Shown here: in pieces, positions 1 to 64,000 of the stretch | Layout: each line of letters starts with the position of its first letter | Position numbering within the stretch: the first letter of the stretch is position 1 | Position numbers and translations under genes: made by a program | Assembly: GCA_017302895.1 (NCBI GenBank) | Contig: JAFLBV010000001.1 | Span: 1,178,001-1,242,000, forward strand | Length of the DNA: 64,000 bases | Direction: 5' to 3' | DNA from: Ignavibacteria bacterium | Lineage (GTDB): Bacteria > Bacteroidota > Ignavibacteria > Ignavibacteriales > Ignavibacteriaceae | The notes under the pieces: generated by a model | What the model was told of the DNA's origin: nothing | What the model saw: only the letters and a program-made list of their open reading frames with translations | The model's database searches: none

Positions 1-913
1 TTCGAATAAATCTTGTTTCACGGTCTGTACAAAATCCATTCACCCTGATATCATCAACTATCCTGTCTCTTTCTTCGATGTCTTCCCAGAGTCCAATATC
101 CAGAGTCGATTTACCAATCGCTTCTTCCCGGGGAATTCCTGAGATGAAATTAAATGCTGTATTACAGTCGGCTATTTCATCCTTTGATCTGTCAATAAGG
201 AGTACAGCAACAGGTGAAGACTCAAAAATGAGCTTGAGGTGTTCATTCGAAACAGTAACATCATAGTTTAATCTCTGGTTAAGCAGCAGGACAAATCCAA
301 ATGTCCAGATCGAGCCGACAATAATGGAATCCAACATCGGGATGTAGTTTAACGGGTGGGGGTCAAGAAATTCAACAGGCCCGGGGCTTATGAACATTTG
401 CCAGGAACGGTAAATCAGTACAAGCGAGTGAATTACAAAAGTGACCGCCAAAAAATGGAATATGTTGTCAGTATTTTTTTGATGCTTCTTAAACATTTCA
501 AAAGCGATCAAACCGGAAATCACACAAACGGTTATATTCAAAATTATTCCGCGGGCGGTAATATCATTGATAACAAAAAGGAAATAAAGGAAGGTGGCAA
601 GTGCCAATAAACCAATACTGCTTGAGAGTTTCGTCTTCAGCTTTTTATCCTGAAAAGCCAATAAACCATTATAAATAAAGATGGTCCCTGTTATGATAGC
701 CGAGTTTTGAAGGATGACGACGATCTCGAAGATTCCGGGGATATCTCGAAAAAGCATGAGCCCGAAGCCGAATACCTCCATGGCATTCCATGCCAACCAC
801 CAGCCTGTTCCTTTGTATTGCCTGTTGGTCCTGTAGAGGATAAGGAAGACTGAAAACTGAATCAAGTGGAGAACACCTGTAACAAGCGCAAGTGTTCGCA
901 TATCTAATAGCAT
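1..913 (-). CDS. 7TM membrane sensor with PAS domain (5' part, cut by window edge)
   Basis: The minus strand is open without a stop from an ATG at 913 to the window edge (about 304 codons), so the C-terminal part is missing. The first 215 residues hold about seven hydrophobic segments (for example ALVTGVLHLIQFSVFLILY near residue 8 and IVGSIWTFGFVLLLNQ near 200), resembling the 7TM input modules of sensor kinases. From about residue 220 a PAS-like domain follows (LIFESSPVAVLLIDRSKDEI, then NTAFNFISGIPREEAIGKS). The output domain lies outside the window; a histidine kinase is most likely given how many occur nearby, but a GGDEF or other output is possible. Short plus-strand frames across this region are shadows. 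A 290-bp gap separates its start from the next gene. Confidence 0.75.
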   Translation of the reverse strand, partial: MLLDMRTLALVTGVLHLIQFSVFLILYRTNRQYKGTGWWLAWNAMEVFGFGLMLFRDIPGIFEIVVILQNSAIITGTIFIYNGLLAFQDKKLKTKLSSSIGLLALATFLYFLFVINDITARGIILNITVCVISGLIAFEMFKKHQKNTDNIFHFLAVTFVIHSLVLIYRSWQMFISPGPVEFLDPHPLNYIPMLDSIIVGSIWTFGFVLLLNQRLNYDVTVSNEHLKLIFESSPVAVLLIDRSKDEIADCNTAFNFISGIPREEAIGKSTLDIGLWEDIEERDRIVDDIRVNGFCTDRETRFIR

Positions 914-1066
914 CTAAAAATTTCGCTTAGATTATCTCTGAAAAGTCAGAAATCTCTCCTCGGAAAGGAAAGGTAAACTACATGTTCAAATTAATAAAAA
1001 AACTAATTCCATTTAAATAAAAAGTGAAAATTTGAAAAGGATTTTCAGAGAGGGGTGTCGGATATT

Positions 1067-1099
1067 TAAAAAAAAGGACCCCCGCACGAGGCGAGGGTC
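1067..1099 (-). terminator. rho-independent terminator of the C25 protease gene
   Basis: Read on the minus strand, GACCCTCGC pairs with GCGGGGGTC (one G-T pair) around a 5-nt loop and is followed by a run of T. It lies about 100 bp past the stop of the C25 protease gene. The rest of the interval 914-1202 shows nothing else recognisable. Confidence 0.8.
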
Positions 1100-1202
1100 A
1101 CAGGGAGTAATGTATCACTAATCAGCAGCAGGGAATACTGAAGAGTGACATCTCAAAATTAATAAAAATACTAATTCTGTGCAAGAGTAAAATGCAACTT
1201 TT

Positions 1203-4200
1203 TTACTTCATAACAACAAATTTTCTTGTTTCAGTGAATTTTCCCGAAGTCAGACGGTAAAAATAGACACCACTGGAATAATTTGAGCAATCGAGAACGG
1301 CTCTGTGGATACCGGCTTCCTTATCTCCATCTACCAAAGTTGCAACCTCATTGCCGAGAGCATCGAATATTTTAAGCTGAACATTGGAGAGAGATGCTCC
1401 GCTAACCTGTGGCACAGCGTATGCGATCGTGGTGACGGGGTTAAACGGATTTGGATAATTTTGATAGAGAGCAAAATTTTCCGGGAGCCCCACTTCAATT
1501 TTTACCACATCGCTGAATGAAACTGCGCCGTTGAAGTCAGTCTGCCTGATACGGTATTCATAGCTGCCGGGTTTTACATTCCTTTCTCTGAAAGAGTATT
1601 CGGAGATGGTGGAAGTGGTGCCCTTCCCTTTTACGAATGTAACCGGGTTCCATGCAGCTTTGGTGTTGTCTTTTCTTTCGACCGTGAATCCCATGTTGTT
1701 GGTTTCTGTAGCGGTCACCCACTTCAAAACAACTTCATCACGGATGGTTTCCGCATCCAGTGAAACAAGTTCAACAGGAATAACCGAAAGTGTCATGGAA
1801 ACAGGGACAGTAAGCACAGGGTGCTGACCGCAATTGCTTCTTACGATCATATCCATCGAGTAGTTACCGAAATTGAAATCCTCGGTTCTTATTTTTATCA
1901 CGATTCCGGTTCGGTTTCCCTGATTAAGAGTACCAGCCATATTTCCCGAAGTGATAATCCATTCGGGTTCTGCAGCAAGTTTCACAGCAAGATTGTTTTT
2001 GACATAATTGGCGTTGTAAGCCATCTGCAGACCGTCTGTTCCTGCACCATTTTCGATACCCGTGGTGGCACCGTTCAGGGTGCCGGTCATGTTGTTGAAA
2101 TAATACATGATTTTACCACCCGAGTAGATTACCACCTGCCAGGTGTAGCTTGCGGTTCCGCTGTATCTCTGGTAGTTTGTCCACTGGATGATAAATTTGT
2201 TGCCATCCTGTTTATAGTGAACGGTACCCGGTGCCTTTGCATCAAGATCGTCCCAGAATGGAGAAATTATTTCATTCGGAACGGCGCTGTTGGGTATGTT
2301 TGTGTTTGTGTAAATATTCGTGGAAATCGGGGAAAAAGTGAGCAATCCATTGGTTGAGATGTAGATCTGCGACTTTGTCTGCCCGTAATATTTGAAGTTA
2401 AATCCAAGATTTATTGGTCCGGCATATCCTTCATCCGTAGCGGAGAGGGTACCGGTGGGAGTCCACGAAGTTACCTGGGTACCGGTGGAAGCGATGTCGT
2501 TCCATTCATAAGCAGGTCCTTGAGGATCGTCGCTGTCAGCCCATTTATATCCGAAGAGATCAGGCCCGCCCGAACCCTTGGCAGATTGTCCGGGGTTGTG
2601 GAACGGTGAGTCTTTCGACTGATTCAGATCACCTTTGGGGCTCTCATTTATGAGAGAAAATGAGACAGCCTTTGACGGATAGCTGCTGTTGGCGAATTCG
2701 ACAGTATAGTCGAGTGTTGATGGATTCGCTGAAGTATTCGAAATGTAAACAGTATCGATCACTTCGGTTTGATGAGTCAGCAGGTGATGTATGCTTCCCG
2801 GGTTCACCGATGCAAGCGGTGGAGCAAGTGTCGTTCCGGAGGTAACATTCGACATCGTGGATTTATTTGACCACATATCCATTGCCTTTACGGCAAAATA
2901 ATAAGTGCTGTTGGCGGTGAGTCCCAAAACTGTATAGGTCTTTGGGGTACCAAGGGTGTCATTATGTCCCGAATAAATGATACTTGCGGCAGCATTAAAA
3001 TCGTTGTCGTTTACAATCGGATTCAATGAATAACGGATGTCGTAGCTTTGAACACCTCCGAAAGTTGAATCGTAAGGGGCTGTCCAGTTCAATTTGAGAG
3101 AATTGGAACAGGGATCACCCGTTGCAAGGTTTGTTACGGGATTCGGAGGAGTCGGATCCGGAGGGATGTTCCTCTTTGTCTCGAGAGAGGGATCTCCCAT
3201 CAGATTATACATTTCGAGGTATCTGAGCATCGTTGTTCCGGGTCCGATATTTCCGAAATGAAGAGTTGTCAGATATTTTCCCATATCCATCATTGGAGTA
3301 ACTTTGGTAAGGTTGTCCTCGAACATCGATTTTATCAGCTTTCTCTCGAGAATATCGTCTTCGTCCCAATAGGAATTTACAGAGGAACCGTAAAATGAGG
3401 CACCACCTCTCTGTGTTCTTATCCATGTCTCACCGAAGCACTCGCCCAGATGATAGGATCCTGTGACGCAGGCAAAAGAATAAACAAACGGGAATATCGA
3501 GTTGGTCAGGTTTCTTACATCAGACTGTCCGAGGACGGGACCATCAGCCCATGATGACTCTGACCCGTGGCCCGAGTAGATGGCGAAAACCTTGTTGCTG
3601 TTTAATGCAGCGATCAACTGACTTGTTGTGGCTCCGCTGTTACTGTAGAGCTTCTGGTTGTTGTAACCATTCGGTTCGAAATAGGTGCTTATCACAAAAT
3701 TGTGAGTTCCTTCAGTAATCGAATAATTATCCTGTGATGCCATAAAAACATTGTTCTTGGCAAAAGTGGCGATGTTATTCTCCATAAAGAGCGTTTTGTT
3801 AATCACATTCGCAAGCTCTGTTGTCGAGGTTATCGAGAACCGCCCGATAAATGCATCGGCGTAATAATCGGTACCTTGAAGGAGAGCATAGTTAAGATCG
3901 GTTTTGGGATTTCCCTCGCCGGCTCCTGTCCAAGCGGGGATTTTATCAACATCCCCCACCAGAAGGATGAATTCAGGCTTAGTAGCAGGGTTGTCGTAAC
4001 GCTGTTGTATAAATGCCTTGATTGCCGTAGTAGTGGTTCCTGCGACTGTGGTTGTGAACAGATTTACATTAAATCCGTTGGCTGTTTTGTGAGCGATAAA
4101 AGGTGCGAGCCCTGCTTCGTATTCAGGGGCTGTAATAACAAGGTAATTCTTTATTTGTTCGAGGACACCTCTTTCATAGTTGGAGAAGAAATTCTCGAAG

Positions 4201-4808
4201 AACGACGAATAGACATCAGAATATCCGCTCTTTTTTCCCACGGGTTGAGTCAGCTCAATCGAGAAGGAGGCAGACCGGGTGATATCAAGCCGTTTTTCTG
4301 CAGGGATATAATTAAACGGATAAATAGTGATGGTTACACCCTTTACACCGGCTACAAAGAATGGTTCTGAAATCTCTATCAGTGGCTGACGGGGATTACC
4401 ACTTGATGCATAAAATGCATTGTCGTAGTTGAAAGGGCGGTCTTTCAGCGGGAAGTCCCTTCTCCAGGGAGCCTGAAACGGATAGACATGTTCCTTCACT
4501 GTCAGATTTTCGATTTTCTTGTTAAGAGTCAGGATTGCGGGTGAATTTTCAGCATCACCGATCACAATGTTAAAACTTATTTTGGGAAGTGCAGGCTTGC
4601 CCGCAACAGAAGTGACACCGTATCCGGGTATCTCAATTTGAGTGAAGTTTTTGTCGGTTGATGTAAATGGTTTTTGAGTGTACTCAGGGAGTGTAAAATT
4701 GAGTTTGTATCCGTTTCCTGTTTTCACTAATTGAATTCCTTCGGGCACGGATGCAAAGAGAATTCCAAGAGATGAGAGGAACAGAAACAGCGTAAAAATT
4801 TTTTTCAT
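1203..4808 (-). CDS. Gingipain-like C25 cysteine protease with T9SS C-terminal sorting domain
   Basis: Secreted or surface cysteine endopeptidase of family C25. The ATG at 4808 is preferred over an upstream in-frame codon because it starts a clean signal peptide (MKKIFTLFLFLSSLGILFAS). A propeptide-like region (about 20-200) is followed by the C25 domain (about 215-560) with catalytic His in YSGHGSESSW (near 413) and Cys in SFACVTGSYH (near 446). The His-Cys spacing is 33 residues, the same as H211/C244 of RgpB. A fibronectin III-like domain (about 575-660), a beta-rich region and a second FN3-like module (ATETNNMGFTVERK) follow. The last 80 residues are a type A T9SS sorting domain (YPNPFNP, ending TRKFVVMK). 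It probably degrades proteins outside the cell. Monocistronic, with its own terminator. Confidence 0.9.
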   Translation of the reverse strand: MKKIFTLFLFLSSLGILFASVPEGIQLVKTGNGYKLNFTLPEYTQKPFTSTDKNFTQIEIPGYGVTSVAGKPALPKISFNIVIGDAENSPAILTLNKKIENLTVKEHVYPFQAPWRRDFPLKDRPFNYDNAFYASSGNPRQPLIEISEPFFVAGVKGVTITIYPFNYIPAEKRLDITRSASFSIELTQPVGKKSGYSDVYSSFFENFFSNYERGVLEQIKNYLVITAPEYEAGLAPFIAHKTANGFNVNLFTTTVAGTTTTAIKAFIQQRYDNPATKPEFILLVGDVDKIPAWTGAGEGNPKTDLNYALLQGTDYYADAFIGRFSITSTTELANVINKTLFMENNIATFAKNNVFMASQDNYSITEGTHNFVISTYFEPNGYNNQKLYSNSGATTSQLIAALNSNKVFAIYSGHGSESSWADGPVLGQSDVRNLTNSIFPFVYSFACVTGSYHLGECFGETWIRTQRGGASFYGSSVNSYWDEDDILERKLIKSMFEDNLTKVTPMMDMGKYLTTLHFGNIGPGTTMLRYLEMYNLMGDPSLETKRNIPPDPTPPNPVTNLATGDPCSNSLKLNWTAPYDSTFGGVQSYDIRYSLNPIVNDNDFNAAASIIYSGHNDTLGTPKTYTVLGLTANSTYYFAVKAMDMWSNKSTMSNVTSGTTLAPPLASVNPGSIHHLLTHQTEVIDTVYISNTSANPSTLDYTVEFANSSYPSKAVSFSLINESPKGDLNQSKDSPFHNPGQSAKGSGGPDLFGYKWADSDDPQGPAYEWNDIASTGTQVTSWTPTGTLSATDEGYAGPINLGFNFKYYGQTKSQIYISTNGLLTFSPISTNIYTNTNIPNSAVPNEIISPFWDDLDAKAPGTVHYKQDGNKFIIQWTNYQRYSGTASYTWQVVIYSGGKIMYYFNNMTGTLNGATTGIENGAGTDGLQMAYNANYVKNNLAVKLAAEPEWIITSGNMAGTLNQGNRTGIVIKIRTEDFNFGNYSMDMIVRSNCGQHPVLTVPVSMTLSVIPVELVSLDAETIRDEVVLKWVTATETNNMGFTVERKDNTKAAWNPVTFVKGKGTTSTISEYSFRERNVKPGSYEYRIRQTDFNGAVSFSDVVKIEVGLPENFALYQNYPNPFNPVTTIAYAVPQVSGASLSNVQLKIFDALGNEVATLVDGDKEAGIHRAVLDCSNYSSGVYFYRLTSGKFTETRKFVVMK

Positions 4809-5035
4809 GGAGGATTCCAGTATGATTGGGACGCACAAATTTCCGGTATAAAAATTCAACCGGAGAAAAAAGGGGTCTAATGGCTTAAGTCATTTTGTGA
4901 CCGGGGCGCTGAAAGGGGAAACAACCATTTCAGGAAAGGAAATAAAAACCTTGAAAATATTCAATTTCCAATGCTTAAATTAGGAAATGTTTGTGTAATT
5001 TGAAATATTAAATTTTGATCATTATCTGCAGTATT

Positions 5036-7147
5036 ATGTCAAAGAAATTTCACCTTATTCTCTTTTTTGTGTCCATAATTTTAGTGTTGGCATTTTTTAT
5101 GTCGACCGGAATTACTGCACAGACAGGAAACGACAAAAACGGCAATAAAAACGGGACTCCGGGTGCAGCGAATGAGAAATTATTTCAAACAGAGATAAAC
5201 TCACATTTGAGGAAACAGGAATTTCTGCAAGCCGGGAAATTACTCGACTCACTAAGAGAGTTTTATTTCAGGACCTTTGAATTCAGAAAAGCGGTTGAAA
5301 CGGGGAAGATAACTCTTTCATTGAGTGACAAAATCAACGACAAAGCTCTGGTGGCATCTTCATACAATACCACAGGCCTCTCCTACTGGCGTCTTGGTGA
5401 TTTGGATTCTGCACTTGTTTTTTTAAATGAAGGATTGAAAATCCGTCTGACACTTACTGATTCTGCAGCTCTCGGGAGATCGTATAATAATATCGGACTT
5501 GTTTACTGGAGAAAAGGGGAAACGGAACTTTCGTACAGAAATTACCTGAGAGCCCTTGAAATCAGGGAGAAGTGCGGCGATATTCAAGGATATATCCTTA
5601 GTCTCAATAACATTGCACTTATATATCAGCGGCTAAAATATTTTGAACTTGCTGCTGCAAACATTAACAGAGCTCTGACCCTAGCGGACTCCATTAATTT
5701 CGAACAGGGGAGGACCTATTCCTTACGCCGGCTGGGGAGTCTTTCCGTTGCGCAAAAAGACTTTGTAAAAGCAAAAAAATATGCGGAAGAAGTGGTTACC
5801 CTCTTTAACAAAAAAGGTGAAAAAGCCGGTCTGGCTCAGATTTACAACGATCTGGGGATTATTGAAGAAAATACCGGCAACCTTGTCAAAGCTGTCGACT
5901 ACTTCAACCTGAGTATCAATCTTGCAAGATCTATACAGGACAAGTTCATTGAATCATTCGCTCTCCTGAATCTCGGAAGAGTCGATTTTGCACTGGGGAA
6001 AAATAAAGAGGCGTTAGAGACACTTCAAAAATCCCGAAAACTTGCTGATAACGGAAAATATTCAGTTGTACTGCGTGATGCCAATCTGCAGCTCTCAAAA
6101 GTTTATGAGAAATTGGGAAATATGAAGGAATCGCTTTCCTTCCTGAATGCCCACCTGGCATTAAAAGATTCTTTATTCAACGAATCGTCCCTAAGCAGCA
6201 TTGGGGAGATGAGGATTCGGTACGAAATTGAAAAATCGGAAGAGAGACAGACTTATCTGCGGGAGCAGGTGGAAGCTCAGAACAGAGTGAATTTCTTTCT
6301 TCTTCTTCTGGTCGTTCTCACTCTCGTTGGAACCGGATCAGTCGCTTTTCTTTTGATCAGACAAAAGAAACTTGGCGTACTTCTTGAGACCAAAAACGAG
6401 GAAATGGCGCTTATTAATAACAAGCTTCAAAAGAGTAATGATGAACTGATACTGGCAAATGAAACCAAGACGAAACTTTTCTCGATAATTGCCCACGACC
6501 TTAAGACTCCTTTTGTCAGCATTTTGGGGTTTGCAGAGCTATTGAAAGAGGAGGCAATGAATATGAAAAACGAGGATGCCCTCGATTTCAGCGAAAAGAT
6601 TCTTGCCTCGTCTCAAAAACTGGTGGAACTTGTAAATAATCTTGCCGGTTGGGCTCTCGTTCAAAAAGAAATGATAAGGGCGAAGCCGGTCGATTTGGAT
6701 ATTGAGGAGATCAGCAACAAGGTTCTCAAGGAAGCCGGTCTGAATCTTGCCTTAAAAAGTATAGAGGTAGAAACCTCATTTGAGCACCCGGCAATAGTGC
6801 ATGCCGACCGTGAAATGATCGCAACCGTTATCAGGAATCTCCTTACGAATGCAGTGAAGTTTTCATACAAAGGAGGCAAAATAGTAATGAAGGGGACTGT
6901 CTCCGGCGGGAAGTACCGGCTGGTGATAAAAGACAACGGAGTAGGGATGTCTCCTGACATGATCAGCAATATTTTGTACGGAAGCGGCATGATCTCCACG
7001 ACAGGGACTGCAAATGAGAAAGGAACGGGACTCGGTCTTTCTGTAAGTCGCGAATTTATGAGAGAGAATGACGGGGTTCTGAATATTTCAAGCGAACCGG
7101 GAAACGGTAGTGAATTTTTGATCGAACTGCCAATCGTCAAAAAATAA
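5036..7147 (+). CDS. TPR-repeat transmembrane sensor histidine kinase
   Basis: Sensor kinase that would sense through TPR repeats on the periplasmic side. The start at 5036 (MSKKFHLILFFVSIILVLAF) gives an N-terminal signal/anchor; an in-frame codon seven residues upstream adds nothing. About six TPR units occupy residues 85-340 (for example SYNNIGLVYWRKGETELSYR), then a coiled-coil stretch and one TM segment (FFLLLLVVLTLVGTGSVAFLL, near 425-446). The HisKA phosphoacceptor is in FSIIAHDLKTPF (His near 487), the N-box in RNLLTNAVKF (near 600), G1 in DNGVGMS and G2 in GTGLGLS. No receiver or output domain is present, so a separate response regulator is needed; none is adjacent. Divergent from the C25 protease gene. 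Confidence 0.9.
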   Translation: MSKKFHLILFFVSIILVLAFFMSTGITAQTGNDKNGNKNGTPGAANEKLFQTEINSHLRKQEFLQAGKLLDSLREFYFRTFEFRKAVETGKITLSLSDKINDKALVASSYNTTGLSYWRLGDLDSALVFLNEGLKIRLTLTDSAALGRSYNNIGLVYWRKGETELSYRNYLRALEIREKCGDIQGYILSLNNIALIYQRLKYFELAAANINRALTLADSINFEQGRTYSLRRLGSLSVAQKDFVKAKKYAEEVVTLFNKKGEKAGLAQIYNDLGIIEENTGNLVKAVDYFNLSINLARSIQDKFIESFALLNLGRVDFALGKNKEALETLQKSRKLADNGKYSVVLRDANLQLSKVYEKLGNMKESLSFLNAHLALKDSLFNESSLSSIGEMRIRYEIEKSEERQTYLREQVEAQNRVNFFLLLLVVLTLVGTGSVAFLLIRQKKLGVLLETKNEEMALINNKLQKSNDELILANETKTKLFSIIAHDLKTPFVSILGFAELLKEEAMNMKNEDALDFSEKILASSQKLVELVNNLAGWALVQKEMIRAKPVDLDIEEISNKVLKEAGLNLALKSIEVETSFEHPAIVHADREMIATVIRNLLTNAVKFSYKGGKIVMKGTVSGGKYRLVIKDNGVGMSPDMISNILYGSGMISTTGTANEKGTGLGLSVSREFMRENDGVLNISSEPGNGSEFLIELPIVKK

Positions 7148-7177
7148 GAATAAACCGGTTTTTCAGTTATTAGCAAA

Positions 7178-7212
7178 AAAAGAGGCTGCTCCGAAAAAGG
7201 GCAGCCTCTTTA
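7178..7212. terminator. bidirectional terminator between convergent genes
   Basis: A run of A, AGAGGCTGC, an 11-nt loop, GCAGCCTCT and a run of T form a stem with A/T tracts on both flanks. It can stop transcription of both the rightward TPR kinase gene and the leftward oligoendopeptidase gene, whose stops are about 30 bp away on either side. Confidence 0.85.
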
Positions 7213-7240
7213 ATTTTATTCCACAGGTCAGGTTAAAGGA

Positions 7241-9151
7241 TTATTTCCCTTTCTTCTCAACCCTGTCGAAAATCTTTTCCATTTCGGCGACCAGAAGATC
7301 GAAGCGTTTGAAAGCTGCTTTATATGGATCTGATGTTGTCATATCCACCCCTGCTTTTTGCAGAAGTTTGATCGAATAGTCACTGTTTCCTGATCTTAAC
7401 ATTCCAAGATATTTATCAACCGCTCCGGCCTGTCCCGTCAGAATATTCTGTGAGAGAGCCATTGATGAGATAATTCCTGTACTGTACTGGAAGACATAGA
7501 AATTATAGAAGAAGTGAGGTATTTTACTCCATTCAACTTCGATATAATCGTCAACCAGAGTAACACCCTTGTCGTGTCCGTAGTAGGTTCTTGTAAGGTC
7601 GAGATATTTTTTATTCAGCCAGTCGGCAGTAAGGGTTTTGCCCTCTTCAACTCTCTGATGCATGGCGAGTTCAAATTCAGCGAACAACGCCTGGCGATAG
7701 ATGGTTTGTCTTGCTCTCTCGAGGAACTGATCGATGATGAAAAGTTTCAGGTTGTCGTCAGTTTCATTTTTAAGAAGGAAGTCCATCAGGAGATTCTCGT
7801 TGAAAGTCGAGGCTATCTCTGCGAGGAAAGTTGTATAATTTGAAGTGGCGTAAGGCTGATTCTTGTTAGTAAGCCATGAGTGCATTGCATGTCCAAGCTC
7901 ATGAGTAAGAGTTGAAAGGTTGCTGTACTCGCCGTCATAATTCATTTTGATGTAGGGGTGGATATCATAAATGGCATCCGAGTAGGCACCGCTTTCCTTA
8001 TCCTTGTTGGGATATACATCTATCCAGCCATTGTTGAAAGCCTGTGTAAGACCATCTTTATATTCTGATCCCAAAACTCCAAGGGAGTTAAGAACGATTT
8101 TTTTAGCTTCGTCGTATGTGTAGAGTTTATCGACACTCTTAACTGAGGAAGCCCACAGGTCTTCATATTTAAGGGTTTTCAGTCCGAGCATTTTTTGCTT
8201 CAACTGAAGATATTTATGAAGTGAAGGCAGATTTGCATTCACTTCTTTGATCAACTGATAGTAAACAGTTGTATCGATGTTATCCTGGAAAAGGCGTGCC
8301 TGCAGGCAGGAGTTGAATTTTCTTGCTCTGGTATTAAAAAGATCGATCTTCATTCCGCCGTCAAACAGAGTGGCGAGAGTGTTTTCATATTTTTTATGAT
8401 TTTTCCAGTAGCTCCTGAATGCGAGTGATCTGTCTTCGGGATTTTTAGCCGTGCGGTACTTGTAGTAGTTGGCGTAGTTCAGTTCCACTTTTTTTCCGTC
8501 GGAGAATGTTACCTCGGGAGCCGGAATGTCCACATCATTAAGAATTGTGGCAGCTTCAGAAATATTCGAAGAGTAGATACCGGTTAAGGAGAGGAGTTGC
8601 TCTTCAGCCAAAGGAAGCATATGTTTTTTAGATCTCAAGAGTTCTTCCACTCCAAACTTCCAAGGAGCAAGTTTCGCTTCCTCCTTGAAGTAACCCATCA
8701 GTTTCTTGTCATCCATTTTCAGCAGATCATCGTTCATGAAATTCAACTGCATGGAAGCATCGACATAAATCGATTGAATTTCACCCTTCATCTGATTGAA
8801 GGTGCTGTTTGACATTTCCATGTCATACTGTCTGCGGGCGTAGCTGTAGAGGTGATAAAGTTTCAGCTTGAGTTGATCGGCAACTTTGAACATTTCGAGC
8901 ATGTTTGATGCTGAAGAAGTCCATGTTGGAGCATTGGATTTTATCTTTGCAAGAAGTTTGGTTACTTCTGCTTTATCAGCGTTCCAAAGGTCGTAATTGG
9001 CATAGATATCAGATACTTTCCATTTAAATTCATTGGGCACCTGATCCCGGGGCGTTGTCGAGTAGTCGGGTATTTTGCCTTCCTGTGCGGAAGCAACAAA
9101 AGAGAACGAACCGACAAGAAGAGTTGAAATTAAAATATTTCTTAATTTCAT
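7241..9151 (-). CDS. pepF: Oligoendopeptidase F (M3 family zinc peptidase), exported
   Basis: Zinc metallopeptidase cleaving medium-sized oligopeptides. The start at 9151 has a Shine-Dalgarno sequence (GGAGA) 8 nt upstream and begins a signal peptide ending in VASAQ, so the product is probably periplasmic, unlike cytoplasmic Firmicutes PepF. An in-frame start 26 codons upstream lacks both signals. The M3 zinc motif HELGHAMHS lies near residues 415-423, preceded by a PepF-like N-terminal helical domain and followed by the conserved C-terminal region (YYGHDKGVTLVDDYIEVEWS). The length, 636 aa, fits the family (about 600) plus a signal peptide. It stands alone and converges on the TPR kinase gene; it fits a peptide-degrading lifestyle together with the C25 and S46 peptidases. 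Confidence 0.92.
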   Translation of the reverse strand: MKLRNILISTLLVGSFSFVASAQEGKIPDYSTTPRDQVPNEFKWKVSDIYANYDLWNADKAEVTKLLAKIKSNAPTWTSSASNMLEMFKVADQLKLKLYHLYSYARRQYDMEMSNSTFNQMKGEIQSIYVDASMQLNFMNDDLLKMDDKKLMGYFKEEAKLAPWKFGVEELLRSKKHMLPLAEEQLLSLTGIYSSNISEAATILNDVDIPAPEVTFSDGKKVELNYANYYKYRTAKNPEDRSLAFRSYWKNHKKYENTLATLFDGGMKIDLFNTRARKFNSCLQARLFQDNIDTTVYYQLIKEVNANLPSLHKYLQLKQKMLGLKTLKYEDLWASSVKSVDKLYTYDEAKKIVLNSLGVLGSEYKDGLTQAFNNGWIDVYPNKDKESGAYSDAIYDIHPYIKMNYDGEYSNLSTLTHELGHAMHSWLTNKNQPYATSNYTTFLAEIASTFNENLLMDFLLKNETDDNLKLFIIDQFLERARQTIYRQALFAEFELAMHQRVEEGKTLTADWLNKKYLDLTRTYYGHDKGVTLVDDYIEVEWSKIPHFFYNFYVFQYSTGIISSMALSQNILTGQAGAVDKYLGMLRSGNSDYSIKLLQKAGVDMTTSDPYKAAFKRFDLLVAEMEKIFDRVEKKGK

Positions 9152-9327
9152 ATATATTTCTCCGCGTGTGTTGTTGTTAGAGTAGTGGTTTTTATAACAA
9201 AATTTATAAACCGATATGAAAAATAACAATTTAATGAATAACAGCGTGTAGAAACGGTTTCCAATTTTGGAGAGGTCAAAATAAAATGAACTTGCATCAA
9301 ATAGTCAAAATACATTATCTTGGTGCC

Positions 9328-9414
9328 ATGAATTTGAAAAATACAGAAAAAAGCGTATCAACAGTTGCAAAAGCCGTCCGGGCAAATTGGTGGTGGTGGC
9401 ACCTCTCCCAATGA
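9328..9414 (+). CDS. trpL: trp operon leader peptide with four consecutive Trp codons
   Basis: A 28-codon frame from ATG 9328 to TGA 9412-9414 contains four adjacent TGG codons at 9388-9399 (ending NWWWWHLSQ). It ends 115 bp before trpE, with a terminator hairpin between. Four Trp in a row just before the stop is the hallmark of a leader peptide whose translation measures charged tRNA-Trp. The Shine-Dalgarno is weak (GGTGCC directly before ATG), as is common in Bacteroidota. Ribosome stalling at the TGG run when Trp is short would favour read-through into trpE-A. Confidence 0.88.
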   Translation: MNLKNTEKSVSTVAKAVRANWWWWHLSQ

Positions 9415-9484
9415 GTACCCGGTGATATGTCTTTTTTGATCCCTGCGTAAAGGGATAAACAATTAAAAAGCCCTTCTTTCACCG
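9398..9484 (+). promoter_or_regulatory. candidate alternative pairings of the trp attenuator
   Basis: CGGTGA at 9420-9425 is exactly complementary to TCACCG at 9479-9484, the loop and upper edge of the terminator stem, so this pairing could act as the antiterminator. GGCACC at 9398-9403, overlapping the last Trp codon, pairs with GGTGCC at 9322-9327 just before the leader start. A small hairpin ATCCCT/AGGGAT (9440-9455) lies between. Pairings were found by eye; no folding energies were computed. Confidence 0.5.
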
Positions 9485-9500
9485 AGAAGGGCTTTTTTTA
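9468..9500 (+). terminator. trp attenuator terminator hairpin
   Basis: AAGCCCTTCT (9468-9477) and AGAAGGGCTT (9485-9494) form a perfect 10-bp stem with a 7-nt loop followed by TTTTTT. It lies between the leader peptide and trpE, so it acts as a conditional intrinsic terminator. Confidence 0.88.
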
Positions 9501-9529
9501 TGTCCAAACCATCAATCAATGAGTAATAA

Positions 9530-11005
9530 ATGAATTTTGAACAATTTTTGAGTTTGTCAGAAAAATACAATTACATCCCTGTTTATGAGAAAATAACTGC
9601 GGATTTGTTTACCCCTGTTATAGCTTATTTAAAGTTACGGAAAGCGGGGAAACAGAGTTTTCTTTTGGAAACGGTTGAGGGGAAAGAGAGTCTTGGGAGA
9701 TATTCCTTTATCGGGATTGACCCCCTGAAGATCATCTCAAACAAAGGGATGTCGCTCACAATATCAAAGGGAGGTCTTGAAGAAACGGGAGAGCAGAACA
9801 TCTTCGACTACCTCAAGGATGAACTGCACACGCGGAATCACCCGGCACTTGAGGAGCTTCCTTCTTTCACGGGTGGAACGGTGGGTTATCTCGCTTATGA
9901 AAATATCGCTTTGATCGAGAAAAAGCTGAAATTTGATTCCGGTGATGATGATATCTGCGATTCCATTCTCGGGGTTTATGATACGGTGCTTGCTTTCGAT
10001 CATTATAAACATCAACTAATTATCATAACCAATGTGGAAATCAAAAAGGGGGATGACCCTGAAGTTCTGTACTCCGGTGCGAAAAAGAAAATCAGGGAAT
10101 TGAGGAAAACTCTCTCTGTACCTCTTTCATTCGAATCTGATTTCACATTTGACAGGAATGTGGAAGAGAGTCTTAGTGACGAAGTGTTCTGTGAACTGGT
10201 TGAGGCGAGCAAACAGAATATTGTAAACGGGGATGTTTTCCAGATAGTCCTCTCGAAGAGATTCACTGCAGGGTATGAGGGGGATCTGTTCAATGTTTAC
10301 AGGGCTTTAAGGATCATCAATCCCTCTCCTTACATGTATTTTCTCGAATTTGAGAACGGACTTACAATCATCGGCACCTCACCTGAAAATCTTGTAAAAG
10401 TGAAAGACGGAATTGTGGAAGTGATGCCGATAGCAGGAACAAGGAAGCGGGGTGCAACTCCCGAAGCCGATAAAAAGCTCGAGGAAGACCTGATGAACGA
10501 CCCGAAGGAAATAGCCGAACATGTAATGCTTGTTGATCTCGGACGAAACGATGTGGGGCGGGTTGCTGAATATGGTTCCGTGGAAGTAACGGAAAAAATG
10601 AAAATACACCGTTTTTCGCATGTAATGCACATTGTTTCAAAGGTTCAGGGAAAGTTGAGAAGCGACAAGGATTGCATAGATGCGCTGAAATCATGCTTCC
10701 CTGCGGGAACTGTGACAGGCGCACCCAAGATCAGGGCGATGGAACTGATTTCAGGATACGAAAAGCTTCAGAGGAATGTATATGCCGGAGCCGTTGGATA
10801 CATCGATTTCTCAGGGAATCTTGATGTCTGCATTGCAATCCGGACACTTTTTGCGAAGGATCAAAAAATTCACTGGCAGGCGGGTGCAGGAATCGTCGCT
10901 GACAGTCAACCGAGGCTTGAGGCAAAGGAAATAAAAAACAAATCGGCAGTTTTACGAAACGCATTGGAACATGCAGAGGTGATAGATGAAAATATTGGTG
11001 ATTGA
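9530..11005 (+). CDS. trpE: Anthranilate synthase component I
   Basis: Converts chorismate and ammonia (from TrpG) to anthranilate, the first committed step of Trp synthesis. The 491-aa length is normal. The N-terminal part contains LLETVEGKESLGRYSFIG, in the region that binds feedback Trp in the family. The catalytic chorismate-binding domain has FQIVLSKRF, PSPYMYFL, PIAGTRKRG, DLGRNDVGRV and FPAGTVTGAPKIRAMEL. First gene of the operon, 30 bp past the attenuator; its end overlaps trpG by 20 nt, suggesting translational coupling. Confidence 0.97.
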   Translation: MNFEQFLSLSEKYNYIPVYEKITADLFTPVIAYLKLRKAGKQSFLLETVEGKESLGRYSFIGIDPLKIISNKGMSLTISKGGLEETGEQNIFDYLKDELHTRNHPALEELPSFTGGTVGYLAYENIALIEKKLKFDSGDDDICDSILGVYDTVLAFDHYKHQLIIITNVEIKKGDDPEVLYSGAKKKIRELRKTLSVPLSFESDFTFDRNVEESLSDEVFCELVEASKQNIVNGDVFQIVLSKRFTAGYEGDLFNVYRALRIINPSPYMYFLEFENGLTIIGTSPENLVKVKDGIVEVMPIAGTRKRGATPEADKKLEEDLMNDPKEIAEHVMLVDLGRNDVGRVAEYGSVEVTEKMKIHRFSHVMHIVSKVQGKLRSDKDCIDALKSCFPAGTVTGAPKIRAMELISGYEKLQRNVYAGAVGYIDFSGNLDVCIAIRTLFAKDQKIHWQAGAGIVADSQPRLEAKEIKNKSAVLRNALEHAEVIDENIGD

Positions 11006-11555
11006 CAATTACGATTCGTTCACATACAATCTGGTTCAGCTTGTTGGCAGGTTCACGAATAACATTGTGATAAAAAGAAATGATGAGACCACAGTCGAAG
11101 AGATCCGTGAGATGAATCCCGACAGGATTTTGATATCCCCGGGACCCGGCAGACCCGAAGAATCGGGAGTCTCTCCCTTGGTAATATCGGAACTGGGAAA
11201 AACGATCCCTGTTCTCGGTGTCTGTCTTGGACATCAGGCAATAGGAATTTCCTTTGGAAGTGAAGTGGTGCATGCTCCTGTTCTCATGCACGGCAAAACT
11301 TCGCAGATAACACACGATGCAAAAGGGATATTTGCTGGTGTTGAGCAGGAGTTTACAGCCACGAGATATCATTCATTGATTATCGACAAGGAATCGCTCG
11401 GTACTGATCTGGAGGTGACCGCCACTTCCGAGGATGGAGTCATTATGGGAGTAAGGCACAGGGAATATCCGATTGAAGGAATTCAATTCCATCCTGAATC
11501 GATACTCACCCTTGCAGGTGAAAAACTGTTAAAAAACTGGATTGAAGCACGATGA
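10986..11555 (+). CDS. trpG: Anthranilate synthase component II (glutamine amidotransferase)
   Basis: Class I glutamine amidotransferase that releases ammonia from glutamine for TrpE. It opens with KILVIDNYDSFTYNLVQ and carries the oxyanion region SPGPGRPEE, the nucleophile Cys in LGVCLGHQAIG and the His/Glu of the triad in IQFHPESIL. The 189-aa length fits a stand-alone TrpG with no fusion to TrpD. It overlaps trpE by 20 nt and trpD by 4 nt (ATGA). A dual role as PabA cannot be excluded from sequence. Confidence 0.95.
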   Translation: MKILVIDNYDSFTYNLVQLVGRFTNNIVIKRNDETTVEEIREMNPDRILISPGPGRPEESGVSPLVISELGKTIPVLGVCLGHQAIGISFGSEVVHAPVLMHGKTSQITHDAKGIFAGVEQEFTATRYHSLIIDKESLGTDLEVTATSEDGVIMGVRHREYPIEGIQFHPESILTLAGEKLLKNWIEAR

Positions 11556-12568
11556 AAACATATATTGAAAAAATGCTCGAGAGGGAACACCTCTCATTTG
11601 ACGAAGCCTTTTTCGTAATGGATACCATTATGTCGGGCGAAGTGAACAACTCACAACTCGCTGCACTTCTGATTGCACTTAAAGGCAAGGGCGAAACTGC
11701 CGCTGAAATCGCAGGATTCGCAAAGGCAATGCGGGGTAAGAGCGTAAAGGTTGAGACTGGTCGAACCGATTTGATTGATGTCTGTGGCACCGGAGGTGAT
11801 GATTCGGGAACATTCAATATCTCAACTGCCGCTGCATTTGTGGTTGCAGGAGCCGGGATTGGAGTGGCAAAGCACGGTAACAAATCAATCTCGAGCAGAT
11901 CAGGAAGTGCAGATGTTCTAACTGAGCTGGGGATAAAGATTGACCTCACGCCTGATCAGACAAAAGAGGCTCTGAATGAAATCGGTATCGGGTTCCTTTT
12001 TGCGCCACATTATCATCCGGCTATGAAATATGCAGCACTTGTTCGAAAGGAACTCGGAATGAAAACAGCTTTCAATCTGCTCGGACCCCTCACCAATCCG
12101 GCAGGTACGAAAAAACAGTTGATCGGAGTTTACAACAACAAGTCGGCAGCGCTTATGGCTGAAGCCGCGGGTTACCTCGAGATGGAAAGGGTATGCTTTA
12201 TTTGTACCGGTGACAGGCGGGATGAAATCACGCTTGATGAGCCAACTCTCGTGAACGAGTATAGAAATGGTTCAGGGGTGAACTCTTATGAACTGACAGC
12301 CGGCGGACTGGGTTACCCTGCCGTGAAAATTGAAGAATTACTCGGTGATTCACCTGAATACAATGCAAAACTGATATTCAATCTTCTTAAGAATCCTGAG
12401 AGGGACGGGAAGTTTTTTGTGGTGGCAGCGAATTCCGCTCTTGCACTTTACTGTGCCGGTGTTTCGGATGACATAAAAACATGTCTTGAAGTTGCAGAAG
12501 ATTCGATTCTGACCGGAAAAGCTTTTCAAAAAATGGAAGAACTGCGGAAATTCGGGGAGGACCTTTGA
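11552..12568 (+). CDS. trpD: Anthranilate phosphoribosyltransferase
   Basis: Transfers phosphoribose from PRPP to anthranilate. 338 aa, typical. The PRPP/Mg loop DVCGTGGDDSGTFNIST, then AKHGNKSISSRSGSADVLE-type motif (here SSRSGSADVLTELG) and RKELGMKTAFNLLGPLTNPA are all intact. The start ATG overlaps the trpG stop (ATGA), and a GGGGAGG just before its stop is the Shine-Dalgarno for trpC. Confidence 0.97.
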   Translation: MKTYIEKMLEREHLSFDEAFFVMDTIMSGEVNNSQLAALLIALKGKGETAAEIAGFAKAMRGKSVKVETGRTDLIDVCGTGGDDSGTFNISTAAAFVVAGAGIGVAKHGNKSISSRSGSADVLTELGIKIDLTPDQTKEALNEIGIGFLFAPHYHPAMKYAALVRKELGMKTAFNLLGPLTNPAGTKKQLIGVYNNKSAALMAEAAGYLEMERVCFICTGDRRDEITLDEPTLVNEYRNGSGVNSYELTAGGLGYPAVKIEELLGDSPEYNAKLIFNLLKNPERDGKFFVVAANSALALYCAGVSDDIKTCLEVAEDSILTGKAFQKMEELRKFGEDL

Positions 12569-13356
12569 TGAACATTCTTGAAAAAATAATCGCAGTAAAA
12601 AGAGATGAGGTCGCACTTCTAAAAAAGGAGATCAGAGTAAGGGAATATGATGAACTTGATCTTTTTTACAAGCCGGTCATAAGTCTGATTGAGACCATAA
12701 GAAGCACAAAAGATATCTCGATAATTGCTGAAATAAAAAAGGCAAGTCCTTCAAAAGGAGTGATAATTGAAGATTTTGATCATCTAAATATCGGAAAAGT
12801 CTATCTCGAAAACGGGGCTGATGCCATTTCCATTCTTACGGATGAAAAGTTTTTCCAAGGGAACATAAATTATCTCGCGGATATCGCCCGGATAAAAACA
12901 AAACCTCTTCTCCGCAAAGATTTTATCATCGACGAGATACAGATACTTCAGGCGAAGGAAAACGGTGCCGACGCAATTCTGTTGATCTGTGAAGCCCTGA
13001 GTAAAGCGGAGGTAAGGAAACTGACTCTGACCGCTCAATCGATGGGGCTGGAGGTGCTGCTGGAACTTCACTCTGTGAAACAACTTGACAAAATTGACTC
13101 AGCAATTCACCCGCTTGTTGGAGTGAATAACAGAGACCTTGAAACCTTTAAGGTTGATCTTAAAATAACAGAAGAGATTAGAAAAATGATTCCTGATGAT
13201 ATCCTCCTTGTATCCGAGAGCGGAATAAACACTGCAGATGATGTTAAAATGATCAGGGATTCGGGATGTGATGCCATCCTTGTGGGTGAACACTTTATGA
13301 GGAGCAAATCAATTGCAGAAAGCCTAAATGAAATGAAAGCATGGTGCCGAAGATGA
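12568..13356 (+). CDS. trpC: Indole-3-glycerol-phosphate synthase
   Basis: Ring-closing step from CdRP to indole-3-glycerol phosphate; TIM barrel. The ATG at 12568 shares one base with the trpD stop (TGATG) and has GGGGAGG 7 nt upstream, so it is preferred to the in-frame TTG one codon before. Family motifs: IIAEIKKASPSKG (catalytic Lys), LLRKDFIIDEIQI, GVNNRDLETFKVD, VSESGI and GEHFMRS. Separate from trpF, not fused as in enteric bacteria. Confidence 0.96.
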   Translation: MNILEKIIAVKRDEVALLKKEIRVREYDELDLFYKPVISLIETIRSTKDISIIAEIKKASPSKGVIIEDFDHLNIGKVYLENGADAISILTDEKFFQGNINYLADIARIKTKPLLRKDFIIDEIQILQAKENGADAILLICEALSKAEVRKLTLTAQSMGLEVLLELHSVKQLDKIDSAIHPLVGVNNRDLETFKVDLKITEEIRKMIPDDILLVSESGINTADDVKMIRDSGCDAILVGEHFMRSKSIAESLNEMKAWCRR

Positions 13357-13967
13357 TTGTTAAGGTCTGTGGAATAACAAATCTCGAAGATGCCATCCTT
13401 TGTGCAGATGCAGGAGCGGACATTCTGGGGTTTATATTTTACGAAAAGAGCAAGAGATATATTACTCCGGAGAACGCTGCTGAAATTGTCAAAAATTTAC
13501 CCGCAGCAATGAGAAAAGCAGGTGTGTTTGTGAATCCAGATGCAGACAAAATAAACGAAATAATTTCAAAAGCAGGGATTGGCACAGTACAGCTTCACGG
13601 AGACGAGCCACCTGCTTTACTTGACAGTATCAGCGGTAATAAAATAAAAGCTTTCCGGGTAGGTGAAGGTTTCGATTTTGACATTGTCAGGGATTATGAG
13701 TCTGCAATTCCACTTTTTGATTCATTCTCTGACGGGGAATATGGCGGCACGGGCATGAAATTCAACTGGGGAATGATTCCGCGGGAATTGAGCGGGAGAT
13801 ATTTCCTCTCGGGCGGCATCTCAATCGGGAACATTGAAGAAGCCGTTAGTGAACTGCACCCATTTGCGGTTGATCTCTCTTCTTCACTTGAGCTTTCACC
13901 GGGTAAAAAAGACCCGCGGAAAGTAAACGAATTTTTTGAACTGTTATACAGAAAGAATTTACGATAA
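13353..13967 (+). CDS. trpF: Phosphoribosylanthranilate isomerase
   Basis: Isomerises PRA to CdRP. The ATG at 13353 overlaps the trpC stop (ATGA) and gives the usual family start [10 protein letters not shown]; the ATG four codons earlier is less likely. The catalytic Cys is in VCGITN and the acid in the C-terminal [12 protein letters not shown] segment. About 204 aa, normal. The last base of its TAA is the first of the trpB ATG. Confidence 0.95.
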
Positions 13968-15169
13968 TGACAACCATGATTTATGATTATCCCGACATAA
14001 AAGGGAAATTTGGTAAGTACGGCGGAAAATTTGTGCCTGAAACCCTTACCTCGGCACTGATTGAGCTTGAGGAAGTTTACAACAGGATGAAGGATGACAC
14101 CACTTTTATCGCCGAGTTCATCGATCTTGAAAGAACCTACAATTCGAGACCCACCCCTCTTACATATGCAGAGAGGCTGACAAATCACTACGGGAAAGCA
14201 AAAATTTACCTGAAAAGGGAAGACCTGAACCATACGGGAGCCCACAAAATAAACAATGCACTCGGACAGGTTTTGCTTGCACAAAAGCTCGGGAAAAAGA
14301 GGATAATTGCAGAGACGGGGGCGGGTCAGCACGGGGTGGCAGTTGCAACTGTCTGTGCTAAATTCGGGCTTCAATGCGTGGTTTACATGGGTGAAGTTGA
14401 TGTTGCACGGCAAAAACCAAATGTTTTCAGAATGAAACTTCTTGGTGCGGAAGTGGTGCCTGTAACATCGGGAAGCCGCACGCTTAAAGATGCGACCAAC
14501 GAAGCAATCCGCGACTGGGTAACCAATGTGAAGGATACTCATTATATTATTGGTTCAGTCGTTGGTCCTCATCCTTATCCGATGATAGTTCGCGATTTTC
14601 AGTCGGTAATAGGCAAGGAAACGAAAGAACAAATCTACGGCATCGAGCGGAAGCTGCCTGATTATATTGTTGCATGTGTTGGCGGAGGAAGCAATGCCAT
14701 CGGAATGTTCCATCCTTTCATCAATAACAAGGGGGTGAATCTTATTGGTGTGGAGGCTGCGGGCTACGGAATTGATACGGATAAACATTGCGCATCCCTT
14801 ACTCTCGGACAGGCAGGTGTTTTTCAGGGGATGCTTACATATCTGCTGCAGGATAAAAACGGGCAGGTGGCGGAAGTTCACTCCATTTCTGCGGGGCTGG
14901 ATTACCCCGGAGTTGGACCAGAACACAGTTTCCTGAAGGACATGGAAAGAGTAAAATACTATTCGGTTACAGATAGCGAAGCTCTCTCTGCCACCGGGTT
15001 GCTGGCAAAATTCGAAGGGATTATACCGGCTTTGGAATCGGCACATGCTGTTGCATACCTTGATTATTTGATGCCTGAAACAAACAAGGGTGAAATTGTT
15101 GTTGTGAATGTTTCGGGTAGAGGGGACAAGGACCTTGAGACGATAATGAGTAGCGAATTAGCGAAGTAA
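13967..15169 (+). CDS. trpB: Tryptophan synthase beta chain
   Basis: PLP enzyme condensing indole and serine to Trp. The PLP Lys is in [13 protein letters not shown], the phosphate-binding glycine loop in [10 protein letters not shown], and the C-terminal end has [13 protein letters not shown]. 400 aa, the TrpB1 (TrpA-partnered) type: [15 protein letters not shown] at the N-terminus is typical of TrpB1 rather than TrpB2. Start TAATG overlaps trpF. Confidence 0.97.
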
Positions 15170-15197
15170 CGGAGTTATTAATTAAGATTGGAATGAG

Positions 15198-15980
15198 ATG
15201 TCGAAGATTAGAAATAAAATTGAAGAAGTAAACAACAGAAACGAGAAAGCTTTGTCAGTCTTTTTAACGGCGGGGTTCCCGGTTGGGTTGGATTTTGTTG
15301 ATCTTGCCGTGAGGGTGCTTGATGCCGGCGCTGATATGCTGGAAATCGGGATTCCTTTCAGTGATCCGCTTGCAGACGGATCTGTGATTCAGCAGTCCTC
15401 TCAGGCGGTTTTGGAGCAGGGGATGACTCTGGAAAGAGTTTTGGGATTTACGAAGGAGATTCGCGAGAGGACTGATAAACCCTTGATACTTATGGGTTAT
15501 GCAAATCCTGTTTATTTTTATGGTGTTGATTCGTTTTTGAGAGATGCGGAATCTGCAGGTGCCGATGGTCTGATAATCCCGGATGTTCCGCTCGATGAGT
15601 ATGATTCATTCTTCGGAGTGGGAGCAGTCCCTCTTGATACGATACTTCTCACTACGCCCGAGACTTCCTCCGCAAGAATCGCGGACATAGACCGGAAAAG
15701 CAGCGGGTTTGTTTATTGTGTCAGTGTGTCCGGGACAACAGGTGTGAGAAACGGATTTTCTGTTGAGGAACTGGCATCACTGAAGCGAACCAGGGAGTTG
15801 ATCCACAATAATAAAATGCTGACAGGATTCGGCATTTCGTCACCTGAGAATGTGAAGCAGGTTGTTCCTTATTGTGACGGAGTAATTGTTGGAAGTGCAG
15901 TTATTCGTTCGTTACGATTGTCAGGAACGGATGCGACCCTCGAGTTGGTCGGGCAATTGAAAAGAAGTTGTTCTTATTAA
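15198..15980 (+). CDS. trpA: Tryptophan synthase alpha chain
   Basis: Retro-aldol cleavage of indole-3-glycerol phosphate, passing indole to TrpB. The family signature LEIGIPFSDPLADGSVIQ carries the catalytic Glu; the second catalytic acid, Asp, is in LIIPDVPLDEY; the phosphate-binding GFGIS and GSAVI motifs are present. 260 aa. It is the only trp gene with a gap (28 bp) before it; GGAATGAG precedes the ATG. Last gene of the operon; its stop overlaps by 4 bp the stop of the convergent sensor kinase, with no terminator visible between. Confidence 0.96.
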   Translation: MSKIRNKIEEVNNRNEKALSVFLTAGFPVGLDFVDLAVRVLDAGADMLEIGIPFSDPLADGSVIQQSSQAVLEQGMTLERVLGFTKEIRERTDKPLILMGYANPVYFYGVDSFLRDAESAGADGLIIPDVPLDEYDSFFGVGAVPLDTILLTTPETSSARIADIDRKSSGFVYCVSVSGTTGVRNGFSVEELASLKRTRELIHNNKMLTGFGISSPENVKQVVPYCDGVIVGSAVIRSLRLSGTDATLELVGQLKRSCSY

Positions 15981-18900
15981 ACAGTTTCAGGCTTTTCAAA
16001 AGGGAGTGTTACGGTAAATTTCGAACCTTTATGCTCCTGGCTTTCCACGGTGATTTCACCGCCAAGTTTTGAGACAAAGTCATGAGTAATATTCAGACCG
16101 AGTCCTGTACCTTTCTCGTTTGAAGTTCCTTTTCGACTGTGGATGTTTTCGGGCGACAAGAGTCCGGGCAGCAATTCCTTTGGAATTCCAATACCGGTAT
16201 CCTCGACAGAGAGAGATATTGAATCACTGTTTTTTATAAGTGAAACAGTAATTTTCCCTCCCTTTCGGGTAAATTTGATAGCGTTACTGATCAGGTTTCT
16301 TAGAATTGATCTCATTATGTTGGCATCGGTGGTCATATTGACCACTTCATCAGATACAACATTCAGTACCAGTCCTTTTTTGGAGAGTTGTGGACTAAAA
16401 AGTCGCTGAACCTCCTCGATAATGGCGTTCAAATTTACATCCTCATGAGCAGGCTCCACACCTCCGATTTGCAACCTTGACCATTCAAGTAATCCGTCAA
16501 CAAGAGAGACTGTGTTTCGTGATGCAGCCAGTATTTTTTCGGTATATGATTTTATTACTGCTTTGTCCATATCGTTGGCTTCTTCATCGAGAATTTCCGA
16601 GAACCCAAGGATCGACATAAACGGACTGCGGAGATCGTGCGAGATAATGGAAAATATTCTGTCTTTGGTTTTATTGAGTCTGTCGAGTTCCTTTGTACGC
16701 TCCTGGACTTCAACTTCCAGATTCTCCAGCAGGACCTTCAGTTTCTCCTCTGATTCCCTAAGCGCTTTTGTTCTTTCTGAAACCATCGATTCCAGCCGTA
16801 CCTGCTCTTTGCTCGCAATGTAATACTTGTTAATCAAAACAGCAGAGCCGGCAACGACAAAAAGGGCAAGAAGAATGAACCACAACTTAAAGTAAAATGG
16901 CCGCCCAATAACAATAGTCGCAGAGTATACCGGTTGACTCCACTCGCTGAACCGGTTCTTTGCCATTACAACGAGCCGGTAGGATCCTGAGGGGAGATTG
17001 GAATAGCGGATATTAAACAATTGTGATTGGTTAATTGTATAAAAATCCTTGTCGAATCCCTCAAGTTTGATTTTATACTCGATGCTTGATTCACTAATAT
17101 AAGAGATGCCCCGAAACGAAAAGATAAGCGAGTTGTCAGTATGGGGAATCACTGCATTTTTATAAAGGCTGAACTGTTCTCCCGAACTTGTTTCAACATT
17201 GAGGAGAAAAACACCCGGTGGTGACACTTTGTTTGTTTTGCTGCCGATTCTGTACGCTGAAAGACCTGTATTTGTACCGATCCAGAAAACATTTTTTGAG
17301 TCAATTACGGCGGCCGATCGATTCATCTCATAACCGGCGAGCCCGTCCTCGGTTGAGTAGTTATAGACGGTATTTTTGCCGTCCCATCTTGTTAAACCAT
17401 CGATTGTACCAAACCAGTAACTTCCATCGTTGCTCTTAATGGTGAAGTAGATGCTTTTGGAAATGGAGAACCCGTTTTTTGAGAATTTTTTTAGTTTGTT
17501 GTTCTCCAGTGTAAAGAGACCGGACTCGGTTCCCACAAAAAATGTACCGTCATCATCTTTAAAAAGGGAGAATACATTCGCATTAAAAACCGATTGATTA
17601 GGGATTAGGCTTACAATTTTATCATCAGCAAGTTTGTAGACTCCGTTGATACCTGCAAGAAAGATATCACCATCGAACCGGAAGAGTTTCCTGAAATTAC
17701 GGTCTTTTGGGGCGGGGTCAATTTCTTCCAATTTTGAATTTGAATACTTAAACAACCCGTTGTTGGTGGCAACTAAAAGGCCGTATTTTTTATCGTATAG
17801 AACGGATGTGACGGAAAAAACTGATGGTACAACTATTGCCTGGGAGCCATTCGGGTCTATTTTTACCAGTCCGTAATATCCGGCTGCGCCCCAGATTTCA
17901 CCTTTATCGTCAACTGCAAAATCGAGCAACCTGGAGACGATGGTCTTGGTTCCCTCAACACCCTTAAAAAAAGTGGGGATGAACTTGCCGTTTTTATAGA
18001 CTGTGTATCCTGAATTGTGCCCGAAAATATAATTGCCCGGTTGGTACTCGAGGACCGCGGTCACCTCATCTTCTAGTAAGCCGGATTTTTTGGTAAAATT
18101 GGTAAAGGGATGAAAAGTAAGCTTGTCAACACCTCTTAGATCTGTAAACCAGACATTGTTTTCTTTGTCAACCAGTACAGAAGTGGCACCGTCAGAGGTC
18201 AAATCTGCATTTTTGTCGAGGGCGTAAAAGCTATTCCTGTTCCGGTCGTAAACATATTTGCTGACCTTGTTGCCATAGTAAATTTTTTCATCTTTGTCGG
18301 CGGCGATAAAATAATAGGGAAATTGCCTCATTAACTCTATTTTTGCCGGCAAATCTGTCTTCATCAGCCCGCCGTCCTGAATAATGCCAAACCAGGTCGC
18401 TGAGAGAAGATAAAAATGCGGTGACTTTCCGGAGTGGCGATGTACCGACACAGCGTATACAGGGTCCTTGATGTCGAACAAATTGCTTTGAACTTTTACC
18501 CGAAGGTTGCTGTCAAACTCGATCGATAAAAATCCGTTTCCCATGGCAACAAAAAATTTTTCCTCAAAGGAGGTCAAACCATGTATCTCAGCTGTAAGGG
18601 GTGAATTGGTCTTGTCAATTCTTTGCCACCTACCCTCGAACAGGATAAAAATTTCACTCGCGGTTACCAGGGCCACCATCGGTTTGTCTTTAATATAAAT
18701 AACTTCAAAACCGGTAGTATAAGGTACCTTTTCCGAAACTTCAGGTGGTTTTGCGAACTTTTCCCATTTTTTGCCATGGTTTACAAGGATATGATGAGGT
18801 GCTGCGATAGGAGCCAGCCATACCACTCCTTTTTTGTCTACGATTATTCTTTTGAATCCGCCTTTGTTTGTTTCATCGAGCAATTCGTAGTTTGTCCATT

Positions 18901-19069
18901 TGTAACCGTCATAAACTGAAGCACCGTGTGATGTGGCGAACCACATTCTGCCGAGGGAATCTTGTGCGGAGTCATGAATTTTATTTGTGGAGAGCCCGCT
19001 GCCAATGTTATAGTTGGTAATATTGAAGTCACCGTGATTGCCCCCGAGGGTTGGGAGTGATGAAATCAA
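15977..19069 (-). CDS. Two-component-regulator-propeller sensor histidine kinase
   Basis: Large sensor kinase of the hybrid two-component-system layout but without a receiver. Repeats such as DSLGRMWFATSHGASVYDG, DKENNVWFTDLRGVDKL and SNDGSYWFGTIDGLTRWDG build two periplasmic beta-propellers (about 20-640). A Y_Y_Y domain (about 650-720) and a TM segment (LWFILLALFVVAGSAVLI, near 735) follow, then a coiled coil, HisKA (FSIISHDLRSPFMS, His near 811) and HATPase (RNLISNAIKF, DTGIGI, GTGLGL). The coordinate given uses TTG at 19069, the first usual start codon, which cuts into a Leu-rich signal peptide. The frame stays open 17 more codons to a CTG at 19120 (LIKIKNNTLLIRLFLLLL), so the true start is probably upstream and non-ATG. 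The ligand is unknown; relatives sense polysaccharides. Confidence 0.88.
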   Translation of the reverse strand: MISSLPTLGGNHGDFNITNYNIGSGLSTNKIHDSAQDSLGRMWFATSHGASVYDGYKWTNYELLDETNKGGFKRIIVDKKGVVWLAPIAAPHHILVNHGKKWEKFAKPPEVSEKVPYTTGFEVIYIKDKPMVALVTASEIFILFEGRWQRIDKTNSPLTAEIHGLTSFEEKFFVAMGNGFLSIEFDSNLRVKVQSNLFDIKDPVYAVSVHRHSGKSPHFYLLSATWFGIIQDGGLMKTDLPAKIELMRQFPYYFIAADKDEKIYYGNKVSKYVYDRNRNSFYALDKNADLTSDGATSVLVDKENNVWFTDLRGVDKLTFHPFTNFTKKSGLLEDEVTAVLEYQPGNYIFGHNSGYTVYKNGKFIPTFFKGVEGTKTIVSRLLDFAVDDKGEIWGAAGYYGLVKIDPNGSQAIVVPSVFSVTSVLYDKKYGLLVATNNGLFKYSNSKLEEIDPAPKDRNFRKLFRFDGDIFLAGINGVYKLADDKIVSLIPNQSVFNANVFSLFKDDDGTFFVGTESGLFTLENNKLKKFSKNGFSISKSIYFTIKSNDGSYWFGTIDGLTRWDGKNTVYNYSTEDGLAGYEMNRSAAVIDSKNVFWIGTNTGLSAYRIGSKTNKVSPPGVFLLNVETSSGEQFSLYKNAVIPHTDNSLIFSFRGISYISESSIEYKIKLEGFDKDFYTINQSQLFNIRYSNLPSGSYRLVVMAKNRFSEWSQPVYSATIVIGRPFYFKLWFILLALFVVAGSAVLINKYYIASKEQVRLESMVSERTKALRESEEKLKVLLENLEVEVQERTKELDRLNKTKDRIFSIISHDLRSPFMSILGFSEILDEEANDMDKAVIKSYTEKILAASRNTVSLVDGLLEWSRLQIGGVEPAHEDVNLNAIIEEVQRLFSPQLSKKGLVLNVVSDEVVNMTTDANIMRSILRNLISNAIKFTRKGGKITVSLIKNSDSISLSVEDTGIGIPKELLPGLLSPENIHSRKGTSNEKGTGLGLNITHDFVSKLGGEITVESQEHKGSKFTVTLPFEKPETV

Positions 19070-19283
19070 CAGGAGGAGAAACAGACGGATGAGTAGAGTA
19101 TTATTTTTGATTTTGATCAGATAAAATAAATGTTTGAAAACAACTTAAACCAAAGTAACAAATATTGTTTAAAAAGATGTAATGATTCTGTTATTTTTCT
19201 TTAAAAGAGTAATTTTAAAGTCACGATTATTCTAAATAGTCGTTACATGCGGAACGGATTACAACTCGGGAGACAGAAAGATA

Positions 19284-21203
19284 ATGCCGGAATTTAAGTT
19301 TAAACCATTTAATGAGATGCGGGAAGAAGACTACCGCACAGTCGGATTCAAGTCAGGACTTGAAGTTCATCAACAGCTTTTAACAGAAAAAAAACTCTTT
19401 TGCAGGTGTCCTGCGGGAATGTACAGCGATCAGTACAACGCTGAGATTCTCAGGCACATGCGACCCACACTCTCCGAACTTGGTGAGTATGACGGGACTG
19501 CACTAATGGAGTTCAAGACGAGGAAAGAGATTATCTACCGGATCAGTCGTGAGACAGTCTGCACCTATGAGATGGATGACACTCCACCATTCGAGATTAA
19601 TGATGAAGCCCTGGATATTGCATTCGGGCTCGGTATGCTTTACGGTTCCTCGATGGTGGATGAGGTGCATATCGCCAGGAAGCAATATCTTGACGGCAGT
19701 ATTCCGACCGGATTTCAGAGGACGGCAATTGTTTGTCTCGACGGGAGGGTACCCTTCAAAGACAGGCACATACAGGTTATTCAACTCTCGATAGAGGAAG
19801 ATTCGTGCCGCGAAGTAAGCGACATAGGGCATCGCCGTACTTATCTTACCGACAGACTTGGTATGCCATTGGTTGAGACGGTCACAGGTCCCGACATGAG
19901 AACCCCTCAGGAGGTTGCGGAAGTGGCGGAAATTCTAAGAAGACTTGCAAGAAGCACAGGCAAAGTTCGTTCCGGTATTGGAGCCGCCCGTCAGGATGTA
20001 AATGTGAGCGTTACCGGTGGTACAAGAATTGAAATTAAGGGGGTTCCGAGGATTCCTTTGATCCCGCTTCTTACATATAACGAGGCAATGCGGCAGTGGA
20101 ACCTGCTCCGTCTCAGGGACGAACTAAACAGGAGGGGAATCACGAAAGACACCTTCGAAAGTGTCACTACAGATGTTACCCGCCTGCTCAAGAAAACGCG
20201 TTATCAGCCGATTGCAAGCGCCATTCTTACCGGGATGAAGGTTTTGTGTGTCTCACTGAAAGGGTTCAAGGGATTGCTCAGGTGGGAGACACAGACGGAC
20301 ACCTATTTCTCAAGAGAAATATCTGACAGAGTCAGGGTAATTTCATGCCTGACCACACTTCCAAACATCATTCATTCTGACAGTCCAAGTGAAACGATTG
20401 CAACTTCGGAATGGAACACTCTTAAAAAAGCTGTGAATGCATCTGAAGACGATACCATTGTGCTTGTTTGGGGAGATGAACAGGATGCAAAATCGGGTGC
20501 TGCGGAGATTGCAATAAGAGCAAAGGAAGCCACAATCGGGATTCCGTCAGAAACCCGGCAGGCACTCAGAGATGGAACAAATGGATTCGAAAGAATTCTA
20601 CCGGGTGCCGACAGAATGTACCCCGATACCGACCTTCCGCCAAAGAAAATTACACAGGAAAGAATTGCAAGAATCAGAGCAGGACTTCCAGAACCTGTCT
20701 GGGAAAGAGAAGCGAGATACCGCAGTCTGGGTGTCCCTGCCGAACATATTGAAAAACTTGCGATGTCGCCACTGGCGGGGATTTTCGAAGATGCCATAAA
20801 CAAATCAAATATCAACCCCCGTTTTGCCGCAAGAGTGTTGCTGGAGTACCCAAGAAGACTGAAGAAAGAGCATCTGCCCGTTGAAAATCTTACCGGTGAG
20901 AATTATGATTCCCTTTTCCGGCTGATGAACGAGGGGAAAGTCGTTAAAGACAGTCTCTACTTTATTTTAAGAGAATCTCTCGTCTCAGGCAGGGATATTG
21001 AATCAACAGTTCAACCCCTTTCAAACTCTGAAGAGATAAAAGCGATTGTCCTTAAACATGCCGAAAAACTGAAATCGACGAAGATCAGAAGACCCGAAAA
21101 GGCAAAAACCATCCTGATGGGGATGATCATGGAGGAACTAAGGCTTAAGGCAAGCGGAAGTGAAGTTGAAAAAGCAATGAATGAACTTGTGATGGAGGTG
21201 TAA
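19284..21203 (+). CDS. gatE: Archaeal-type Glu-tRNA(Gln) amidotransferase subunit E
   Basis: Kinase/transamidase subunit of GatDE, which converts Glu-tRNA(Gln) to Gln-tRNA(Gln). It is related to GatB, but 639 aa long instead of about 480. The cradle domain starts GFKSGLEVHQQLLTEKKLFCRCP. An AspRS-like (GAD) insertion follows at about 300-440, which GatB lacks and GatE has. Downstream are the GatE motifs GADRMYPDTDLPP and a helical/YqeY-like tail (KAKTILMGMIMEELRLKASG). Two Cys in the CRCP motif may bind zinc. It is followed after one base by gatD, the expected partner. In textbook distribution GatDE is archaeal, so its presence here suggests lateral transfer; codon use looks like that of its neighbours by eye. 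Confidence 0.93.
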   Translation: MPEFKFKPFNEMREEDYRTVGFKSGLEVHQQLLTEKKLFCRCPAGMYSDQYNAEILRHMRPTLSELGEYDGTALMEFKTRKEIIYRISRETVCTYEMDDTPPFEINDEALDIAFGLGMLYGSSMVDEVHIARKQYLDGSIPTGFQRTAIVCLDGRVPFKDRHIQVIQLSIEEDSCREVSDIGHRRTYLTDRLGMPLVETVTGPDMRTPQEVAEVAEILRRLARSTGKVRSGIGAARQDVNVSVTGGTRIEIKGVPRIPLIPLLTYNEAMRQWNLLRLRDELNRRGITKDTFESVTTDVTRLLKKTRYQPIASAILTGMKVLCVSLKGFKGLLRWETQTDTYFSREISDRVRVISCLTTLPNIIHSDSPSETIATSEWNTLKKAVNASEDDTIVLVWGDEQDAKSGAAEIAIRAKEATIGIPSETRQALRDGTNGFERILPGADRMYPDTDLPPKKITQERIARIRAGLPEPVWEREARYRSLGVPAEHIEKLAMSPLAGIFEDAINKSNINPRFAARVLLEYPRRLKKEHLPVENLTGENYDSLFRLMNEGKVVKDSLYFILRESLVSGRDIESTVQPLSNSEEIKAIVLKHAEKLKSTKIRRPEKAKTILMGMIMEELRLKASGSEVEKAMNELVMEV

Positions 21204-21204
21204 T

Positions 21205-22593
21205 ATGGCAACAGATAATGATTATAAAGGATACAGAGGCGAAACGCTTGCAACACTTCAGAAGTTTTCTGCGATGATTTGGAGCGACATTGAAGTGCTC
21301 ACTTCGGACGGGACCTATTACGGCAGAGTTTTGCCCCGTTCCGAAACTGCGGATGACAAACACATTGTGATTAAACTTGTTTCAGGTTACAATATCGGAA
21401 TTGCTGCTTCAAGGGTGCTTGATATAAAAGTAACGGGCAGGAAAGAGGCACATTACAAGATCCCCGAGAAAGAATTTCCATATGATCCCCGAAAGCCGAG
21501 AGTAAAACTTCTCGGAACGGGAGGTACCATCGCAAGTCGCCTCGACTACAGAACGGGTGCCGTGATTCCTGCATTTTCTCCGGGAGAACTCTACGGATCA
21601 GTCCCTGAACTTGCAGATATCTGCAATCTCGAAACGGAAAAACTGTACGGTGTCTTCAGTGAAAATATGGGACCTGAACAATGGATCGGAACTGCCGAAG
21701 CCATCGGGCGTGAAATCGAAAAGGGCGTTCAGGGCATTGTAATCGGCCACGGTACCGATACCATGCACCACACTGCAGCAATTCTATCGTTTATGGTCCA
21801 GAACTCACCTGTCCCGATCGTCATGGTGGGTTCTCAGCGCTCGAGTGACAGACCCTCTTCTGATGCAGCTCTGAATCTTATGCACAGCGTAAAAACCGCT
21901 GCCGAGAGTGATATTGCAGAAGTGCTGGTATGCATGTTCGGACCCACTTCCGATGACTACGGTTTGCTCCATCGTGGTACAAGAGTCAGGAAAATGCACT
22001 CGAGCTACAGATCCACTTTCAGAACAATCGGTGATATTCCCATTGCAATGGTGAGCCGGGAAACAATCACACCACTTCGGCAGGATTATAAAAGAAGAAG
22101 ACACGATAAAAATGTGATAATTAATACTGCGTTTGAAGAGAAGGTGGGAATCGTCTATTACTATCCCAATATGAAACCCGATATTATCGATTCTTTGATC
22201 GACAACGGGTACCGGGGAATAGTAATTGCGGGAACGGGGCTGGGACATGTGAATAAACCTCTTTATCCTGCGTTAAAAAGAGCAAAGGAGAAAAATGTCG
22301 CTGTTTACATGACAGTACAGACACTTTGGGGTTATGTGCAGATGTATGTATATGACACAGGCAGAGATATGATGGAACTCGGAGTGGTACCTTGTGCGAA
22401 TATGCTTCCGGAAGTGGCGTACATGAAACTCGGTTGGGCACTCGGTCAGACTGAGGACCTCGAGGTGGTGAAAAAGATAATGCTCACTCCCGTAAACGGC
22501 GAAATCACAGAACGGGAACCGAGCAACGGGTATCTCATCCTGCAGGGTGGAATCCCTGAAGTAGAGGAGTTTATTTCAAAATACAGAAAGTAA
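21205..22593 (+). CDS. gatD: Archaeal-type Glu-tRNA(Gln) amidotransferase subunit D (asparaginase-like)
   Basis: Glutaminase subunit of GatDE: releases ammonia from Gln/Asn for GatE. An N-terminal small beta-barrel (about 25-80; SDIEVLTSDGTYYGRVLPR) is specific to GatD and absent from plain L-asparaginases. The asparaginase domain follows with LLGTGGTIASR (Thr near 105/108) and VIGHGTDTMHHT (catalytic Thr-Asp). The length, 462 aa, is slightly above archaeal GatD (about 435). A strong GGAGG lies 5 nt before the ATG, and the spacing to gatE is one base, so the two are co-expressed. A free asparaginase is unlikely because of the N-terminal domain and the gatE neighbour. Confidence 0.93.
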   Translation: MATDNDYKGYRGETLATLQKFSAMIWSDIEVLTSDGTYYGRVLPRSETADDKHIVIKLVSGYNIGIAASRVLDIKVTGRKEAHYKIPEKEFPYDPRKPRVKLLGTGGTIASRLDYRTGAVIPAFSPGELYGSVPELADICNLETEKLYGVFSENMGPEQWIGTAEAIGREIEKGVQGIVIGHGTDTMHHTAAILSFMVQNSPVPIVMVGSQRSSDRPSSDAALNLMHSVKTAAESDIAEVLVCMFGPTSDDYGLLHRGTRVRKMHSSYRSTFRTIGDIPIAMVSRETITPLRQDYKRRRHDKNVIINTAFEEKVGIVYYYPNMKPDIIDSLIDNGYRGIVIAGTGLGHVNKPLYPALKRAKEKNVAVYMTVQTLWGYVQMYVYDTGRDMMELGVVPCANMLPEVAYMKLGWALGQTEDLEVVKKIMLTPVNGEITEREPSNGYLILQGGIPEVEEFISKYRK

Positions 22594-22626
22594 TTTTTAT
22601 TTAATATTTAATAAGAGAGATCCGTC

Positions 22627-24771
22627 ATGCCGGAGAGATTGATTAACGAGATTATCAAGCTGCAGGAATTCAGGGATTTGCTCCTTAATACCACCAAAAA
22701 GTTTATCGATGTGTCGATTGAAGACCTTGACATACTTCTTGATGGTATCCTCAAGGATGTAGGAGAGTTTTTTCAATGTGACAGGAGTTATATTTTTCTG
22801 TTCGACCGTGAACGGCAGATAATGAACAACACTCATGAGTGGTGTGCAGAGGGCATTTCTCCAGAAAAGGAAAATTTACAAAATATTCCTTTCGACATGC
22901 TGCCTGAGTGGATGGAGGAACTTTCAAAAGACAGAAATATTCATATTCCACTTGTCTCGGAACTTCCGGAGTCATGGTCATCAGTCAGGGAGATACTTGA
23001 AGCGCAGGGGATTCAATCTCTCATCGTGGTGCCGATAATTTTTAATAAGGAAGTGATTGGTTTCAACGGCTTCGACTCTGTCAGAAATCAAAGATCCTGG
23101 CAGGAGGAGGAGATTAGCCTTTTAAGGATACTGGCAAACAATATAGCTTCTGCTGTGAGCAGAAGAGAGACCGATATTGAATTGATCAATGCCAAGAAAG
23201 CTGCTGAAAAGGCGAACATGGCAAAATCGGAATTCCTTGCAAACATGTCCCATGAAATAAGGACGCCTCTGAACGGTGTAATCGGGTTCACTGAGTTGTT
23301 GCTTAGCTCAAAGTTGGACGACAGCCAGAGATTGTATCTCGAAAATGCGATAACTTCAGCACATACTCTTCTATCGCTGCTTAATGATATTCTCGATTTT
23401 TCGAAAATAGAGGCGGGGAAACTTGAACTTGACGAGGTTTTAACCGATATCGTTTCGATAATTGAGCAAACTGCTGATGTGGTTAAACTTCAGGCAGCAA
23501 TAAAAGGGATTGAACTAATGGTTAACATTGAACCGGGGATTCCCAGATTTGTTACAACCGATCCGGTAAGACTGCGTCAGATCCTTGTAAATCTGCTTAA
23601 TAATGCCGTGAAATTTACAAACAAAGGCGAGGTGGAGATCAAAGTAACAAATGCAGGCATTAATGATTCAGAGAAGAGGATCCAATATCTTTTTGAGGTC
23701 AGGGATACCGGTATCGGAATCAGTGATGCGGATATGTCAAGGATTTTTAAGGCTTTTGAGCAAGCGGACACTTCGACCACAAGGAAGTTTGGCGGAACGG
23801 GTCTCGGACTTGTAATCTCGGGGAAATTGCTCGAGAAACTTGATTCAAAACTTCATGTTTCGAGCGAGCCGGGCAAAGGGAGCACCTTTAGTTTCATGTT
23901 GGATCTCCCACTCGCGCTTGTAGATCAGGAGGATCCGATCTCCATTCAGTCGATAAAGAAGGTGCTGGTTGTTGAAGACAACGATCAGAATTTGAAAATT
24001 TTGAAGGGGATGCTTTCCTATAAAGGAATAGCGGTGGAGACTTCGGGAGACGGGATTGACGCCCTCAAAAGAATCCGTACAGAGGGTGATTATGATGCCG
24101 TTCTGGTTGATATGAACCTCCCCTTCATGGATGGTATCGAGGTAATTAGCAATATCAGAAAAAAATTGAATCTTCAACCTGACGAACTTCCTGTTATACT
24201 TCTCGGGTCTTCCTCGGATGATCCCTTAATCAGGGAGGCTGCTTCCGGTTTGGGGATTCACTCAATTTTAATGAAGCCTCTTAAGATGGACGAGCTATAT
24301 GCTGAGTTGGCGAAGATCAGTGATTCCGGTGAAAACCTGAAGGAGGTTGGAAAGAACGAACATGCTCATCCTCACCGAAAGGATCACAGTTCCAACATAA
24401 TGCTGATTGCTGAGGATAATGAATTTAATCTTGTGCTCGCGAGATCTCTGATACACAGGAACTTCCCCGGGTTCTCAATTATTGAGGCGAGAAACGGCAC
24501 CGAGGCAATCGAGCTATACAAATCTGAAAAGCCTGACATGATTTTAATGGACCTGCAGATGCCGGAGATGGACGGATTTCAGGCAACAAGAATTATCAGG
24601 AAAATGGAAGAAGACGATGGAACACACATCCCGATTATAGCCCTCACTGCAGGTGCTCACCAGGGAGAAAAAGAGAAATGTCTTGCAATTGGAATGGATG
24701 ATTTCCTTACGAAGCCTGTAAAACTGGATACTTTTGTTGATACATTGCAGAGATTTCTTAAGAAAGATTGA
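22627..24771 (+). CDS. GAF-domain hybrid histidine kinase with two receiver domains
   Basis: Soluble hybrid kinase with no TM segment. A GAF domain (about 10-190; FFQCDRSYIFLFDRERQI, VVPIIFNKEVIGFNGFD) is followed by HisKA (FLANMSHEIRTPLNG, His near 209), HATPase (VNLLNNAVKF, DTGIGIS, GGTGLGL), REC1 (VVEDNDQN, acceptor Asp in VDMNLPFMDG near 494) and REC2 (IAEDNEFN, acceptor Asp in MDLQMPEMDG near 641, Lys in TKPV). No HPt or DNA-binding domain is present, so phosphate must leave through another protein. It lies 33 bp after gatD on the same strand and may be co-transcribed. Its last 14 bp overlap the convergent next gene. Confidence 0.9.
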   Translation: MPERLINEIIKLQEFRDLLLNTTKKFIDVSIEDLDILLDGILKDVGEFFQCDRSYIFLFDRERQIMNNTHEWCAEGISPEKENLQNIPFDMLPEWMEELSKDRNIHIPLVSELPESWSSVREILEAQGIQSLIVVPIIFNKEVIGFNGFDSVRNQRSWQEEEISLLRILANNIASAVSRRETDIELINAKKAAEKANMAKSEFLANMSHEIRTPLNGVIGFTELLLSSKLDDSQRLYLENAITSAHTLLSLLNDILDFSKIEAGKLELDEVLTDIVSIIEQTADVVKLQAAIKGIELMVNIEPGIPRFVTTDPVRLRQILVNLLNNAVKFTNKGEVEIKVTNAGINDSEKRIQYLFEVRDTGIGISDADMSRIFKAFEQADTSTTRKFGGTGLGLVISGKLLEKLDSKLHVSSEPGKGSTFSFMLDLPLALVDQEDPISIQSIKKVLVVEDNDQNLKILKGMLSYKGIAVETSGDGIDALKRIRTEGDYDAVLVDMNLPFMDGIEVISNIRKKLNLQPDELPVILLGSSSDDPLIREAASGLGIHSILMKPLKMDELYAELAKISDSGENLKEVGKNEHAHPHRKDHSSNIMLIAEDNEFNLVLARSLIHRNFPGFSIIEARNGTEAIELYKSEKPDMILMDLQMPEMDGFQATRIIRKMEEDDGTHIPIIALTAGAHQGEKEKCLAIGMDDFLTKPVKLDTFVDTLQRFLKKD

Positions 24772-25726
24772 TCCCGTTTATATCGAGTCCGCAGTGTGAG
24801 CCGGTGCCTGTGAAGATTACTTCCGTACCCTCTTTCAGGGTAAGAGTGACGGCTGAGTTGAGACTTTCGGTTACTTTGGTCAGTCCGTTCATGAAATAAG
24901 GAGCGATCAGGTCGGATGCCTTGCCTCTATCAATCGTAAATTCCAGTGAAAATCTTCCTTTTGAGATCGTGGCAGATACCTTGCTTTCATCCACCTGAAA
25001 CCCGGTCATTTTTGATCCGTTCCATGTTGCGAATGTGAACTGCCTCCCCTGATAGTGAAAAACCGAGAGGAATCCGGTAAAACTTCCTGTGAGCCAGGGT
25101 ATTTTCGCGACCGAAAACATAAATGAAGTGTCACTGTTGTCGAAGTGGTTCGACTGACACCAGACATACCCTTCAGGAAATGAAGATCCCCAGTCCTTTT
25201 CAAGATATGCCTTTCCGCCTGTGAAGTCGATTAACCTTCCGTCCACATTGAGCGAGCCTGAAATTCCGGAAGACATCGAAAGAATTGCATGGTTGCATTC
25301 CATCATCGGGACATAAGAGTACCATCCCATAACATTGGGACTGAGGAGAGCAGCTTGAAATATCACCGGATCATGGAACGAAAGAGTGCCCTTTACCGTA
25401 ATATCCCCTTTGAGATCAAGAATGATATTCTCGCGTGAAAAGTAATTGCTTCCAATATAAACTTTAAAATCTGAATCGTCTGATTCCAGATCCTTGATGT
25501 CATTAAATATTACACTTGACCGGTGTGAGGTGCCATCGAGAATCTGAGTGAAGCATTTTGCATCATCTCCTTTCACAATCGCAGGGATTATTGCAAGCAC
25601 TTCTGTTTTTTCGGAATTAACAAGTTTGTAGAACCACCCCTCAAAAAAGAAATTTTTGTAACCTTCCCGGTGATAAACCCACGGTTTGAAGACCAGTCTG
25701 TAGTGGTTGTAGATTGCTTTAAGCAT
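24758..25726 (-). CDS. Tocopherol-cyclase-like family protein, function unknown
   Basis: 322 aa without signal peptide. FFEGWFYKL near the N-terminus and KAYLEKDWGSSFPEGYVWCQ in the middle match the two most conserved stretches of the tocopherol cyclase family (plant VTE1, cyanobacterial SlrI737-type). Bacterial members outside cyanobacteria have no established reaction, so chromanol-ring formation is only one possibility; a lipocalin-like lipid-binding role is another. It is divergently paired with a UbiA-type prenyltransferase, which in tocopherol synthesis makes the substrate of the cyclase. It overlaps the end of the hybrid kinase gene by 14 bp on the opposite strand. Confidence 0.65.
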   Translation of the reverse strand: MLKAIYNHYRLVFKPWVYHREGYKNFFFEGWFYKLVNSEKTEVLAIIPAIVKGDDAKCFTQILDGTSHRSSVIFNDIKDLESDDSDFKVYIGSNYFSRENIILDLKGDITVKGTLSFHDPVIFQAALLSPNVMGWYSYVPMMECNHAILSMSSGISGSLNVDGRLIDFTGGKAYLEKDWGSSFPEGYVWCQSNHFDNSDTSFMFSVAKIPWLTGSFTGFLSVFHYQGRQFTFATWNGSKMTGFQVDESKVSATISKGRFSLEFTIDRGKASDLIAPYFMNGLTKVTESLNSAVTLTLKEGTEVIFTGTGSHCGLDINGINLS

Positions 25727-25780
25727 AATTGAACAATAAAGTGAAAAAAATCAGTTATTTTAGCATAACATTTATACAAT

Positions 25781-26737
25781 ATGCGAAAAATCAAAATGAA
25801 ACAAAGACCAAATTTACTCAAAATGATAAGGGCACCGTTCCTGTCATCCATTCTTGCGCCACTTCTCTTCGGAACAATTGCCGCGGTAATTATCAAAGAT
25901 GGTGCATTTTCTTTTCCCGGCTTCTTCTTTGTGCTTGTCATGGGAATTGGTCTTCATGCGGCAACAAATGTTTACAACGACATCTATGACACTATTCAGA
26001 GAACAGACAAACTGAATGTTCACCGGAACGAATTTAGCGGTGGCAGCGGCATTCTAGTTGATTTTCCTGACATGATGCCACGAATGTACAAAATTGCCCG
26101 TGTATCACTGGTGATTGCCCTCGCTGGTGCCATCGGGATCGCATTTTTTATTGACAAAAATCTTTATCCATGGCTTGCGGGGTTATATCTGTTGTCTGCA
26201 TTCTTTGCGAAATATTACACTGCCGCTCCAGTTAAACTGGCATACAGAGGAATGGGTGAAGTGTCGGTTTGGTTTGCATTTGGTCCGATGGCAGTTCTTG
26301 TGGCAGCGGTGAGTCAAAATGTTCTTTTTGAACCATTAATACTACTGCTCATGCCAATCAGCGGACTCAGTACCCTCTCAATTTTGTGGATGGGGCAAAT
26401 GATCGATCTGGACGCAGACAAAGCAACGGGAAAACTTGGTGCGGTATCAAGAATCGGAACAGGTCATTCACGGCTTGTTTATATCGTGATTCAATCTCTC
26501 CTGATTGCCAATATCATAATGATTCCGCTTTTTATCCCCAAGGCCGGGTATTTTGTTCTGATCTCCCTGTTGCCATATATTATGCTGTTTCCCAAAGTCG
26601 TGAAGATAATTATGCGTGAGCACTCGAATGCGAACGGCTTAAAGCCCGGAGCCGGAATGAATGTGATGGTTCATCTGCAACTTTCGATTTTGCTCATCCT
26701 TGGTTTATTGGGTGCTTTGCTTGCTTCTTCCTTTTAA
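25781..26737 (+). CDS. UbiA-family prenyltransferase (MenA-like)
   Basis: Integral membrane enzyme attaching a polyprenyl chain to an aromatic acceptor; about eight TM helices. The first Asp-rich motif NVYNDIYDT (near 65) and the second GQMIDLDADKATGK (near 205) bind the Mg-diphosphate. The shape and the TDKLNVHRNEFSGGSG segment resemble 1,4-dihydroxy-2-naphthoate prenyltransferase (MenA), the quinone-pathway enzyme, but other UbiA acceptors cannot be excluded. ATG 25781 or the Met five codons on could be the start. A long inverted repeat begins at its stop codon. Confidence 0.8.
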   Translation: MRKIKMKQRPNLLKMIRAPFLSSILAPLLFGTIAAVIIKDGAFSFPGFFFVLVMGIGLHAATNVYNDIYDTIQRTDKLNVHRNEFSGGSGILVDFPDMMPRMYKIARVSLVIALAGAIGIAFFIDKNLYPWLAGLYLLSAFFAKYYTAAPVKLAYRGMGEVSVWFAFGPMAVLVAAVSQNVLFEPLILLLMPISGLSTLSILWMGQMIDLDADKATGKLGAVSRIGTGHSRLVYIVIQSLLIANIIMIPLFIPKAGYFVLISLLPYIMLFPKVVKIIMREHSNANGLKPGAGMNVMVHLQLSILLILGLLGALLASSF

Positions 26738-26813
26738 AACCACTGAGCACACAGAGATCACAGAGGGAGGCTTTTAATCCCATTCTCTGTGTGCTCGGTG
26801 CGCTCTGTGGTTT
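26737..26813. repeat. 29-bp imperfect inverted repeat (hairpin) after the prenyltransferase gene
   Basis: 26737-26765 and 26785-26813 are inverted copies matching at about 24 of 29 positions, beginning AAACCAC and containing GAGCACACAGAG, with a 19-bp loop. The left arm starts inside the stop codon of the prenyltransferase gene. There is no T-run, so it is not a typical terminator; this kind of sequence looks like a dispersed intergenic repeat. Confidence 0.7.
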
Positions 26814-26851
26814 ATTTCGCTTTGGTATACTTTAGTTAGCTCAACTCAAAA

Positions 26852-28972
26852 CTAATCAAGTTTTCCGTTTTTAAGTTCATCCGCCAGTTTGTTGGCTTTG
26901 TAAACTTTACGGATTGCCTCATACATCCCTTTTGAATCCACACCGACAGTTCTGTTCTCTTCGGGGAGATAAATAAAATTACCCACGAGGCTTTCAATGT
27001 TTCCGTCGAAAGCGAGTCCGATTACCTCGGCATTTTTGTTGATAATTGCACTTCCTGAGTTACCGCCAACTATGTCATTCGTTGAGACAAAGTTAAATGG
27101 TGTGGAGAGGTCGAGATCTTTTGGAATTTCAGACCATCTTTCGGGGAGTGAAAATGGATACTGTTTGTTGAAACTGAAAAAGCGGTCGTAAAGTCCGAAA
27201 AATGTCGTTTTCACGGGAGCAACAGTTCCATTGTAGTTGTATCCTTCCATCAATCCATCACTTATTCTGAGTGTCCGGTTGGCATCGGGTGAGATGGAGG
27301 TTCCGTACATTTTGTAAAGAATCTGACCGACGAGGCCGAAGGTTATGTTTTCTGTGTCATTCACTTCCTTCTGTCTTTCGCGTAACTGTTTAATCAGGTC
27401 GTAATTATCGGCAAAATGTTTTATGAAAGGATCATCGAGAGCCAGAATTTCTTCGGGTTTCATTGCGAAAAATGACTTAACTGTTTCTTTGTCTTTAAAG
27501 AGAGTCTTTGCAAGAAGAGCTTTTGCGGCTTCTTCGGAATTTTTCCCGTTGAATATTTTAGCAACAAGATCGTTGCTCTTACCGAGATTCAGGTCCATAT
27601 AGTCAAGATTTATTACGAGTTTTGCTGCCTCGAGCACGGGATCGAAGTTTTTCGGGAAGATATTGCTGATCATATCTTTATACCGTTTCGATTGCAGGTT
27701 TGTATCCCTTTTTTCTTCAGGGAGCTGCATTTCGCGGGCGTATCTCACGAGTTCATAAGCAATCACCCAGTGTCTGGCAGAATAGGTGTTGTTGACGGAG
27801 AAAGCCGCCAGTTTTGTATCAATTTCTTTCATTTCAGCCCGGGTTGTGGCAATGCTTTTCCAGACATCACCGTATGTGGCTTTTAGTGAGGGGTCGGAAT
27901 TTACAAACTCAAGGGCTTTTTTCTCGAAATCCTTTTTTCTGGCAATCAGATACGGATCGCAGAGAGCCTTGTAGGTTTGGGTTATGCTTTTCCAGCCGTT
28001 GGAGAAAGCAAGCCTGAGATTCTCATATTCTTCGGCTTTTGAAGGATTGGTTTTCTTAAGTTCGTCGAGTTTGAAATAGAGAGTATTCATCAGGAAAGAG
28101 CTGTTTCGGTACTGGATATCTCTCAGGTATTCAAGCTGGGCAACAGTTCTGAGACGGTTGGTTGAACCGGGATTGCCAACTGTAAAAACCAGTTCGCCCT
28201 CGACAGCACCGTTTTCACTCCATTTGAAGAAGTTTTTGCTCTTTACAGGTTTACCGTTTTCATCATAGACTCTGTAGAAAGTGCAGTCAAGGTTGTATCG
28301 TGGAAAGGTGAAATTGTCGGGATCTCCTCCGAAGTAGCCAATTCCTTCCTCGGGTTGGAAGACAAGCCGCACATCTTTAAATACCTTAAATCCCTGAACA
28401 AAGAAGAGGCTGCCGTTATAGTAGGTGGTAACATCGCATTTAAGTCCTGTTTCCTTCTCGTATTTTGCCTTGGTCTCTTTCATCATCTTTTCACGGATCG
28501 AGATTTTCTCTTTCAGATCCTTTCCTTTGTTGATTTCGGAGGTGATCTGTTCGGTTACATCCTGAAGGAAGACCAGTTGTTCAGCCACATAGTTGGGGAT
28601 TTTTCTCTCTTCTTCGAGAGTTGCAGCGATGAAACCTGTTTTGGCGAGGTCTTCCCCCTCTTTTTGAACCTGTCTTTGTACTCCTCTTGCACAATGGTTG
28701 TTGGTCATTACAAGACCGTCTTCAGAGACAAAGGATGCAGTACACCCGGGAATTCTGAGTGCAGAGAGGCGAACATCATCAAACCATTCCTTTGCTGCTT
28801 CGAAACCATATTTTTCTTTTAGATACTGGTACGGAGGGAACTCAAAAGTCCACATTTTGCCGGTGTCATATTTCCCGGCCTTAACGGTATCAGGATTAAA
28901 CGAATATTGTGCATTTAGGCTTTGGAACAGAAATGCCAGTGTGAATAATAGTGCAAGGGATCTTTTGAACAT
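26852..28972 (-). CDS. S46 family dipeptidyl peptidase (DPP7-like)
   Basis: Exported serine exopeptidase releasing dipeptides from oligopeptide N-termini. Signal peptide MFKRSLALLFTLAFLFQSLNAQ. Chymotrypsin-like halves carry the catalytic His in MTNNHCARG (His 93) and Ser in VGGNSGSAII (near 639). The residue 18 positions after the Ser, equivalent to P. gingivalis position 673, is Gly (FDGN). Gly is found there in DPP7 (hydrophobic P1) and Arg in DPP11 (acidic P1), so DPP7-like specificity is inferred. 706 aa, normal for the family. It complements PepF and the C25 protease in peptide use. Monocistronic. Confidence 0.93.
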   Translation of the reverse strand: MFKRSLALLFTLAFLFQSLNAQYSFNPDTVKAGKYDTGKMWTFEFPPYQYLKEKYGFEAAKEWFDDVRLSALRIPGCTASFVSEDGLVMTNNHCARGVQRQVQKEGEDLAKTGFIAATLEEERKIPNYVAEQLVFLQDVTEQITSEINKGKDLKEKISIREKMMKETKAKYEKETGLKCDVTTYYNGSLFFVQGFKVFKDVRLVFQPEEGIGYFGGDPDNFTFPRYNLDCTFYRVYDENGKPVKSKNFFKWSENGAVEGELVFTVGNPGSTNRLRTVAQLEYLRDIQYRNSSFLMNTLYFKLDELKKTNPSKAEEYENLRLAFSNGWKSITQTYKALCDPYLIARKKDFEKKALEFVNSDPSLKATYGDVWKSIATTRAEMKEIDTKLAAFSVNNTYSARHWVIAYELVRYAREMQLPEEKRDTNLQSKRYKDMISNIFPKNFDPVLEAAKLVINLDYMDLNLGKSNDLVAKIFNGKNSEEAAKALLAKTLFKDKETVKSFFAMKPEEILALDDPFIKHFADNYDLIKQLRERQKEVNDTENITFGLVGQILYKMYGTSISPDANRTLRISDGLMEGYNYNGTVAPVKTTFFGLYDRFFSFNKQYPFSLPERWSEIPKDLDLSTPFNFVSTNDIVGGNSGSAIINKNAEVIGLAFDGNIESLVGNFIYLPEENRTVGVDSKGMYEAIRKVYKANKLADELKNGKLD

Positions 28973-29069
28973 TCTTTGAACCTTTGTTAGTTGAGTTTTT
29001 TGAAATAATTAGAATTTTTGTTTGCCAATGTTATTTGCCGGAATTCGCCCGGGATAATACGGTTGCAGA

Positions 29070-29570
29070 TCAGACAGTCCTGTTCTCCAAATCAAGCAGC
29101 CATTTCTTTTTGTCCAAACCACCGCCATAACCTGTGAGTGATCCGTTGGAACCGATAACTCTGTGGCAGGGAATTACTATGCTTATCAGGTTGTCACCGT
29201 TGGCATTCGCGACAGCTCTTACAGCCGAAGGTTTCCCGATTGCAGTTGCCTGTTCCTTGTAAGAACGGGTTTTACCAAAGGGGATATCCATCAGGGCTTT
29301 CCAAACCTGTTTTTGAAATGGGGTGCCTGTCAGAACGAGATTCAGATCGAATGCAGTCCTCTTTCCTTTAAAATATTCATCAAGTTGAAGCTTTAGACTG
29401 GTCAGATGATCATTTTCACCTTCTATCATTTCATCTTTCAGTTTTTTCCTCAACTTCTCGAGTTGGACGGTTCCTTTTTCCGAGGCAAATTCCACAAAAG
29501 TGATGCCTTCTTCATTCGCACCGAGGAGAAGTTCCCCGACGGGGCTCCTCATTGTTGTCTTGAAAATCAT
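29070..29570 (-). CDS. ogt: Methylated-DNA-protein-cysteine methyltransferase
   Basis: Suicide DNA repair protein moving alkyl groups from O6-alkylguanine to its own Cys. The C-terminal domain has GTPFQKQVWKALMDIPFG, the helix-turn-helix Arg segment SAVRAVANANGDN and the acceptor Cys in VIPCHRVIGSNGSLTGYGGG. The N-terminal domain is short and there is no AdaA part, so it is Ogt-type (166 aa). It lies 4 bp downstream of a small membrane protein gene on the same strand. Confidence 0.93.
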   Translation of the reverse strand: MIFKTTMRSPVGELLLGANEEGITFVEFASEKGTVQLEKLRKKLKDEMIEGENDHLTSLKLQLDEYFKGKRTAFDLNLVLTGTPFQKQVWKALMDIPFGKTRSYKEQATAIGKPSAVRAVANANGDNLISIVIPCHRVIGSNGSLTGYGGGLDKKKWLLDLENRTV

Positions 29571-29574
29571 AATG

Positions 29575-30102
29575 TTACTTCTTTCGTTTGTTAAAAAATC
29601 CGAGAATTGCTCCGAGGCACACAGACCACAGGGCGGCGAGTCCTATCTGATACGGTTTTGGCAGCATAAAAGTGACGGTATGAGCCGGAAGCCAGAACCA
29701 GATGAGAGAATAAAGTCCTTTATCGATATTCGCCCAATTGATCTTTCCTGCGATGAGATTATCAAGCAACCGGTGTAAAAGAACGAGAAGAACGCCAAAC
29801 TGCGCATTCATAGCAAAAGAGACGGCGAAAGCGTGCGTGAAATTATTCAGTTCAGGAAGCAGTCCCGCTGTAACCAGTCCTTCCACAAATGACTTGTAGC
29901 CGGTAAACGCATATTTAATCAAAACCGCAAGGAATGCCCACTCAACAAACTTCAGCAGAAGTTCATGAGTCTTATATGGCATGAATGGTTTTTTATTGAT
30001 TATCCAGGAAGCGATCATGTCACCCAGGGTACCAAGAATGGCGAACTGGATCATGGCTGAAACGATCGGGTGAAGTGTTACTATGTCAATGTACCATTGC
30101 AT
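29575..30102 (-). CDS. Small integral membrane protein, possibly Mpv17/PMP22-like
   Basis: 175 aa with four to five hydrophobic segments (MIQFAILGTLGDMIASWII, FVEWAFLAVLIKYAFTGY, FGVLLVLLHRLLDNLIAG, YSLIWFWLPAHTVTFMLP, QIGLAALWSVCLGAILGFF). The end (WFWLPAHTVTFMLP, then QIGLAALWS) recalls the C-terminus of the Mpv17/PMP22 family, but the match is weak. No catalytic motif was seen. It is the first gene of a two-gene unit with ogt (4-bp gap). Confidence 0.55.
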   Translation of the reverse strand: MQWYIDIVTLHPIVSAMIQFAILGTLGDMIASWIINKKPFMPYKTHELLLKFVEWAFLAVLIKYAFTGYKSFVEGLVTAGLLPELNNFTHAFAVSFAMNAQFGVLLVLLHRLLDNLIAGKINWANIDKGLYSLIWFWLPAHTVTFMLPKPYQIGLAALWSVCLGAILGFFNKRKK

Positions 30103-30222
30103 CGAACAGGAAAATCCGGAATCTGTAAAAAAAATTGTATACTGATTGTTAAAATTAATGAAAAAAGATAAACTTATATTAAGTTTACAACTCGATTGAT
30201 TTAAAAATAAGAGAAAAAAGAT

Positions 30223-30663
30223 ATGAATCAGACGATAGAAAAATTTATTTCAGGAAAGTCATTCGTTCTTGCCGGAGTGTCGAAAGATTCCCGGAAATTT
30301 GGAAATGCCATACTTAAGGAACTTGTCAGCAGAGGCTTTACTGTTTATCCTGTTCATCCATCACTTGACAGTGTTGAAGGGGTGAAATGTTACAGAAGTC
30401 TCGATCTTGTGGTGGAATTCACACAGTCGTTGATCGTGTGTGTAAAACCTGAAAATGCCGTTTCCGTGGTAAAGGAAGCTGCTGCCGCAGGATTCAAATC
30501 GGTCTGGTTGCAGCAGGGTTGCGGGACTGAAGAAGTGAAGGCTGCTGCAGAAAAAGCCGGGCTCGAAGTGGTTGCCGGGAAGTGTATTCTTATGTACACC
30601 GAACCCGTCGGTGGTTTACACAAATTTCACAGAGGTATAGTCAGGCTTTTTGGTAAATATTGA
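30223..30663 (+). CDS. CoA-binding domain protein (YccU-like)
   Basis: 146-aa single Rossmann-fold domain of the CoA-binding family: FVLAGVSKDSRKFGNAILKE at the N-terminus (nucleotide loop), VYPVHPSLDSVEG, VWLQQGCGTEEV and KCILMYTEP. Such stand-alone proteins bind CoA, but no reaction is established. Monocistronic, between divergent units. Confidence 0.85.
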   Translation: MNQTIEKFISGKSFVLAGVSKDSRKFGNAILKELVSRGFTVYPVHPSLDSVEGVKCYRSLDLVVEFTQSLIVCVKPENAVSVVKEAAAAGFKSVWLQQGCGTEEVKAAAEKAGLEVVAGKCILMYTEPVGGLHKFHRGIVRLFGKY

Positions 30664-30779
30664 TTAATTTTCCGAAGCCACTTAATATTATATTATATTT
30701 AAGGTTGAGTTTATACATTTTCCCGAAAAAAATGTCTGTTAATCTTACATTTATCAATTAACAAATTTGAGATGTAAAA

Positions 30780-31448
30780 ATGAAATGTCCCGAATGCGGA
30801 AAAGAAACACCGTCAAATAAAAGTCACTGTCAGGAATGTGGAGCAAAATTGAAAACAGAATTCAGAACATGCGCAAACGGTCATCAATATTCAGGTGACT
30901 ACTGTCCTTATTGTCCGGCTGAAGACCGGCTTAGCGGAATCCCCACGGTAGTGGAAGAGAGACCGGCACCTTTGTCAGAAGACAGAACCGTTATCGAAAA
31001 AAGTGGTCCTTCCGTCTCCGCCTACCAATCCTCTTCATCATCTCCTTCACTGGGTGACAGAACCGAAATCGTAACCCCGTCAAAGCAACCATTGCCCGGG
31101 CAGCCAATGCTTGCACCACTCGGCAGCGAAAAAGTGAATCCGGCAGGAAGAAAAATAGTCGGTTTTCTCGTCAGTTACGACATAGATCCCCTTGGAATGG
31201 TTTACAATTTGTATGAAGGAAGAAATCTCATAGGCAGAATTCATCCGGCATCGGTTCTCATTCCAAACTCGAGTGTTAGTGACAAACACGCCCTGATACT
31301 TTACAGAGACGAAAAATTTTATCTTGCGGACGAACTCTCGACAAACGGTACCTTTGTTAATGGTGAGATGATCGAAGAAAAAGTGAAGCTCGCTGACCGT
31401 GACGAGGTAAAATTTGGAGAAATAAAAACAAGATTCATCATTATTTAG
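30780..31448 (+). CDS. Zinc-ribbon and FHA domain protein
   Basis: The N-terminus has two CxxC pairs of a double zinc ribbon (MKCPECGKE, HCQECGAKL) and a third/fourth set (CANGHQYSGDYCPYC). A Thr/Ser/Pro-rich linker (about 55-120) includes repeated DRT motifs (EDRTVIEK, GDRTEIV), plausible Thr phosphorylation sites. A C-terminal FHA domain (about 135-222) has GRIHPAS, SSVSDKHALI and LSTNGTFVNG, the phosphothreonine-binding loops. First gene of the kinase/phosphatase operon, 51 bp before the VWA gene; probably a phospho-dependent adaptor in the cytoplasm. Confidence 0.88.
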   Translation: MKCPECGKETPSNKSHCQECGAKLKTEFRTCANGHQYSGDYCPYCPAEDRLSGIPTVVEERPAPLSEDRTVIEKSGPSVSAYQSSSSSPSLGDRTEIVTPSKQPLPGQPMLAPLGSEKVNPAGRKIVGFLVSYDIDPLGMVYNLYEGRNLIGRIHPASVLIPNSSVSDKHALILYRDEKFYLADELSTNGTFVNGEMIEEKVKLADRDEVKFGEIKTRFIII

Positions 31449-31499
31449 TCTGAACAGGCAGTTCAAACTTTTTATCGATAAATTGAGAAAGAACTTAAG

Positions 31500-33107
31500 A
31501 TGAAAAAAGTAATTCATTCTGTTTTTGCAAGGGCATTGTTTTCAAATCTGCTGTTTGCCGTTCTTCTTCTCTCAGCACCATTTCAGGCAGATGGACAGGG
31601 ATTGAATGCAAGATACATCAAGAGCAACACAAAGGAGTTTCCGAGGAACACCCTCACTTCGCTGCTCGTGTACGACAATTATGGAGTTGCGGTAAAGGGA
31701 CTCGACAAGGGAAACTTCACTGCATTTCTCGACGGCAAGGAAGGAAAGATCAACTCGGTTTCCACCCTGGCAGCCACGGGTAAAGGAATATACACAGTCC
31801 TATGCATCGATGTATCGGGTTCAATGAAGGGGAAGCCGATAGAGGATTCGAAAGCCGCGGTATTGCGGTTTATCAATGAACTCGGTGACAAGGATTATCT
31901 CGCCATTTACAGTTACGGCGAGGATGCCAATCTGGTCGCAGATTTCAGTAACGACAAAGGTTATCTCTCTGATCAGGTGAAGAAACTTGCAGCAAGAGAT
32001 CCACACACCTCCCTCTTCTATGGAGCCAACAAAGGACTTGAGAAACTCCGTGACAAAGCAAAAGCAGATGAACCGGTAAATCTTATAATCATTGGTGACG
32101 GCAACAACGACAGTCCCAATGGTGCTTACTCGATTGATGATGTAATCTCCAAAGCAAAAGAAATTGGTGTGCCCGTTTTTACTTTTGGTTACACTTCCGC
32201 TGACAGAATTTCCCTCCAGAACCTTGAGAAAATAGGAAATGAAACAGGCGGCAGATATTATGATTCCCCGGGGAAGGAACAGCTTGATGAAAACTTTAAA
32301 AAGATGCGTGACAACATCATGAATATCTACATCCTTTCCTATGCGGTCTATGATCTCGAGGGAAAAGGACAGGATGCCAATGGAGTCTATACTGTAAAAA
32401 AAGACCCGCTCAAAAGTGAAGTGACCGGAAAGGTCAACCTGCCCCCTTCAAAAGCCGCCGCAAAACCGGAGGACAGCACCGAATTCCCTCTGCTTTATGT
32501 ATTGATTGCTGCAGGGGCGCTTCTTCTTGTTGGTGGAATAGTGCTTATAGTTACTAGTTCGAACAAGAAAAAACGACAGGAAGCCGAAAGACGCCGCCGT
32601 CAGGAAGAGGAAGCTGAAGCAGCAAAACTCGCTTTACAGAGAGAAAAAGAGGAGTTTGAGAAGGCAAAATCACCCGTCGAAACTCCGGTTCGTCCCGTTT
32701 CAACTTCGGGGAGAACCATGGTGGAGGAACCGTTCGCACCTACTGTAACCGAACAGGGTGACGCCGGCAGAACTGTGATAGTAAGACCCGGTCAGGGATC
32801 GGCAGGCGTTTCCACACTCTATATGGATGTAAAAGTTGGGGAACTTGCCGGACAACAGTTTACAGTCACAAAATCAGGAGCCATTGTCGGCAGATCGCAG
32901 GCTGATGCCACTTTGGTGCTGCCTGTATCAACTGTATCAAAAAGACATGCAAAAATTTCCTGGACAAATGCCGGCTTCGTAATAGAAGACCTTAATTCAT
33001 CGAACGGTGTCTTTGTGAATATGAACAGGATAACAGGACCCGTGCTGATTTCAGACGGAAATTCATTTAAGATTGGTGGCTGCGAAGGTCACTTCAGACT
33101 AAAATAG
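31500..33107 (+). CDS. VWA-TM-FHA signalling protein
   Basis: Signal peptide (about 1-32, ending FQADGQ), then a periplasmic von Willebrand A domain (about 90-290) with an intact MIDAS (LCIDVSGSMKG; later GDGNNDSPNG). A single TM helix (FPLLYVLIAAGALLLVGGIVLIV, near 330-352) leads to a Lys/Arg/Glu-rich coiled coil and a linker with SGRTMVEEP and GRTVIVRP, likely kinase targets. The C-terminal cytoplasmic FHA domain (about 440-530) has GRSQAD, STVSKRHAKI and NSSNGVFVN. It would link extracytoplasmic ligand or metal-dependent adhesion to phosphothreonine signalling inside. 13 bp before the phosphatase gene. Confidence 0.9.
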   Translation: MKKVIHSVFARALFSNLLFAVLLLSAPFQADGQGLNARYIKSNTKEFPRNTLTSLLVYDNYGVAVKGLDKGNFTAFLDGKEGKINSVSTLAATGKGIYTVLCIDVSGSMKGKPIEDSKAAVLRFINELGDKDYLAIYSYGEDANLVADFSNDKGYLSDQVKKLAARDPHTSLFYGANKGLEKLRDKAKADEPVNLIIIGDGNNDSPNGAYSIDDVISKAKEIGVPVFTFGYTSADRISLQNLEKIGNETGGRYYDSPGKEQLDENFKKMRDNIMNIYILSYAVYDLEGKGQDANGVYTVKKDPLKSEVTGKVNLPPSKAAAKPEDSTEFPLLYVLIAAGALLLVGGIVLIVTSSNKKKRQEAERRRRQEEEAEAAKLALQREKEEFEKAKSPVETPVRPVSTSGRTMVEEPFAPTVTEQGDAGRTVIVRPGQGSAGVSTLYMDVKVGELAGQQFTVTKSGAIVGRSQADATLVLPVSTVSKRHAKISWTNAGFVIEDLNSSNGVFVNMNRITGPVLISDGNSFKIGGCEGHFRLK

Positions 33108-33120
33108 CCGGGAAAAGGAA

Positions 33121-34131
33121 ATGGCAGATAAAATTAAACTCGAGTTTGGGAACAGATCTGATGTCGGTCAGGTAAGAAAGGCGAATGAAGACTATTTCGG
33201 CTACTACAGCGGTGTATTTGGCGAACTCTTCATTGTTTGTGATGGCATGGGCGGGTACAAAGGAGGCAAGGTTGCTTCCACTACCGCAGTTGAAGCCATA
33301 AAGAAGCACTTCGAGGGAGTGAAACCGGGTGCCGACCTCAGAATGGAGCTCTTCAATTCCCTGAAACTTGCTGACAGAGAGATTTCCGTCAAAGCGGAAG
33401 AAGACCCTGAACTCGGAAGAATGGGCTCGACTGCAGTGGTTGTGCTTATTAACAACAATCACCTCTATTTTGCGCACATCGGAGACAGCAGAATATACCG
33501 CATCCGTGATGATGAGATAGAGAGACTGACACGGGATCATTCTCTTGTGCAGGAGATGGTTGACAGTAAAATTATCACCGAGGAGCAGGCTGAACATCAC
33601 CCACAAAAAAATGTAATTCTTCGCTCTCTTGGTCCCAACGGCAACTCTGAACCGCAGGTCGATCCCAGGGATGAGGTGTTGTTTAAGGATGATTTCATTG
33701 TCCTCTGCTCGGATGGATTGACGGGTCATGTGGAAGACAGGGAGATCAGGGATATTGTGCTGAAGAATCCTCCCATCGAAGCATGTAACAAACTTGTGAA
33801 TCTTGCAAATGAGCGTGGTGGCAAGGACAACATTACAGTTCAGGTTATCAAAGTCGCTGACGGGAAAAAGAAGGCTGCAAGTCTGAAGGACAAGGCAAAA
33901 ATCACACAGGCAGGGATAGTTGCAGGTGTTGCGCTGCTGGTGCTGATTCTGTGGTATGTCTTAAGCAACTTTAATCAGAAAGTTGAGATTCCCGAATCAA
34001 AGGAAACTGTAAAAACGGCACAAGACACAGCACAAGCGAAAAACCCCGCTGACACTTCCGGTCAGTCAGATAATAAACGGGAAGACAAAAAGACGGACAA
34101 AACTGATACCAAACAAGGCAATGGAAACTAA
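33121..34131 (+). CDS. Membrane-anchored PP2C-type protein phosphatase
   Basis: Mg/Mn-dependent Ser/Thr phosphatase. The PP2C domain (about 1-245) has SDVGQVRKANEDYFG, FIVCDGMGGYKGG, GSTAVVVLI, AHIGDSRIYRI, LCSDGLTGHV and GGKDNITVQV, covering all metal-binding Asp. A TM helix (AGIVAGVALLVLILWYVL) lies near 262-282 and a short Lys/Asp-rich periplasmic tail follows. AAAGGAA precedes the ATG. It lies directly upstream (18 bp) of the kinase gene, as is usual for kinase/phosphatase pairs, and would reverse its phosphorylations. Confidence 0.93.
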   Translation: MADKIKLEFGNRSDVGQVRKANEDYFGYYSGVFGELFIVCDGMGGYKGGKVASTTAVEAIKKHFEGVKPGADLRMELFNSLKLADREISVKAEEDPELGRMGSTAVVVLINNNHLYFAHIGDSRIYRIRDDEIERLTRDHSLVQEMVDSKIITEEQAEHHPQKNVILRSLGPNGNSEPQVDPRDEVLFKDDFIVLCSDGLTGHVEDREIRDIVLKNPPIEACNKLVNLANERGGKDNITVQVIKVADGKKKAASLKDKAKITQAGIVAGVALLVLILWYVLSNFNQKVEIPESKETVKTAQDTAQAKNPADTSGQSDNKREDKKTDKTDTKQGNGN

Positions 34132-34149
34132 CCCAACGACAAAGATTTT

Positions 34150-35322
34150 ATGTTTACAGAAAACCAGATAATAAAAGACGAATACAGAATAATCCGTAAA
34201 ATCGGTGAAGGCGGAATGGGTACGGTATATCTTGCCGAGGATATCCATATGCAGCAGGAAGTGGCGATAAAATTGCTGCATCCGGCACTTACCACTGATC
34301 CGGAAATCGTCGAAAGGTTTAAAACTGAAGCCAAGGCACAGTATAAACTGACACATCCGTATATCGTCAAACTTACCCGGCTGGTTCAGTATGGTGATGA
34401 CTATTTCATCGTAATGGAATATGTTGATGGCATGACTCTTAAAGAGATGCTGCGGAAAACGGGACTGCTTCCGGAAGACAGGGCGCTGCCGATATTTCAT
34501 AAAATTCTTCGCGGTCTTGCATATGCCCACTCACAAGGAATTATTCACCGTGACATAAAGCCCGGAAATATCATCATTGATGGTAAAAGCGGTAACCCGA
34601 AGATTACCGATTTTGGTATAGCCAAGATTCTTGGCGACAAGGGGATGACGCAGACAGGCACGAAACTCGGAACTGTCTACTACATGTCTCCCGAACAAAT
34701 AAAGAACCCGAAGGCGGTCGATCAAAGAACGGATGTCTATTCGCTTGGTGTGACTCTCTACGAAATGTTGACCGGGAACCTCCCCTTCAACACGGGTCTG
34801 GATTCAGAGTATGATCTGATGAACGAGATCGTGAATACACCTATAAAAAACCCCCTGGACTACTATCCTCATATCTCTCCCGGCGTGGTAAAAATGATTT
34901 ATCACATGACTGCCAAGGACAAATCAACGAGATTTGGTCATTGTGAGGAGTATATCGATTTTCATCTTCGAAATGCAAACGAAGATAAACAAACCCCGTC
35001 ACAGAAGGTATCCAGCGGTTCAGCTTCATTTCTCCTTTTGCTTGCCCTTACAGCCGTTGTGGTTCTCCTCTTTATTTTTGGTAACGATCTTACCAAAATG
35101 ATCAAAGGAGGTAAAATAGTGAAGGATACCGTTACGGTAAACAAGGACTCAATTGACAAGGTTGAGTTTGACAAACTGCAACGGGAAAAAGAGAAGATGA
35201 GAAGAGACAAGGAAGCGAAAGCTAAAAAAGATTCGATTGACGCCGCAAAGGCTGATACCGTGAAGAAGAAAAAACCGGCAGTCGATGAGGAGACAATTCC
35301 CCCCGACTCAACTCAAAATTGA
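34150..35322 (+). CDS. Transmembrane Hanks-type Ser/Thr protein kinase
   Basis: The kinase domain (about 12-275) has the Gly loop KIGEGGMGTVYLAED, the ATP Lys in EVAIKLL (Lys 41), the catalytic loop IIHRDIKPGNIII (near 131), DFGIAK and the activation segment TGTKLGTVYYMSPEQ. A TM helix (FLLLLALTAVVVLLFIFG, near 290-308) is followed by a highly charged Lys/Glu/Asp tail outside; no PASTA repeats. Probable substrates are the Thr-rich linkers of the two neighbouring FHA proteins (inference). Confidence 0.94.
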   Translation: MFTENQIIKDEYRIIRKIGEGGMGTVYLAEDIHMQQEVAIKLLHPALTTDPEIVERFKTEAKAQYKLTHPYIVKLTRLVQYGDDYFIVMEYVDGMTLKEMLRKTGLLPEDRALPIFHKILRGLAYAHSQGIIHRDIKPGNIIIDGKSGNPKITDFGIAKILGDKGMTQTGTKLGTVYYMSPEQIKNPKAVDQRTDVYSLGVTLYEMLTGNLPFNTGLDSEYDLMNEIVNTPIKNPLDYYPHISPGVVKMIYHMTAKDKSTRFGHCEEYIDFHLRNANEDKQTPSQKVSSGSASFLLLLALTAVVVLLFIFGNDLTKMIKGGKIVKDTVTVNKDSIDKVEFDKLQREKEKMRRDKEAKAKKDSIDAAKADTVKKKKPAVDEETIPPDSTQN

Positions 35323-35330
35323 GGTGGACA

Positions 35331-36194
35331 ATGTTCGAAACTGTTGACAGAAAATATTATAATCATATCAGACTGGGAGCAATTGTTTTTGCAACAGTTG
35401 TAGTGCTTTTTCTCCTTGTCGATTACCTGGCATTTTCCTCGAAAGAGAAGGGAGTGGAGGCAGCTCTTAACCCTGCCGACTTGCAGGTTGTTCAGTTTAC
35501 GGGAGATACTCTTGAAATATCCATTCCCATGATAGTAAAGAATAATCTTGCCCTCGCAATCACTCCGGGGCAATTTGATGTGAAATTCGGTGGCAAGAGT
35601 GTAATTCCTGATAAAGCCGATTTTTCAATAGGAGCCGGCGAGTCTGATACCATCAACATACCTCTGCTTTTTTTATTTAAAGGAAAAGACTCCCTGCATC
35701 AACCGCTGCCGCTGGAAATTTCACTGAAGACAGGAATTTTTTACAGGAGCTGGGATGTCTCTTATTCCGGAAAAATTTCACCCGAGTCGATACTCGGAAA
35801 AATAATGAGCGAGACAGGCAAAGCCTTTGCTGACGGAAGCCGGCATATCTCCGGTAAATTTAAGGAAACCGGGGGAAATGTGAAATCCACTATCACCGTT
35901 AAAAATCCTTTCCCCTATCCCGTCACCGTATCTTTCGATGGAAAACCGATTCTCAACACGGGGTCCAAAAAAGGGGTCTCTGCCTCCTCGACACCCGAGC
36001 CTGTAGTGGTTGCACCCGGGAAAAGTGAGGAAATAGTTCTGGTCTTTGCCCATAAACCTGAAAATAAATCTCCGGATAAGGGAAAAGAGAAAAAACAGAC
36101 AAAAGGTTACCAAATAGGTGGCAATTTGATTATTAAAGTTCTTGATATGCAGGAAAAAAGAAGCAAAATGATCACTCTTGAGGAGGGGAACTAA
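35331..36194 (+). CDS. Membrane-anchored protein of the kinase operon, LEA-like beta domains, unknown function
   Basis: The ATG at 35331 has AGGTGG just upstream and begins MFETVDRKYYNHIRL; a TTG four codons earlier is in frame but overlaps the kinase end. One TM near 18-38 (GAIVFATVVVLFLLVDYL), then about 245 extracytoplasmic residues in two beta-rich units. The first (LEISIPMIVKNNLALAITPG, FDVKFGGKSV) resembles LEA14/WHy-type domains and the second repeats the theme (TITVKNPFPYPVTVSFDGKP). No enzyme motif. Last gene of the operon; its stop overlaps by 4 bp the stop of the convergent DsrE-like gene. Confidence 0.7.
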   Translation: MFETVDRKYYNHIRLGAIVFATVVVLFLLVDYLAFSSKEKGVEAALNPADLQVVQFTGDTLEISIPMIVKNNLALAITPGQFDVKFGGKSVIPDKADFSIGAGESDTINIPLLFLFKGKDSLHQPLPLEISLKTGIFYRSWDVSYSGKISPESILGKIMSETGKAFADGSRHISGKFKETGGNVKSTITVKNPFPYPVTVSFDGKPILNTGSKKGVSASSTPEPVVVAPGKSEEIVLVFAHKPENKSPDKGKEKKQTKGYQIGGNLIIKVLDMQEKRSKMITLEEGN

Positions 36195-36511
36195 AAAGTA
36201 ACGGTTTTATCCGCCCAAACCACCATATTCAGACAATCCACCATGGTGGAAACGGGGCATGAAGTGGTATCCTCAAGTTGTCGTGATTTCAGGCAGGTGC
36301 CACATGCGAGAAGTTCACCGCCGAGAGAGACAAAGAGTTTAAGTTGTTCATCCACATTGTATTTTTCATGAGTAAGTCCCTCGCATTCTACAGCCTCACC
36401 CATCAGGAAAACTTTTGTTTCATGTCCTTGCTTCAATGAGGTAACCGCAAAACGGAAAGCATTCCACGCTTTTTCAAATTCTTTTGTTTCGATAATAATT
36501 CCGATTTTCAT
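36191..36511 (-). CDS. DsrE/DsrF-like protein
   Basis: 106-aa single-domain protein with the DsrE fold signature: KIGIIIETKEFEKAWNAFRF, VFLMGEAVECEG and LLACGTCLKSRQ. The Cys pair in ACGTC is the position of the persulfide-carrying or redox Cys in DsrE/TusD-type sulfur relay proteins. No dsr or tus partners are nearby, so the role is unclear. It lies 20 bp downstream of the RNA ligase gene on the same strand. Confidence 0.8.
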   Translation of the reverse strand: MKIGIIIETKEFEKAWNAFRFAVTSLKQGHETKVFLMGEAVECEGLTHEKYNVDEQLKLFVSLGGELLACGTCLKSRQLEDTTSCPVSTMVDCLNMVVWADKTVTF

Positions 36512-36531
36512 TTCTCTTCCGATCTAAAAAG

Positions 36532-37542
36532 TTATTCTTCGTCACTCAGTAAAAAATTATTGCTTATTGCCTTAAATGAGAATCTCTTCCCCGAAGTGGT
36601 TCTGAAAACCAGACCTTCGCGGTTTGCATCGGGATTCAGGGCAGATTTTCCGTTTGCCATTGTCAGTATTTCATCGACAGATTGAGGGAGTTGGAGCGCC
36701 TCCTCAATTACTGGGACGGTTGCCAGACCAAATTCATCGATTATCGATTTGAACGAAGGGTAGTCGAAATATTCATATTTATCGATATCGAAGGCATCGA
36801 AGAATTTTATGGTTTGCCCGCGAAGTCTGTAGATGTTTTTTTGTATCCCCTCACCGATAAGTTCACCCTGCAGGGCAATATTTCTTCCAAGGTTCCGAAG
36901 TTTGTTCTCGATGTCCAGCTCTTTAACGACACACCAGTAGGTGTTTTCGGGATTTTCGACCAGCTCGAGATTCCTTGAACAGATGCCAAACTGACCATCC
37001 TTAAGATAAATCGTAATCGAAGTACCATCCACTTTTTCGGTGACATAAAATAGTGAATCTTTATAGTTGGGAAGGGAATCGATGAGATTTTGAATTCTTT
37101 CTTCATCAGTCTTGCTAATGAAACCGGGGAATGGACCTTTAACCTCACCGGCGAGCTGGGCGGGAATCGGGGGCTCATACTTCAGGATGCCGAGAATATC
37201 AGTGACATCGGTTCCCGGAGGCGGCACTTCGGGATAACCGGGGAGTGATGAAACGGGGATGAGTAATCCCTGGCTTATTACGCCTCGCAATTTTATGGTT
37301 TTCAGTCTGAATCCCTCGGTACCGTCGGACATCTTTTTATAAGATGACTTGCGAAGGAACTCGAATTCCGGTTTTACGGGGAGGAAGGAATCAACTTCAC
37401 AATAGATTGCCGGGTCTCCCGGTTTGAATTCATCTTTTTTGATGACGACTTTCCAGCCGAGAACCGAGGCGACCTGGATTCTGTCAGCACCTTCAATCGG
37501 CTGCACATCTGATATAATCTGAATTGTTGCAAGTTTTCTCAT
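36532..37542 (-). CDS. DraRnl-type (DRB0094 family) ATP-dependent RNA ligase
   Basis: 336 aa. The N-terminal OB-like domain (about 1-130; RKLATIQIISDVQPIEGADRI, PGDPAIYCEVDSFLP) is characteristic of Deinococcus radiodurans RNA ligase DRB0094. The nucleotidyltransferase domain has motif I VTEKVDGTSITIY (adenylated Lys near 170), GICSRNLEL (Ia), ALQGELIGEGIQKN (III), REGLVFRT (IV) and FSFKAIS (V). DraRnl seals 3'-OH/5'-PO4 nicks where the 3'-OH strand is RNA, so an RNA or RNA-primed repair role is inferred. AGGA lies 5 nt before the ATG. Confidence 0.88.
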   Translation of the reverse strand: MRKLATIQIISDVQPIEGADRIQVASVLGWKVVIKKDEFKPGDPAIYCEVDSFLPVKPEFEFLRKSSYKKMSDGTEGFRLKTIKLRGVISQGLLIPVSSLPGYPEVPPPGTDVTDILGILKYEPPIPAQLAGEVKGPFPGFISKTDEERIQNLIDSLPNYKDSLFYVTEKVDGTSITIYLKDGQFGICSRNLELVENPENTYWCVVKELDIENKLRNLGRNIALQGELIGEGIQKNIYRLRGQTIKFFDAFDIDKYEYFDYPSFKSIIDEFGLATVPVIEEALQLPQSVDEILTMANGKSALNPDANREGLVFRTTSGKRFSFKAISNNFLLSDEE

Positions 37543-37743
37543 TCTATCCTGATTCCTTAAAAATTACCACTCTAATTTAAGCATCAATTCATTAAAAATG
37601 GATCAGAGCGGTCTTAAAACCGGAAAAAATTTTTCGCAAAAACAACCGGTTCATAAAACTCTGACCACCGTGTCAAAAGTGCATTCTCTCGTAAAATTTC
37701 CGTAAGTTTAAAGATACAATTTTTTGAAATCAGGAACAGTATT

Positions 37744-38940
37744 ATGATATCAGATGCAATAAAACCCGCCGTAAGAACCGACAATATCACCTATGCGATC
37801 AGAGATATTTTACTTGTGGCAGATGAAGTGGCAAAAACAGGTAAAGAGATGCTTTATTTGAATATTGGTGACCCCAATATTTACGATTTTGAACCGCCCC
37901 GTCACCTGGTTGAGGCCTCTTACAGGGCAATGTTGATGAATAAAAATGGTTACGCCCCCTCTTCGGGTATAAAGGAAGCCGTTCAGGCAATCAGGGATGA
38001 AGGCGAAAAAAAAGGAATTAAAAACATCCGTGATGTCTTCGTTACACACGGAGCAAGTGAAGCCATAGATATTTGTCTGACGGCACTTGTAAACGATGGC
38101 GAGAATGTCCTCACTCCGACACCGGGATACCCCCTTTATACAGCGATTTCCGCGAAACTTTCCGCCTACGAAAATCCTTACTACCTTGATGAATCAAACG
38201 GATGGCAACCCGATATTGATGACATAAAGAAAAAAATAAACAGCAAGACAAAAGCGATTGTCCTCATTAATCCAAACAATCCGACAGGCTCTCTTTACAA
38301 AAAAGAGATTCTTGAAGAGATCATCAAGGTGGCTGAAGAGAACAATCTGGTGATTTTTGCCGACGAAATTTACGATAAACTCCTTTTCGATGGCCAGAAA
38401 CACATTTCGATAGCATCGCTCAATTCGGTAGTTCCGATGATTACATTCGGCGGGCTTTCCAAGAATTACATGGTTCCCGGTTTCAGAATAGGCTGGGGAA
38501 TTGTAAGCGGAAATGAAGCCAAACTGAAGGATTATCTTGGAGCCATAAACAGAATTTTAAGATCCAGGCTTTCGGCAAACCACCCTGAACAATACGGAAT
38601 CAAGATAGCTCTTGAAGGTGACCAGTCACACCTCGTTGAAGCAATGAAAAAACTTCAGGTGAGAAGGGACATTACTTTTGAAATGTTGAATCAGGTTGAA
38701 GGAATCAGTTGCGTTAAACCTGAAGGTGCTTTTTACGCTTTCCCAAAGATCGAAACGGACAAGACAGACTTTGAATTTGTTACCGGCCTGATAAAAGAGA
38801 CAGGTGTTGTTGTGGTACATGGCAGCGGATTTGGTCAGGTTCCGGGAACAAGACACTTCAGAGTGGTGTTTTTACCTGAGGATGATATATTGAGAAGAGC
38901 ATATAAAAAGATTGGCGATTTCTACGGCAAGTTTGCTTAA
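37744..38940 (+). CDS. Class I/II aminotransferase (alanine/aspartate aminotransferase type)
   Basis: 398-aa PLP enzyme of fold type I: VTHGASEAIDICL, NPNNPTGSLY, FADEIYDKLLFDG, the PLP Lys in FGGLSKNYMVPGFRIGWG (near 239) and FRVVFLP at the C-terminus (carboxylate Arg). The N-terminus (AIRDILLVADEVAKTGKEML, LNIGDPN) resembles AlaT-type alanine aminotransferases; exact specificity cannot be set by eye. Monocistronic or first of a unit with the M16 peptidase (55-bp gap). The 201 bp upstream hold only a weak inverted repeat. Confidence 0.9.
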   Translation: MISDAIKPAVRTDNITYAIRDILLVADEVAKTGKEMLYLNIGDPNIYDFEPPRHLVEASYRAMLMNKNGYAPSSGIKEAVQAIRDEGEKKGIKNIRDVFVTHGASEAIDICLTALVNDGENVLTPTPGYPLYTAISAKLSAYENPYYLDESNGWQPDIDDIKKKINSKTKAIVLINPNNPTGSLYKKEILEEIIKVAEENNLVIFADEIYDKLLFDGQKHISIASLNSVVPMITFGGLSKNYMVPGFRIGWGIVSGNEAKLKDYLGAINRILRSRLSANHPEQYGIKIALEGDQSHLVEAMKKLQVRRDITFEMLNQVEGISCVKPEGAFYAFPKIETDKTDFEFVTGLIKETGVVVVHGSGFGQVPGTRHFRVVFLPEDDILRRAYKKIGDFYGKFA

Positions 38941-38995
38941 AGTCTTTAATATATCTATATTTAAAGTTTGATTTATCGTACTTTCACGGACAAGT

Positions 38996-40246
38996 TTGGA
39001 TAACATTAACATCACAATATTACCCGGTGGCACTACAATTGTCACCGAGCATGTACCTTATGTGCAGTCATTTTCGCTGGGCTTCTGGTACAATACGGGT
39101 TCATGTGATGAGACCATTGAAACGAGTGGCATCTCACATTTCCTCGAACATATGCTGTTTAAAGGCACAAAGCGGCGCACTGCAAAGAAGATATCCGACG
39201 ATATCGAATCTCTCGGTGGTTACATCAATGCTTTTACAGCCAAAGAGCATACATGCTATTATGCCAGAGGGATGGCTTCCAATCTCGGGAAGACATTCGA
39301 TGTAATAGCTGACATGGTGCAATATCCACTCATGCGTGAGAAGGATATCAAGAACGAGATTGGTGTTATTCTTGACGAGTTAAACGATTTAAATGACAAT
39401 CCTGATGAACTGATCTTCGACAAATTCGAAGAGCTGGTTTTCCCGGGTCTGCCTCTTGGATACTCAATTTTGGGTTCAGAGCAGACCATTTCGTCGTTTA
39501 GTCATGATATGGTGAGTACACATCACGCTCATCACTATACACCGGGGAATCTGCTGATTTCCGCTTCGGGTAACATTACCCATGAACAGCTTGTGAAGCT
39601 GGCTCAGAAGCATCTGCACAAATCGACAATTCGTGCTGAAATAAAGAGGGATTACGCAGGAACTCATCCGGGTATCGAGCATGTGATGCTGAGAGAGACC
39701 GAGCAGGTTTATTCGATTATGGGAGCAAAAAGTGTCGGCTACAACAGCGGACAGAGGTTGCCTCTTAATATTCTTTCCCTGATTCTCGGGGAAGGAACGA
39801 GCAGCAGACTCTATCAGAACATAAGAGAAAAACTCGGAATTACATATCAGATTAACAGCTTTATCAATTTTTACAAAGATGCCTCTTCGTTTGGCATCTA
39901 TTTCTCGACAAATACCGGGAATTTTGACAAAGCGATGAAGAATATAGAAAAAGAGCTCAACAAGTTCAGGGAAAGAGAAATCGATCCCCGTGAACTAAAA
40001 AGAGCAAAAGAGTATTTGAAAGGAAGCATCCTTCTGACACTCGAAAGCACTTCCAACAGAATGATCAGAATGGCCAATCTGTTACTGAATCACGGGAGAA
40101 TAATCCCTGTTGAAGAAGTGATACAAAAAATTGATGCAGTAACGGCGGAAGAGATAAAAGTTCTTGCCGACGATCTGCTTAGATTCGAAAATTTTACAAA
40201 AGTGTTTATTAAACCGCAAACCAAACTGATAACTACCGCAGCATAG
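38996..40246 (+). CDS. M16 family zinc peptidase (processing-peptidase type)
   Basis: 416 aa, one M16 repeat pair as in YmxG/PreP-small or mitochondrial MPP-beta-type bacterial peptidases. The inverted zinc motif HFLEH (His 48, Glu 51, His 52) lies in SHFLEHMLFKGT, with the downstream Glu in GVILDELNDLNDNP. The start is a TTG at 38996: an in-frame stop lies upstream and no ATG comes before the active site, so TTG is required. No signal peptide; cytoplasmic or periplasm-facing role unknown. Ends 12 bp before nuoG. Confidence 0.9.
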   Translation: MDNINITILPGGTTIVTEHVPYVQSFSLGFWYNTGSCDETIETSGISHFLEHMLFKGTKRRTAKKISDDIESLGGYINAFTAKEHTCYYARGMASNLGKTFDVIADMVQYPLMREKDIKNEIGVILDELNDLNDNPDELIFDKFEELVFPGLPLGYSILGSEQTISSFSHDMVSTHHAHHYTPGNLLISASGNITHEQLVKLAQKHLHKSTIRAEIKRDYAGTHPGIEHVMLRETEQVYSIMGAKSVGYNSGQRLPLNILSLILGEGTSSRLYQNIREKLGITYQINSFINFYKDASSFGIYFSTNTGNFDKAMKNIEKELNKFREREIDPRELKRAKEYLKGSILLTLESTSNRMIRMANLLLNHGRIIPVEEVIQKIDAVTAEEIKVLADDLLRFENFTKVFIKPQTKLITTAA

Positions 40247-40258
40247 GAGAAGACCTGA

Positions 40259-41929
40259 ATGGGAAAGTTTATTTTGGACGGACAGGAGATAGATTTTAAG
40301 CCGGGGCAAACGATAATTGAGGCGGCCAAGGAAGTCGGAGTGGATATACCCCACTTCTGCTGGCACCCTTCACTTACCGTATCCGGCAACTGTCGTGTTT
40401 GTTTAGTCGAAGTTGAAAGAATGCCAAAGCTCGCGATTGCATGTGCAACACAAGCTGCTGAAGGTATGGTTGTACATACAGAATCCACGAAAGCCCTCTC
40501 CGCCCGTCAGGCTGTTATGGAGTTCCTGCTTATAAATCACCCGCTTGATTGTCCTATTTGTGACGAAGCCGGTGAGTGTAAGTTGCAGGACTACACCTAC
40601 AGTCACAGCATCGGTGAAAGCCGGTTCACGGAAGAAAAACAGCACAAAGAAAAAAGGGTTCCTTTGGGACCTTATGTGATGTTTGATGGTGACCGTTGTA
40701 TCTCATGCTCGCGTTGCATCAGATTCTGTGATGAAATTGCCGGGGAAACCCAGCTCACCTTTGTAAACAGGGGTGACAGGGTTACAATTCAAACCTACCC
40801 CGGAAAAGAACTTGATAATCCGTATTCATTGAATGTTACAGATATCTGTCCTGTAGGTGCCCTTACAAACAGGGACTTCAGATTCAAATCGAGAGTCTGG
40901 GATATGTCGAATACTTCCTCGGTCTGTCCGGGGTGTTCGAGAGGATGTAATGTTGATGTGTGGGTCAGAAGTAATGAAATATTAAGACTTACCCCTCGTC
41001 AGAATGATGATGTAAACAGCTATTGGATGTGCGACAACGGTCGTTTGAATACCTGGAAAAATGTGAACGCTGAAGACAGAGTCGACGGTTGCCACATCAA
41101 GAGGGAAGCCGGCTTGAGTAAAGCAACCTGGGATGAGGCACTGTCGAAGGCGGCATCCGATCTTCACAGCTACAAACCGGGCGAAATGGCTCTTATCGGC
41201 TCAGGGAGAATTACGGTAGAGGATAATTTTATTCTTTCCAAAGTGGCAAATCACCTCCATTGCAATAATCTTGATTTCCCGAGACATATAATTCCCGGCA
41301 GCGGTGACGACATCCTGATACGCGATGAAAAATCACCGAATGATATTGGTGCCCTGAAGGCTGGTGTAAAACCTGTTAAAGATGGATTGAATCTGGAAGG
41401 TATTCTGAAGGCCATCAACGAGAAAAAAGTAAAAGCTCTGGTTGTGGTTGAAGAGGATCTCGCATCCTTCGATTCTGCATGGGCAGAGGCATTGAAGAAA
41501 CTCGAACTTTTGATTGTGATAGCTTCCAATTTTAATGCAACCACGGCACATGCCGATGTTGTTTTCCCTGCAGCCACCTGGACAGAAAAGAATGGTGTAT
41601 TCGTTAATTTCCAAAACAGAGCACAGCGAATCCGTCCTGCGGTTACCACTGAACAAATGGATCGCAGTCTTGACGGTCTTGCAATGAGCCGACTCGATAA
41701 GTTTGGAACGAAATATGACCGTTGGGGCAACTACAAAAAATATGATGCCAAACCGTCGTGGAAGATACTTCTTGATCTCGGTCATTTGCTCGGATTAAAA
41801 GGCAAATTCGAAATGGCAGAGGATGTCTGGGAAGAATTTACAAAGCATCACCCCGGGTTCCACGGCATCACATATGATGACCTTGGAGAAACGGGAATTA
41901 CAGTTGATAAAGAATTACTTAAAGTTTAA
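40259..41929 (+). CDS. nuoG: NADH-quinone oxidoreductase subunit G (short form)
   Basis: Iron-sulfur subunit of complex I. The N-terminal 2Fe-2S domain has HFCWHPSLTVSGNCRVC; the His-Cys-rich region (LDCPICDEAGECKLQDY) and CISCSRCIRFCDE bind 4Fe-4S clusters; CPGCSRGCNV starts the molybdopterin-oxidoreductase-like domain. The C-terminal domain is short (556 aa total versus about 700-900 for many NuoG), keeping the ATWTEKNGVFVNFQNRAQ segment. AGGAGA precedes the ATG. Followed by nuoH (16 bp) and nuoI. Confidence 0.92.
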   Translation: MGKFILDGQEIDFKPGQTIIEAAKEVGVDIPHFCWHPSLTVSGNCRVCLVEVERMPKLAIACATQAAEGMVVHTESTKALSARQAVMEFLLINHPLDCPICDEAGECKLQDYTYSHSIGESRFTEEKQHKEKRVPLGPYVMFDGDRCISCSRCIRFCDEIAGETQLTFVNRGDRVTIQTYPGKELDNPYSLNVTDICPVGALTNRDFRFKSRVWDMSNTSSVCPGCSRGCNVDVWVRSNEILRLTPRQNDDVNSYWMCDNGRLNTWKNVNAEDRVDGCHIKREAGLSKATWDEALSKAASDLHSYKPGEMALIGSGRITVEDNFILSKVANHLHCNNLDFPRHIIPGSGDDILIRDEKSPNDIGALKAGVKPVKDGLNLEGILKAINEKKVKALVVVEEDLASFDSAWAEALKKLELLIVIASNFNATTAHADVVFPAATWTEKNGVFVNFQNRAQRIRPAVTTEQMDRSLDGLAMSRLDKFGTKYDRWGNYKKYDAKPSWKILLDLGHLLGLKGKFEMAEDVWEEFTKHHPGFHGITYDDLGETGITVDKELLKV

Positions 41930-41945
41930 AGAAGAGACAGATTAA

Positions 41946-42977
41946 ATGGAATCTTGGATAATTGCCGGCATTGCATTGGTAAAAGTGCTTATAATAGCAA
42001 ATATCATGCTGCTAACGGTTTCTTATTTGGTTTATTTTGAACGGAAAATATCTGCCTGGGCACAGAGCAGGGTTGGTCCCAACAGAGTAGGACCCGCAGG
42101 GCTTCTCCAGCCATTTGCCGATGTGTTCAAACTCCTTCTGAAAGAGGATATTGTTCCCGATCAGGCAAATAAACCGATACACACACTGGCACCATTTCTC
42201 GCACTTTTTGTAGCATTTGCCACATACGCGGTCATTCCGATCGGGCCTGATGTGGAGATGTTCGGCAGGACGATAAACCTTTCGGTAGTCTCGAACATCA
42301 ACGCCGGGATTCTTTATGTACTTGCACTCACATCAATCGGTGTGTATGCAATCACTATGTCAGGTTGGTCTTCAGGATCAAAATATTCACTTATTGGTGG
42401 AATCAGATCTTCCGCACAGATGATTTCGTATGAAATATCGATGGGATTCTCAATTGCGGGTGTTCTGATTTTTTCGGAATCACTTTTGCCTCAGAAGATC
42501 GTGGAATCACAGGCAGGATTGATGTGGAATGCATTTATTCAACCGATTGGCTTTATCACATTCGTTACATCGGCTTTTGCTGAGACGAACAGACTTCCCT
42601 TCGATCTTCCCGAAGCTGAACCTGAACTGGTTGGCGGTTTCCATACCGAATATTCCAGCATGAAGTTTGCGGCATTTTTCCTTGCAGAGTATGCAAACAT
42701 GATAATTGCATCAGCACTTATCGTTACCCTGTACCTCGGTGGATGGCAGGTTCCGTATATTGAAAAACTCGGTCTGTCGGCAGGAGTTCAGGCATTGTTG
42801 CAGGTAGGTGCATTCTTCATAAAAATGGGAGCACTTCTCTTCTTTTTCATCTGGGTCAGGTGGAGTCTTCCCCGCTTCCGTTATGATCAACTCATGAATA
42901 TCGGTTGGAAAGTTATGTTCCCGCTTTCACTTCTGAATGTGCTTTGGGCAGCAGTTTTAGCAATGATTCTCAATTAG
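41946..42977 (+). CDS. nuoH: NADH-quinone oxidoreductase subunit H
   Basis: Membrane subunit of complex I at the quinone site; about eight TM helices in 343 aa. Family signatures YFERKISAWAQSRVGPNRVGPAGLLQP-type region (residues 28-55) and FAETNRLPFDLPEAEPELVG are intact. No ND1 truncation. 9 bp before nuoI. Confidence 0.97.
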   Translation: MESWIIAGIALVKVLIIANIMLLTVSYLVYFERKISAWAQSRVGPNRVGPAGLLQPFADVFKLLLKEDIVPDQANKPIHTLAPFLALFVAFATYAVIPIGPDVEMFGRTINLSVVSNINAGILYVLALTSIGVYAITMSGWSSGSKYSLIGGIRSSAQMISYEISMGFSIAGVLIFSESLLPQKIVESQAGLMWNAFIQPIGFITFVTSAFAETNRLPFDLPEAEPELVGGFHTEYSSMKFAAFFLAEYANMIIASALIVTLYLGGWQVPYIEKLGLSAGVQALLQVGAFFIKMGALLFFFIWVRWSLPRFRYDQLMNIGWKVMFPLSLLNVLWAAVLAMILN

Positions 42978-42986
42978 GATATCGAT

Positions 42987-43481
42987 ATGGCAGTTAAGAA
43001 ACGAATGAAAGATTTTACATTGATGGAGAAGATATATCTTCCATCAATAGCGGCTGGTTTGGCAATCACACTCAAAAACATGTTCAAACCAAAATATACA
43101 ATGGAGTATCCCGAAGTTAAGTTTATGCCTTCCGGTCACTACAGAGGACGCCCCGTTCTGGTGGAAGAAGAGGACAAAACAGAAAGATGTGTAGCCTGCG
43201 GACTCTGTTCACGCGTATGCCCCGCTCTTGCTATCGAAGTGCAGGCAGCCGAAACTGACAGGGAAAAGGAAAGATACCCCGAAAAATTTGAAATAAACAT
43301 GCTCCGCTGTATCTTCTGCGGTCTGTGCGAAGAGGTTTGCCCGGAAGAAGCCATCGTAATGAGCAAGGAATATGAAATAGCCTTTACCAGCCGTGAAGAC
43401 GCCATCTACGGTAAAGACAAACTCCTCACCCCTATCTCAGAACTTCAGGAAAGAATAGAGTTTTTACGAGGAAACAAATAG
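42987..43481 (+). CDS. nuoI: NADH-quinone oxidoreductase subunit I
   Basis: Peripheral ferredoxin-like subunit carrying clusters N6a and N6b: [12 protein letters not shown] (near 69) and [12 protein letters not shown] (near 112). 164 aa with an amphipathic N-terminal segment. Last of the nuoG-H-I trio: a terminator and a repeat element follow, and no other nuo subunit is in the window. Confidence 0.96.
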
Positions 43482-43486
43482 TTTTT

Positions 43487-43519
43487 TAGCTGTGAACTAT
43501 GAAGTATGAGCTATGAGCT
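43487..43519 (+). repeat. left 33-bp inverted repeat of a 610-bp non-coding unit
   Basis: Starts 6 bp after the nuoI stop. It contains GAACTATGA and GAGCTATGAGCT and is the inverted copy of 44064-44096 with 3 mismatches in 33. Together they bound a non-coding interval containing a terminator and two arrays of a 48-bp repeat. Confidence 0.85.
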
Positions 43520-43534
43520 AAATTGAAAAAAAGA

Positions 43535-43560
43535 GGCTGTCTCAAAAGAGGCGGCCTTTT
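43535..43560 (+). terminator. terminator of the nuoGHI unit
   Basis: GGCTGTCTC, AAAA loop, GAGGCGGCC form a 9-bp stem with two G-T pairs, preceded by an A-run and followed by TTTT. Located 54 bp after the nuoI stop. Confidence 0.75.
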
Positions 43561-43604
43561 CTGTTTTCATGCTCTCAACGATGCTTTTTATCCTGGTCCG
43601 CGTG

Positions 43605-43862
43605 GCAATATATGGATAGAATCGGGCGGCAAACCCCAAGTAAGCCCTCCGGGCGACATATGGATAGAATCGGGCGGCAAACCCCAAGTAAGCCCTCCGG
43701 GCAATATATGGATAGAATCGGGCGGCAAACCCCAAGTAAGCCCTCCGGGCGACATATGGATAGAATCGGGTGACGAACCCCAAGTAAGCCCTCCGGGCGA
43801 CATATGGATAGAATCGGGCGGCAAACCCCAAGAAAGCCCTCTGGGCGACATATGGATGAAAT
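43605..43862 (+). repeat. tandem array of a 48-bp repeat (five units plus a partial)
   Basis: Unit starts (GC[AG]A..ATATGGATAGAA) at 43605, 43653, 43701, 43749, 43797 and 43845 give an exact 48-bp period. Each unit contains GCCCTCCGGGC, a small GC hairpin, followed by GACATATGGATAGAA. Because 48 is a multiple of three, all frames stay open on both strands (16-residue repeats such as GDIWIESGGKPQVSPP). I regard these as by-products: the diverged copies elsewhere have a 49-bp period. It lies in the 612-bp gap between nuoI and the TonB-dependent receptor gene. Confidence 0.9.
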
Positions 43863-43981
43863 CCAGGTAACCAACCCCAATTTTACCAAATGGTAAGAAA
43901 ACATTTGTTGAAGAAAAATATATTATTTCGGAAAAAGTGGGGTAATTTCAAAAGAAAATATCTGATTGAAGTATGAATATT

Positions 43982-44053
43982 TACCCATATGTCGCCACAA
44001 GGGCTCTCTTGGGACTCGGAGATTTTCTCTACCCATATGTCGCCACAAGGGCT
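43982..44053 (-). repeat. two inverted, diverged copies of the 48-bp repeat core
   Basis: On the minus strand AGCCCTTGTGGCGACATATG occurs at 43982-44005 and 44030-44053, again exactly 48 bp apart but in opposite orientation to the main array. The stem loop differs (CTTGT instead of CTCCG), while GGCGACATATGG is kept. Between 43870 and 43980 nothing else is recognisable. Confidence 0.85.
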
Positions 44054-44063
44054 ATATTATTTC

Positions 44064-44096
44064 AGCTCATAGCTCATAGATCATAGTTCATAGCTA
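44064..44096 (-). repeat. right 33-bp inverted repeat of the 610-bp non-coding unit
   Basis: Inverted partner of 43487-43519 (30 of 33 matching). The stop codon (TAG) of the TonB-dependent receptor gene lies in its last three bases, so the unit abuts both flanking genes. Confidence 0.85.
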
Positions 44097-46391
44097 AAAA
44101 GTTATGTTCGCTTTAATAAAGAGGTTTCTCCCCGGTTCTCCTTTGATCAGGCCACGGTTGGTGGCTAGGTGATTGAAATATGAGCGATCGAGGAGATTAT
44201 CCACACCGACGGTCAATCTGATTTCGCCATAGGGGAGTTTGAACGGTTTGGAAGAAATGTTTAGATTGACCAGACCATAACCGGGTGTCCGCTTTTCAGC
44301 AGCCGCAATTTTATTCTGGTCTGCAACACCCGTCAACTCGACTGATGCGTCCGCAAATTCCACTGCTTTTATCCTAAGACCAATCGTGGCATTATCTGCC
44401 GGGATGAAAGGGAGGTCCTCGGTTTTCTTTGAATCCTCACCTCTTACTGCGGAAGCATTTCCGTAAAGAATCACTTCCTTCAACAGTTTCAATTCGAATG
44501 CAAGGTCGAAACCAAAGATTTTTGCCGCTCCGAAATTAACCATTTGCGTGGCAGGTCTTCCCTGAAATGTGTATCCGGGTTGTTCCACAACGAGGTTTGT
44601 GAGTGTGTTAAGGTAAAAGTTTGCTTTAAACATCGCTCCCGATGAATAAAACCGGTATCCGAGATCGTAAAACCAGCCTTCTTCCGGATCGAGGGCAGGA
44701 TTGCCGAGTTTAACCAGACCGCCAAGGTCGAGAAACTGAAACCTCTCCTCGAGCGAAGGGGAGCGGAAAGACTTCCCAAAGTTGAAACTCACCTGTTGCT
44801 CTCTCGTTATTTTGTAGAGGGAGGCGATGTTCAAGCTCCAGGAAAAATTGTTTTCATCTTTTGCTTCCCACAAAATCTTTTTAGACGGAGGATTGTTGTT
44901 CACCACTCCGTTCACCGAAACATACTCGGGATTGTAGGATCTTTCGCTTTTGATATTGATTAAATCAAATCTGCCGCCAATGGCAATATTCAAATTCTGA
45001 GCGATATTGTCTATTTCATTTTGAAAGAAGATACCACCACTTCTGAATTTGGAGATCGGGACAGGTCTTTCACCGGTAATGGTTGTGGTGTCCTTTGTTC
45101 TGTTTTGGGTGATGCGTTGTCTTCTGCTGTCCATTTCCCTTTGCCAGGCATCGACACCAAGTACAAATCTGTAGTTGCTGTTGAAGAGCCAGTTTGAGAC
45201 TGCCTGAATGCCATCGCTCACATGGTCAGCATACGGGAGCAACCTGGCGGTTGGAAGTACAACCTCGGCGTCTCTAACTATCAGTTGATGCCAGTATTTA
45301 ACGCTGACATTTGAAAGAATGGATGATATTTCGGAGAATTTGTATTCGGCTGAGTACATCTCCCGTTTTGCAGTGGGATAGCGGGCAATCGCTGCTGCTG
45401 GGAAAGCGGAGCCACCCGGAAGTCCGATGTCGTCGCCACCATATCTCTGATAATTCAATTCAAATTCATGGTTCAGAAGAGGTTTAAAACCGAACGATGC
45501 ACTAAGGCTGTTATCGTGATAGTGACTGTTGGAGATGACTCCATCTGGTGTTTCAGTAGCAGAAGCCCCCCTGAATGAACCCCGGATCTTCGCAAACCAG
45601 TTGTTTGCCCCGGTGTTGAAGGAAAGGCTCGTTCCCGAACCCTTGTTCACACTGTTGAAAAAACCACCGATGGAACCGGTATAATAAAAGTTGTCCCTGA
45701 ATTTCCGGTTTTGGGTGATTACATTTACGATACCTCCCAGGGCTCCTGTACCATACATCGATGATGCAGCACCTTTTATTATCTCCACTCTCTCGATATC
45801 GAACTGGTCAATCATTGACATTCGTGCGCTCAGTTCAGTAGCTGTTTCAAGTCGGTTTCCGTCAACCATCAGCACGATACCTGTCCCCCTGATTCCTCTA
45901 ACGGAGATATCGGTAGCCCAGACTCCATCACGGGTGAGAGCGACACCGGGCTCCTCCTTAAGGAACTCGGCAAGACTCAATTTGCTGTTGTTGTCGATTT
46001 CACTTTTTTCGATGATGCCGAGTGGATATGGTGACTCCTGCAGGGAGGAAACATACCGTGGACTGGTTACCGTAACTTCACCGAGATGTATTGCAACAGG
46101 TGTCATCAAAATATCGGCGGTCACCGAACCGGAGTTGTTGACCGACACATCCATATACAAAGGGGAATAACCGGCAAGCAGAAATCGAAGTGTCACCGTT
46201 TCAGTTTTTGGCAGGTTTAATTCGAAATAGCCTGTCTTGTCGGAATAAGTGCTTTTTTGGAAACTTACAGAATAAACGAGGACATTATCCAGGGGATTCA
46301 ATGTTTTTTCGTCTGTTATTTTTCCTGAGATCTTTATATTCTGTGCAAACATTGAAGTAGTAAGCAGCAGAAAGACTACAATTATTTTCAT
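44094..46391 (-). CDS. TonB-dependent outer-membrane receptor
   Basis: Start at 46391 gives the signal peptide MKIIVVFLLLTTSMFAQ; the frame is open 32 codons further but without signal features. A carboxypeptidase-regulatory-like domain (about 18-100; ISGKITDEKTLNPLDNV) precedes the plug (about 120-230; SLAEFLKEEPGVALTRDG, VEIIKGAASSMYGTGALGGIVNV) and a 22-strand barrel ending with an aromatic residue (FIKANITF). 765 aa. The substrate is unknown; the size and SPYPLGIIEKSEI plug resemble siderophore/vitamin receptors more than SusC. No SusD partner. Divergent from the LytTR regulator gene. Confidence 0.92.
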   Translation of the reverse strand: MKIIVVFLLLTTSMFAQNIKISGKITDEKTLNPLDNVLVYSVSFQKSTYSDKTGYFELNLPKTETVTLRFLLAGYSPLYMDVSVNNSGSVTADILMTPVAIHLGEVTVTSPRYVSSLQESPYPLGIIEKSEIDNNSKLSLAEFLKEEPGVALTRDGVWATDISVRGIRGTGIVLMVDGNRLETATELSARMSMIDQFDIERVEIIKGAASSMYGTGALGGIVNVITQNRKFRDNFYYTGSIGGFFNSVNKGSGTSLSFNTGANNWFAKIRGSFRGASATETPDGVISNSHYHDNSLSASFGFKPLLNHEFELNYQRYGGDDIGLPGGSAFPAAAIARYPTAKREMYSAEYKFSEISSILSNVSVKYWHQLIVRDAEVVLPTARLLPYADHVSDGIQAVSNWLFNSNYRFVLGVDAWQREMDSRRQRITQNRTKDTTTITGERPVPISKFRSGGIFFQNEIDNIAQNLNIAIGGRFDLINIKSERSYNPEYVSVNGVVNNNPPSKKILWEAKDENNFSWSLNIASLYKITREQQVSFNFGKSFRSPSLEERFQFLDLGGLVKLGNPALDPEEGWFYDLGYRFYSSGAMFKANFYLNTLTNLVVEQPGYTFQGRPATQMVNFGAAKIFGFDLAFELKLLKEVILYGNASAVRGEDSKKTEDLPFIPADNATIGLRIKAVEFADASVELTGVADQNKIAAAEKRTPGYGLVNLNISSKPFKLPYGEIRLTVGVDNLLDRSYFNHLATNRGLIKGEPGRNLFIKANITF

Positions 46392-46645
46392 CCGGGCTTC
46401 ACTAAATAAATCAAAAATACATCTGATATATATTAAAACGGGATGCAAAAAACAACTTTTGGTACGCCTGAATCGGGCAAATTTCAAGAAAAAAGAAAAA
46501 TAACCCGATATGGGATAAAGAATCCCGAAACATTAGTAAATAATTGTTAAATATTTTTGAAAAAATAGCTAAATTCGCCCTTTAACCCTGATTATTTATT
46601 CAGAAAATTGAACAACCATACAGGCATGCAAAACCCGGTAGACAA

Positions 46646-47329
46646 ATGAATTGTTTAATAGTTGATGACGAGGAAATTTCGCGGAAGATTCTTGAGAAGT
46701 TCGTTGCTCAGACTGAGAATCTCGAACTTGCGGGTTCCTTCTCCAATGCCATAGATGCTGTAAAAGTATTAAAAGATCAGGAAATTGATCTGGTTTTTCT
46801 TGACATTGAAATGCCCGAGATGACCGGCATTGAAATGATAGAAACCCTGAAAGAGAGTCCCCAGATAATATTTGTTACCGCAAAAGAGAATTATGCTGTC
46901 GAAGCTTTTGAGCACAATGTAACTGACTATCTTCTGAAGCCGATAAGTTATGCAAGATTTTTGAAATCGGTCGATAAAGCCATTGAAATATACAACAAAT
47001 ATGCCGAGGGGACGGCGCCCGGCTACATTTTTGTAAAGGTTGATTCAAGACTTTTGCGACTCAATCTGGCTGACATAAATTTTATAGAAGCCAAAGGTGA
47101 TTACATCCAGTTGCACACACAAACAGGAAAGCATCTGATTTATTCAACGATGAAGCACATAGAGGCTAAACTTCCGAAGAAAGAATTCGTAAGAGTCCAC
47201 AGATCATTTATTGTCAGGATCGACAGAATCGCCGACATTACGGAAAACAATCTTATGGTTGATAAAAACATCATTCCGATTGGGGCGATGTATAAAAATG
47301 ATCTTTTAAAGAAACTTAACATATTATAA
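46646..47329 (+). CDS. LytTR-family response regulator
   Basis: The receiver domain (1-120) has DD at 7-8, phospho-acceptor Asp 53 (VFLDIEMPEMTG), Thr in FVTAK and Lys in LLKPIS. The LytTR DNA-binding domain (about 130-225) has INFIEAKGDYIQLHT and FVRVHRSFIV. Its cognate LytS-type kinase (His_kinase domain) is not adjacent. It lies 17 bp before the esterase gene, likely co-transcribed. Confidence 0.94.
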   Translation: MNCLIVDDEEISRKILEKFVAQTENLELAGSFSNAIDAVKVLKDQEIDLVFLDIEMPEMTGIEMIETLKESPQIIFVTAKENYAVEAFEHNVTDYLLKPISYARFLKSVDKAIEIYNKYAEGTAPGYIFVKVDSRLLRLNLADINFIEAKGDYIQLHTQTGKHLIYSTMKHIEAKLPKKEFVRVHRSFIVRIDRIADITENNLMVDKNIIPIGAMYKNDLLKKLNIL

Positions 47330-47346
47330 AAAGGAAAAAGAGAGAG

Positions 47347-48075
47347 ATGAAAAGAGAAATACACGGATGGTGGAGCCCGCGACTGGAGAAGAACATGGAA
47401 ATTGTTGTATACGGGCACTGGGGCATTCCGTTGCTGATGTTCCCTACAGCCGGTGCGGATTTCCTTGAGTATGAAAGATTTCAACTGATAAATGCTATTT
47501 CACCCTACATCGAATCGGGAAAAATCAAGGTATTCTCGATAAACAGCATTAACAACGAGAGCTGGTTGAACAATTCGATGATGCCACACCATAAAGCCCT
47601 CAGGCACATGACATACAACTACTATGTGACAGATGAAGTGGTGCCATTTATCCACTCAAACTGCGGTGGTCTGCAACCCATCATGCTGACGGGTGCCTCA
47701 CTCGGAGCACTTCATGCAGCAAACATCTTTTTCAGAAGACCTGACCTGTTTGCCGGTACGATTCCGATGAGTGGTTATTATGATTTGAAAGCTTACACAA
47801 AAGGGCACTACGATGAGAATGTTTATTTCAATTCCCCGGTCGATTATCTCTCAAACCTGAATGACGAGAATCTGTTAAATCAGATGCGTCACAACAAGAG
47901 GATAATAATTGCTACAGGTCAAGGAGAATATGAGGCTCCTCAGGGGTCAATCAATCTTTCCAACATTCTTCGGAGTAAAGGGATACCGCATGAACTTGAG
48001 ATTTGGGGACACGACATGCCACACGACTGGCCTACATGGAGAAAAATGCTGCCATACTTTGTAAGCAGACTTTGA
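47347..48075 (+). CDS. Alpha/beta-hydrolase, esterase D/PHB-depolymerase-like
   Basis: 242 aa. The nucleophile elbow GASLGALHA (Ser near 118), FAGTIPMSGYYD and a C-terminal His in WGHDMPHDWPTWRKMLPYF match the putative esterase family. The N-terminus (HGWWSPRLEKNMEIVVYGHWG) lacks a signal peptide, so cytoplasmic. Substrate unknown. Downstream of the LytTR regulator gene (17 bp) with AAAAGGAAAAAGAGAG before the ATG. Confidence 0.85.
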   Translation: MKREIHGWWSPRLEKNMEIVVYGHWGIPLLMFPTAGADFLEYERFQLINAISPYIESGKIKVFSINSINNESWLNNSMMPHHKALRHMTYNYYVTDEVVPFIHSNCGGLQPIMLTGASLGALHAANIFFRRPDLFAGTIPMSGYYDLKAYTKGHYDENVYFNSPVDYLSNLNDENLLNQMRHNKRIIIATGQGEYEAPQGSINLSNILRSKGIPHELEIWGHDMPHDWPTWRKMLPYFVSRL

Positions 48076-48083
48076 TTTTCCGG

Positions 48084-48653
48084 TCAGATCTCAATAAATT
48101 TATTGAGAAACAGGTTACCCGCCGGGCCTGAAAAGGCAGGATTGAAAACCACACCCATATAATTCCCCTTTTTGAATGCAGCAGGAATCTCATTGTGATC
48201 AGTGAGAACTGCTGCGTTAAATTCATTCGATGAGGGGAGAAACAGCTTTTCGAAATACAACCCGTCCAGAGTCACAGCATCCATAAAGATCACATTATCG
48301 CAAATATCCGCACTTAGTTTTGCTGGAAGTGATGGAACTACAGAAGGAACAGCAAGTGACAGCGGAAAAAACCCAAGTCCGGCTTTGCCTGTCTCGTGAG
48401 TGTTTTCACACATTATCGAGAATCCGTTGCCGATCCCCAAAACCGGCTTCTTTATCATGCGAAGCATTGAAAACAGATTCAGTAGATGGAGCCTTTTGAT
48501 TGCTTTCTTCAGGTCGTGACAATCGGGGAGGATGATTTTTTCAGCTGAAAGTATTTCGCTTTCAACAGATGTAAATTTGAGGTTTACCCCAAGCTTCTCC
48601 AGTTGCCAGAGAAGATATTCGGGTCTCTCGCCGTAATCAATAATTGCTGTCAT
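48084..48653 (-). CDS. HisH-like class I glutamine amidotransferase homologue without catalytic triad
   Basis: 189 aa, colinear with HisH (imidazole glycerol phosphate synthase glutaminase): IIDYG at the N-terminus, LPDCHDLKKAI where HisH has LPGVGAF, KPVLGIGNGFSIM, and GNYMGVVFNPAFSGPAGNLFLNKFI at the end. HisH would read LGICLGMQ and FHPEKSG at the last two: the nucleophile Cys is Gly, His is Asn and Glu is Ala. It cannot therefore hydrolyse glutamine by the normal mechanism. The reading frame is intact with conserved core residues, so it looks like a pseudoenzyme, not a decayed gene. No his genes are nearby. Confidence 0.72.
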   Translation of the reverse strand: MTAIIDYGERPEYLLWQLEKLGVNLKFTSVESEILSAEKIILPDCHDLKKAIKRLHLLNLFSMLRMIKKPVLGIGNGFSIMCENTHETGKAGLGFFPLSLAVPSVVPSLPAKLSADICDNVIFMDAVTLDGLYFEKLFLPSSNEFNAAVLTDHNEIPAAFKKGNYMGVVFNPAFSGPAGNLFLNKFIEI

Positions 48654-48681
48654 CGGTTCATGTATGAATTAAAATAATAAA

Positions 48682-48713
48682 GGACGCGGATACACCTGAG
48701 TGCGTCCGCGTCC
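48682..48713 (-). terminator. terminator of the beta-helix protein gene
   Basis: GGACGCGGA (48682-48690) and TCCGCGTCC (48705-48713) form a perfect 9-bp stem around 14 nt. On the minus strand it is followed by TTTATTATTTT, 18 bp past the stop of the gene at 48731. Confidence 0.75.
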
Positions 48714-48730
48714 CGTGAAAAGAAATATTA

Positions 48731-50821
48731 CTATTTCAGAAGCTGCATTTTTCTTGTTTCTTTATACAATTTGCCATCAACAGAAGTAGCAGTGATTGTA
48801 TAAATATAGCTTCCGCTCGAAAGATTTGATGCATTGAAATTCAACTGATGTGAACCGGCTGCGAAATCTTTGTCAGCAATCTTTGTAACTTCAGAACCCA
48901 TCATGTCATAAACTGTGATGTTAACTCTGGAAGCTGCGGGGAGAGAGAATTTAATTGTTGTTGAAGGGTTGAACGGGTTTGGATAGTTCTGCTGTAAAGC
49001 AAAAGAATTCACGCCGGCAACATCCACTTCGATAATGTTTGAATAAGCAAATTCACCATTCAGGTCAATCTGACGGAGTCTGTAGTAGACAGTTCCGGTT
49101 AGAGCCGGGTTGTCAACAAATTTGTAAACCTGTTTGTCAGTTGTTGAACCGGCACCTTTTACAAAGCCAATCTTGTTGAATGTAAGTCCGTCTGTTGATC
49201 TTTCAACTTCGAAACCGAGGTTGTTGGTTTCGGTGGCTGTTGTCCAGTCAAGAACTACGGCTTCACCTGTCTGAAGAGCTGTAAATGAAGTCAGTTCCAC
49301 AGGAAGTGAAATCGAAGCTTCGTGAGCACCTTTGTAAGGGAACATTGCGTTTCTTGGATTGCCGTCGATATCAAACTTTACCTCAGGCATCGGCATTCCT
49401 CTTAAATCCCAGTCACCATTTGAAGCACCTGTCAGGTGTAGGTCGGTGTTGGATACAAAATTGACCATTTTGTAGATCGATTGGGGATCCTGTGAAGTTG
49501 TGGTTTTCCAGTCGTTCAAAGTGGCAACGGCTGCACTTCCATAATAACCGAATGATGAACCGATACCTGCGAGGTAATAGGCATTCCAGTTAAAATTGAT
49601 AATATTGGTGGCGCTTGCGGTCATCGGGAAGTGGATCAAATATGAAGTTGGGGTACTGTTTCCCTGATGGAAAATGTTGTTTCCAACATTCATTGTGGCA
49701 TCTGAGTTTAGTTCGTAACCGATGCATGCATTGATACCTGTGGTTGCAGGAGCATCAATTCTGAAAGAGTTGTGACCGATATTGATGATTCCGTTCCATG
49801 TTGCGGAGCCAAAAACGATTCCGTAATATCTGTTGGCTGTGGAAACACCTGAATTTGTGAAGTTTGGAGCAATAAAGTTGTTTGCAACATTTATAACACC
49901 GGTATTACCGTAAACAACAATTGCACCGGCGAATCTGTTTGCAGCGGTATTCACGGCAATTTTGGGGAATTTGTTGTTTGCTATAACAGTAGTATCGTTG
50001 GTTACACTTCCTGTAAGATAAACACCTGCATAGAAAGTACGGTCTCTTGGATCAGAGATTATGATGGTGTTACCAACATAGTAATTCTTTGCGATGTAGA
50101 AGGTTGTTATGGCTCTTCTGCCTGCATATATGTCGCATCCCTGAATGGTTCCGGTTACGGGTGAAGTAGGATCATTTCCCCACATTCCAATACCTGATTC
50201 GAATGAAGAAGCGTCACTTCCTATCTGGCAGTTGGAGATAAGAATGTTGTCAGGGCACTGACCGACTGTACCGATTGAACCGTCAACCGCGATACCTGCA
50301 GTGTTTAAGGTTCTCGAGCTGTTTACATTAAGAATCTTAACATTCTGAATGGTTATAAAGTCTGAATTGTCCTGAACTTCGAGAGCCCATCTTCCTGTTG
50401 CGAGGTTTGCCTCGAATGTAAGGTCTCTTGTACCGTCAGCGTTGTTTCCATTCGAACCGTCAATGGTTACATAGCTTGAGTTGAGTATTGTAAAAAACTC
50501 ATTCGAAGCATTTACACCTGTAAGAGTAACAACCGGCTGTTTTGTGGCAGCAGGTTTGATTACCAGTCTGTTTGTTGCAGTAAAGGTGGTGTTGTTTATG
50601 AAGCAATGAGCGGTTTCGGTGAGGTTACCGTCGATGATAAAGGTTACCACGCCGTTGGCACCATTTGTTGAAATAGCGGCGCATGCAGCAGAAAGGGATG
50701 CGTAACCTTGTGGATTTGCACCCTGAGGGATATAATATGTTCCCGAAAGTGCCTGTGCATTTAGTGCACCAAGCCCAAGGAACAACAGAAATAACGACAA
50801 TTTTGTGATGATATGTTTCAT
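48731..50821 (-). CDS. Secreted parallel beta-helix protein with T9SS sorting domain
   Basis: Start at 50821 has GGAGAAACC directly upstream and opens a signal peptide (MKHIITKLSLFLLFLGLGAL, ending NAQA). Residues about 60-480 form pectin-lyase-like beta-helix rungs (YVTIDGSNGNNADGTRDLTF, DFITIQNVKILNV, TGTIQGCDIYAGRRAITTFY). An FN3-like module (VVLDWTTATETNNLGFEVER) and a type A T9SS domain (YPNPFNPSTTIKFSLP, ending TRKMQLLK) follow. No pectate-lyase catalytic residues were recognised; a surface or extracellular glycan-binding role is possible. The C-terminal 170 residues share the module layout of the C25 protease. Confidence 0.87.
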   Translation of the reverse strand: MKHIITKLSLFLLFLGLGALNAQALSGTYYIPQGANPQGYASLSAACAAISTNGANGVVTFIIDGNLTETAHCFINNTTFTATNRLVIKPAATKQPVVTLTGVNASNEFFTILNSSYVTIDGSNGNNADGTRDLTFEANLATGRWALEVQDNSDFITIQNVKILNVNSSRTLNTAGIAVDGSIGTVGQCPDNILISNCQIGSDASSFESGIGMWGNDPTSPVTGTIQGCDIYAGRRAITTFYIAKNYYVGNTIIISDPRDRTFYAGVYLTGSVTNDTTVIANNKFPKIAVNTAANRFAGAIVVYGNTGVINVANNFIAPNFTNSGVSTANRYYGIVFGSATWNGIINIGHNSFRIDAPATTGINACIGYELNSDATMNVGNNIFHQGNSTPTSYLIHFPMTASATNIINFNWNAYYLAGIGSSFGYYGSAAVATLNDWKTTTSQDPQSIYKMVNFVSNTDLHLTGASNGDWDLRGMPMPEVKFDIDGNPRNAMFPYKGAHEASISLPVELTSFTALQTGEAVVLDWTTATETNNLGFEVERSTDGLTFNKIGFVKGAGSTTDKQVYKFVDNPALTGTVYYRLRQIDLNGEFAYSNIIEVDVAGVNSFALQQNYPNPFNPSTTIKFSLPAASRVNITVYDMMGSEVTKIADKDFAAGSHQLNFNASNLSSGSYIYTITATSVDGKLYKETRKMQLLK

Positions 50822-50951
50822 GGTTTCTCCATTTTTGTTTGTATCCAATGATTAGATAAACAGCATCTAAAATTAATCATTAGAAGGGAGACTACAAAAC
50901 ATTTAGCTGTTGATTAAAGAATCAGGCTGAGAGGGATGTGTAATAAAGAAA

Positions 50952-50983
50952 GCGGAGGTTGAAATGGTTTGCCAACTCTCCGC
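50952..50983 (-). terminator. terminator of the doxX gene
   Basis: On the minus strand GCGGAG-A-GTTG pairs with CAAC-CTCCGC (one bulged base) around 11 nt, followed by TTTCTTTATT, 40 bp past the doxX-like stop. Confidence 0.7.
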
Positions 50984-51022
50984 CACTATGGGATATCTTG
51001 TTTTATAACTGCTATCAGGCTG

Positions 51023-51442
51023 TTATTTTACCAAAAATGATACCGTATTATTGCCTGAAGGAATTTTGTTTGCGAGAAGTGCAGACAGGGAGTATTTACC
51101 ACCGCCGGTAAAGAAGAGGGTGCCAAAGACTGTCAGGTAGAGCAGCGCCATCTCTTTTTTCTGAAAAGGATCAGCCCCATGCGCAATAAATGCAGCGACA
51201 GCCATCGTGATTATGAGTGGAATTGCAACTGTTCTCGTAAAAAGCCCAAGTACGATAAAAATTGCCATAAAGAATTCTGCTGACATTGCGAGGAAGAAGC
51301 TCGCTTTCATGCCAATTCCAAGGAAATCGAGAAATTTTATTTCCTCCCCTGAAAAGTAGTTTAAAAATTTACCATAGCCATGACCGAATGCCATGAAGCC
51401 GCCAGCAAAAATTCTGAGAATAAGTATTCCGAGATCGTTCAT
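51023..51442 (-). CDS. DoxX family membrane protein
   Basis: 139 aa with four TM helices. Family features LRIFAGGFMAFGHGYGKFLNYFSG at the N-terminus, AEFFMAIFIVLGLFTRTVAIPLII and KKEMALLYLTVFGTLFFTGGGKYSL. DoxX-like proteins are linked to thiosulfate:quinone oxidoreductase or to redox/oxidative stress complexes; no DoxD/DoxA partner here. An ATGTTATAACAT palindrome lies about 30 bp upstream of the start. Confidence 0.88.
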   Translation of the reverse strand: MNDLGILILRIFAGGFMAFGHGYGKFLNYFSGEEIKFLDFLGIGMKASFFLAMSAEFFMAIFIVLGLFTRTVAIPLIITMAVAAFIAHGADPFQKKEMALLYLTVFGTLFFTGGGKYSLSALLANKIPSGNNTVSFLVK

Positions 51443-51470
51443 TTTTTATTCCTGTATTGAAGTTATGTGA

Positions 51471-51492
51471 ATTATATGTTATAACATGTAAT
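51471..51492. promoter_or_regulatory. palindromic candidate operator upstream of doxX
   Basis: ATGTTATAACAT is a perfect 12-bp palindrome; extended to 22 bp (ATTATATGTTATAACATGTAAT) only one symmetric pair is broken. It lies 29-50 bp upstream of the doxX start. A dyad of this type fits a dimeric HTH repressor such as MarR/HxlR or Rrf2; none is adjacent. Confidence 0.45.
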
Positions 51493-51648
51493 TTTATAAA
51501 AGAGTTCCTTCAATATAGACAAAAGAAAGTAAACGGTTACATTATTTTACAAAGGTTTACCTGACGGTGGCACATGTTACAATTTTGAGGAGTAACTTGA
51601 ACTCAGAGTTTAACAATAATTTCAATCACAAACGACCGGGAGACAGCA

Positions 51649-52053
51649 ATGAAAACTTTAACCAGCACCATCGTTGTAGTTTTAATGCTCATTGCAGCAA
51701 CACCTGAGATTAAATCTCAGAGTACAGATCGAATCAATTTGAATTCGATCACATCGTTAAAGAACGGTATCACATCAAATAACGCAGGCTTGAGAAAAAG
51801 CTCGATTTATATGGCCGGTCTCTACGAAGTAAAGGAAGTCGCTCCACTTCTTGCAGAAGAGATGAAAAAGGAACTTGATCCCTCAACTAAAATCCTGATA
51901 GCCCTTTCTCTCTTTAAAACAGGTGATGAAAATTTCTTTGGAACCATCGAGACAATGGCAAAAATGGAGAAGGATGACGAGGCACGCAGAATGATGTATG
52001 CCATCACAGAGCAAATCAAAATGGACAGAACATATTCAGTGCCCGCAGAGTAA
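51649..52053 (+). CDS. Secreted HEAT-repeat-like small protein
   Basis: 134 aa with a signal peptide (MKTLTSTIVVVLMLIAATPE, cleavage near IKSQS). The mature part has helical pairs (NAGLRKSSIYMAGLYEVKEV, STKILIALSLFKTGDE, EARRMMYAITEQIKMDR) spaced like HEAT repeats. No function can be assigned. GGGAGA precedes the ATG. A terminator follows. Confidence 0.7.
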   Translation: MKTLTSTIVVVLMLIAATPEIKSQSTDRINLNSITSLKNGITSNNAGLRKSSIYMAGLYEVKEVAPLLAEEMKKELDPSTKILIALSLFKTGDENFFGTIETMAKMEKDDEARRMMYAITEQIKMDRTYSVPAE

Positions 52054-52116
52054 AAAGAAGATATTTCGCATAAATCATTACCCCTTCGCATTACCTCAAT
52101 AATGCAAAGCCCGGTG

Positions 52117-52143
52117 CCGCCCCCTAAAAAAGGGCGGTTTTTT
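52117..52143 (+). terminator. terminator of the HEAT-like protein gene
   Basis: CCGCCC, 9-nt loop, GGGCGG and TTTTTT, 64 bp after the stop. It opens the 409-bp gene-free stretch 52054-52462, which otherwise holds repeats and an AT-rich hairpin. Confidence 0.85.
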
Positions 52144-52203
52144 ATTTTAAAGGACGCAGATGCACGCAGATTTGACAGATTAACGCAGATGGGAAAATGG
52201 TTA

Positions 52204-52243
52204 CACGGATTAAACGGATTTTCCACGGATTAAACGGATTTTT
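52204..52243 (+). repeat. two tandem 20-bp repeats
   Basis: CACGGATTAAACGGATTTT occurs twice with a 20-bp period, preceded by looser ACGCAGAT repeats (52154-52190). Low-complexity intergenic sequence, non-coding. Confidence 0.7.
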
Positions 52244-52249
52244 TGTCAG

Positions 52250-52375
52250 AGCCCTTCGGGCGACATATGGGTAGAAATACGGCACTCAACCTCGAGAAAG
52301 CCCTCCGGGCGACATATGGATAGAAGAATGCCGACCATCACCAAAAAAGCCCTTGTGGCGACATGTGGATAGAGG
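52250..52375 (+). repeat. three diverged copies of the 48-bp repeat core with 49-bp period
   Basis: Cores AGCCCTTCGGGCGACATATG (52250), AGCCCTCCGGGCGACATATG (52299) and AGCCCTTGTGGCGACATGTG (52348) are each followed by G[GA]ATAGA-type tails and lie 49 bp apart. The sequence between cores differs from that in the array at 43605. The stem GCCC/GGGC or GCC/GGC is kept although the loop varies. The 49-bp spacing breaks any reading frame. Confidence 0.85.
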
Positions 52376-52432
52376 AACCTCTCTTATTCGACATTCATAA
52401 CTTCTTACTAAAAAATATCTTACGATCACTTT

Positions 52433-52466
52433 GTAAATTTTATATATTACAACATATAAAATTTAC
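52433..52466. terminator. AT-rich 13-bp perfect hairpin at the end of the lipoprotein gene
   Basis: GTAAATTTTATAT and ATATAAAATTTAC are perfect inverted copies around 8 nt; the lipoprotein gene's stop codon lies inside. It has no clean T-run, so it may be a weak terminator or mRNA 3'-end stabiliser. Confidence 0.4.
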
Positions 52467-53431
52467 AATCTGCTTCTGTAACCAAACGACTGAACAAAAT
52501 TCTCTTCGATATTTATTTTTCGGGAGGAGACAAGGTATGCTCCAAAGACACCGAGACCTCCTTCTATATTGGAGAAAATGACCTCATCGAGCCTTACAGA
52601 AAAGTCATCGAGATATCCCTCGGTCGAGCCGTAATAATTCCCGAGATTTTTATCCATAACCAGCACTTCAAGAACGGCATCCTGAATTACATAGGAATAC
52701 TTGTCCTGATCACCTGCCGAAATCTCCGACATTATTTTGTTAATTGCAGCATACTCGTAGATTAAAATCTTGTCTCTTGTTACTCCCGGGTATAGAGGTT
52801 TTTGTGTACCTGACACATCGGCAAACTTGAGAGGTATCTCTTTTTTATATCCCTTCACCACACCGTTTTTATCAGTAGCGTAGTAGAGGACAAGCTTTGG
52901 AACATAAATATTATCCGGTGAACCCGACCACTGAATGGTAAGAGCTTTCTCCGATGGATTTTGGGTAATTGTGGAGATAAAATTCTTCGACAGCTTAAAA
53001 TCCAGATCACGGGGAACAGCACACTTCGATTTAAGAACCTTACCGTCGGGCATAACAGCAGTCAGAGTGAGGGTATCATTCACACGGGCTTTCATCTGGT
53101 TCAGGACATAAATTGGTGCGGGAGCCCCAAACTTTTGTCCGATTGCTGTGGAGGTCGAATCCTTAAAAGTGTAGGTGTTATCGTAGAATTTTGAATAGAT
53201 GGAAATGGTTGCACCCTGGATAAACGGAGAAACGGAATTTTCGTTGGGATTAAATCCCGGTACATCATAGGTTTTGGCGGCAATCGCGATCTGTTTGACA
53301 GAGTCACCTTTGATTACCAGATTGAGTATGTACTTTTCCTCGTAATTCTTTTTGGGATCGAAAGATGAATCACATCCCGTAAAGCAAAGAATTGCAGCCA
53401 GCAGAGTTAAACTAAAAGCGAGATTTTTCAT
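52463..53431 (-). CDS. DUF4249-type lipoprotein partner of a TonB-dependent receptor
   Basis: 322 aa with a lipobox (LAAILCFTGCDSS, Cys 20), so an outer-membrane or periplasmic lipoprotein. The beta-rich body (GATISIYSKFYDN, VNDTLTLTAVMPDGKVLKSK) fits the DUF4249 family, which is nearly always encoded next to a TonB-dependent receptor as here. Its ATG overlaps the receptor stop by 4 bp (ATGA). Probably a surface-exposed accessory of the receptor; ligand unknown. Confidence 0.8.
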   Translation of the reverse strand: MKNLAFSLTLLAAILCFTGCDSSFDPKKNYEEKYILNLVIKGDSVKQIAIAAKTYDVPGFNPNENSVSPFIQGATISIYSKFYDNTYTFKDSTSTAIGQKFGAPAPIYVLNQMKARVNDTLTLTAVMPDGKVLKSKCAVPRDLDFKLSKNFISTITQNPSEKALTIQWSGSPDNIYVPKLVLYYATDKNGVVKGYKKEIPLKFADVSGTQKPLYPGVTRDKILIYEYAAINKIMSEISAGDQDKYSYVIQDAVLEVLVMDKNLGNYYGSTEGYLDDFSVRLDEVIFSNIEGGLGVFGAYLVSSRKINIEENFVQSFGYRSRL

Positions 53432-55656
53432 ATTTGCACCTTCAGGGAAAGGGATGGAAGGAAGGGGAGCATATCAACCCGTTCACCCGTTTTGTCGTCA
53501 AAATAGAAGATATTTCTTCTGTCATAAACATTTATAATGCTGAAATCGAGTGTGCAAGCCATAAAATAAATAAAAAGTGTTTTTGAGACTCCGATATCCA
53601 TCCTGTGATAAACAGGGAATCGCTCGGAATTTACAAGACCGTAGAGGCTTTTAGGGTCATACTGCCCGAGAGCGAGCCACTGTGTCCAAAAATCATCTAT
53701 TCTGAACCGGTCGAGGTATCCTGCAAGTGGAGTGTAGGGTCTTCCTGTCGAGAAATTCCAGGTGAGGTAAATATTCCAGCCGTCTCCCGGATTAAATCCG
53801 AGAATGGAATTGAGGGAATGTCGTGTATCATACCTTGGTGAGTATCTGGCACCATCCTTGAATTTATAAGCCCATCCGAGTGAGTAACCGGCTTTGAAGT
53901 AAAACATATCTGACTGCATTATCAGGTCTGCTTCAAAACCGTACGACTCCCCGTTCAACTGAATCAGATCAGGGTCTCCTGCGGTAAATTTACGGTCATT
54001 AAAATCGGTCAGGTTCCTTATATCTTTGTAGTATCCTTCGAGTTCGAGAACAATACCGGGAAGTGGAGCGATTTTCACTCCTGCAATGTAATGATAAGCC
54101 TCAGGAGTCGTGAGATAATCGGGCACAACAATCCAGGGCTCAAAAATGGAAAGGAGGTCGTTTTCATCAACCAGAGTGGTTACTTCCTGTGAATATTTGC
54201 CAAAAGAGGCTTTTACAGTGAGCCAGTCAGTCAGTTTGTAAGTGGATTTAATTCTGGGTTCGATAAATCCCGCGCGGTTTTTTGTCAGGGTAGTCATCAG
54301 AATTCGTGCGCCGACATCAAGCCCAAAATTTTCAAATGTCAGGAATTTATATTTCAAATAGATATTCATCGAGACACCACTCGACTCGAGTTTGGTTCTT
54401 GAGCCGCGCAGGTTTTCCTGATCGAGAGTTGAATTGAACACCGTGGTGTGAAGTCCGACTCCGAGCTCATCTCTCGAATCGAAGATATAAGTAAAATTCC
54501 ATTTCGAAGAGAAATCTGTAACCGAATTTTTCCTGTCTTTCACATTACTAAGATTTGGAGTGACTGCTGCATCAAAAGATGAAAGGGAAAAAGTCATTTC
54601 GGAAAAAATCGGAGCAGCCCAAACCTGGTACCAGTTCAAACCGAAGACATTGTTTTTTAGGGAATAATCTTCTTTAACAGGGTTGTTGTTTTTAAGATCA
54701 TCCTGACTCCCAAAGAGATGGAAGACAAATTTTGAGTTTTCAAGTATTTCAGGATTGCTGTAGTTTACCTTGAAGGAATAATCGTAAAAATCGAAAGGGG
54801 AAGTTTTGTTGTTCAGGAATTTTTTCAGAGTTTCAGTAAAATAGCTTTTTCTTCCGGTCAAAATAAAACTTCCGCCCGGTATTGGTCCCTCCACGAAAGC
54901 TTTTCCTGAGAGGAGAGATGCATTCAGGCCGGCGCTGAAGTGGTTCTTGTTGCCGTCTTTTGTGATAATATCGAGCACCGACGAGAGTCTTCCCCCGTGT
55001 TCGGCAGAGAAGCCCCCTTTGTGAAATTCGAGTGCAGAAGCGATTTCGGGATCGACAACGGAAAAGATGCCAAGAGCGTGGAACGGATTGTAAATGGTGG
55101 CACCATTCAGGAGAACAATATTCTGTTCATTGTCACTTCCTCTTACGAAATAACGGGCCGAAACATCACCCGTTGTGCTGACTCCTGCAGTATACTGCAG
55201 AGTCCGGAGAATATCGGCTTCCACTCCCTTTGGAAGAAGTTTTATTTCCTGGGCGGTAATTTTCTCGAGCCCAAGATCAGTAGCATTGGCTTCGACAGTT
55301 TTTTCGCCGTAAATGGTAAGGGTTTGGGTTGTGTATGAGGATGGAACCAGCTTCACATCTATTTGTGTGATTTTACCGGCGGGCAAATCGACCGAAATTT
55401 CCTTTGTTTTGTATCCGACCATAGAATAGATAATGGTCTGCTTGCCATCGGGTACTGAAGTGATGATGTAATATCCCGAAGTGTTGGTAGTGGCACCTGT
55501 CGTTGTACCCTTGATTACCACATTGGCGTAGATCACTGCCTCACCGTTTGTGGAATCGGAGACAAATCCTCTTAGAGTGGCTTTGTATGGTTCGGGGTTT
55601 GCTTGTGAAAAAATAAGAAATGAAGAGAACAGAAACAGAACAGGAAAAAATTTCAA
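53428..55656 (-). CDS. TonB-dependent receptor with carboxypeptidase-like N-domain
   Basis: Outer-membrane receptor, 743 aa from the chosen start. The TTG at 55656 is preferred: AGAGGAG lies 7 nt upstream and it opens a signal peptide (KFFPVLFLFSSFLIFSQ). The longer frame also begins with TTG and has no such features. A CarboxypepD_reg-like domain (about 25-105; TLRGFVSDSTNGEAVIYANV) is followed by the plug (ISAQEI-like KITAQEIKLLPKGVEADILR, VRGSDNEQNIVLLNG, GGRLSSVLDI) and the barrel. The downstream DUF4249 lipoprotein overlaps by 4 bp. A perfect 10-bp hairpin lies 28 bp upstream of the start. Confidence 0.9.
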   Translation of the reverse strand: MKFFPVLFLFSSFLIFSQANPEPYKATLRGFVSDSTNGEAVIYANVVIKGTTTGATTNTSGYYIITSVPDGKQTIIYSMVGYKTKEISVDLPAGKITQIDVKLVPSSYTTQTLTIYGEKTVEANATDLGLEKITAQEIKLLPKGVEADILRTLQYTAGVSTTGDVSARYFVRGSDNEQNIVLLNGATIYNPFHALGIFSVVDPEIASALEFHKGGFSAEHGGRLSSVLDIITKDGNKNHFSAGLNASLLSGKAFVEGPIPGGSFILTGRKSYFTETLKKFLNNKTSPFDFYDYSFKVNYSNPEILENSKFVFHLFGSQDDLKNNNPVKEDYSLKNNVFGLNWYQVWAAPIFSEMTFSLSSFDAAVTPNLSNVKDRKNSVTDFSSKWNFTYIFDSRDELGVGLHTTVFNSTLDQENLRGSRTKLESSGVSMNIYLKYKFLTFENFGLDVGARILMTTLTKNRAGFIEPRIKSTYKLTDWLTVKASFGKYSQEVTTLVDENDLLSIFEPWIVVPDYLTTPEAYHYIAGVKIAPLPGIVLELEGYYKDIRNLTDFNDRKFTAGDPDLIQLNGESYGFEADLIMQSDMFYFKAGYSLGWAYKFKDGARYSPRYDTRHSLNSILGFNPGDGWNIYLTWNFSTGRPYTPLAGYLDRFRIDDFWTQWLALGQYDPKSLYGLVNSERFPVYHRMDIGVSKTLFIYFMACTLDFSIINVYDRRNIFYFDDKTGERVDMLPFLPSLSLKVQI

Positions 55657-55684
55657 ACGGAAAACTCCTCTGTGAGAAACGGTA

Positions 55685-55716
55685 AACCGGTTGCGCTCTT
55701 TGGAAGGCAACCGGTT
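55685..55716 (-). promoter_or_regulatory. hairpin in the 5' leader of the TonB receptor gene
   Basis: AACCGGTTGC (55685-55694) and GCAACCGGTT (55707-55716) form a perfect 10-bp stem with a 12-nt loop, ending about 28 bp before the TTG start. Each arm contains the palindrome AACCGGTT, so it could be an operator pair or an mRNA structure. No known riboswitch consensus was recognised. Confidence 0.5.
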
Positions 55717-55785
55717 ATTCAATAAAAAGACAAATTATTTCTCTAATATTAAGGAATTGGCAGATATTTTTTTGTAGAAATAATA

Positions 55786-56103
55786 TTATCCTTTAATCAT
55801 AATGAGCATCATTTTGGTTTTTTCGAGAGCGATTAACCCGTGAGGTACATTTGCAGGGAGTTTTATGATCGATCCTGTTTCGACAACGAAGGGTTCACCA
55901 CCAATTTTGATTTCCATTTTCCCTTCGACTACATTAACAAGAGCATCAAATGGGGAAGTGTGCTCGGTCAGATTTTCATCTTTGTCGAAAGCGAACAGGG
56001 TGACATTTCCCGATGTGTTTTTTAACAGTTGTCTGCTTACAATCGATTTTTCTGAATAATTGATTAATTCGGAAAGATTTCCATTTATATCTATATTTAA
56101 CAT
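55786..56103 (-). CDS. Small cupin-domain protein
   Basis: Start ATG 56103 has TTTGAGG 7 nt upstream. 105 aa: a single cupin with LTEHTSPFDALVNVVEGKMEIKIGG (motif 1, one His) and LPANVPHGLIAL (motif 2, one His). A metal-binding sensor or small-molecule-binding role is possible. Last gene of the leftward nos gene train. Similar cupins accompany NO/nitrosative-stress genes in some Bacteroidota, but the role is unproven. Confidence 0.82.
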   Translation of the reverse strand: MLNIDINGNLSELINYSEKSIVSRQLLKNTSGNVTLFAFDKDENLTEHTSPFDALVNVVEGKMEIKIGGEPFVVETGSIIKLPANVPHGLIALEKTKMMLIMIKG

Positions 56104-56165
56104 TTTATGCCTCAAATTACTGGATTATTGGATTACTGCATTATTGCATTATTGGATTACTGCAT
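56104..56165 (-). repeat. ATTATTGGATTACTGC-type simple repeat before the cupin gene
   Basis: The 62-bp gap consists almost wholly of 8-bp steps GGATTATT/GCATTATT/GGATTACT. On the minus strand it ends in CCAGTAATTTGAGG, which carries the cupin Shine-Dalgarno. A closely similar module precedes the DUF2249 gene. Confidence 0.75.
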
Positions 56166-56474
56166 TCACTCAAACATCATGTCGAGTTTGTTTTTTGCCT
56201 CCGGTGACATCTTTTCGGGATTCCATTGTGGCTCCCAGACAAGATCGATAAATATTCTGTATTCGGGGAAACCTGTTTGGAGATTTCTCTCGACCCACTG
56301 AAGAATACTGTCGTGCATGGGGCAGCCGGGAGTGGTGAGGGTCATTCTGACAAGGATTACATCTTCCCTGATGATCACATCGTAGATCAGACCCAGTTCA
56401 ACTATGTTCAAGTTGAGTTCAGGGTCAATTACATTTTCCAAAGATTTTAGAACGGCTTCATTGGATGGTATCAA
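56166..56474 (-). CDS. DUF59/MIP18-type metal-sulfur cluster assembly protein
   Basis: 102 aa: VLKSLENVIDPELNLNIVELGLIYDV is the DUF59 signature, and TTPGCPMHDSI carries the single conserved Cys as in SufT/PaaD. It probably helps load Fe-S clusters or metals. The start is a TTG at 56474 with AAAGGTGATG just upstream, overlapping nothing; 4 bp after the 12-TM protein gene. No ATG is available near the N-terminal motif. Confidence 0.88.
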   Translation of the reverse strand: MIPSNEAVLKSLENVIDPELNLNIVELGLIYDVIIREDVILVRMTLTTPGCPMHDSILQWVERNLQTGFPEYRIFIDLVWEPQWNPEKMSPEAKNKLDMMFE

Positions 56475-56478
56475 GTCA

Positions 56479-57744
56479 TCACCTTTTATAGATTGAAAGA
56501 ATATTGTATGAAAAAAGGATAATCCCCGTGAAGTAGAAGGAAAATCCCGCCAAAATCAAGGATGGTAAGTTAATCAGAATTGCGATGACAATCAGAAGAA
56601 TCGAAAAATTTGTGATGTAGTACTGCGTTTTTGAGAGATTCCTGTTATAAAGGTCTTTCAGCAAAGGGACATCCTTCAAACCGACTTGAGAACTGTAATA
56701 GTGGAACCAGATCAGGAACGGGATAATTTTGTACATCTGTCCAAGAATCAGTTGAGTGATGAAACCGAAAATCAGAATAAAACCATAAAGAACGGGAAAA
56801 TTCAACTTCTGAACACTATCGTAATGTCCGAAAAAGAATGTCGCACTAAGCAGAACAGCAACAAGCAGGGCTGAATAGGCAAACATAGAAAATTTTATCC
56901 CGAGGTCGAGATTCTTCTTCATCCGCTTTTTGATTATCAAAATAATCTGAACAAAGAAAAGAATGAATCCCGCAGCAAGGAAGGGGACAAACACATAGTC
57001 ACCCGCACTTCCGAAACCTGCAATTCTAAAAAGTGAAAAACCAAGAACGCCCGAATTGACGAGGATAAAAACTCCCCATGCCGGTTTTACAGAAAAGCCG
57101 TGGGACAGTGTAAACATAGGAATGAGTTTCAATGAGACACCGGCTATTACCATCCCAATCCACCCTGCTATTCCGATATGGGCATGAACGGTAAGGAGAC
57201 TCAGATGATCACCCGGAATGAAGGGGATACCTAGATTGATGGCGAGAAGCAGGCCAAGCACCACCACGAGGAACAGATGGATATTTGATGCCATCAGAAA
57301 AAGTCCGGTAAGGTTGTTTTTCTTTCGCTTGCTAAGGGTGACTGCCATGTTAATGAGAAAAAGAACCACCGATATCACAATCAGTGATCCTCCCGATATC
57401 ATCAGGGCACCGAATGAAAACACCCAAAATGAATAAACGAGCAAAATCATCCCCGATATATGGAAAGCATACTGCGCGAAAGCAAGTTTTTCCGAAAAGA
57501 GTTTCACCTTTAGAATTATGGAAATCAACTGGAATATTGCACCAAAAATAGTCAGGGCTATCCAGCCAAGAACGGTCATGTGAGTGATCGCAAGCAATTT
57601 TGGAGAGAAATGGTGTCCTGTGATCTCATCATAACTCAAAAGCAGCATAATACAAACCGCTATAAGAGAGACAATCGCTGAAATAAAATAAGTCGAAACA
57701 AGCCTGAACGAGGGTGAAAGTTTTGTTGCGAATCCCGGAACCAT
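56479..57744 (-). CDS. 12-TM membrane protein with haem-copper-oxidase-like His motifs (NnrS/CcoN-like)
   Basis: 421 aa, about 12 TM helices. Conserved His occur as in haem-binding helices: LAITHMTVLGWIALTIFGAIFQL (helix 2), FHISGMI (helix 3), LTVHAHIGIAGWIGMVIAGVSLKL (helix 6) and FLIWFHYYSS (after helix 10). The layout resembles stripped-down haem-copper oxidase subunit I or NnrS proteins, but the full HisHis/CuB set was not seen. In this context (nos cluster, Rrf2, DUF2249) a role in NO handling or electron transfer is likely but inferred. One bp separates it from the DUF2249 gene. Confidence 0.65.
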   Translation of the reverse strand: MVPGFATKLSPSFRLVSTYFISAIVSLIAVCIMLLLSYDEITGHHFSPKLLAITHMTVLGWIALTIFGAIFQLISIILKVKLFSEKLAFAQYAFHISGMILLVYSFWVFSFGALMISGGSLIVISVVLFLINMAVTLSKRKKNNLTGLFLMASNIHLFLVVVLGLLLAINLGIPFIPGDHLSLLTVHAHIGIAGWIGMVIAGVSLKLIPMFTLSHGFSVKPAWGVFILVNSGVLGFSLFRIAGFGSAGDYVFVPFLAAGFILFFVQIILIIKKRMKKNLDLGIKFSMFAYSALLVAVLLSATFFFGHYDSVQKLNFPVLYGFILIFGFITQLILGQMYKIIPFLIWFHYYSSQVGLKDVPLLKDLYNRNLSKTQYYITNFSILLIVIAILINLPSLILAGFSFYFTGIILFSYNILSIYKR

Positions 57745-57745
57745 G

Positions 57746-58294
57746 CTAATCTTTCTTTGAGATAACTACTTTGTAATAATTGTCATTTATTTTAGTCGTA
57801 ATAGCCTGAAAACCGATCTCATCAAGTTTCTCATAAAGCATCATTGGTTCTCTGTGGTGGTGAACGAGAAGGATTGTTTTTTCGTCAAGTTCTCTTACTT
57901 TGCCGAGTATTTTAATCATTGGCTCAGGGGGCTCAAGGTCTCTTACATCCATCTCGATCACATCGGGTCGCTCTGGTTCTTTTGATGTTGTTTTGTGCTC
58001 ATCTTGCGATGCACTTAGCGTATCGCCAGACCTGAAAAAATAGATGTTGAAGACGGAATCAACAACTTCGGTATGGTGGTCGTAACCCCTTTTTGCAAGT
58101 ACTGTGTACAAAGGCATTGGTTCAAAGGAATTGACGAGGTGAAAGACTTCTCCTTCTTTCAAAATGGAAATATGGTCCATTATCAGATGAAAAGGATCAA
58201 CCCCACCTGCGAGAGTCTCTCTTACATCCAGTTTAAGCTTCGGAGAATTTGCGATAAATTCCACTAAATTCCCATTTATTTCATTTCCTGACAT
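57746..58294 (-). CDS. Protein with two DUF2249 domains
   Basis: Start ATG 58294 has GAGG 6 nt upstream; a TTG four codons before is unlikely. 182 aa with two similar TusA-like halves: KLDVRETLAGGVDPFHLIMD / PMPLYTVLAKRG (about 20-100) and IEMDVRDLEPPEPMIKILG / REPMMLYEKLDEIG (about 113-180). DUF2249 proteins occur with NO/O2-responsive genes and hemerythrins; their chemistry is not established. No Cys at the TusA active-site position. Confidence 0.85.
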   Translation of the reverse strand: MSGNEINGNLVEFIANSPKLKLDVRETLAGGVDPFHLIMDHISILKEGEVFHLVNSFEPMPLYTVLAKRGYDHHTEVVDSVFNIYFFRSGDTLSASQDEHKTTSKEPERPDVIEMDVRDLEPPEPMIKILGKVRELDEKTILLVHHHREPMMLYEKLDEIGFQAITTKINDNYYKVVISKKD

Positions 58295-58306
58295 TCTAAA
58301 CCTCAA

Positions 58307-58350
58307 AATTATTGGATTATTGGATTACTACATTATTGGATTATTGGATT
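58307..58350 (-). repeat. CCAATAAT-type simple repeat between and into neighbouring genes
   Basis: On the minus strand CCAATAATCCAATAATG, TAGTAATCCAATAATCCAATAATTTTGAGG run from the last six codons of the Rrf2 gene (SNNPIM) into the leader of the DUF2249 gene. It is nearly the same as the module at 56104-56165 and also supplies the GAGG ribosome-binding site. Confidence 0.75.
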
Positions 58351-58807
58351 TCCTGACCATCGCAAGCTTAATTTCGTCATCAAAGATATTTTTGATTTTT
58401 GTGATCGATTTTTCCTTCACCTCCTCAAGGTTGGTGTTCGAGAAAAGTTCATAAGCTGTCGCCCGAAGGTTGCTCCACTGGTGATGAACAGGACAGGGGT
58501 CATCCGGATTGCATTTATTGAATCCGAGGACACACATGTTGAAAACCTCGAGTCCGTCGAGGGCATTGATGATATCGATCATTTTGATCTGTGAAGCGGG
58601 AAGGGCAAGATTGAAGCCACCTCCATTTCCCCTTTTTGAATCAATCAGCTCCGATGTGGTAAGCTGTTGTAAGATTTTTCCCGTGAAATCTTTAGGGATG
58701 TTCAGGATACCCGAAATTTCTCCTGCAGATATTGTCGTTCCCGAGGGAAGCGTAGAGAGAAGCAGAACGGTCTGAAGTCCGTATTCACATTTCTTTGAGA
58801 AAATCAT
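58328..58807 (-). CDS. Rrf2-family regulator with three-Cys cluster site (NsrR/IscR-like)
   Basis: 159 aa. The winged helix (about 1-65; IFSKKCEYGLQTVLLLS, ISAGEISGILNIPKDFTGKIL, LIDSKRGNGGGFNLA) is followed by Cys 92, 99 and 105 (NMCVLGFNKCNPDDPCPVHHQW), spaced as in Fe-S-binding NsrR and IscR. In a nos gene train an NO-sensing role like NsrR is likely. Its last six residues come from an intergenic repeat and are probably dispensable. 7 bp after nosY. Confidence 0.88.
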   Translation of the reverse strand: MIFSKKCEYGLQTVLLLSTLPSGTTISAGEISGILNIPKDFTGKILQQLTTSELIDSKRGNGGGFNLALPASQIKMIDIINALDGLEVFNMCVLGFNKCNPDDPCPVHHQWSNLRATAYELFSNTNLEEVKEKSITKIKNIFDDEIKLAMVRKSNNPIM

Positions 58808-58814
58808 ATTGGTC

Positions 58815-59606
58815 CTAAAAATCCTTCCTGTTGAATTTCAGAAGTGCGGCTGAAAGAGGCAACACAGTCCACAAACAGAGAGCAAAGGCAGAGATGATGG
58901 TTCCTGTTGCCGACTGGAAATACTCCTGAAAAATTGCACCTGTGTAGCCCATGAGTGCAGCAGAATCGAGGTGAATCAGGCAGAAAATTCTTGCGAGATC
59001 AATCGGGTTGAAAGAACTGATTATCAGCAGAGGGAGTTCGAGAGGCCAGTCGGCAAAGTAGATCGAGATTGCAAGAATGATCCCGTCATAGAGAAGGGCA
59101 AGCAAAAACCAGAGGGAAAGAGAGAGTCCAAAACCCTTTGCCTTGTCGTCCTGAAAAATTGCGATTAAGAAAGCTATCGCAAGAAAAATGAATGTGATAA
59201 ATGCTCCCGTAACAAGAAGTGAACCGAGTGGTGCCGCCAATGCCATCGTAATATCAGAAAACAGGAGAAATGGAATCAGTATTCCGAGAAACTGAGCCAG
59301 AACAAGTGGAATGGAAACACCGAACCATATTCCTGTCACGAGGTTGATCCTGCGAACGGGTTGTGTAAGCATAAAGAGAATATATCCCTTGCTGTTGTAG
59401 TAGAAAGTGGTGCCATGCAGGAGTGTAAGCAAGGGAACAAACGAAACATTAATGCTCAGGATATTGGCTATTACTCCGGACGGTTCACTTGTGAAGTGAA
59501 AAATCAAAGATGTGAAAAGGAGGAAAAAGAGGAAATAGAAAATCACCAGTCTCGATCTGAGTACATCTCTTATCTGATATTTAAAAATCTTAATCATATC
59601 GTGCAT
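58815..59606 (-). CDS. nosY: NosY-like ABC transporter permease
   Basis: 263 aa with six TM helices (LVIFYFLFFLLFTSLIF, LLVTGAFITFIFLAIAFLI, TGTIISAFALCLWTVLPLSA). Together with NosF it forms the ABC transporter that, with NosD, supplies sulfur for the CuZ centre of NosZ. ATG 59606 overlaps nosF by 13 bp; a second ATG at 59597 would give the ATGA overlap and is equally possible. Confidence 0.9.
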   Translation of the reverse strand: MHDMIKIFKYQIRDVLRSRLVIFYFLFFLLFTSLIFHFTSEPSGVIANILSINVSFVPLLTLLHGTTFYYNSKGYILFMLTQPVRRINLVTGIWFGVSIPLVLAQFLGILIPFLLFSDITMALAAPLGSLLVTGAFITFIFLAIAFLIAIFQDDKAKGFGLSLSLWFLLALLYDGIILAISIYFADWPLELPLLIISSFNPIDLARIFCLIHLDSAALMGYTGAIFQEYFQSATGTIISAFALCLWTVLPLSAALLKFNRKDF

Positions 59607-60316
59607 GGTACAAATCCCTTTGTCATGATACTTGCCACGGCTCTCTCAAGGCTGGGTGTATCGTTCAAAATTTTCAGATTGTCGATGCTGCCGCTGTACC
59701 TGACCTTCCCCTCGAGAAGAAAAATTACCTGATCTGCCAGTTCATCCACCTCGGGCATAATGTGTGAAGTGAGTATTACAGTTGTTCCTGACCGGTGAAC
59801 CTGCCGGATTTTATCTTTCAGTATACCTGATGCTACCGGATCAAGGGATGAAGTAGGTTCGTCGAGAATCAACAGTTCCGGTTTGAACATGAATGCAATG
59901 GCTGCGGAAAGTTTCTGAAGCGTACCACCTGAAAGCTGCTTTATCTGTTTGTTTTGATGCTCTTCCAGTCCGAACTTTTCGTAGAGTTCAAGGTCGTAAT
60001 CTTCAATATCGCTTCTAAGATCTTTCAACAGTCTGATTGACTCTTTTACCATAAGATTTGCAGGAAAACCGTGATTCTGCGGAAGATAACCGATCTTTTT
60101 TCTGTAGTCTGTGTTGTTCTTAACAGAGGTGCCCTCAAAAAGAATGGAACCACCATTCGGGATGACAAGTCCGAGAATCGATTTCAGAAGGGTGGTTTTC
60201 CCCGAACCGTTTGGACCAACAATGGCAGTTACACTTCTTTTTTCGATCTCGAGTGTGACATCGGAAAGAGCGGTCTGCTTTTTGTAAAACTTTGAAAGTC
60301 CAATGGTTTTTATCAT
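59594..60316 (-). CDS. nosF: NosF-like ABC transporter ATPase
   Basis: 240 aa. Walker A VGPNGSGKTTLLKSI (near 34), Q-loop YLPQNHGFP, signature LSGGTLQKLS, Walker B LLILDEPTSSLDP and switch His in ILTSHIM. ATP hydrolysis drives the NosDFY complex. It overlaps nosD (4 bp, ATGA) and nosY. Confidence 0.95.
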   Translation of the reverse strand: MIKTIGLSKFYKKQTALSDVTLEIEKRSVTAIVGPNGSGKTTLLKSILGLVIPNGGSILFEGTSVKNNTDYRKKIGYLPQNHGFPANLMVKESIRLLKDLRSDIEDYDLELYEKFGLEEHQNKQIKQLSGGTLQKLSAAIAFMFKPELLILDEPTSSLDPVASGILKDKIRQVHRSGTTVILTSHIMPEVDELADQVIFLLEGKVRYSGSIDNLKILNDTPSLERAVASIMTKGFVPCTI

Positions 60317-61530
60317 GTCAAACTCCTCATCCGCGGTTTTTCATCAATAAGCTGCTTCGGTGTAAGTGATGGGAATACCCTTTCCGCGAAATCGAGCAGT
60401 CGTGTAAAGAGACCCCTCATCAGAATAAGTGCAGGTTTATACTCTGTCACAATCACCGAAAAAAGAGAAACAGGGTGATACGGGACATCACCAAAGCCAT
60501 CCTTGTTTATGTCATAGCCGCTGTAGTTGTCCCAGTAATTGCCTGAAAATTTGTTGAAATTTTGTCGGGAATTTGTGGCGACATCAAAATTATTGGAATA
60601 GAAATTGTTCCCTGTGAATTCATTGTCCATCGAATTTGCCATCAACTCAATAGCCCAGCCGTTGTTTACAAAGATGTTGTTCTCAATCTTTGACCTGCCG
60701 GATGCCTCAAGATAGATACCTTTTGTATTTCCTGAAAAAGTATTTTTACGGATCGTTGAAAAGTTGATATCTTTGAGTAACAAACCGTAAGAAGCCGGTC
60801 CCTTGTTGTCGAAAAAGATGTTTTCTGTCATTTCGATGCGTGAGGAATACATGACTGCCACTCCTGCACCATTCTCAGAGAACCTGTTTTTATAGTATCT
60901 GCTGCTGTCAGAGAACATGAAGTGAAGCCCGTATCGAAGGTTTCTCTTTGCGGAGTTGCCTTCGATTTGGTTGTTTTTACTGAATTCGAGATAAATTCCA
61001 TCCCTGTGACCCGAGATCGTATTGCCGGAAATGGTGGTAAAGTTACAATTCCACAAATGAATGCCGTTCCCTGAATTGGTCTCCTGCTTTGCAAATGAGA
61101 GAATTTTATTTCCGGATAGAGTAATTCTGCCTGTTTTTTGTAAATAGATGCCAAAAAAGTTGTTGTAAAGGTCGTTTGAGACAATTGAGCAGTCACTCAC
61201 TTCTTCCAAACGAATAGCAGCGTTTTCGAATTTGTAATTGACTTCTGAATTGATCAGCTTTAGACCTTTTATGGTAACATTGTTGGCTCTGACGAAGAAA
61301 ATCGAACCCTTGCCACCCGCATCAATGACCGGCAGATTCTCTCCAATTATCACCACTTTGCGGGATATAATTACATTTCGCAAGTGATATACTCCTTTTT
61401 TTATCACGATTGTATCCGCTTTTGTTTTGGAGAGAGCCGACTCAAGACTCATTCCATTCTCCTTCGATACAACAATCGAGGAAGCGTTTATAACAACGGA
61501 AACAGTTAAAAAAAGGAGTAACCGGATCAT
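60313..61530 (-). CDS. nosD: NosD periplasmic copper-centre maturation protein
   Basis: 405 aa with a signal peptide (MIRLLLFLTVSVVINASS). Right-handed parallel beta-helix of CASH/NosD repeats (NTFSGNTKGIYLEASGRSKI, NIFVNNGWAIELMANS, GNYWDNYSGYDINKDGFGDVPY). The C-terminal helix interacts with NosY in the family. Required for CuZ assembly. 1 bp after nosL. Confidence 0.95.
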   Translation of the reverse strand: MIRLLLFLTVSVVINASSIVVSKENGMSLESALSKTKADTIVIKKGVYHLRNVIISRKVVIIGENLPVIDAGGKGSIFFVRANNVTIKGLKLINSEVNYKFENAAIRLEEVSDCSIVSNDLYNNFFGIYLQKTGRITLSGNKILSFAKQETNSGNGIHLWNCNFTTISGNTISGHRDGIYLEFSKNNQIEGNSAKRNLRYGLHFMFSDSSRYYKNRFSENGAGVAVMYSSRIEMTENIFFDNKGPASYGLLLKDINFSTIRKNTFSGNTKGIYLEASGRSKIENNIFVNNGWAIELMANSMDNEFTGNNFYSNNFDVATNSRQNFNKFSGNYWDNYSGYDINKDGFGDVPYHPVSLFSVIVTEYKPALILMRGLFTRLLDFAERVFPSLTPKQLIDEKPRMRSLT

Positions 61531-61531
61531 T

Positions 61532-61972
61532 TTATTTCAGCTCTTTCAGGAGTTTTGTCCAGTTGTAGTGAACAGCATTTTTATCCTTGACGGTGCCGAT
61601 TGCTTTTTCATGGGATCTGAAGACAGCGAGATGCGCACCCATCGGACTCTTTATTTCATTACTGACGATGAACATTCCGGTTCTTGCATCAAAGAGTTTG
61701 TCGGGTTCGATCATTGATGTGACAAAAACGGCACTTTCTTTATCATCATAATTACCCGGCATTTGACAATATCCGACAAGACATTCAATGGAATCAAATT
61801 TGAATACCTTTCCCTTTGGGGAGATAAGTTCACTTCCGAATCTGTGATCGGTAATCAACATTTGGCAGAAAGCACAGTTGTCTTTTCCGTAGTTGATTGG
61901 TTCAGGATCTTTTCCCGAGCAGCCCGAAACAACGAGTGAAATTAGAGCGAGGAGGAATGTTGCGTATTTCAT
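61532..61972 (-). CDS. nosL: NosL copper-chaperone lipoprotein
   Basis: 146 aa, lipobox LISLVVSGCSG (Cys 18). The Cu(I)-binding motif NCAFCQMLITD (Cys-x-x-Cys-x-Met) and FDSIECLVGY match NosL. It delivers copper to NosZ from the outer face of the membrane. Its ATG overlaps the end of the nosB-like gene (ATGA). Confidence 0.95.
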   Translation of the reverse strand: MKYATFLLALISLVVSGCSGKDPEPINYGKDNCAFCQMLITDHRFGSELISPKGKVFKFDSIECLVGYCQMPGNYDDKESAVFVTSMIEPDKLFDARTGMFIVSNEIKSPMGAHLAVFRSHEKAIGTVKDKNAVHYNWTKLLKELK

Positions 61973-62547
61973 TTTAGTTTGCCTTTTCTTTCTGAATAAA
62001 TAACAAATGCAAACATAATCAAAGGGATTGCGATAAAAAGAGAACCAATCCAGGGAAGGGATGTGGCGTTGATGTTGAGTAGCTGTTTGCTGCCAAGTAA
62101 CGGTGGCTGGTAGCTCATACCCGGCACTTTAATGGGTGCATTGGGATTCAAATCATGTCCGTAATCGTATTCCCACATATAAAAATCGTACATGCCTGCC
62201 AAACCCAGCAGAATAATGGCTATCGACAGAAAAAGAAGTGCTTTCGAACCGCCTTTCCATGCAACCAGGAGTCCTGAAAATGTGAGTATAACTATTATGT
62301 AAGGCATTATCCTGAGTTCAGGGATAGACTCTTCATCTATGGTTTTCATCCCGATGTAGTGATTTAATCCGTTCAGGGTGTTCAGATCGTTTGGTCCCTC
62401 GCCTGTGATTTTATTTATCCAGATGTATAGCCCCATTCCTTCAGGATACTGAGGTGCCTGAATATCTATCTTCCAGATTGGGAAAAGGAATGTTCCAAGA
62501 AGAAGAAGTGAGGCAAAGGCTGATAAATATTTTGATTTCGTTTTCAT
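61969..62547 (-). CDS. nosB: NosB-like membrane protein downstream of nosZ
   Basis: 192 aa, four TM helices (FASLLLLGTFLFPIW near 10, IMPYIIVILTFSGLLVAW near 80, LLFLSIAIILLGLAGMYDFY near 105, LPWIGSLFIAIPLIMFAF near 165) and a periplasmic loop rich in Pro/Tyr. Its place directly after nosZ (65-bp gap) and before nosL fits NosB, the polytopic membrane protein found in clade II nos operons. The assignment rests mainly on position and topology. Confidence 0.6.
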   Translation of the reverse strand: MKTKSKYLSAFASLLLLGTFLFPIWKIDIQAPQYPEGMGLYIWINKITGEGPNDLNTLNGLNHYIGMKTIDEESIPELRIMPYIIVILTFSGLLVAWKGGSKALLFLSIAIILLGLAGMYDFYMWEYDYGHDLNPNAPIKVPGMSYQPPLLGSKQLLNINATSLPWIGSLFIAIPLIMFAFVIYSERKGKLK

Positions 62548-62612
62548 TGTTATGTCTTAAATAGTTTGGGAGGAGTCAAATAATCAGGTCAGGTGACTCC
62601 TCCCGGAGAAGT

Positions 62613-64000
62613 TTATTTTCCTGTTCCAAATGCCAGAGGTACATTCGAACCCTGAGGCGAAACCCTGGCATATCCCGACATTTCCTGATGGAGAGCCGAG
62701 CAAAAATCAGAGCAGTAGAACGGATATATTCCCGGTTGTTTTGGCTCCCACAGTATGGTTCTTGTCTCTCCCGGCATCACAAGGAGTTCGGAATTTGTCA
62801 TCCCTTTGATGGCAAAACCATGGGGGACATCCCAGTCCTGTTCGAGGTTCGTTACATGGAAATAAACTTTGTCGCCAACTTTGATACCCTCGATGTTATC
62901 AGGATTGAAGTGGCTTCTGGAAGCTGTCATGTAAACTCTGACAATATTTCCTTCCCTGACGACTTTGGCATTTTTTTCCGATTTTGTAGCGTAGGGGTTG
63001 CCATTGTCCTCGTTTTTGTAAATTTTCATGAAGTCTTTTCTCAGGATCGAGGCTTCAATTCCCTGTGCATAGTGGGGTTCACCTGTGGTAGGGAAGTCGA
63101 GCAAAAGTTTCATCTTGTCACCACTTATGTCGATTAGTTGAGCCGACTGGGTAAGCGAAGGTCCCGTGGGGAGATATCTGTCCTTGGTGATTTTATTGAG
63201 GGCAATAAGATATTTTCCGAACGGTTTTTTTGTATCTCCACCCATCACAAGGAGATGTCCTATTGAATAATAAACGGGGATGCGATCAACCACTTCCCAT
63301 GTACCAAGTTTCCATTTCACCACTTCAGAGGAGATAAATGCGGAAGTGTAGGCAAATCCTTTGTCATCAAACTCGGTGTGTAGAGGTCCCAAACCCGGGT
63401 TTTTCACTTCACCTGCGTTGATGTCGGCATATTTCAGAACAGGAATACCGTTGATGTCACCGTCAAACTTTTTATTGTTGATGGCATCCATCATTTTGGT
63501 GAAGGAATGAACGGGGAGAACTGTGGCGAGTTTACCACCCGCTACGATATATTCACCAGTTGGATCGACATCAACTCCGTGAGGTGATTTTGGAGTCGGC
63601 AGAAAGTAGATCATTCCGGGACAGTCTTTTGGGTCGAGAATTTTCACTGTCTTTATGTTTTCCGACTTGGCAACTCTTGTTTTTTCATCGACAAAATTGT
63701 GGTAGTAGTCAGCGGGCATATCTTTGGCTTTTCCTGCTTTCAGATACTCTTCTGCTTTTTTCCAGTTTACGGCTGCAATAAAATCCTTGTCATTTTTTGA
63801 AGCATTGATTTCGAGCAGAGTGTTTGCCTGTTCAGAATTGTAGGAAGTGAAGAAAGCCCAACCGTGTGAAGGGCCTTTTCCCGCACGGGCGAGATCGTAG
63901 TTGAATCCGGGTGCAAGAATTTGAAATTCAAGATTCATTCTTCCGTTTTCCGGTGCCACTTTAATAAATGAGATGGTTCCTTTGAAGTTTTCTTTGTAGG
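62613..64000 (-). CDS. nosZ: Clade II nitrous-oxide reductase, C-terminal part (cut by window edge)
   Basis: Reduces N2O to N2 in the periplasm. The frame is open to the window edge (about 462 codons); the N-terminus and signal peptide lie beyond. The beta-propeller has CuZ His motifs (TPKSPHGVDVDPTG, SIGHLLVMGG, TGEPHYAQGIE). The C-terminal cupredoxin domain carries CuA: YCSDFCSALHQEMSGYARV (Cys-x3-Cys-x3-His-x2-Met) and His in WDVPHGFAIKG. The sequence style and the nosB-L-D-F-Y order are of the atypical, Sec-exported clade II, common in Bacteroidota and Ignavibacteria. First gene of the leftward train. Confidence 0.95.
   Translation of the reverse strand, partial: YKENFKGTISFIKVAPENGRMNLEFQILAPGFNYDLARAGKGPSHGWAFFTSYNSEQANTLLEINASKNDKDFIAAVNWKKAEEYLKAGKAKDMPADYYHNFVDEKTRVAKSENIKTVKILDPKDCPGMIYFLPTPKSPHGVDVDPTGEYIVAGGKLATVLPVHSFTKMMDAINNKKFDGDINGIPVLKYADINAGEVKNPGLGPLHTEFDDKGFAYTSAFISSEVVKWKLGTWEVVDRIPVYYSIGHLLVMGGDTKKPFGKYLIALNKITKDRYLPTGPSLTQSAQLIDISGDKMKLLLDFPTTGEPHYAQGIEASILRKDFMKIYKNEDNGNPYATKSEKNAKVVREGNIVRVYMTASRSHFNPDNIEGIKVGDKVYFHVTNLEQDWDVPHGFAIKGMTNSELLVMPGETRTILWEPKQPGIYPFYCSDFCSALHQEMSGYARVSPQGSNVPLAFGTGK

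Follow-up and report, generated by a model that had tools for sequence, protein, structure and literature searches.

Predicted GatDE amidotransferase of a deep bacterial branch in a GlnRS-bearing Ignavibacteria genome

The gatE and gatD genes

The window, the whole stretch of 64,000 nucleotides of an Ignavibacteria genome that was analysed, carries on its plus strand two adjacent genes separated by a single base, gatE (19284..21203, 639 aa) and gatD (21205..22593, 462 aa), at the coordinates given in an earlier sequence-only reading. The gatE product was assigned as subunit E of Glu-tRNA(Gln) amidotransferase, of a bacterial-type branch called here 'type 2', and passed both NCBIfam equivalog models (NF003107, 565 bits against a cut-off of 456; TIGR00134, 481 bits against 320), as did the gatD product with the models of its own subunit (NF003217, 518 bits against 310; TIGR02153, 516 bits against 324). 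GatB models scored GatE far too low (157 bits against a cut-off of 338), and its partner is GatD.

The catalytic N-terminal part of GatE, or cradle (19341..20138, plus strand, about residues 20-285), corresponds to Pfam GatB_N and is followed by an AspRS-like insertion (20139..20528, plus strand, about residues 286-415), matched by Pfam GAD with 22.2 bits, slightly below the cut-off of 23.4, and by AspRS folds. The protein ends with a weakly conserved helical, YqeY-like tail (20649..21200, plus strand, about residues 456-639), in which Pfam GatB_Yqey covers residues 501-634 (E 1.3e-9). GatD combines the GatD_N barrel (PF18195) with an asparaginase-type glutaminase/asparaginase region made up of two Pfam domains (PF00710 and PF17763). 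According to the alignment, it also carries a C-terminal extension (22519..22590, plus strand, about residues 439-462, ...NGYLILQGGIPEVEEFISKYRK), which is present in type-2 GatD and missing from canonical archaeal GatD.

The nearest solved structures for both subunits are those of Pyrococcus abyssi (1zq1) and Methanothermobacter thermautotrophicus (2d6f), with E-values of 1e-97 to 1e-122 and, for GatE, 35-36% identity. The AlphaFold model of GatE (mean pLDDT 90.5) had 1zq1_C and 2d6f as its top PDB fold matches and, more weakly, AspRS and YqeY structures, so that all three parts of the expected architecture were recovered; the GatD model reached a pLDDT of 83.9. In alignments of 16 and of 40 GatE sequences, E27/H29, R132-T147, E171/E172 and E198 of the cradle were invariant. 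Among them, E27, H29, E171/E172 and E198 are the equivalents of the phosphorylation (kinase) site of GatB and GatE and are unchanged in all aligned relatives, as are T108, T184, D185 and K263 (the T/TD/K set) of GatD; the catalytic roles of these residues are those which we take over from known GatB and asparaginase structures.

The pair thus resembles archaeal GatDE in subunits, domain order, catalytic residues and overall fold. With bacterial GatCAB it has in common the catalytic cradle of GatE and GatB, but GatE pairs with an asparaginase-type GatD and not with GatA and GatC, and, unlike GatB, has the AspRS-like insertion; the host's own GatB and GatA are encoded by separate genes. Judged by equivalog scores, domains and fold matches, the two genes encode a complete GatE and a complete GatD, so that this bacterium has a genuine GatDE; the sequence-only reading was right in naming them and in describing an AspRS-like insertion and a YqeY-like tail in one subunit and a barrel with an asparaginase domain in the other.

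Genome integrity and selection

The source genome (3.98 Mb, 6 contigs) is 100% complete with 0.28% contamination, and the window lies on a contig of 1.9 Mb with even G+C, which makes a contaminant origin unlikely. The same gatE/gatD pair occurs in a genome of the same genus. Between the two genomes dN/dS was 0.005 for gatD and 0.031 for gatE, and rose along GatE from 0.003 in the catalytic N-terminal part to 0.011 in the insertion and 0.12 in the tail. This strong purifying selection implies functional genes. That contamination, pseudogenes or the mis-annotation of an asparaginase plus a GatB could account for GatDE is therefore hardly conceivable, given the contig, the shared pair, dN/dS values far under 1, and the presence elsewhere in the genome of separate genes for GatB and for a type I asparaginase; no supporting point was found for any of these explanations.

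The GatD proteins of the other bacterial genera compared were 65-86% identical to that of the window. Conservation of GatE is uneven: within Ignavibacteria identity was 80% in the catalytic part and 33% in the tail, and within canonical archaea 57% and 33%, respectively. Tail columns conserved at 70% or more numbered 31 in canonical archaeal GatE and only 6 in type 2, counts that depend on an uncertain tail alignment and on a broader sampling of type 2. Most of the residues that distinguish the two types fall within the catalytic region (94-103, 134-141, 175 and 448), and two of them in type 2, Y135 and P141, are the residues that GatB has at those positions.

Distribution among bacteria

In the survey of the phylum, GatE scored above the cut-off in 29 of 395 genomes, all of them of the window's class, within which the distribution is patchy. 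When one genome of each bacterial and archaeal species was scanned, at least 568 relatives were confirmed, and among the best 80 of them 78 were bacterial by name and 2 belonged to Thermoplasmatota. The bacterial relatives among these 80 represent more than a dozen phyla, the groups including Ignavibacteria, Kapaibacteria, Bacteroidales, Aminicenantes, Cloacimonadota, Planctomycetota, Calditrichota, Krumholzibacteriota, Fermentibacteria, Myxococcota, Gemmatimonadota, KSB1, Acidobacteriota, Zixibacteria and Caldisericia. No viral carriers of GatDE were found, and the one match on a plasmid was partial and archaeal.

The sequence-only reading had described GatDE as classically regarded as restricted to Archaea. 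The literature indeed says so, a 2022 review stating that GatDE is 'only being found in archaea' (PMC9499178), but the restriction itself is contradicted by the relatives listed above. The same reading had named abundant, vertically inherited GatDE in bacteria as a finding that would speak against it; the abundance is largely there, although the patchy occurrence is not that of simple vertical inheritance. NCBI models already label such bacterial proteins GatD and GatE, the bacterial members being latent in databases, and no paper describing bacterial GatDE was found in the freely accessible literature searched.

In nearly all bacterial loci gatE is followed directly by gatD, and no other widely conserved partner gene was found near the pair, as would be expected of a stand-alone two-subunit enzyme. 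Gene neighbours gave little clue to function: the only candidate was a PIN/PhoH-like gene, called from sequence, which precedes gatE by about 70-730 bases in 13 loci of a single order-level group (L043-L045, L052-L054, L057, L058, L062, L085, L087, L091 and L092).

Phylogeny of type-2 and canonical GatDE

Maximum likelihood trees of GatE contained two branches, one of canonical archaeal sequences and one, type 2, of all bacterial sequences together with eight from Thermoplasmatota. The split was supported at 100/100 in a bootstrapped tree of 55 rows, recurred in a tree of 125 rows, and was found with support 99/95 in the GatD tree. The bacterial GatE branch is sister to all canonical archaeal GatE sampled, not nested within them, and in neither the GatE nor the GatD tree do the bacterial proteins fall inside an archaeal clade. 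They are about equidistant (33-36% identity) from those of Thermococci, Methanobacteria and Thermoplasmatota, and the bacterial gene order, gatE-gatD, is reversed in canonical archaea (gatD-gatE). The trees give no direction for any inter-domain transfer, since archaeal sampling comprised Thermoplasmatota and only two other species, and since in the GatB-rooted GatE tree the GatB branch is too long and distant for a trustworthy root.

A recent lateral transfer from one of the sampled archaeal lineages might be suspected from the classically archaeal nature of GatDE, its patchy distribution in bacteria and the type-2 copies held by some Thermoplasmatota. The well-supported sister position in both trees, the nearly equal distances to three archaeal groups and the reversed gene order make such an origin improbable. 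Taken together, the sequences indicate that bacterial GatDE forms a deep branch, strongly conserved and spread over many bacterial phyla, which also occurs in some Thermoplasmatota.

There is a sign of transfer between bacteria: in G156 (locus L065), a genome from the same family as the window, both GatE and GatD group with Bacteroidales, apart from the rest of the class, and the pair was likely acquired from another bacterium. Of the lateral transfer proposed by the sequence-only reading, the transfer as such is plausible on this evidence, while a direct archaeal donor finds no support in the sister-branch topology.

Supply of Gln-tRNA(Gln) in the host

The source genome encodes a GlnRS scoring above the cut-off (TIGR00440, 740 bits) with readable HIGH- and KMSKS-type motifs, as well as GatA (574 bits), GatB, GltX, AsnRS and AspRS. 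Both of its tRNA-Gln genes, one UUG and one CUG, have U1-A72 and G73, the bacterial identity, and A1-U72 was seen only in tRNA-Trp among the tRNAs read. In Archaea, GatDE recognises A1:U72 together with the D-loop, and tRNA-Gln carries A73 (PMC9499178), so the setting here, with bacterial-type tRNA-Gln and a GlnRS in the cell, differs from the canonical one. The idea that this host obtains its Gln-tRNA(Gln) mainly or solely through GatDE, as Archaea do, which the sequence-only reading had expressed as a distinct route in this lineage, may draw on the completeness and conservation of the pair; with GlnRS, GatA and GatB present in a 100% complete genome and tRNA-Gln of the bacterial kind, it is very improbable as a main route and ruled out as the sole one.

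Among 48 bacterial genomes with GatDE, of which 29 belong to the class and 19 to other phyla and many are MAGs, GlnRS was found in 42, and the remaining 6 all had GatA above the cut-off. The presence of GlnRS and/or GatA in 48/48 genomes makes GatDE an addition and not the sole supplier, and none of these bacteria seems to rely on GatDE alone. Compensation by GatDE for a loss of GatCAB was considered and rejected, as within the class GatA was missing in 7 of 29 genomes with GatDE and in 3 of 30 without it (p 0.18); all 7 GatDE-positive members without GatA had GlnRS. Nor was there any association of GatDE with GlnRS inside the class (26/29 versus 26/30). The position of R358 of Thermus GluRS, tried as a marker of discriminating and non-discriminating enzymes, was uninformative, since arginine occurs there whether or not the genome has GlnRS.

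The occurrence in a single cell of a direct and an indirect route that seem redundant has a precedent in Bdellovibrio, Deinococcus and Thermus, where GlnRS, AsnRS and GatCAB occur together (PMC4206432), but the present host adds a second kind of amidotransferase. To judge from selection and co-occurrence, gatE and gatD are functional yet apparently redundant for the supply of Gln-tRNA(Gln).

Type-2 GatE and GlnRS in Thermoplasmatota

GlnRS was found in 8 of 10 Thermoplasmatota genomes with type-2 GatE and in 0 of 19 with canonical GatE only (Fisher p 1e-5, a value that ignores the relatedness of the genomes), a link compatible alike with the repair of Glu-tRNA(Gln) and with a changed substrate, the two readings weighed below. 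Two genomes, G444 and G435, have both GatE types. The first pair of tRNA-Gln is U1-A72 in bacterial type-2 hosts and A1-U72 in archaeal ones, and co-adaptation of type 2 with U1-A72 tRNA-Gln is ruled out by the archaea that keep A1-U72 while having GlnRS and type-2 GatE.

According to the literature, no archaeon has GlnRS (PMC9499178). Full-length bacterial-type GlnRS genes (685-745 bits) were nevertheless located close to tRNA-Gln(CUG) with the archaeal A1-U72 pair at loci L263, L264 and L266-L271 (genomes G429, G444, G420, G451, G432, G424, G421 and G433), and in G420 the GlnRS gene is also near an archaeal-type LysRS. Because of these neighbours, the GlnRS genes look genuinely archaeal. Several type-2 GatE loci of Thermoplasmatota (L190, L193, L194, L198 and L209) have no gatD within a few kilobases, and at L201 and L203 gatD is nearby on the opposite strand. 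The canonical GatD and GatE of G435 and G444 (L188 and L191), the two archaea that combine both GatDE types with GlnRS, are on unusually long branches with catalytic residues intact.

Possible role of type-2 GatDE

By homology, GatD would liberate ammonia from glutamine or asparagine, and GatE would use ATP to phosphorylate the side chain on a mis-aminoacylated tRNA and then amidate it. On the simplest reading, and the likeliest of those weighed here, type-2 GatDE would act beside GlnRS as a second amidotransferase and repair Glu-tRNA(Gln). We regard the chances of this proposal, in which catalysis, substrate and repair role are all inferred, as evenly balanced. The equivalog scores, the fold and the invariant kinase-site and T/TD/K residues favour it, and the low dN/dS of both genes (0.005 and 0.031), the stand-alone gatE-gatD adjacency and the co-residence with GlnRS and GatA are in line with it. 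The tail of archaeal GatE holds the tRNA elbow, and the poor conservation of this tail in type 2 speaks against the repair of Glu-tRNA(Gln), as does the difference between bacterial U1-A72 and archaeal A1-U72 hosts, which is odd for an enzyme that reads the first pair.

A serious rival to repair holds that type-2 GatDE, as an intact amidotransferase, acts on something other than Glu-tRNA(Gln), be it a further mis-aminoacylated tRNA or a carboxylate of non-tRNA kind. Recruitment and spread as a module might explain its coexistence with every canonical route to Gln-tRNA, including the redundancy with GlnRS and/or GatA in all 48 bacterial genomes and the retention of both canonical and type-2 GatE in two Thermoplasmatota. 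Consistent with a change of substrate are also the clustering of type-separating residues in the catalytic part, with Y135 and P141 common to GatB, the weak constraint on the tRNA-binding tail next to a nearly frozen catalytic part, and a tRNA-Gln first pair that is not common to all hosts. Nonetheless, type 2 retains every catalytic and domain feature of a Glu-tRNA amidotransferase and no conserved neighbour gene indicates another pathway, and we hold the changed substrate to be possible but somewhat doubtful. Equally tentative is its fuller form, in which type 2 would be an ancient second subfamily, present in many bacterial phyla and some GlnRS-bearing archaea, that does not supply Gln-tRNA(Gln) for translation and instead amidates a different aminoacyl-tRNA or other substrate, its pocket and its tail for tRNA recognition having changed.

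On either reading the window's enzyme differs from archaeal GatDE (1zq1, 2d6f) in its 35-36% GatE identity and separate 100/100 branch, its reversed gene order, GatD extension and weakly conserved GatE tail, and a host with GlnRS and U1-A72/G73 instead of A1-U72/A73 tRNA-Gln. The division into GatDE for Archaea and GatCAB or GlnRS for Bacteria underlies accounts of how glutamine entered the code and of the last common ancestor (PMC9499178, citing Sheppard and Soll 2008). This textbook split is broken by a bacterial GatDE that is conserved, widespread and present beside GlnRS, and the question arises of the enzyme's task where it is seemingly redundant, for which type 2 and canonical GatDE, sometimes in one archaeal cell, offer a ready comparison.

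Other genes in the window

Positions 9530-15980 of the window hold a complete trp operon (trpE, trpG, trpD, trpC, trpF, a trpB-like PALP gene and trpA), after which comes a propeller-type histidine kinase gene on the minus strand (15977-19069). Two divergent neighbours at 24758-26737 encode a tocopherol cyclase-like protein (PF14249, 82 bits) and a prenyltransferase of the UbiA type.
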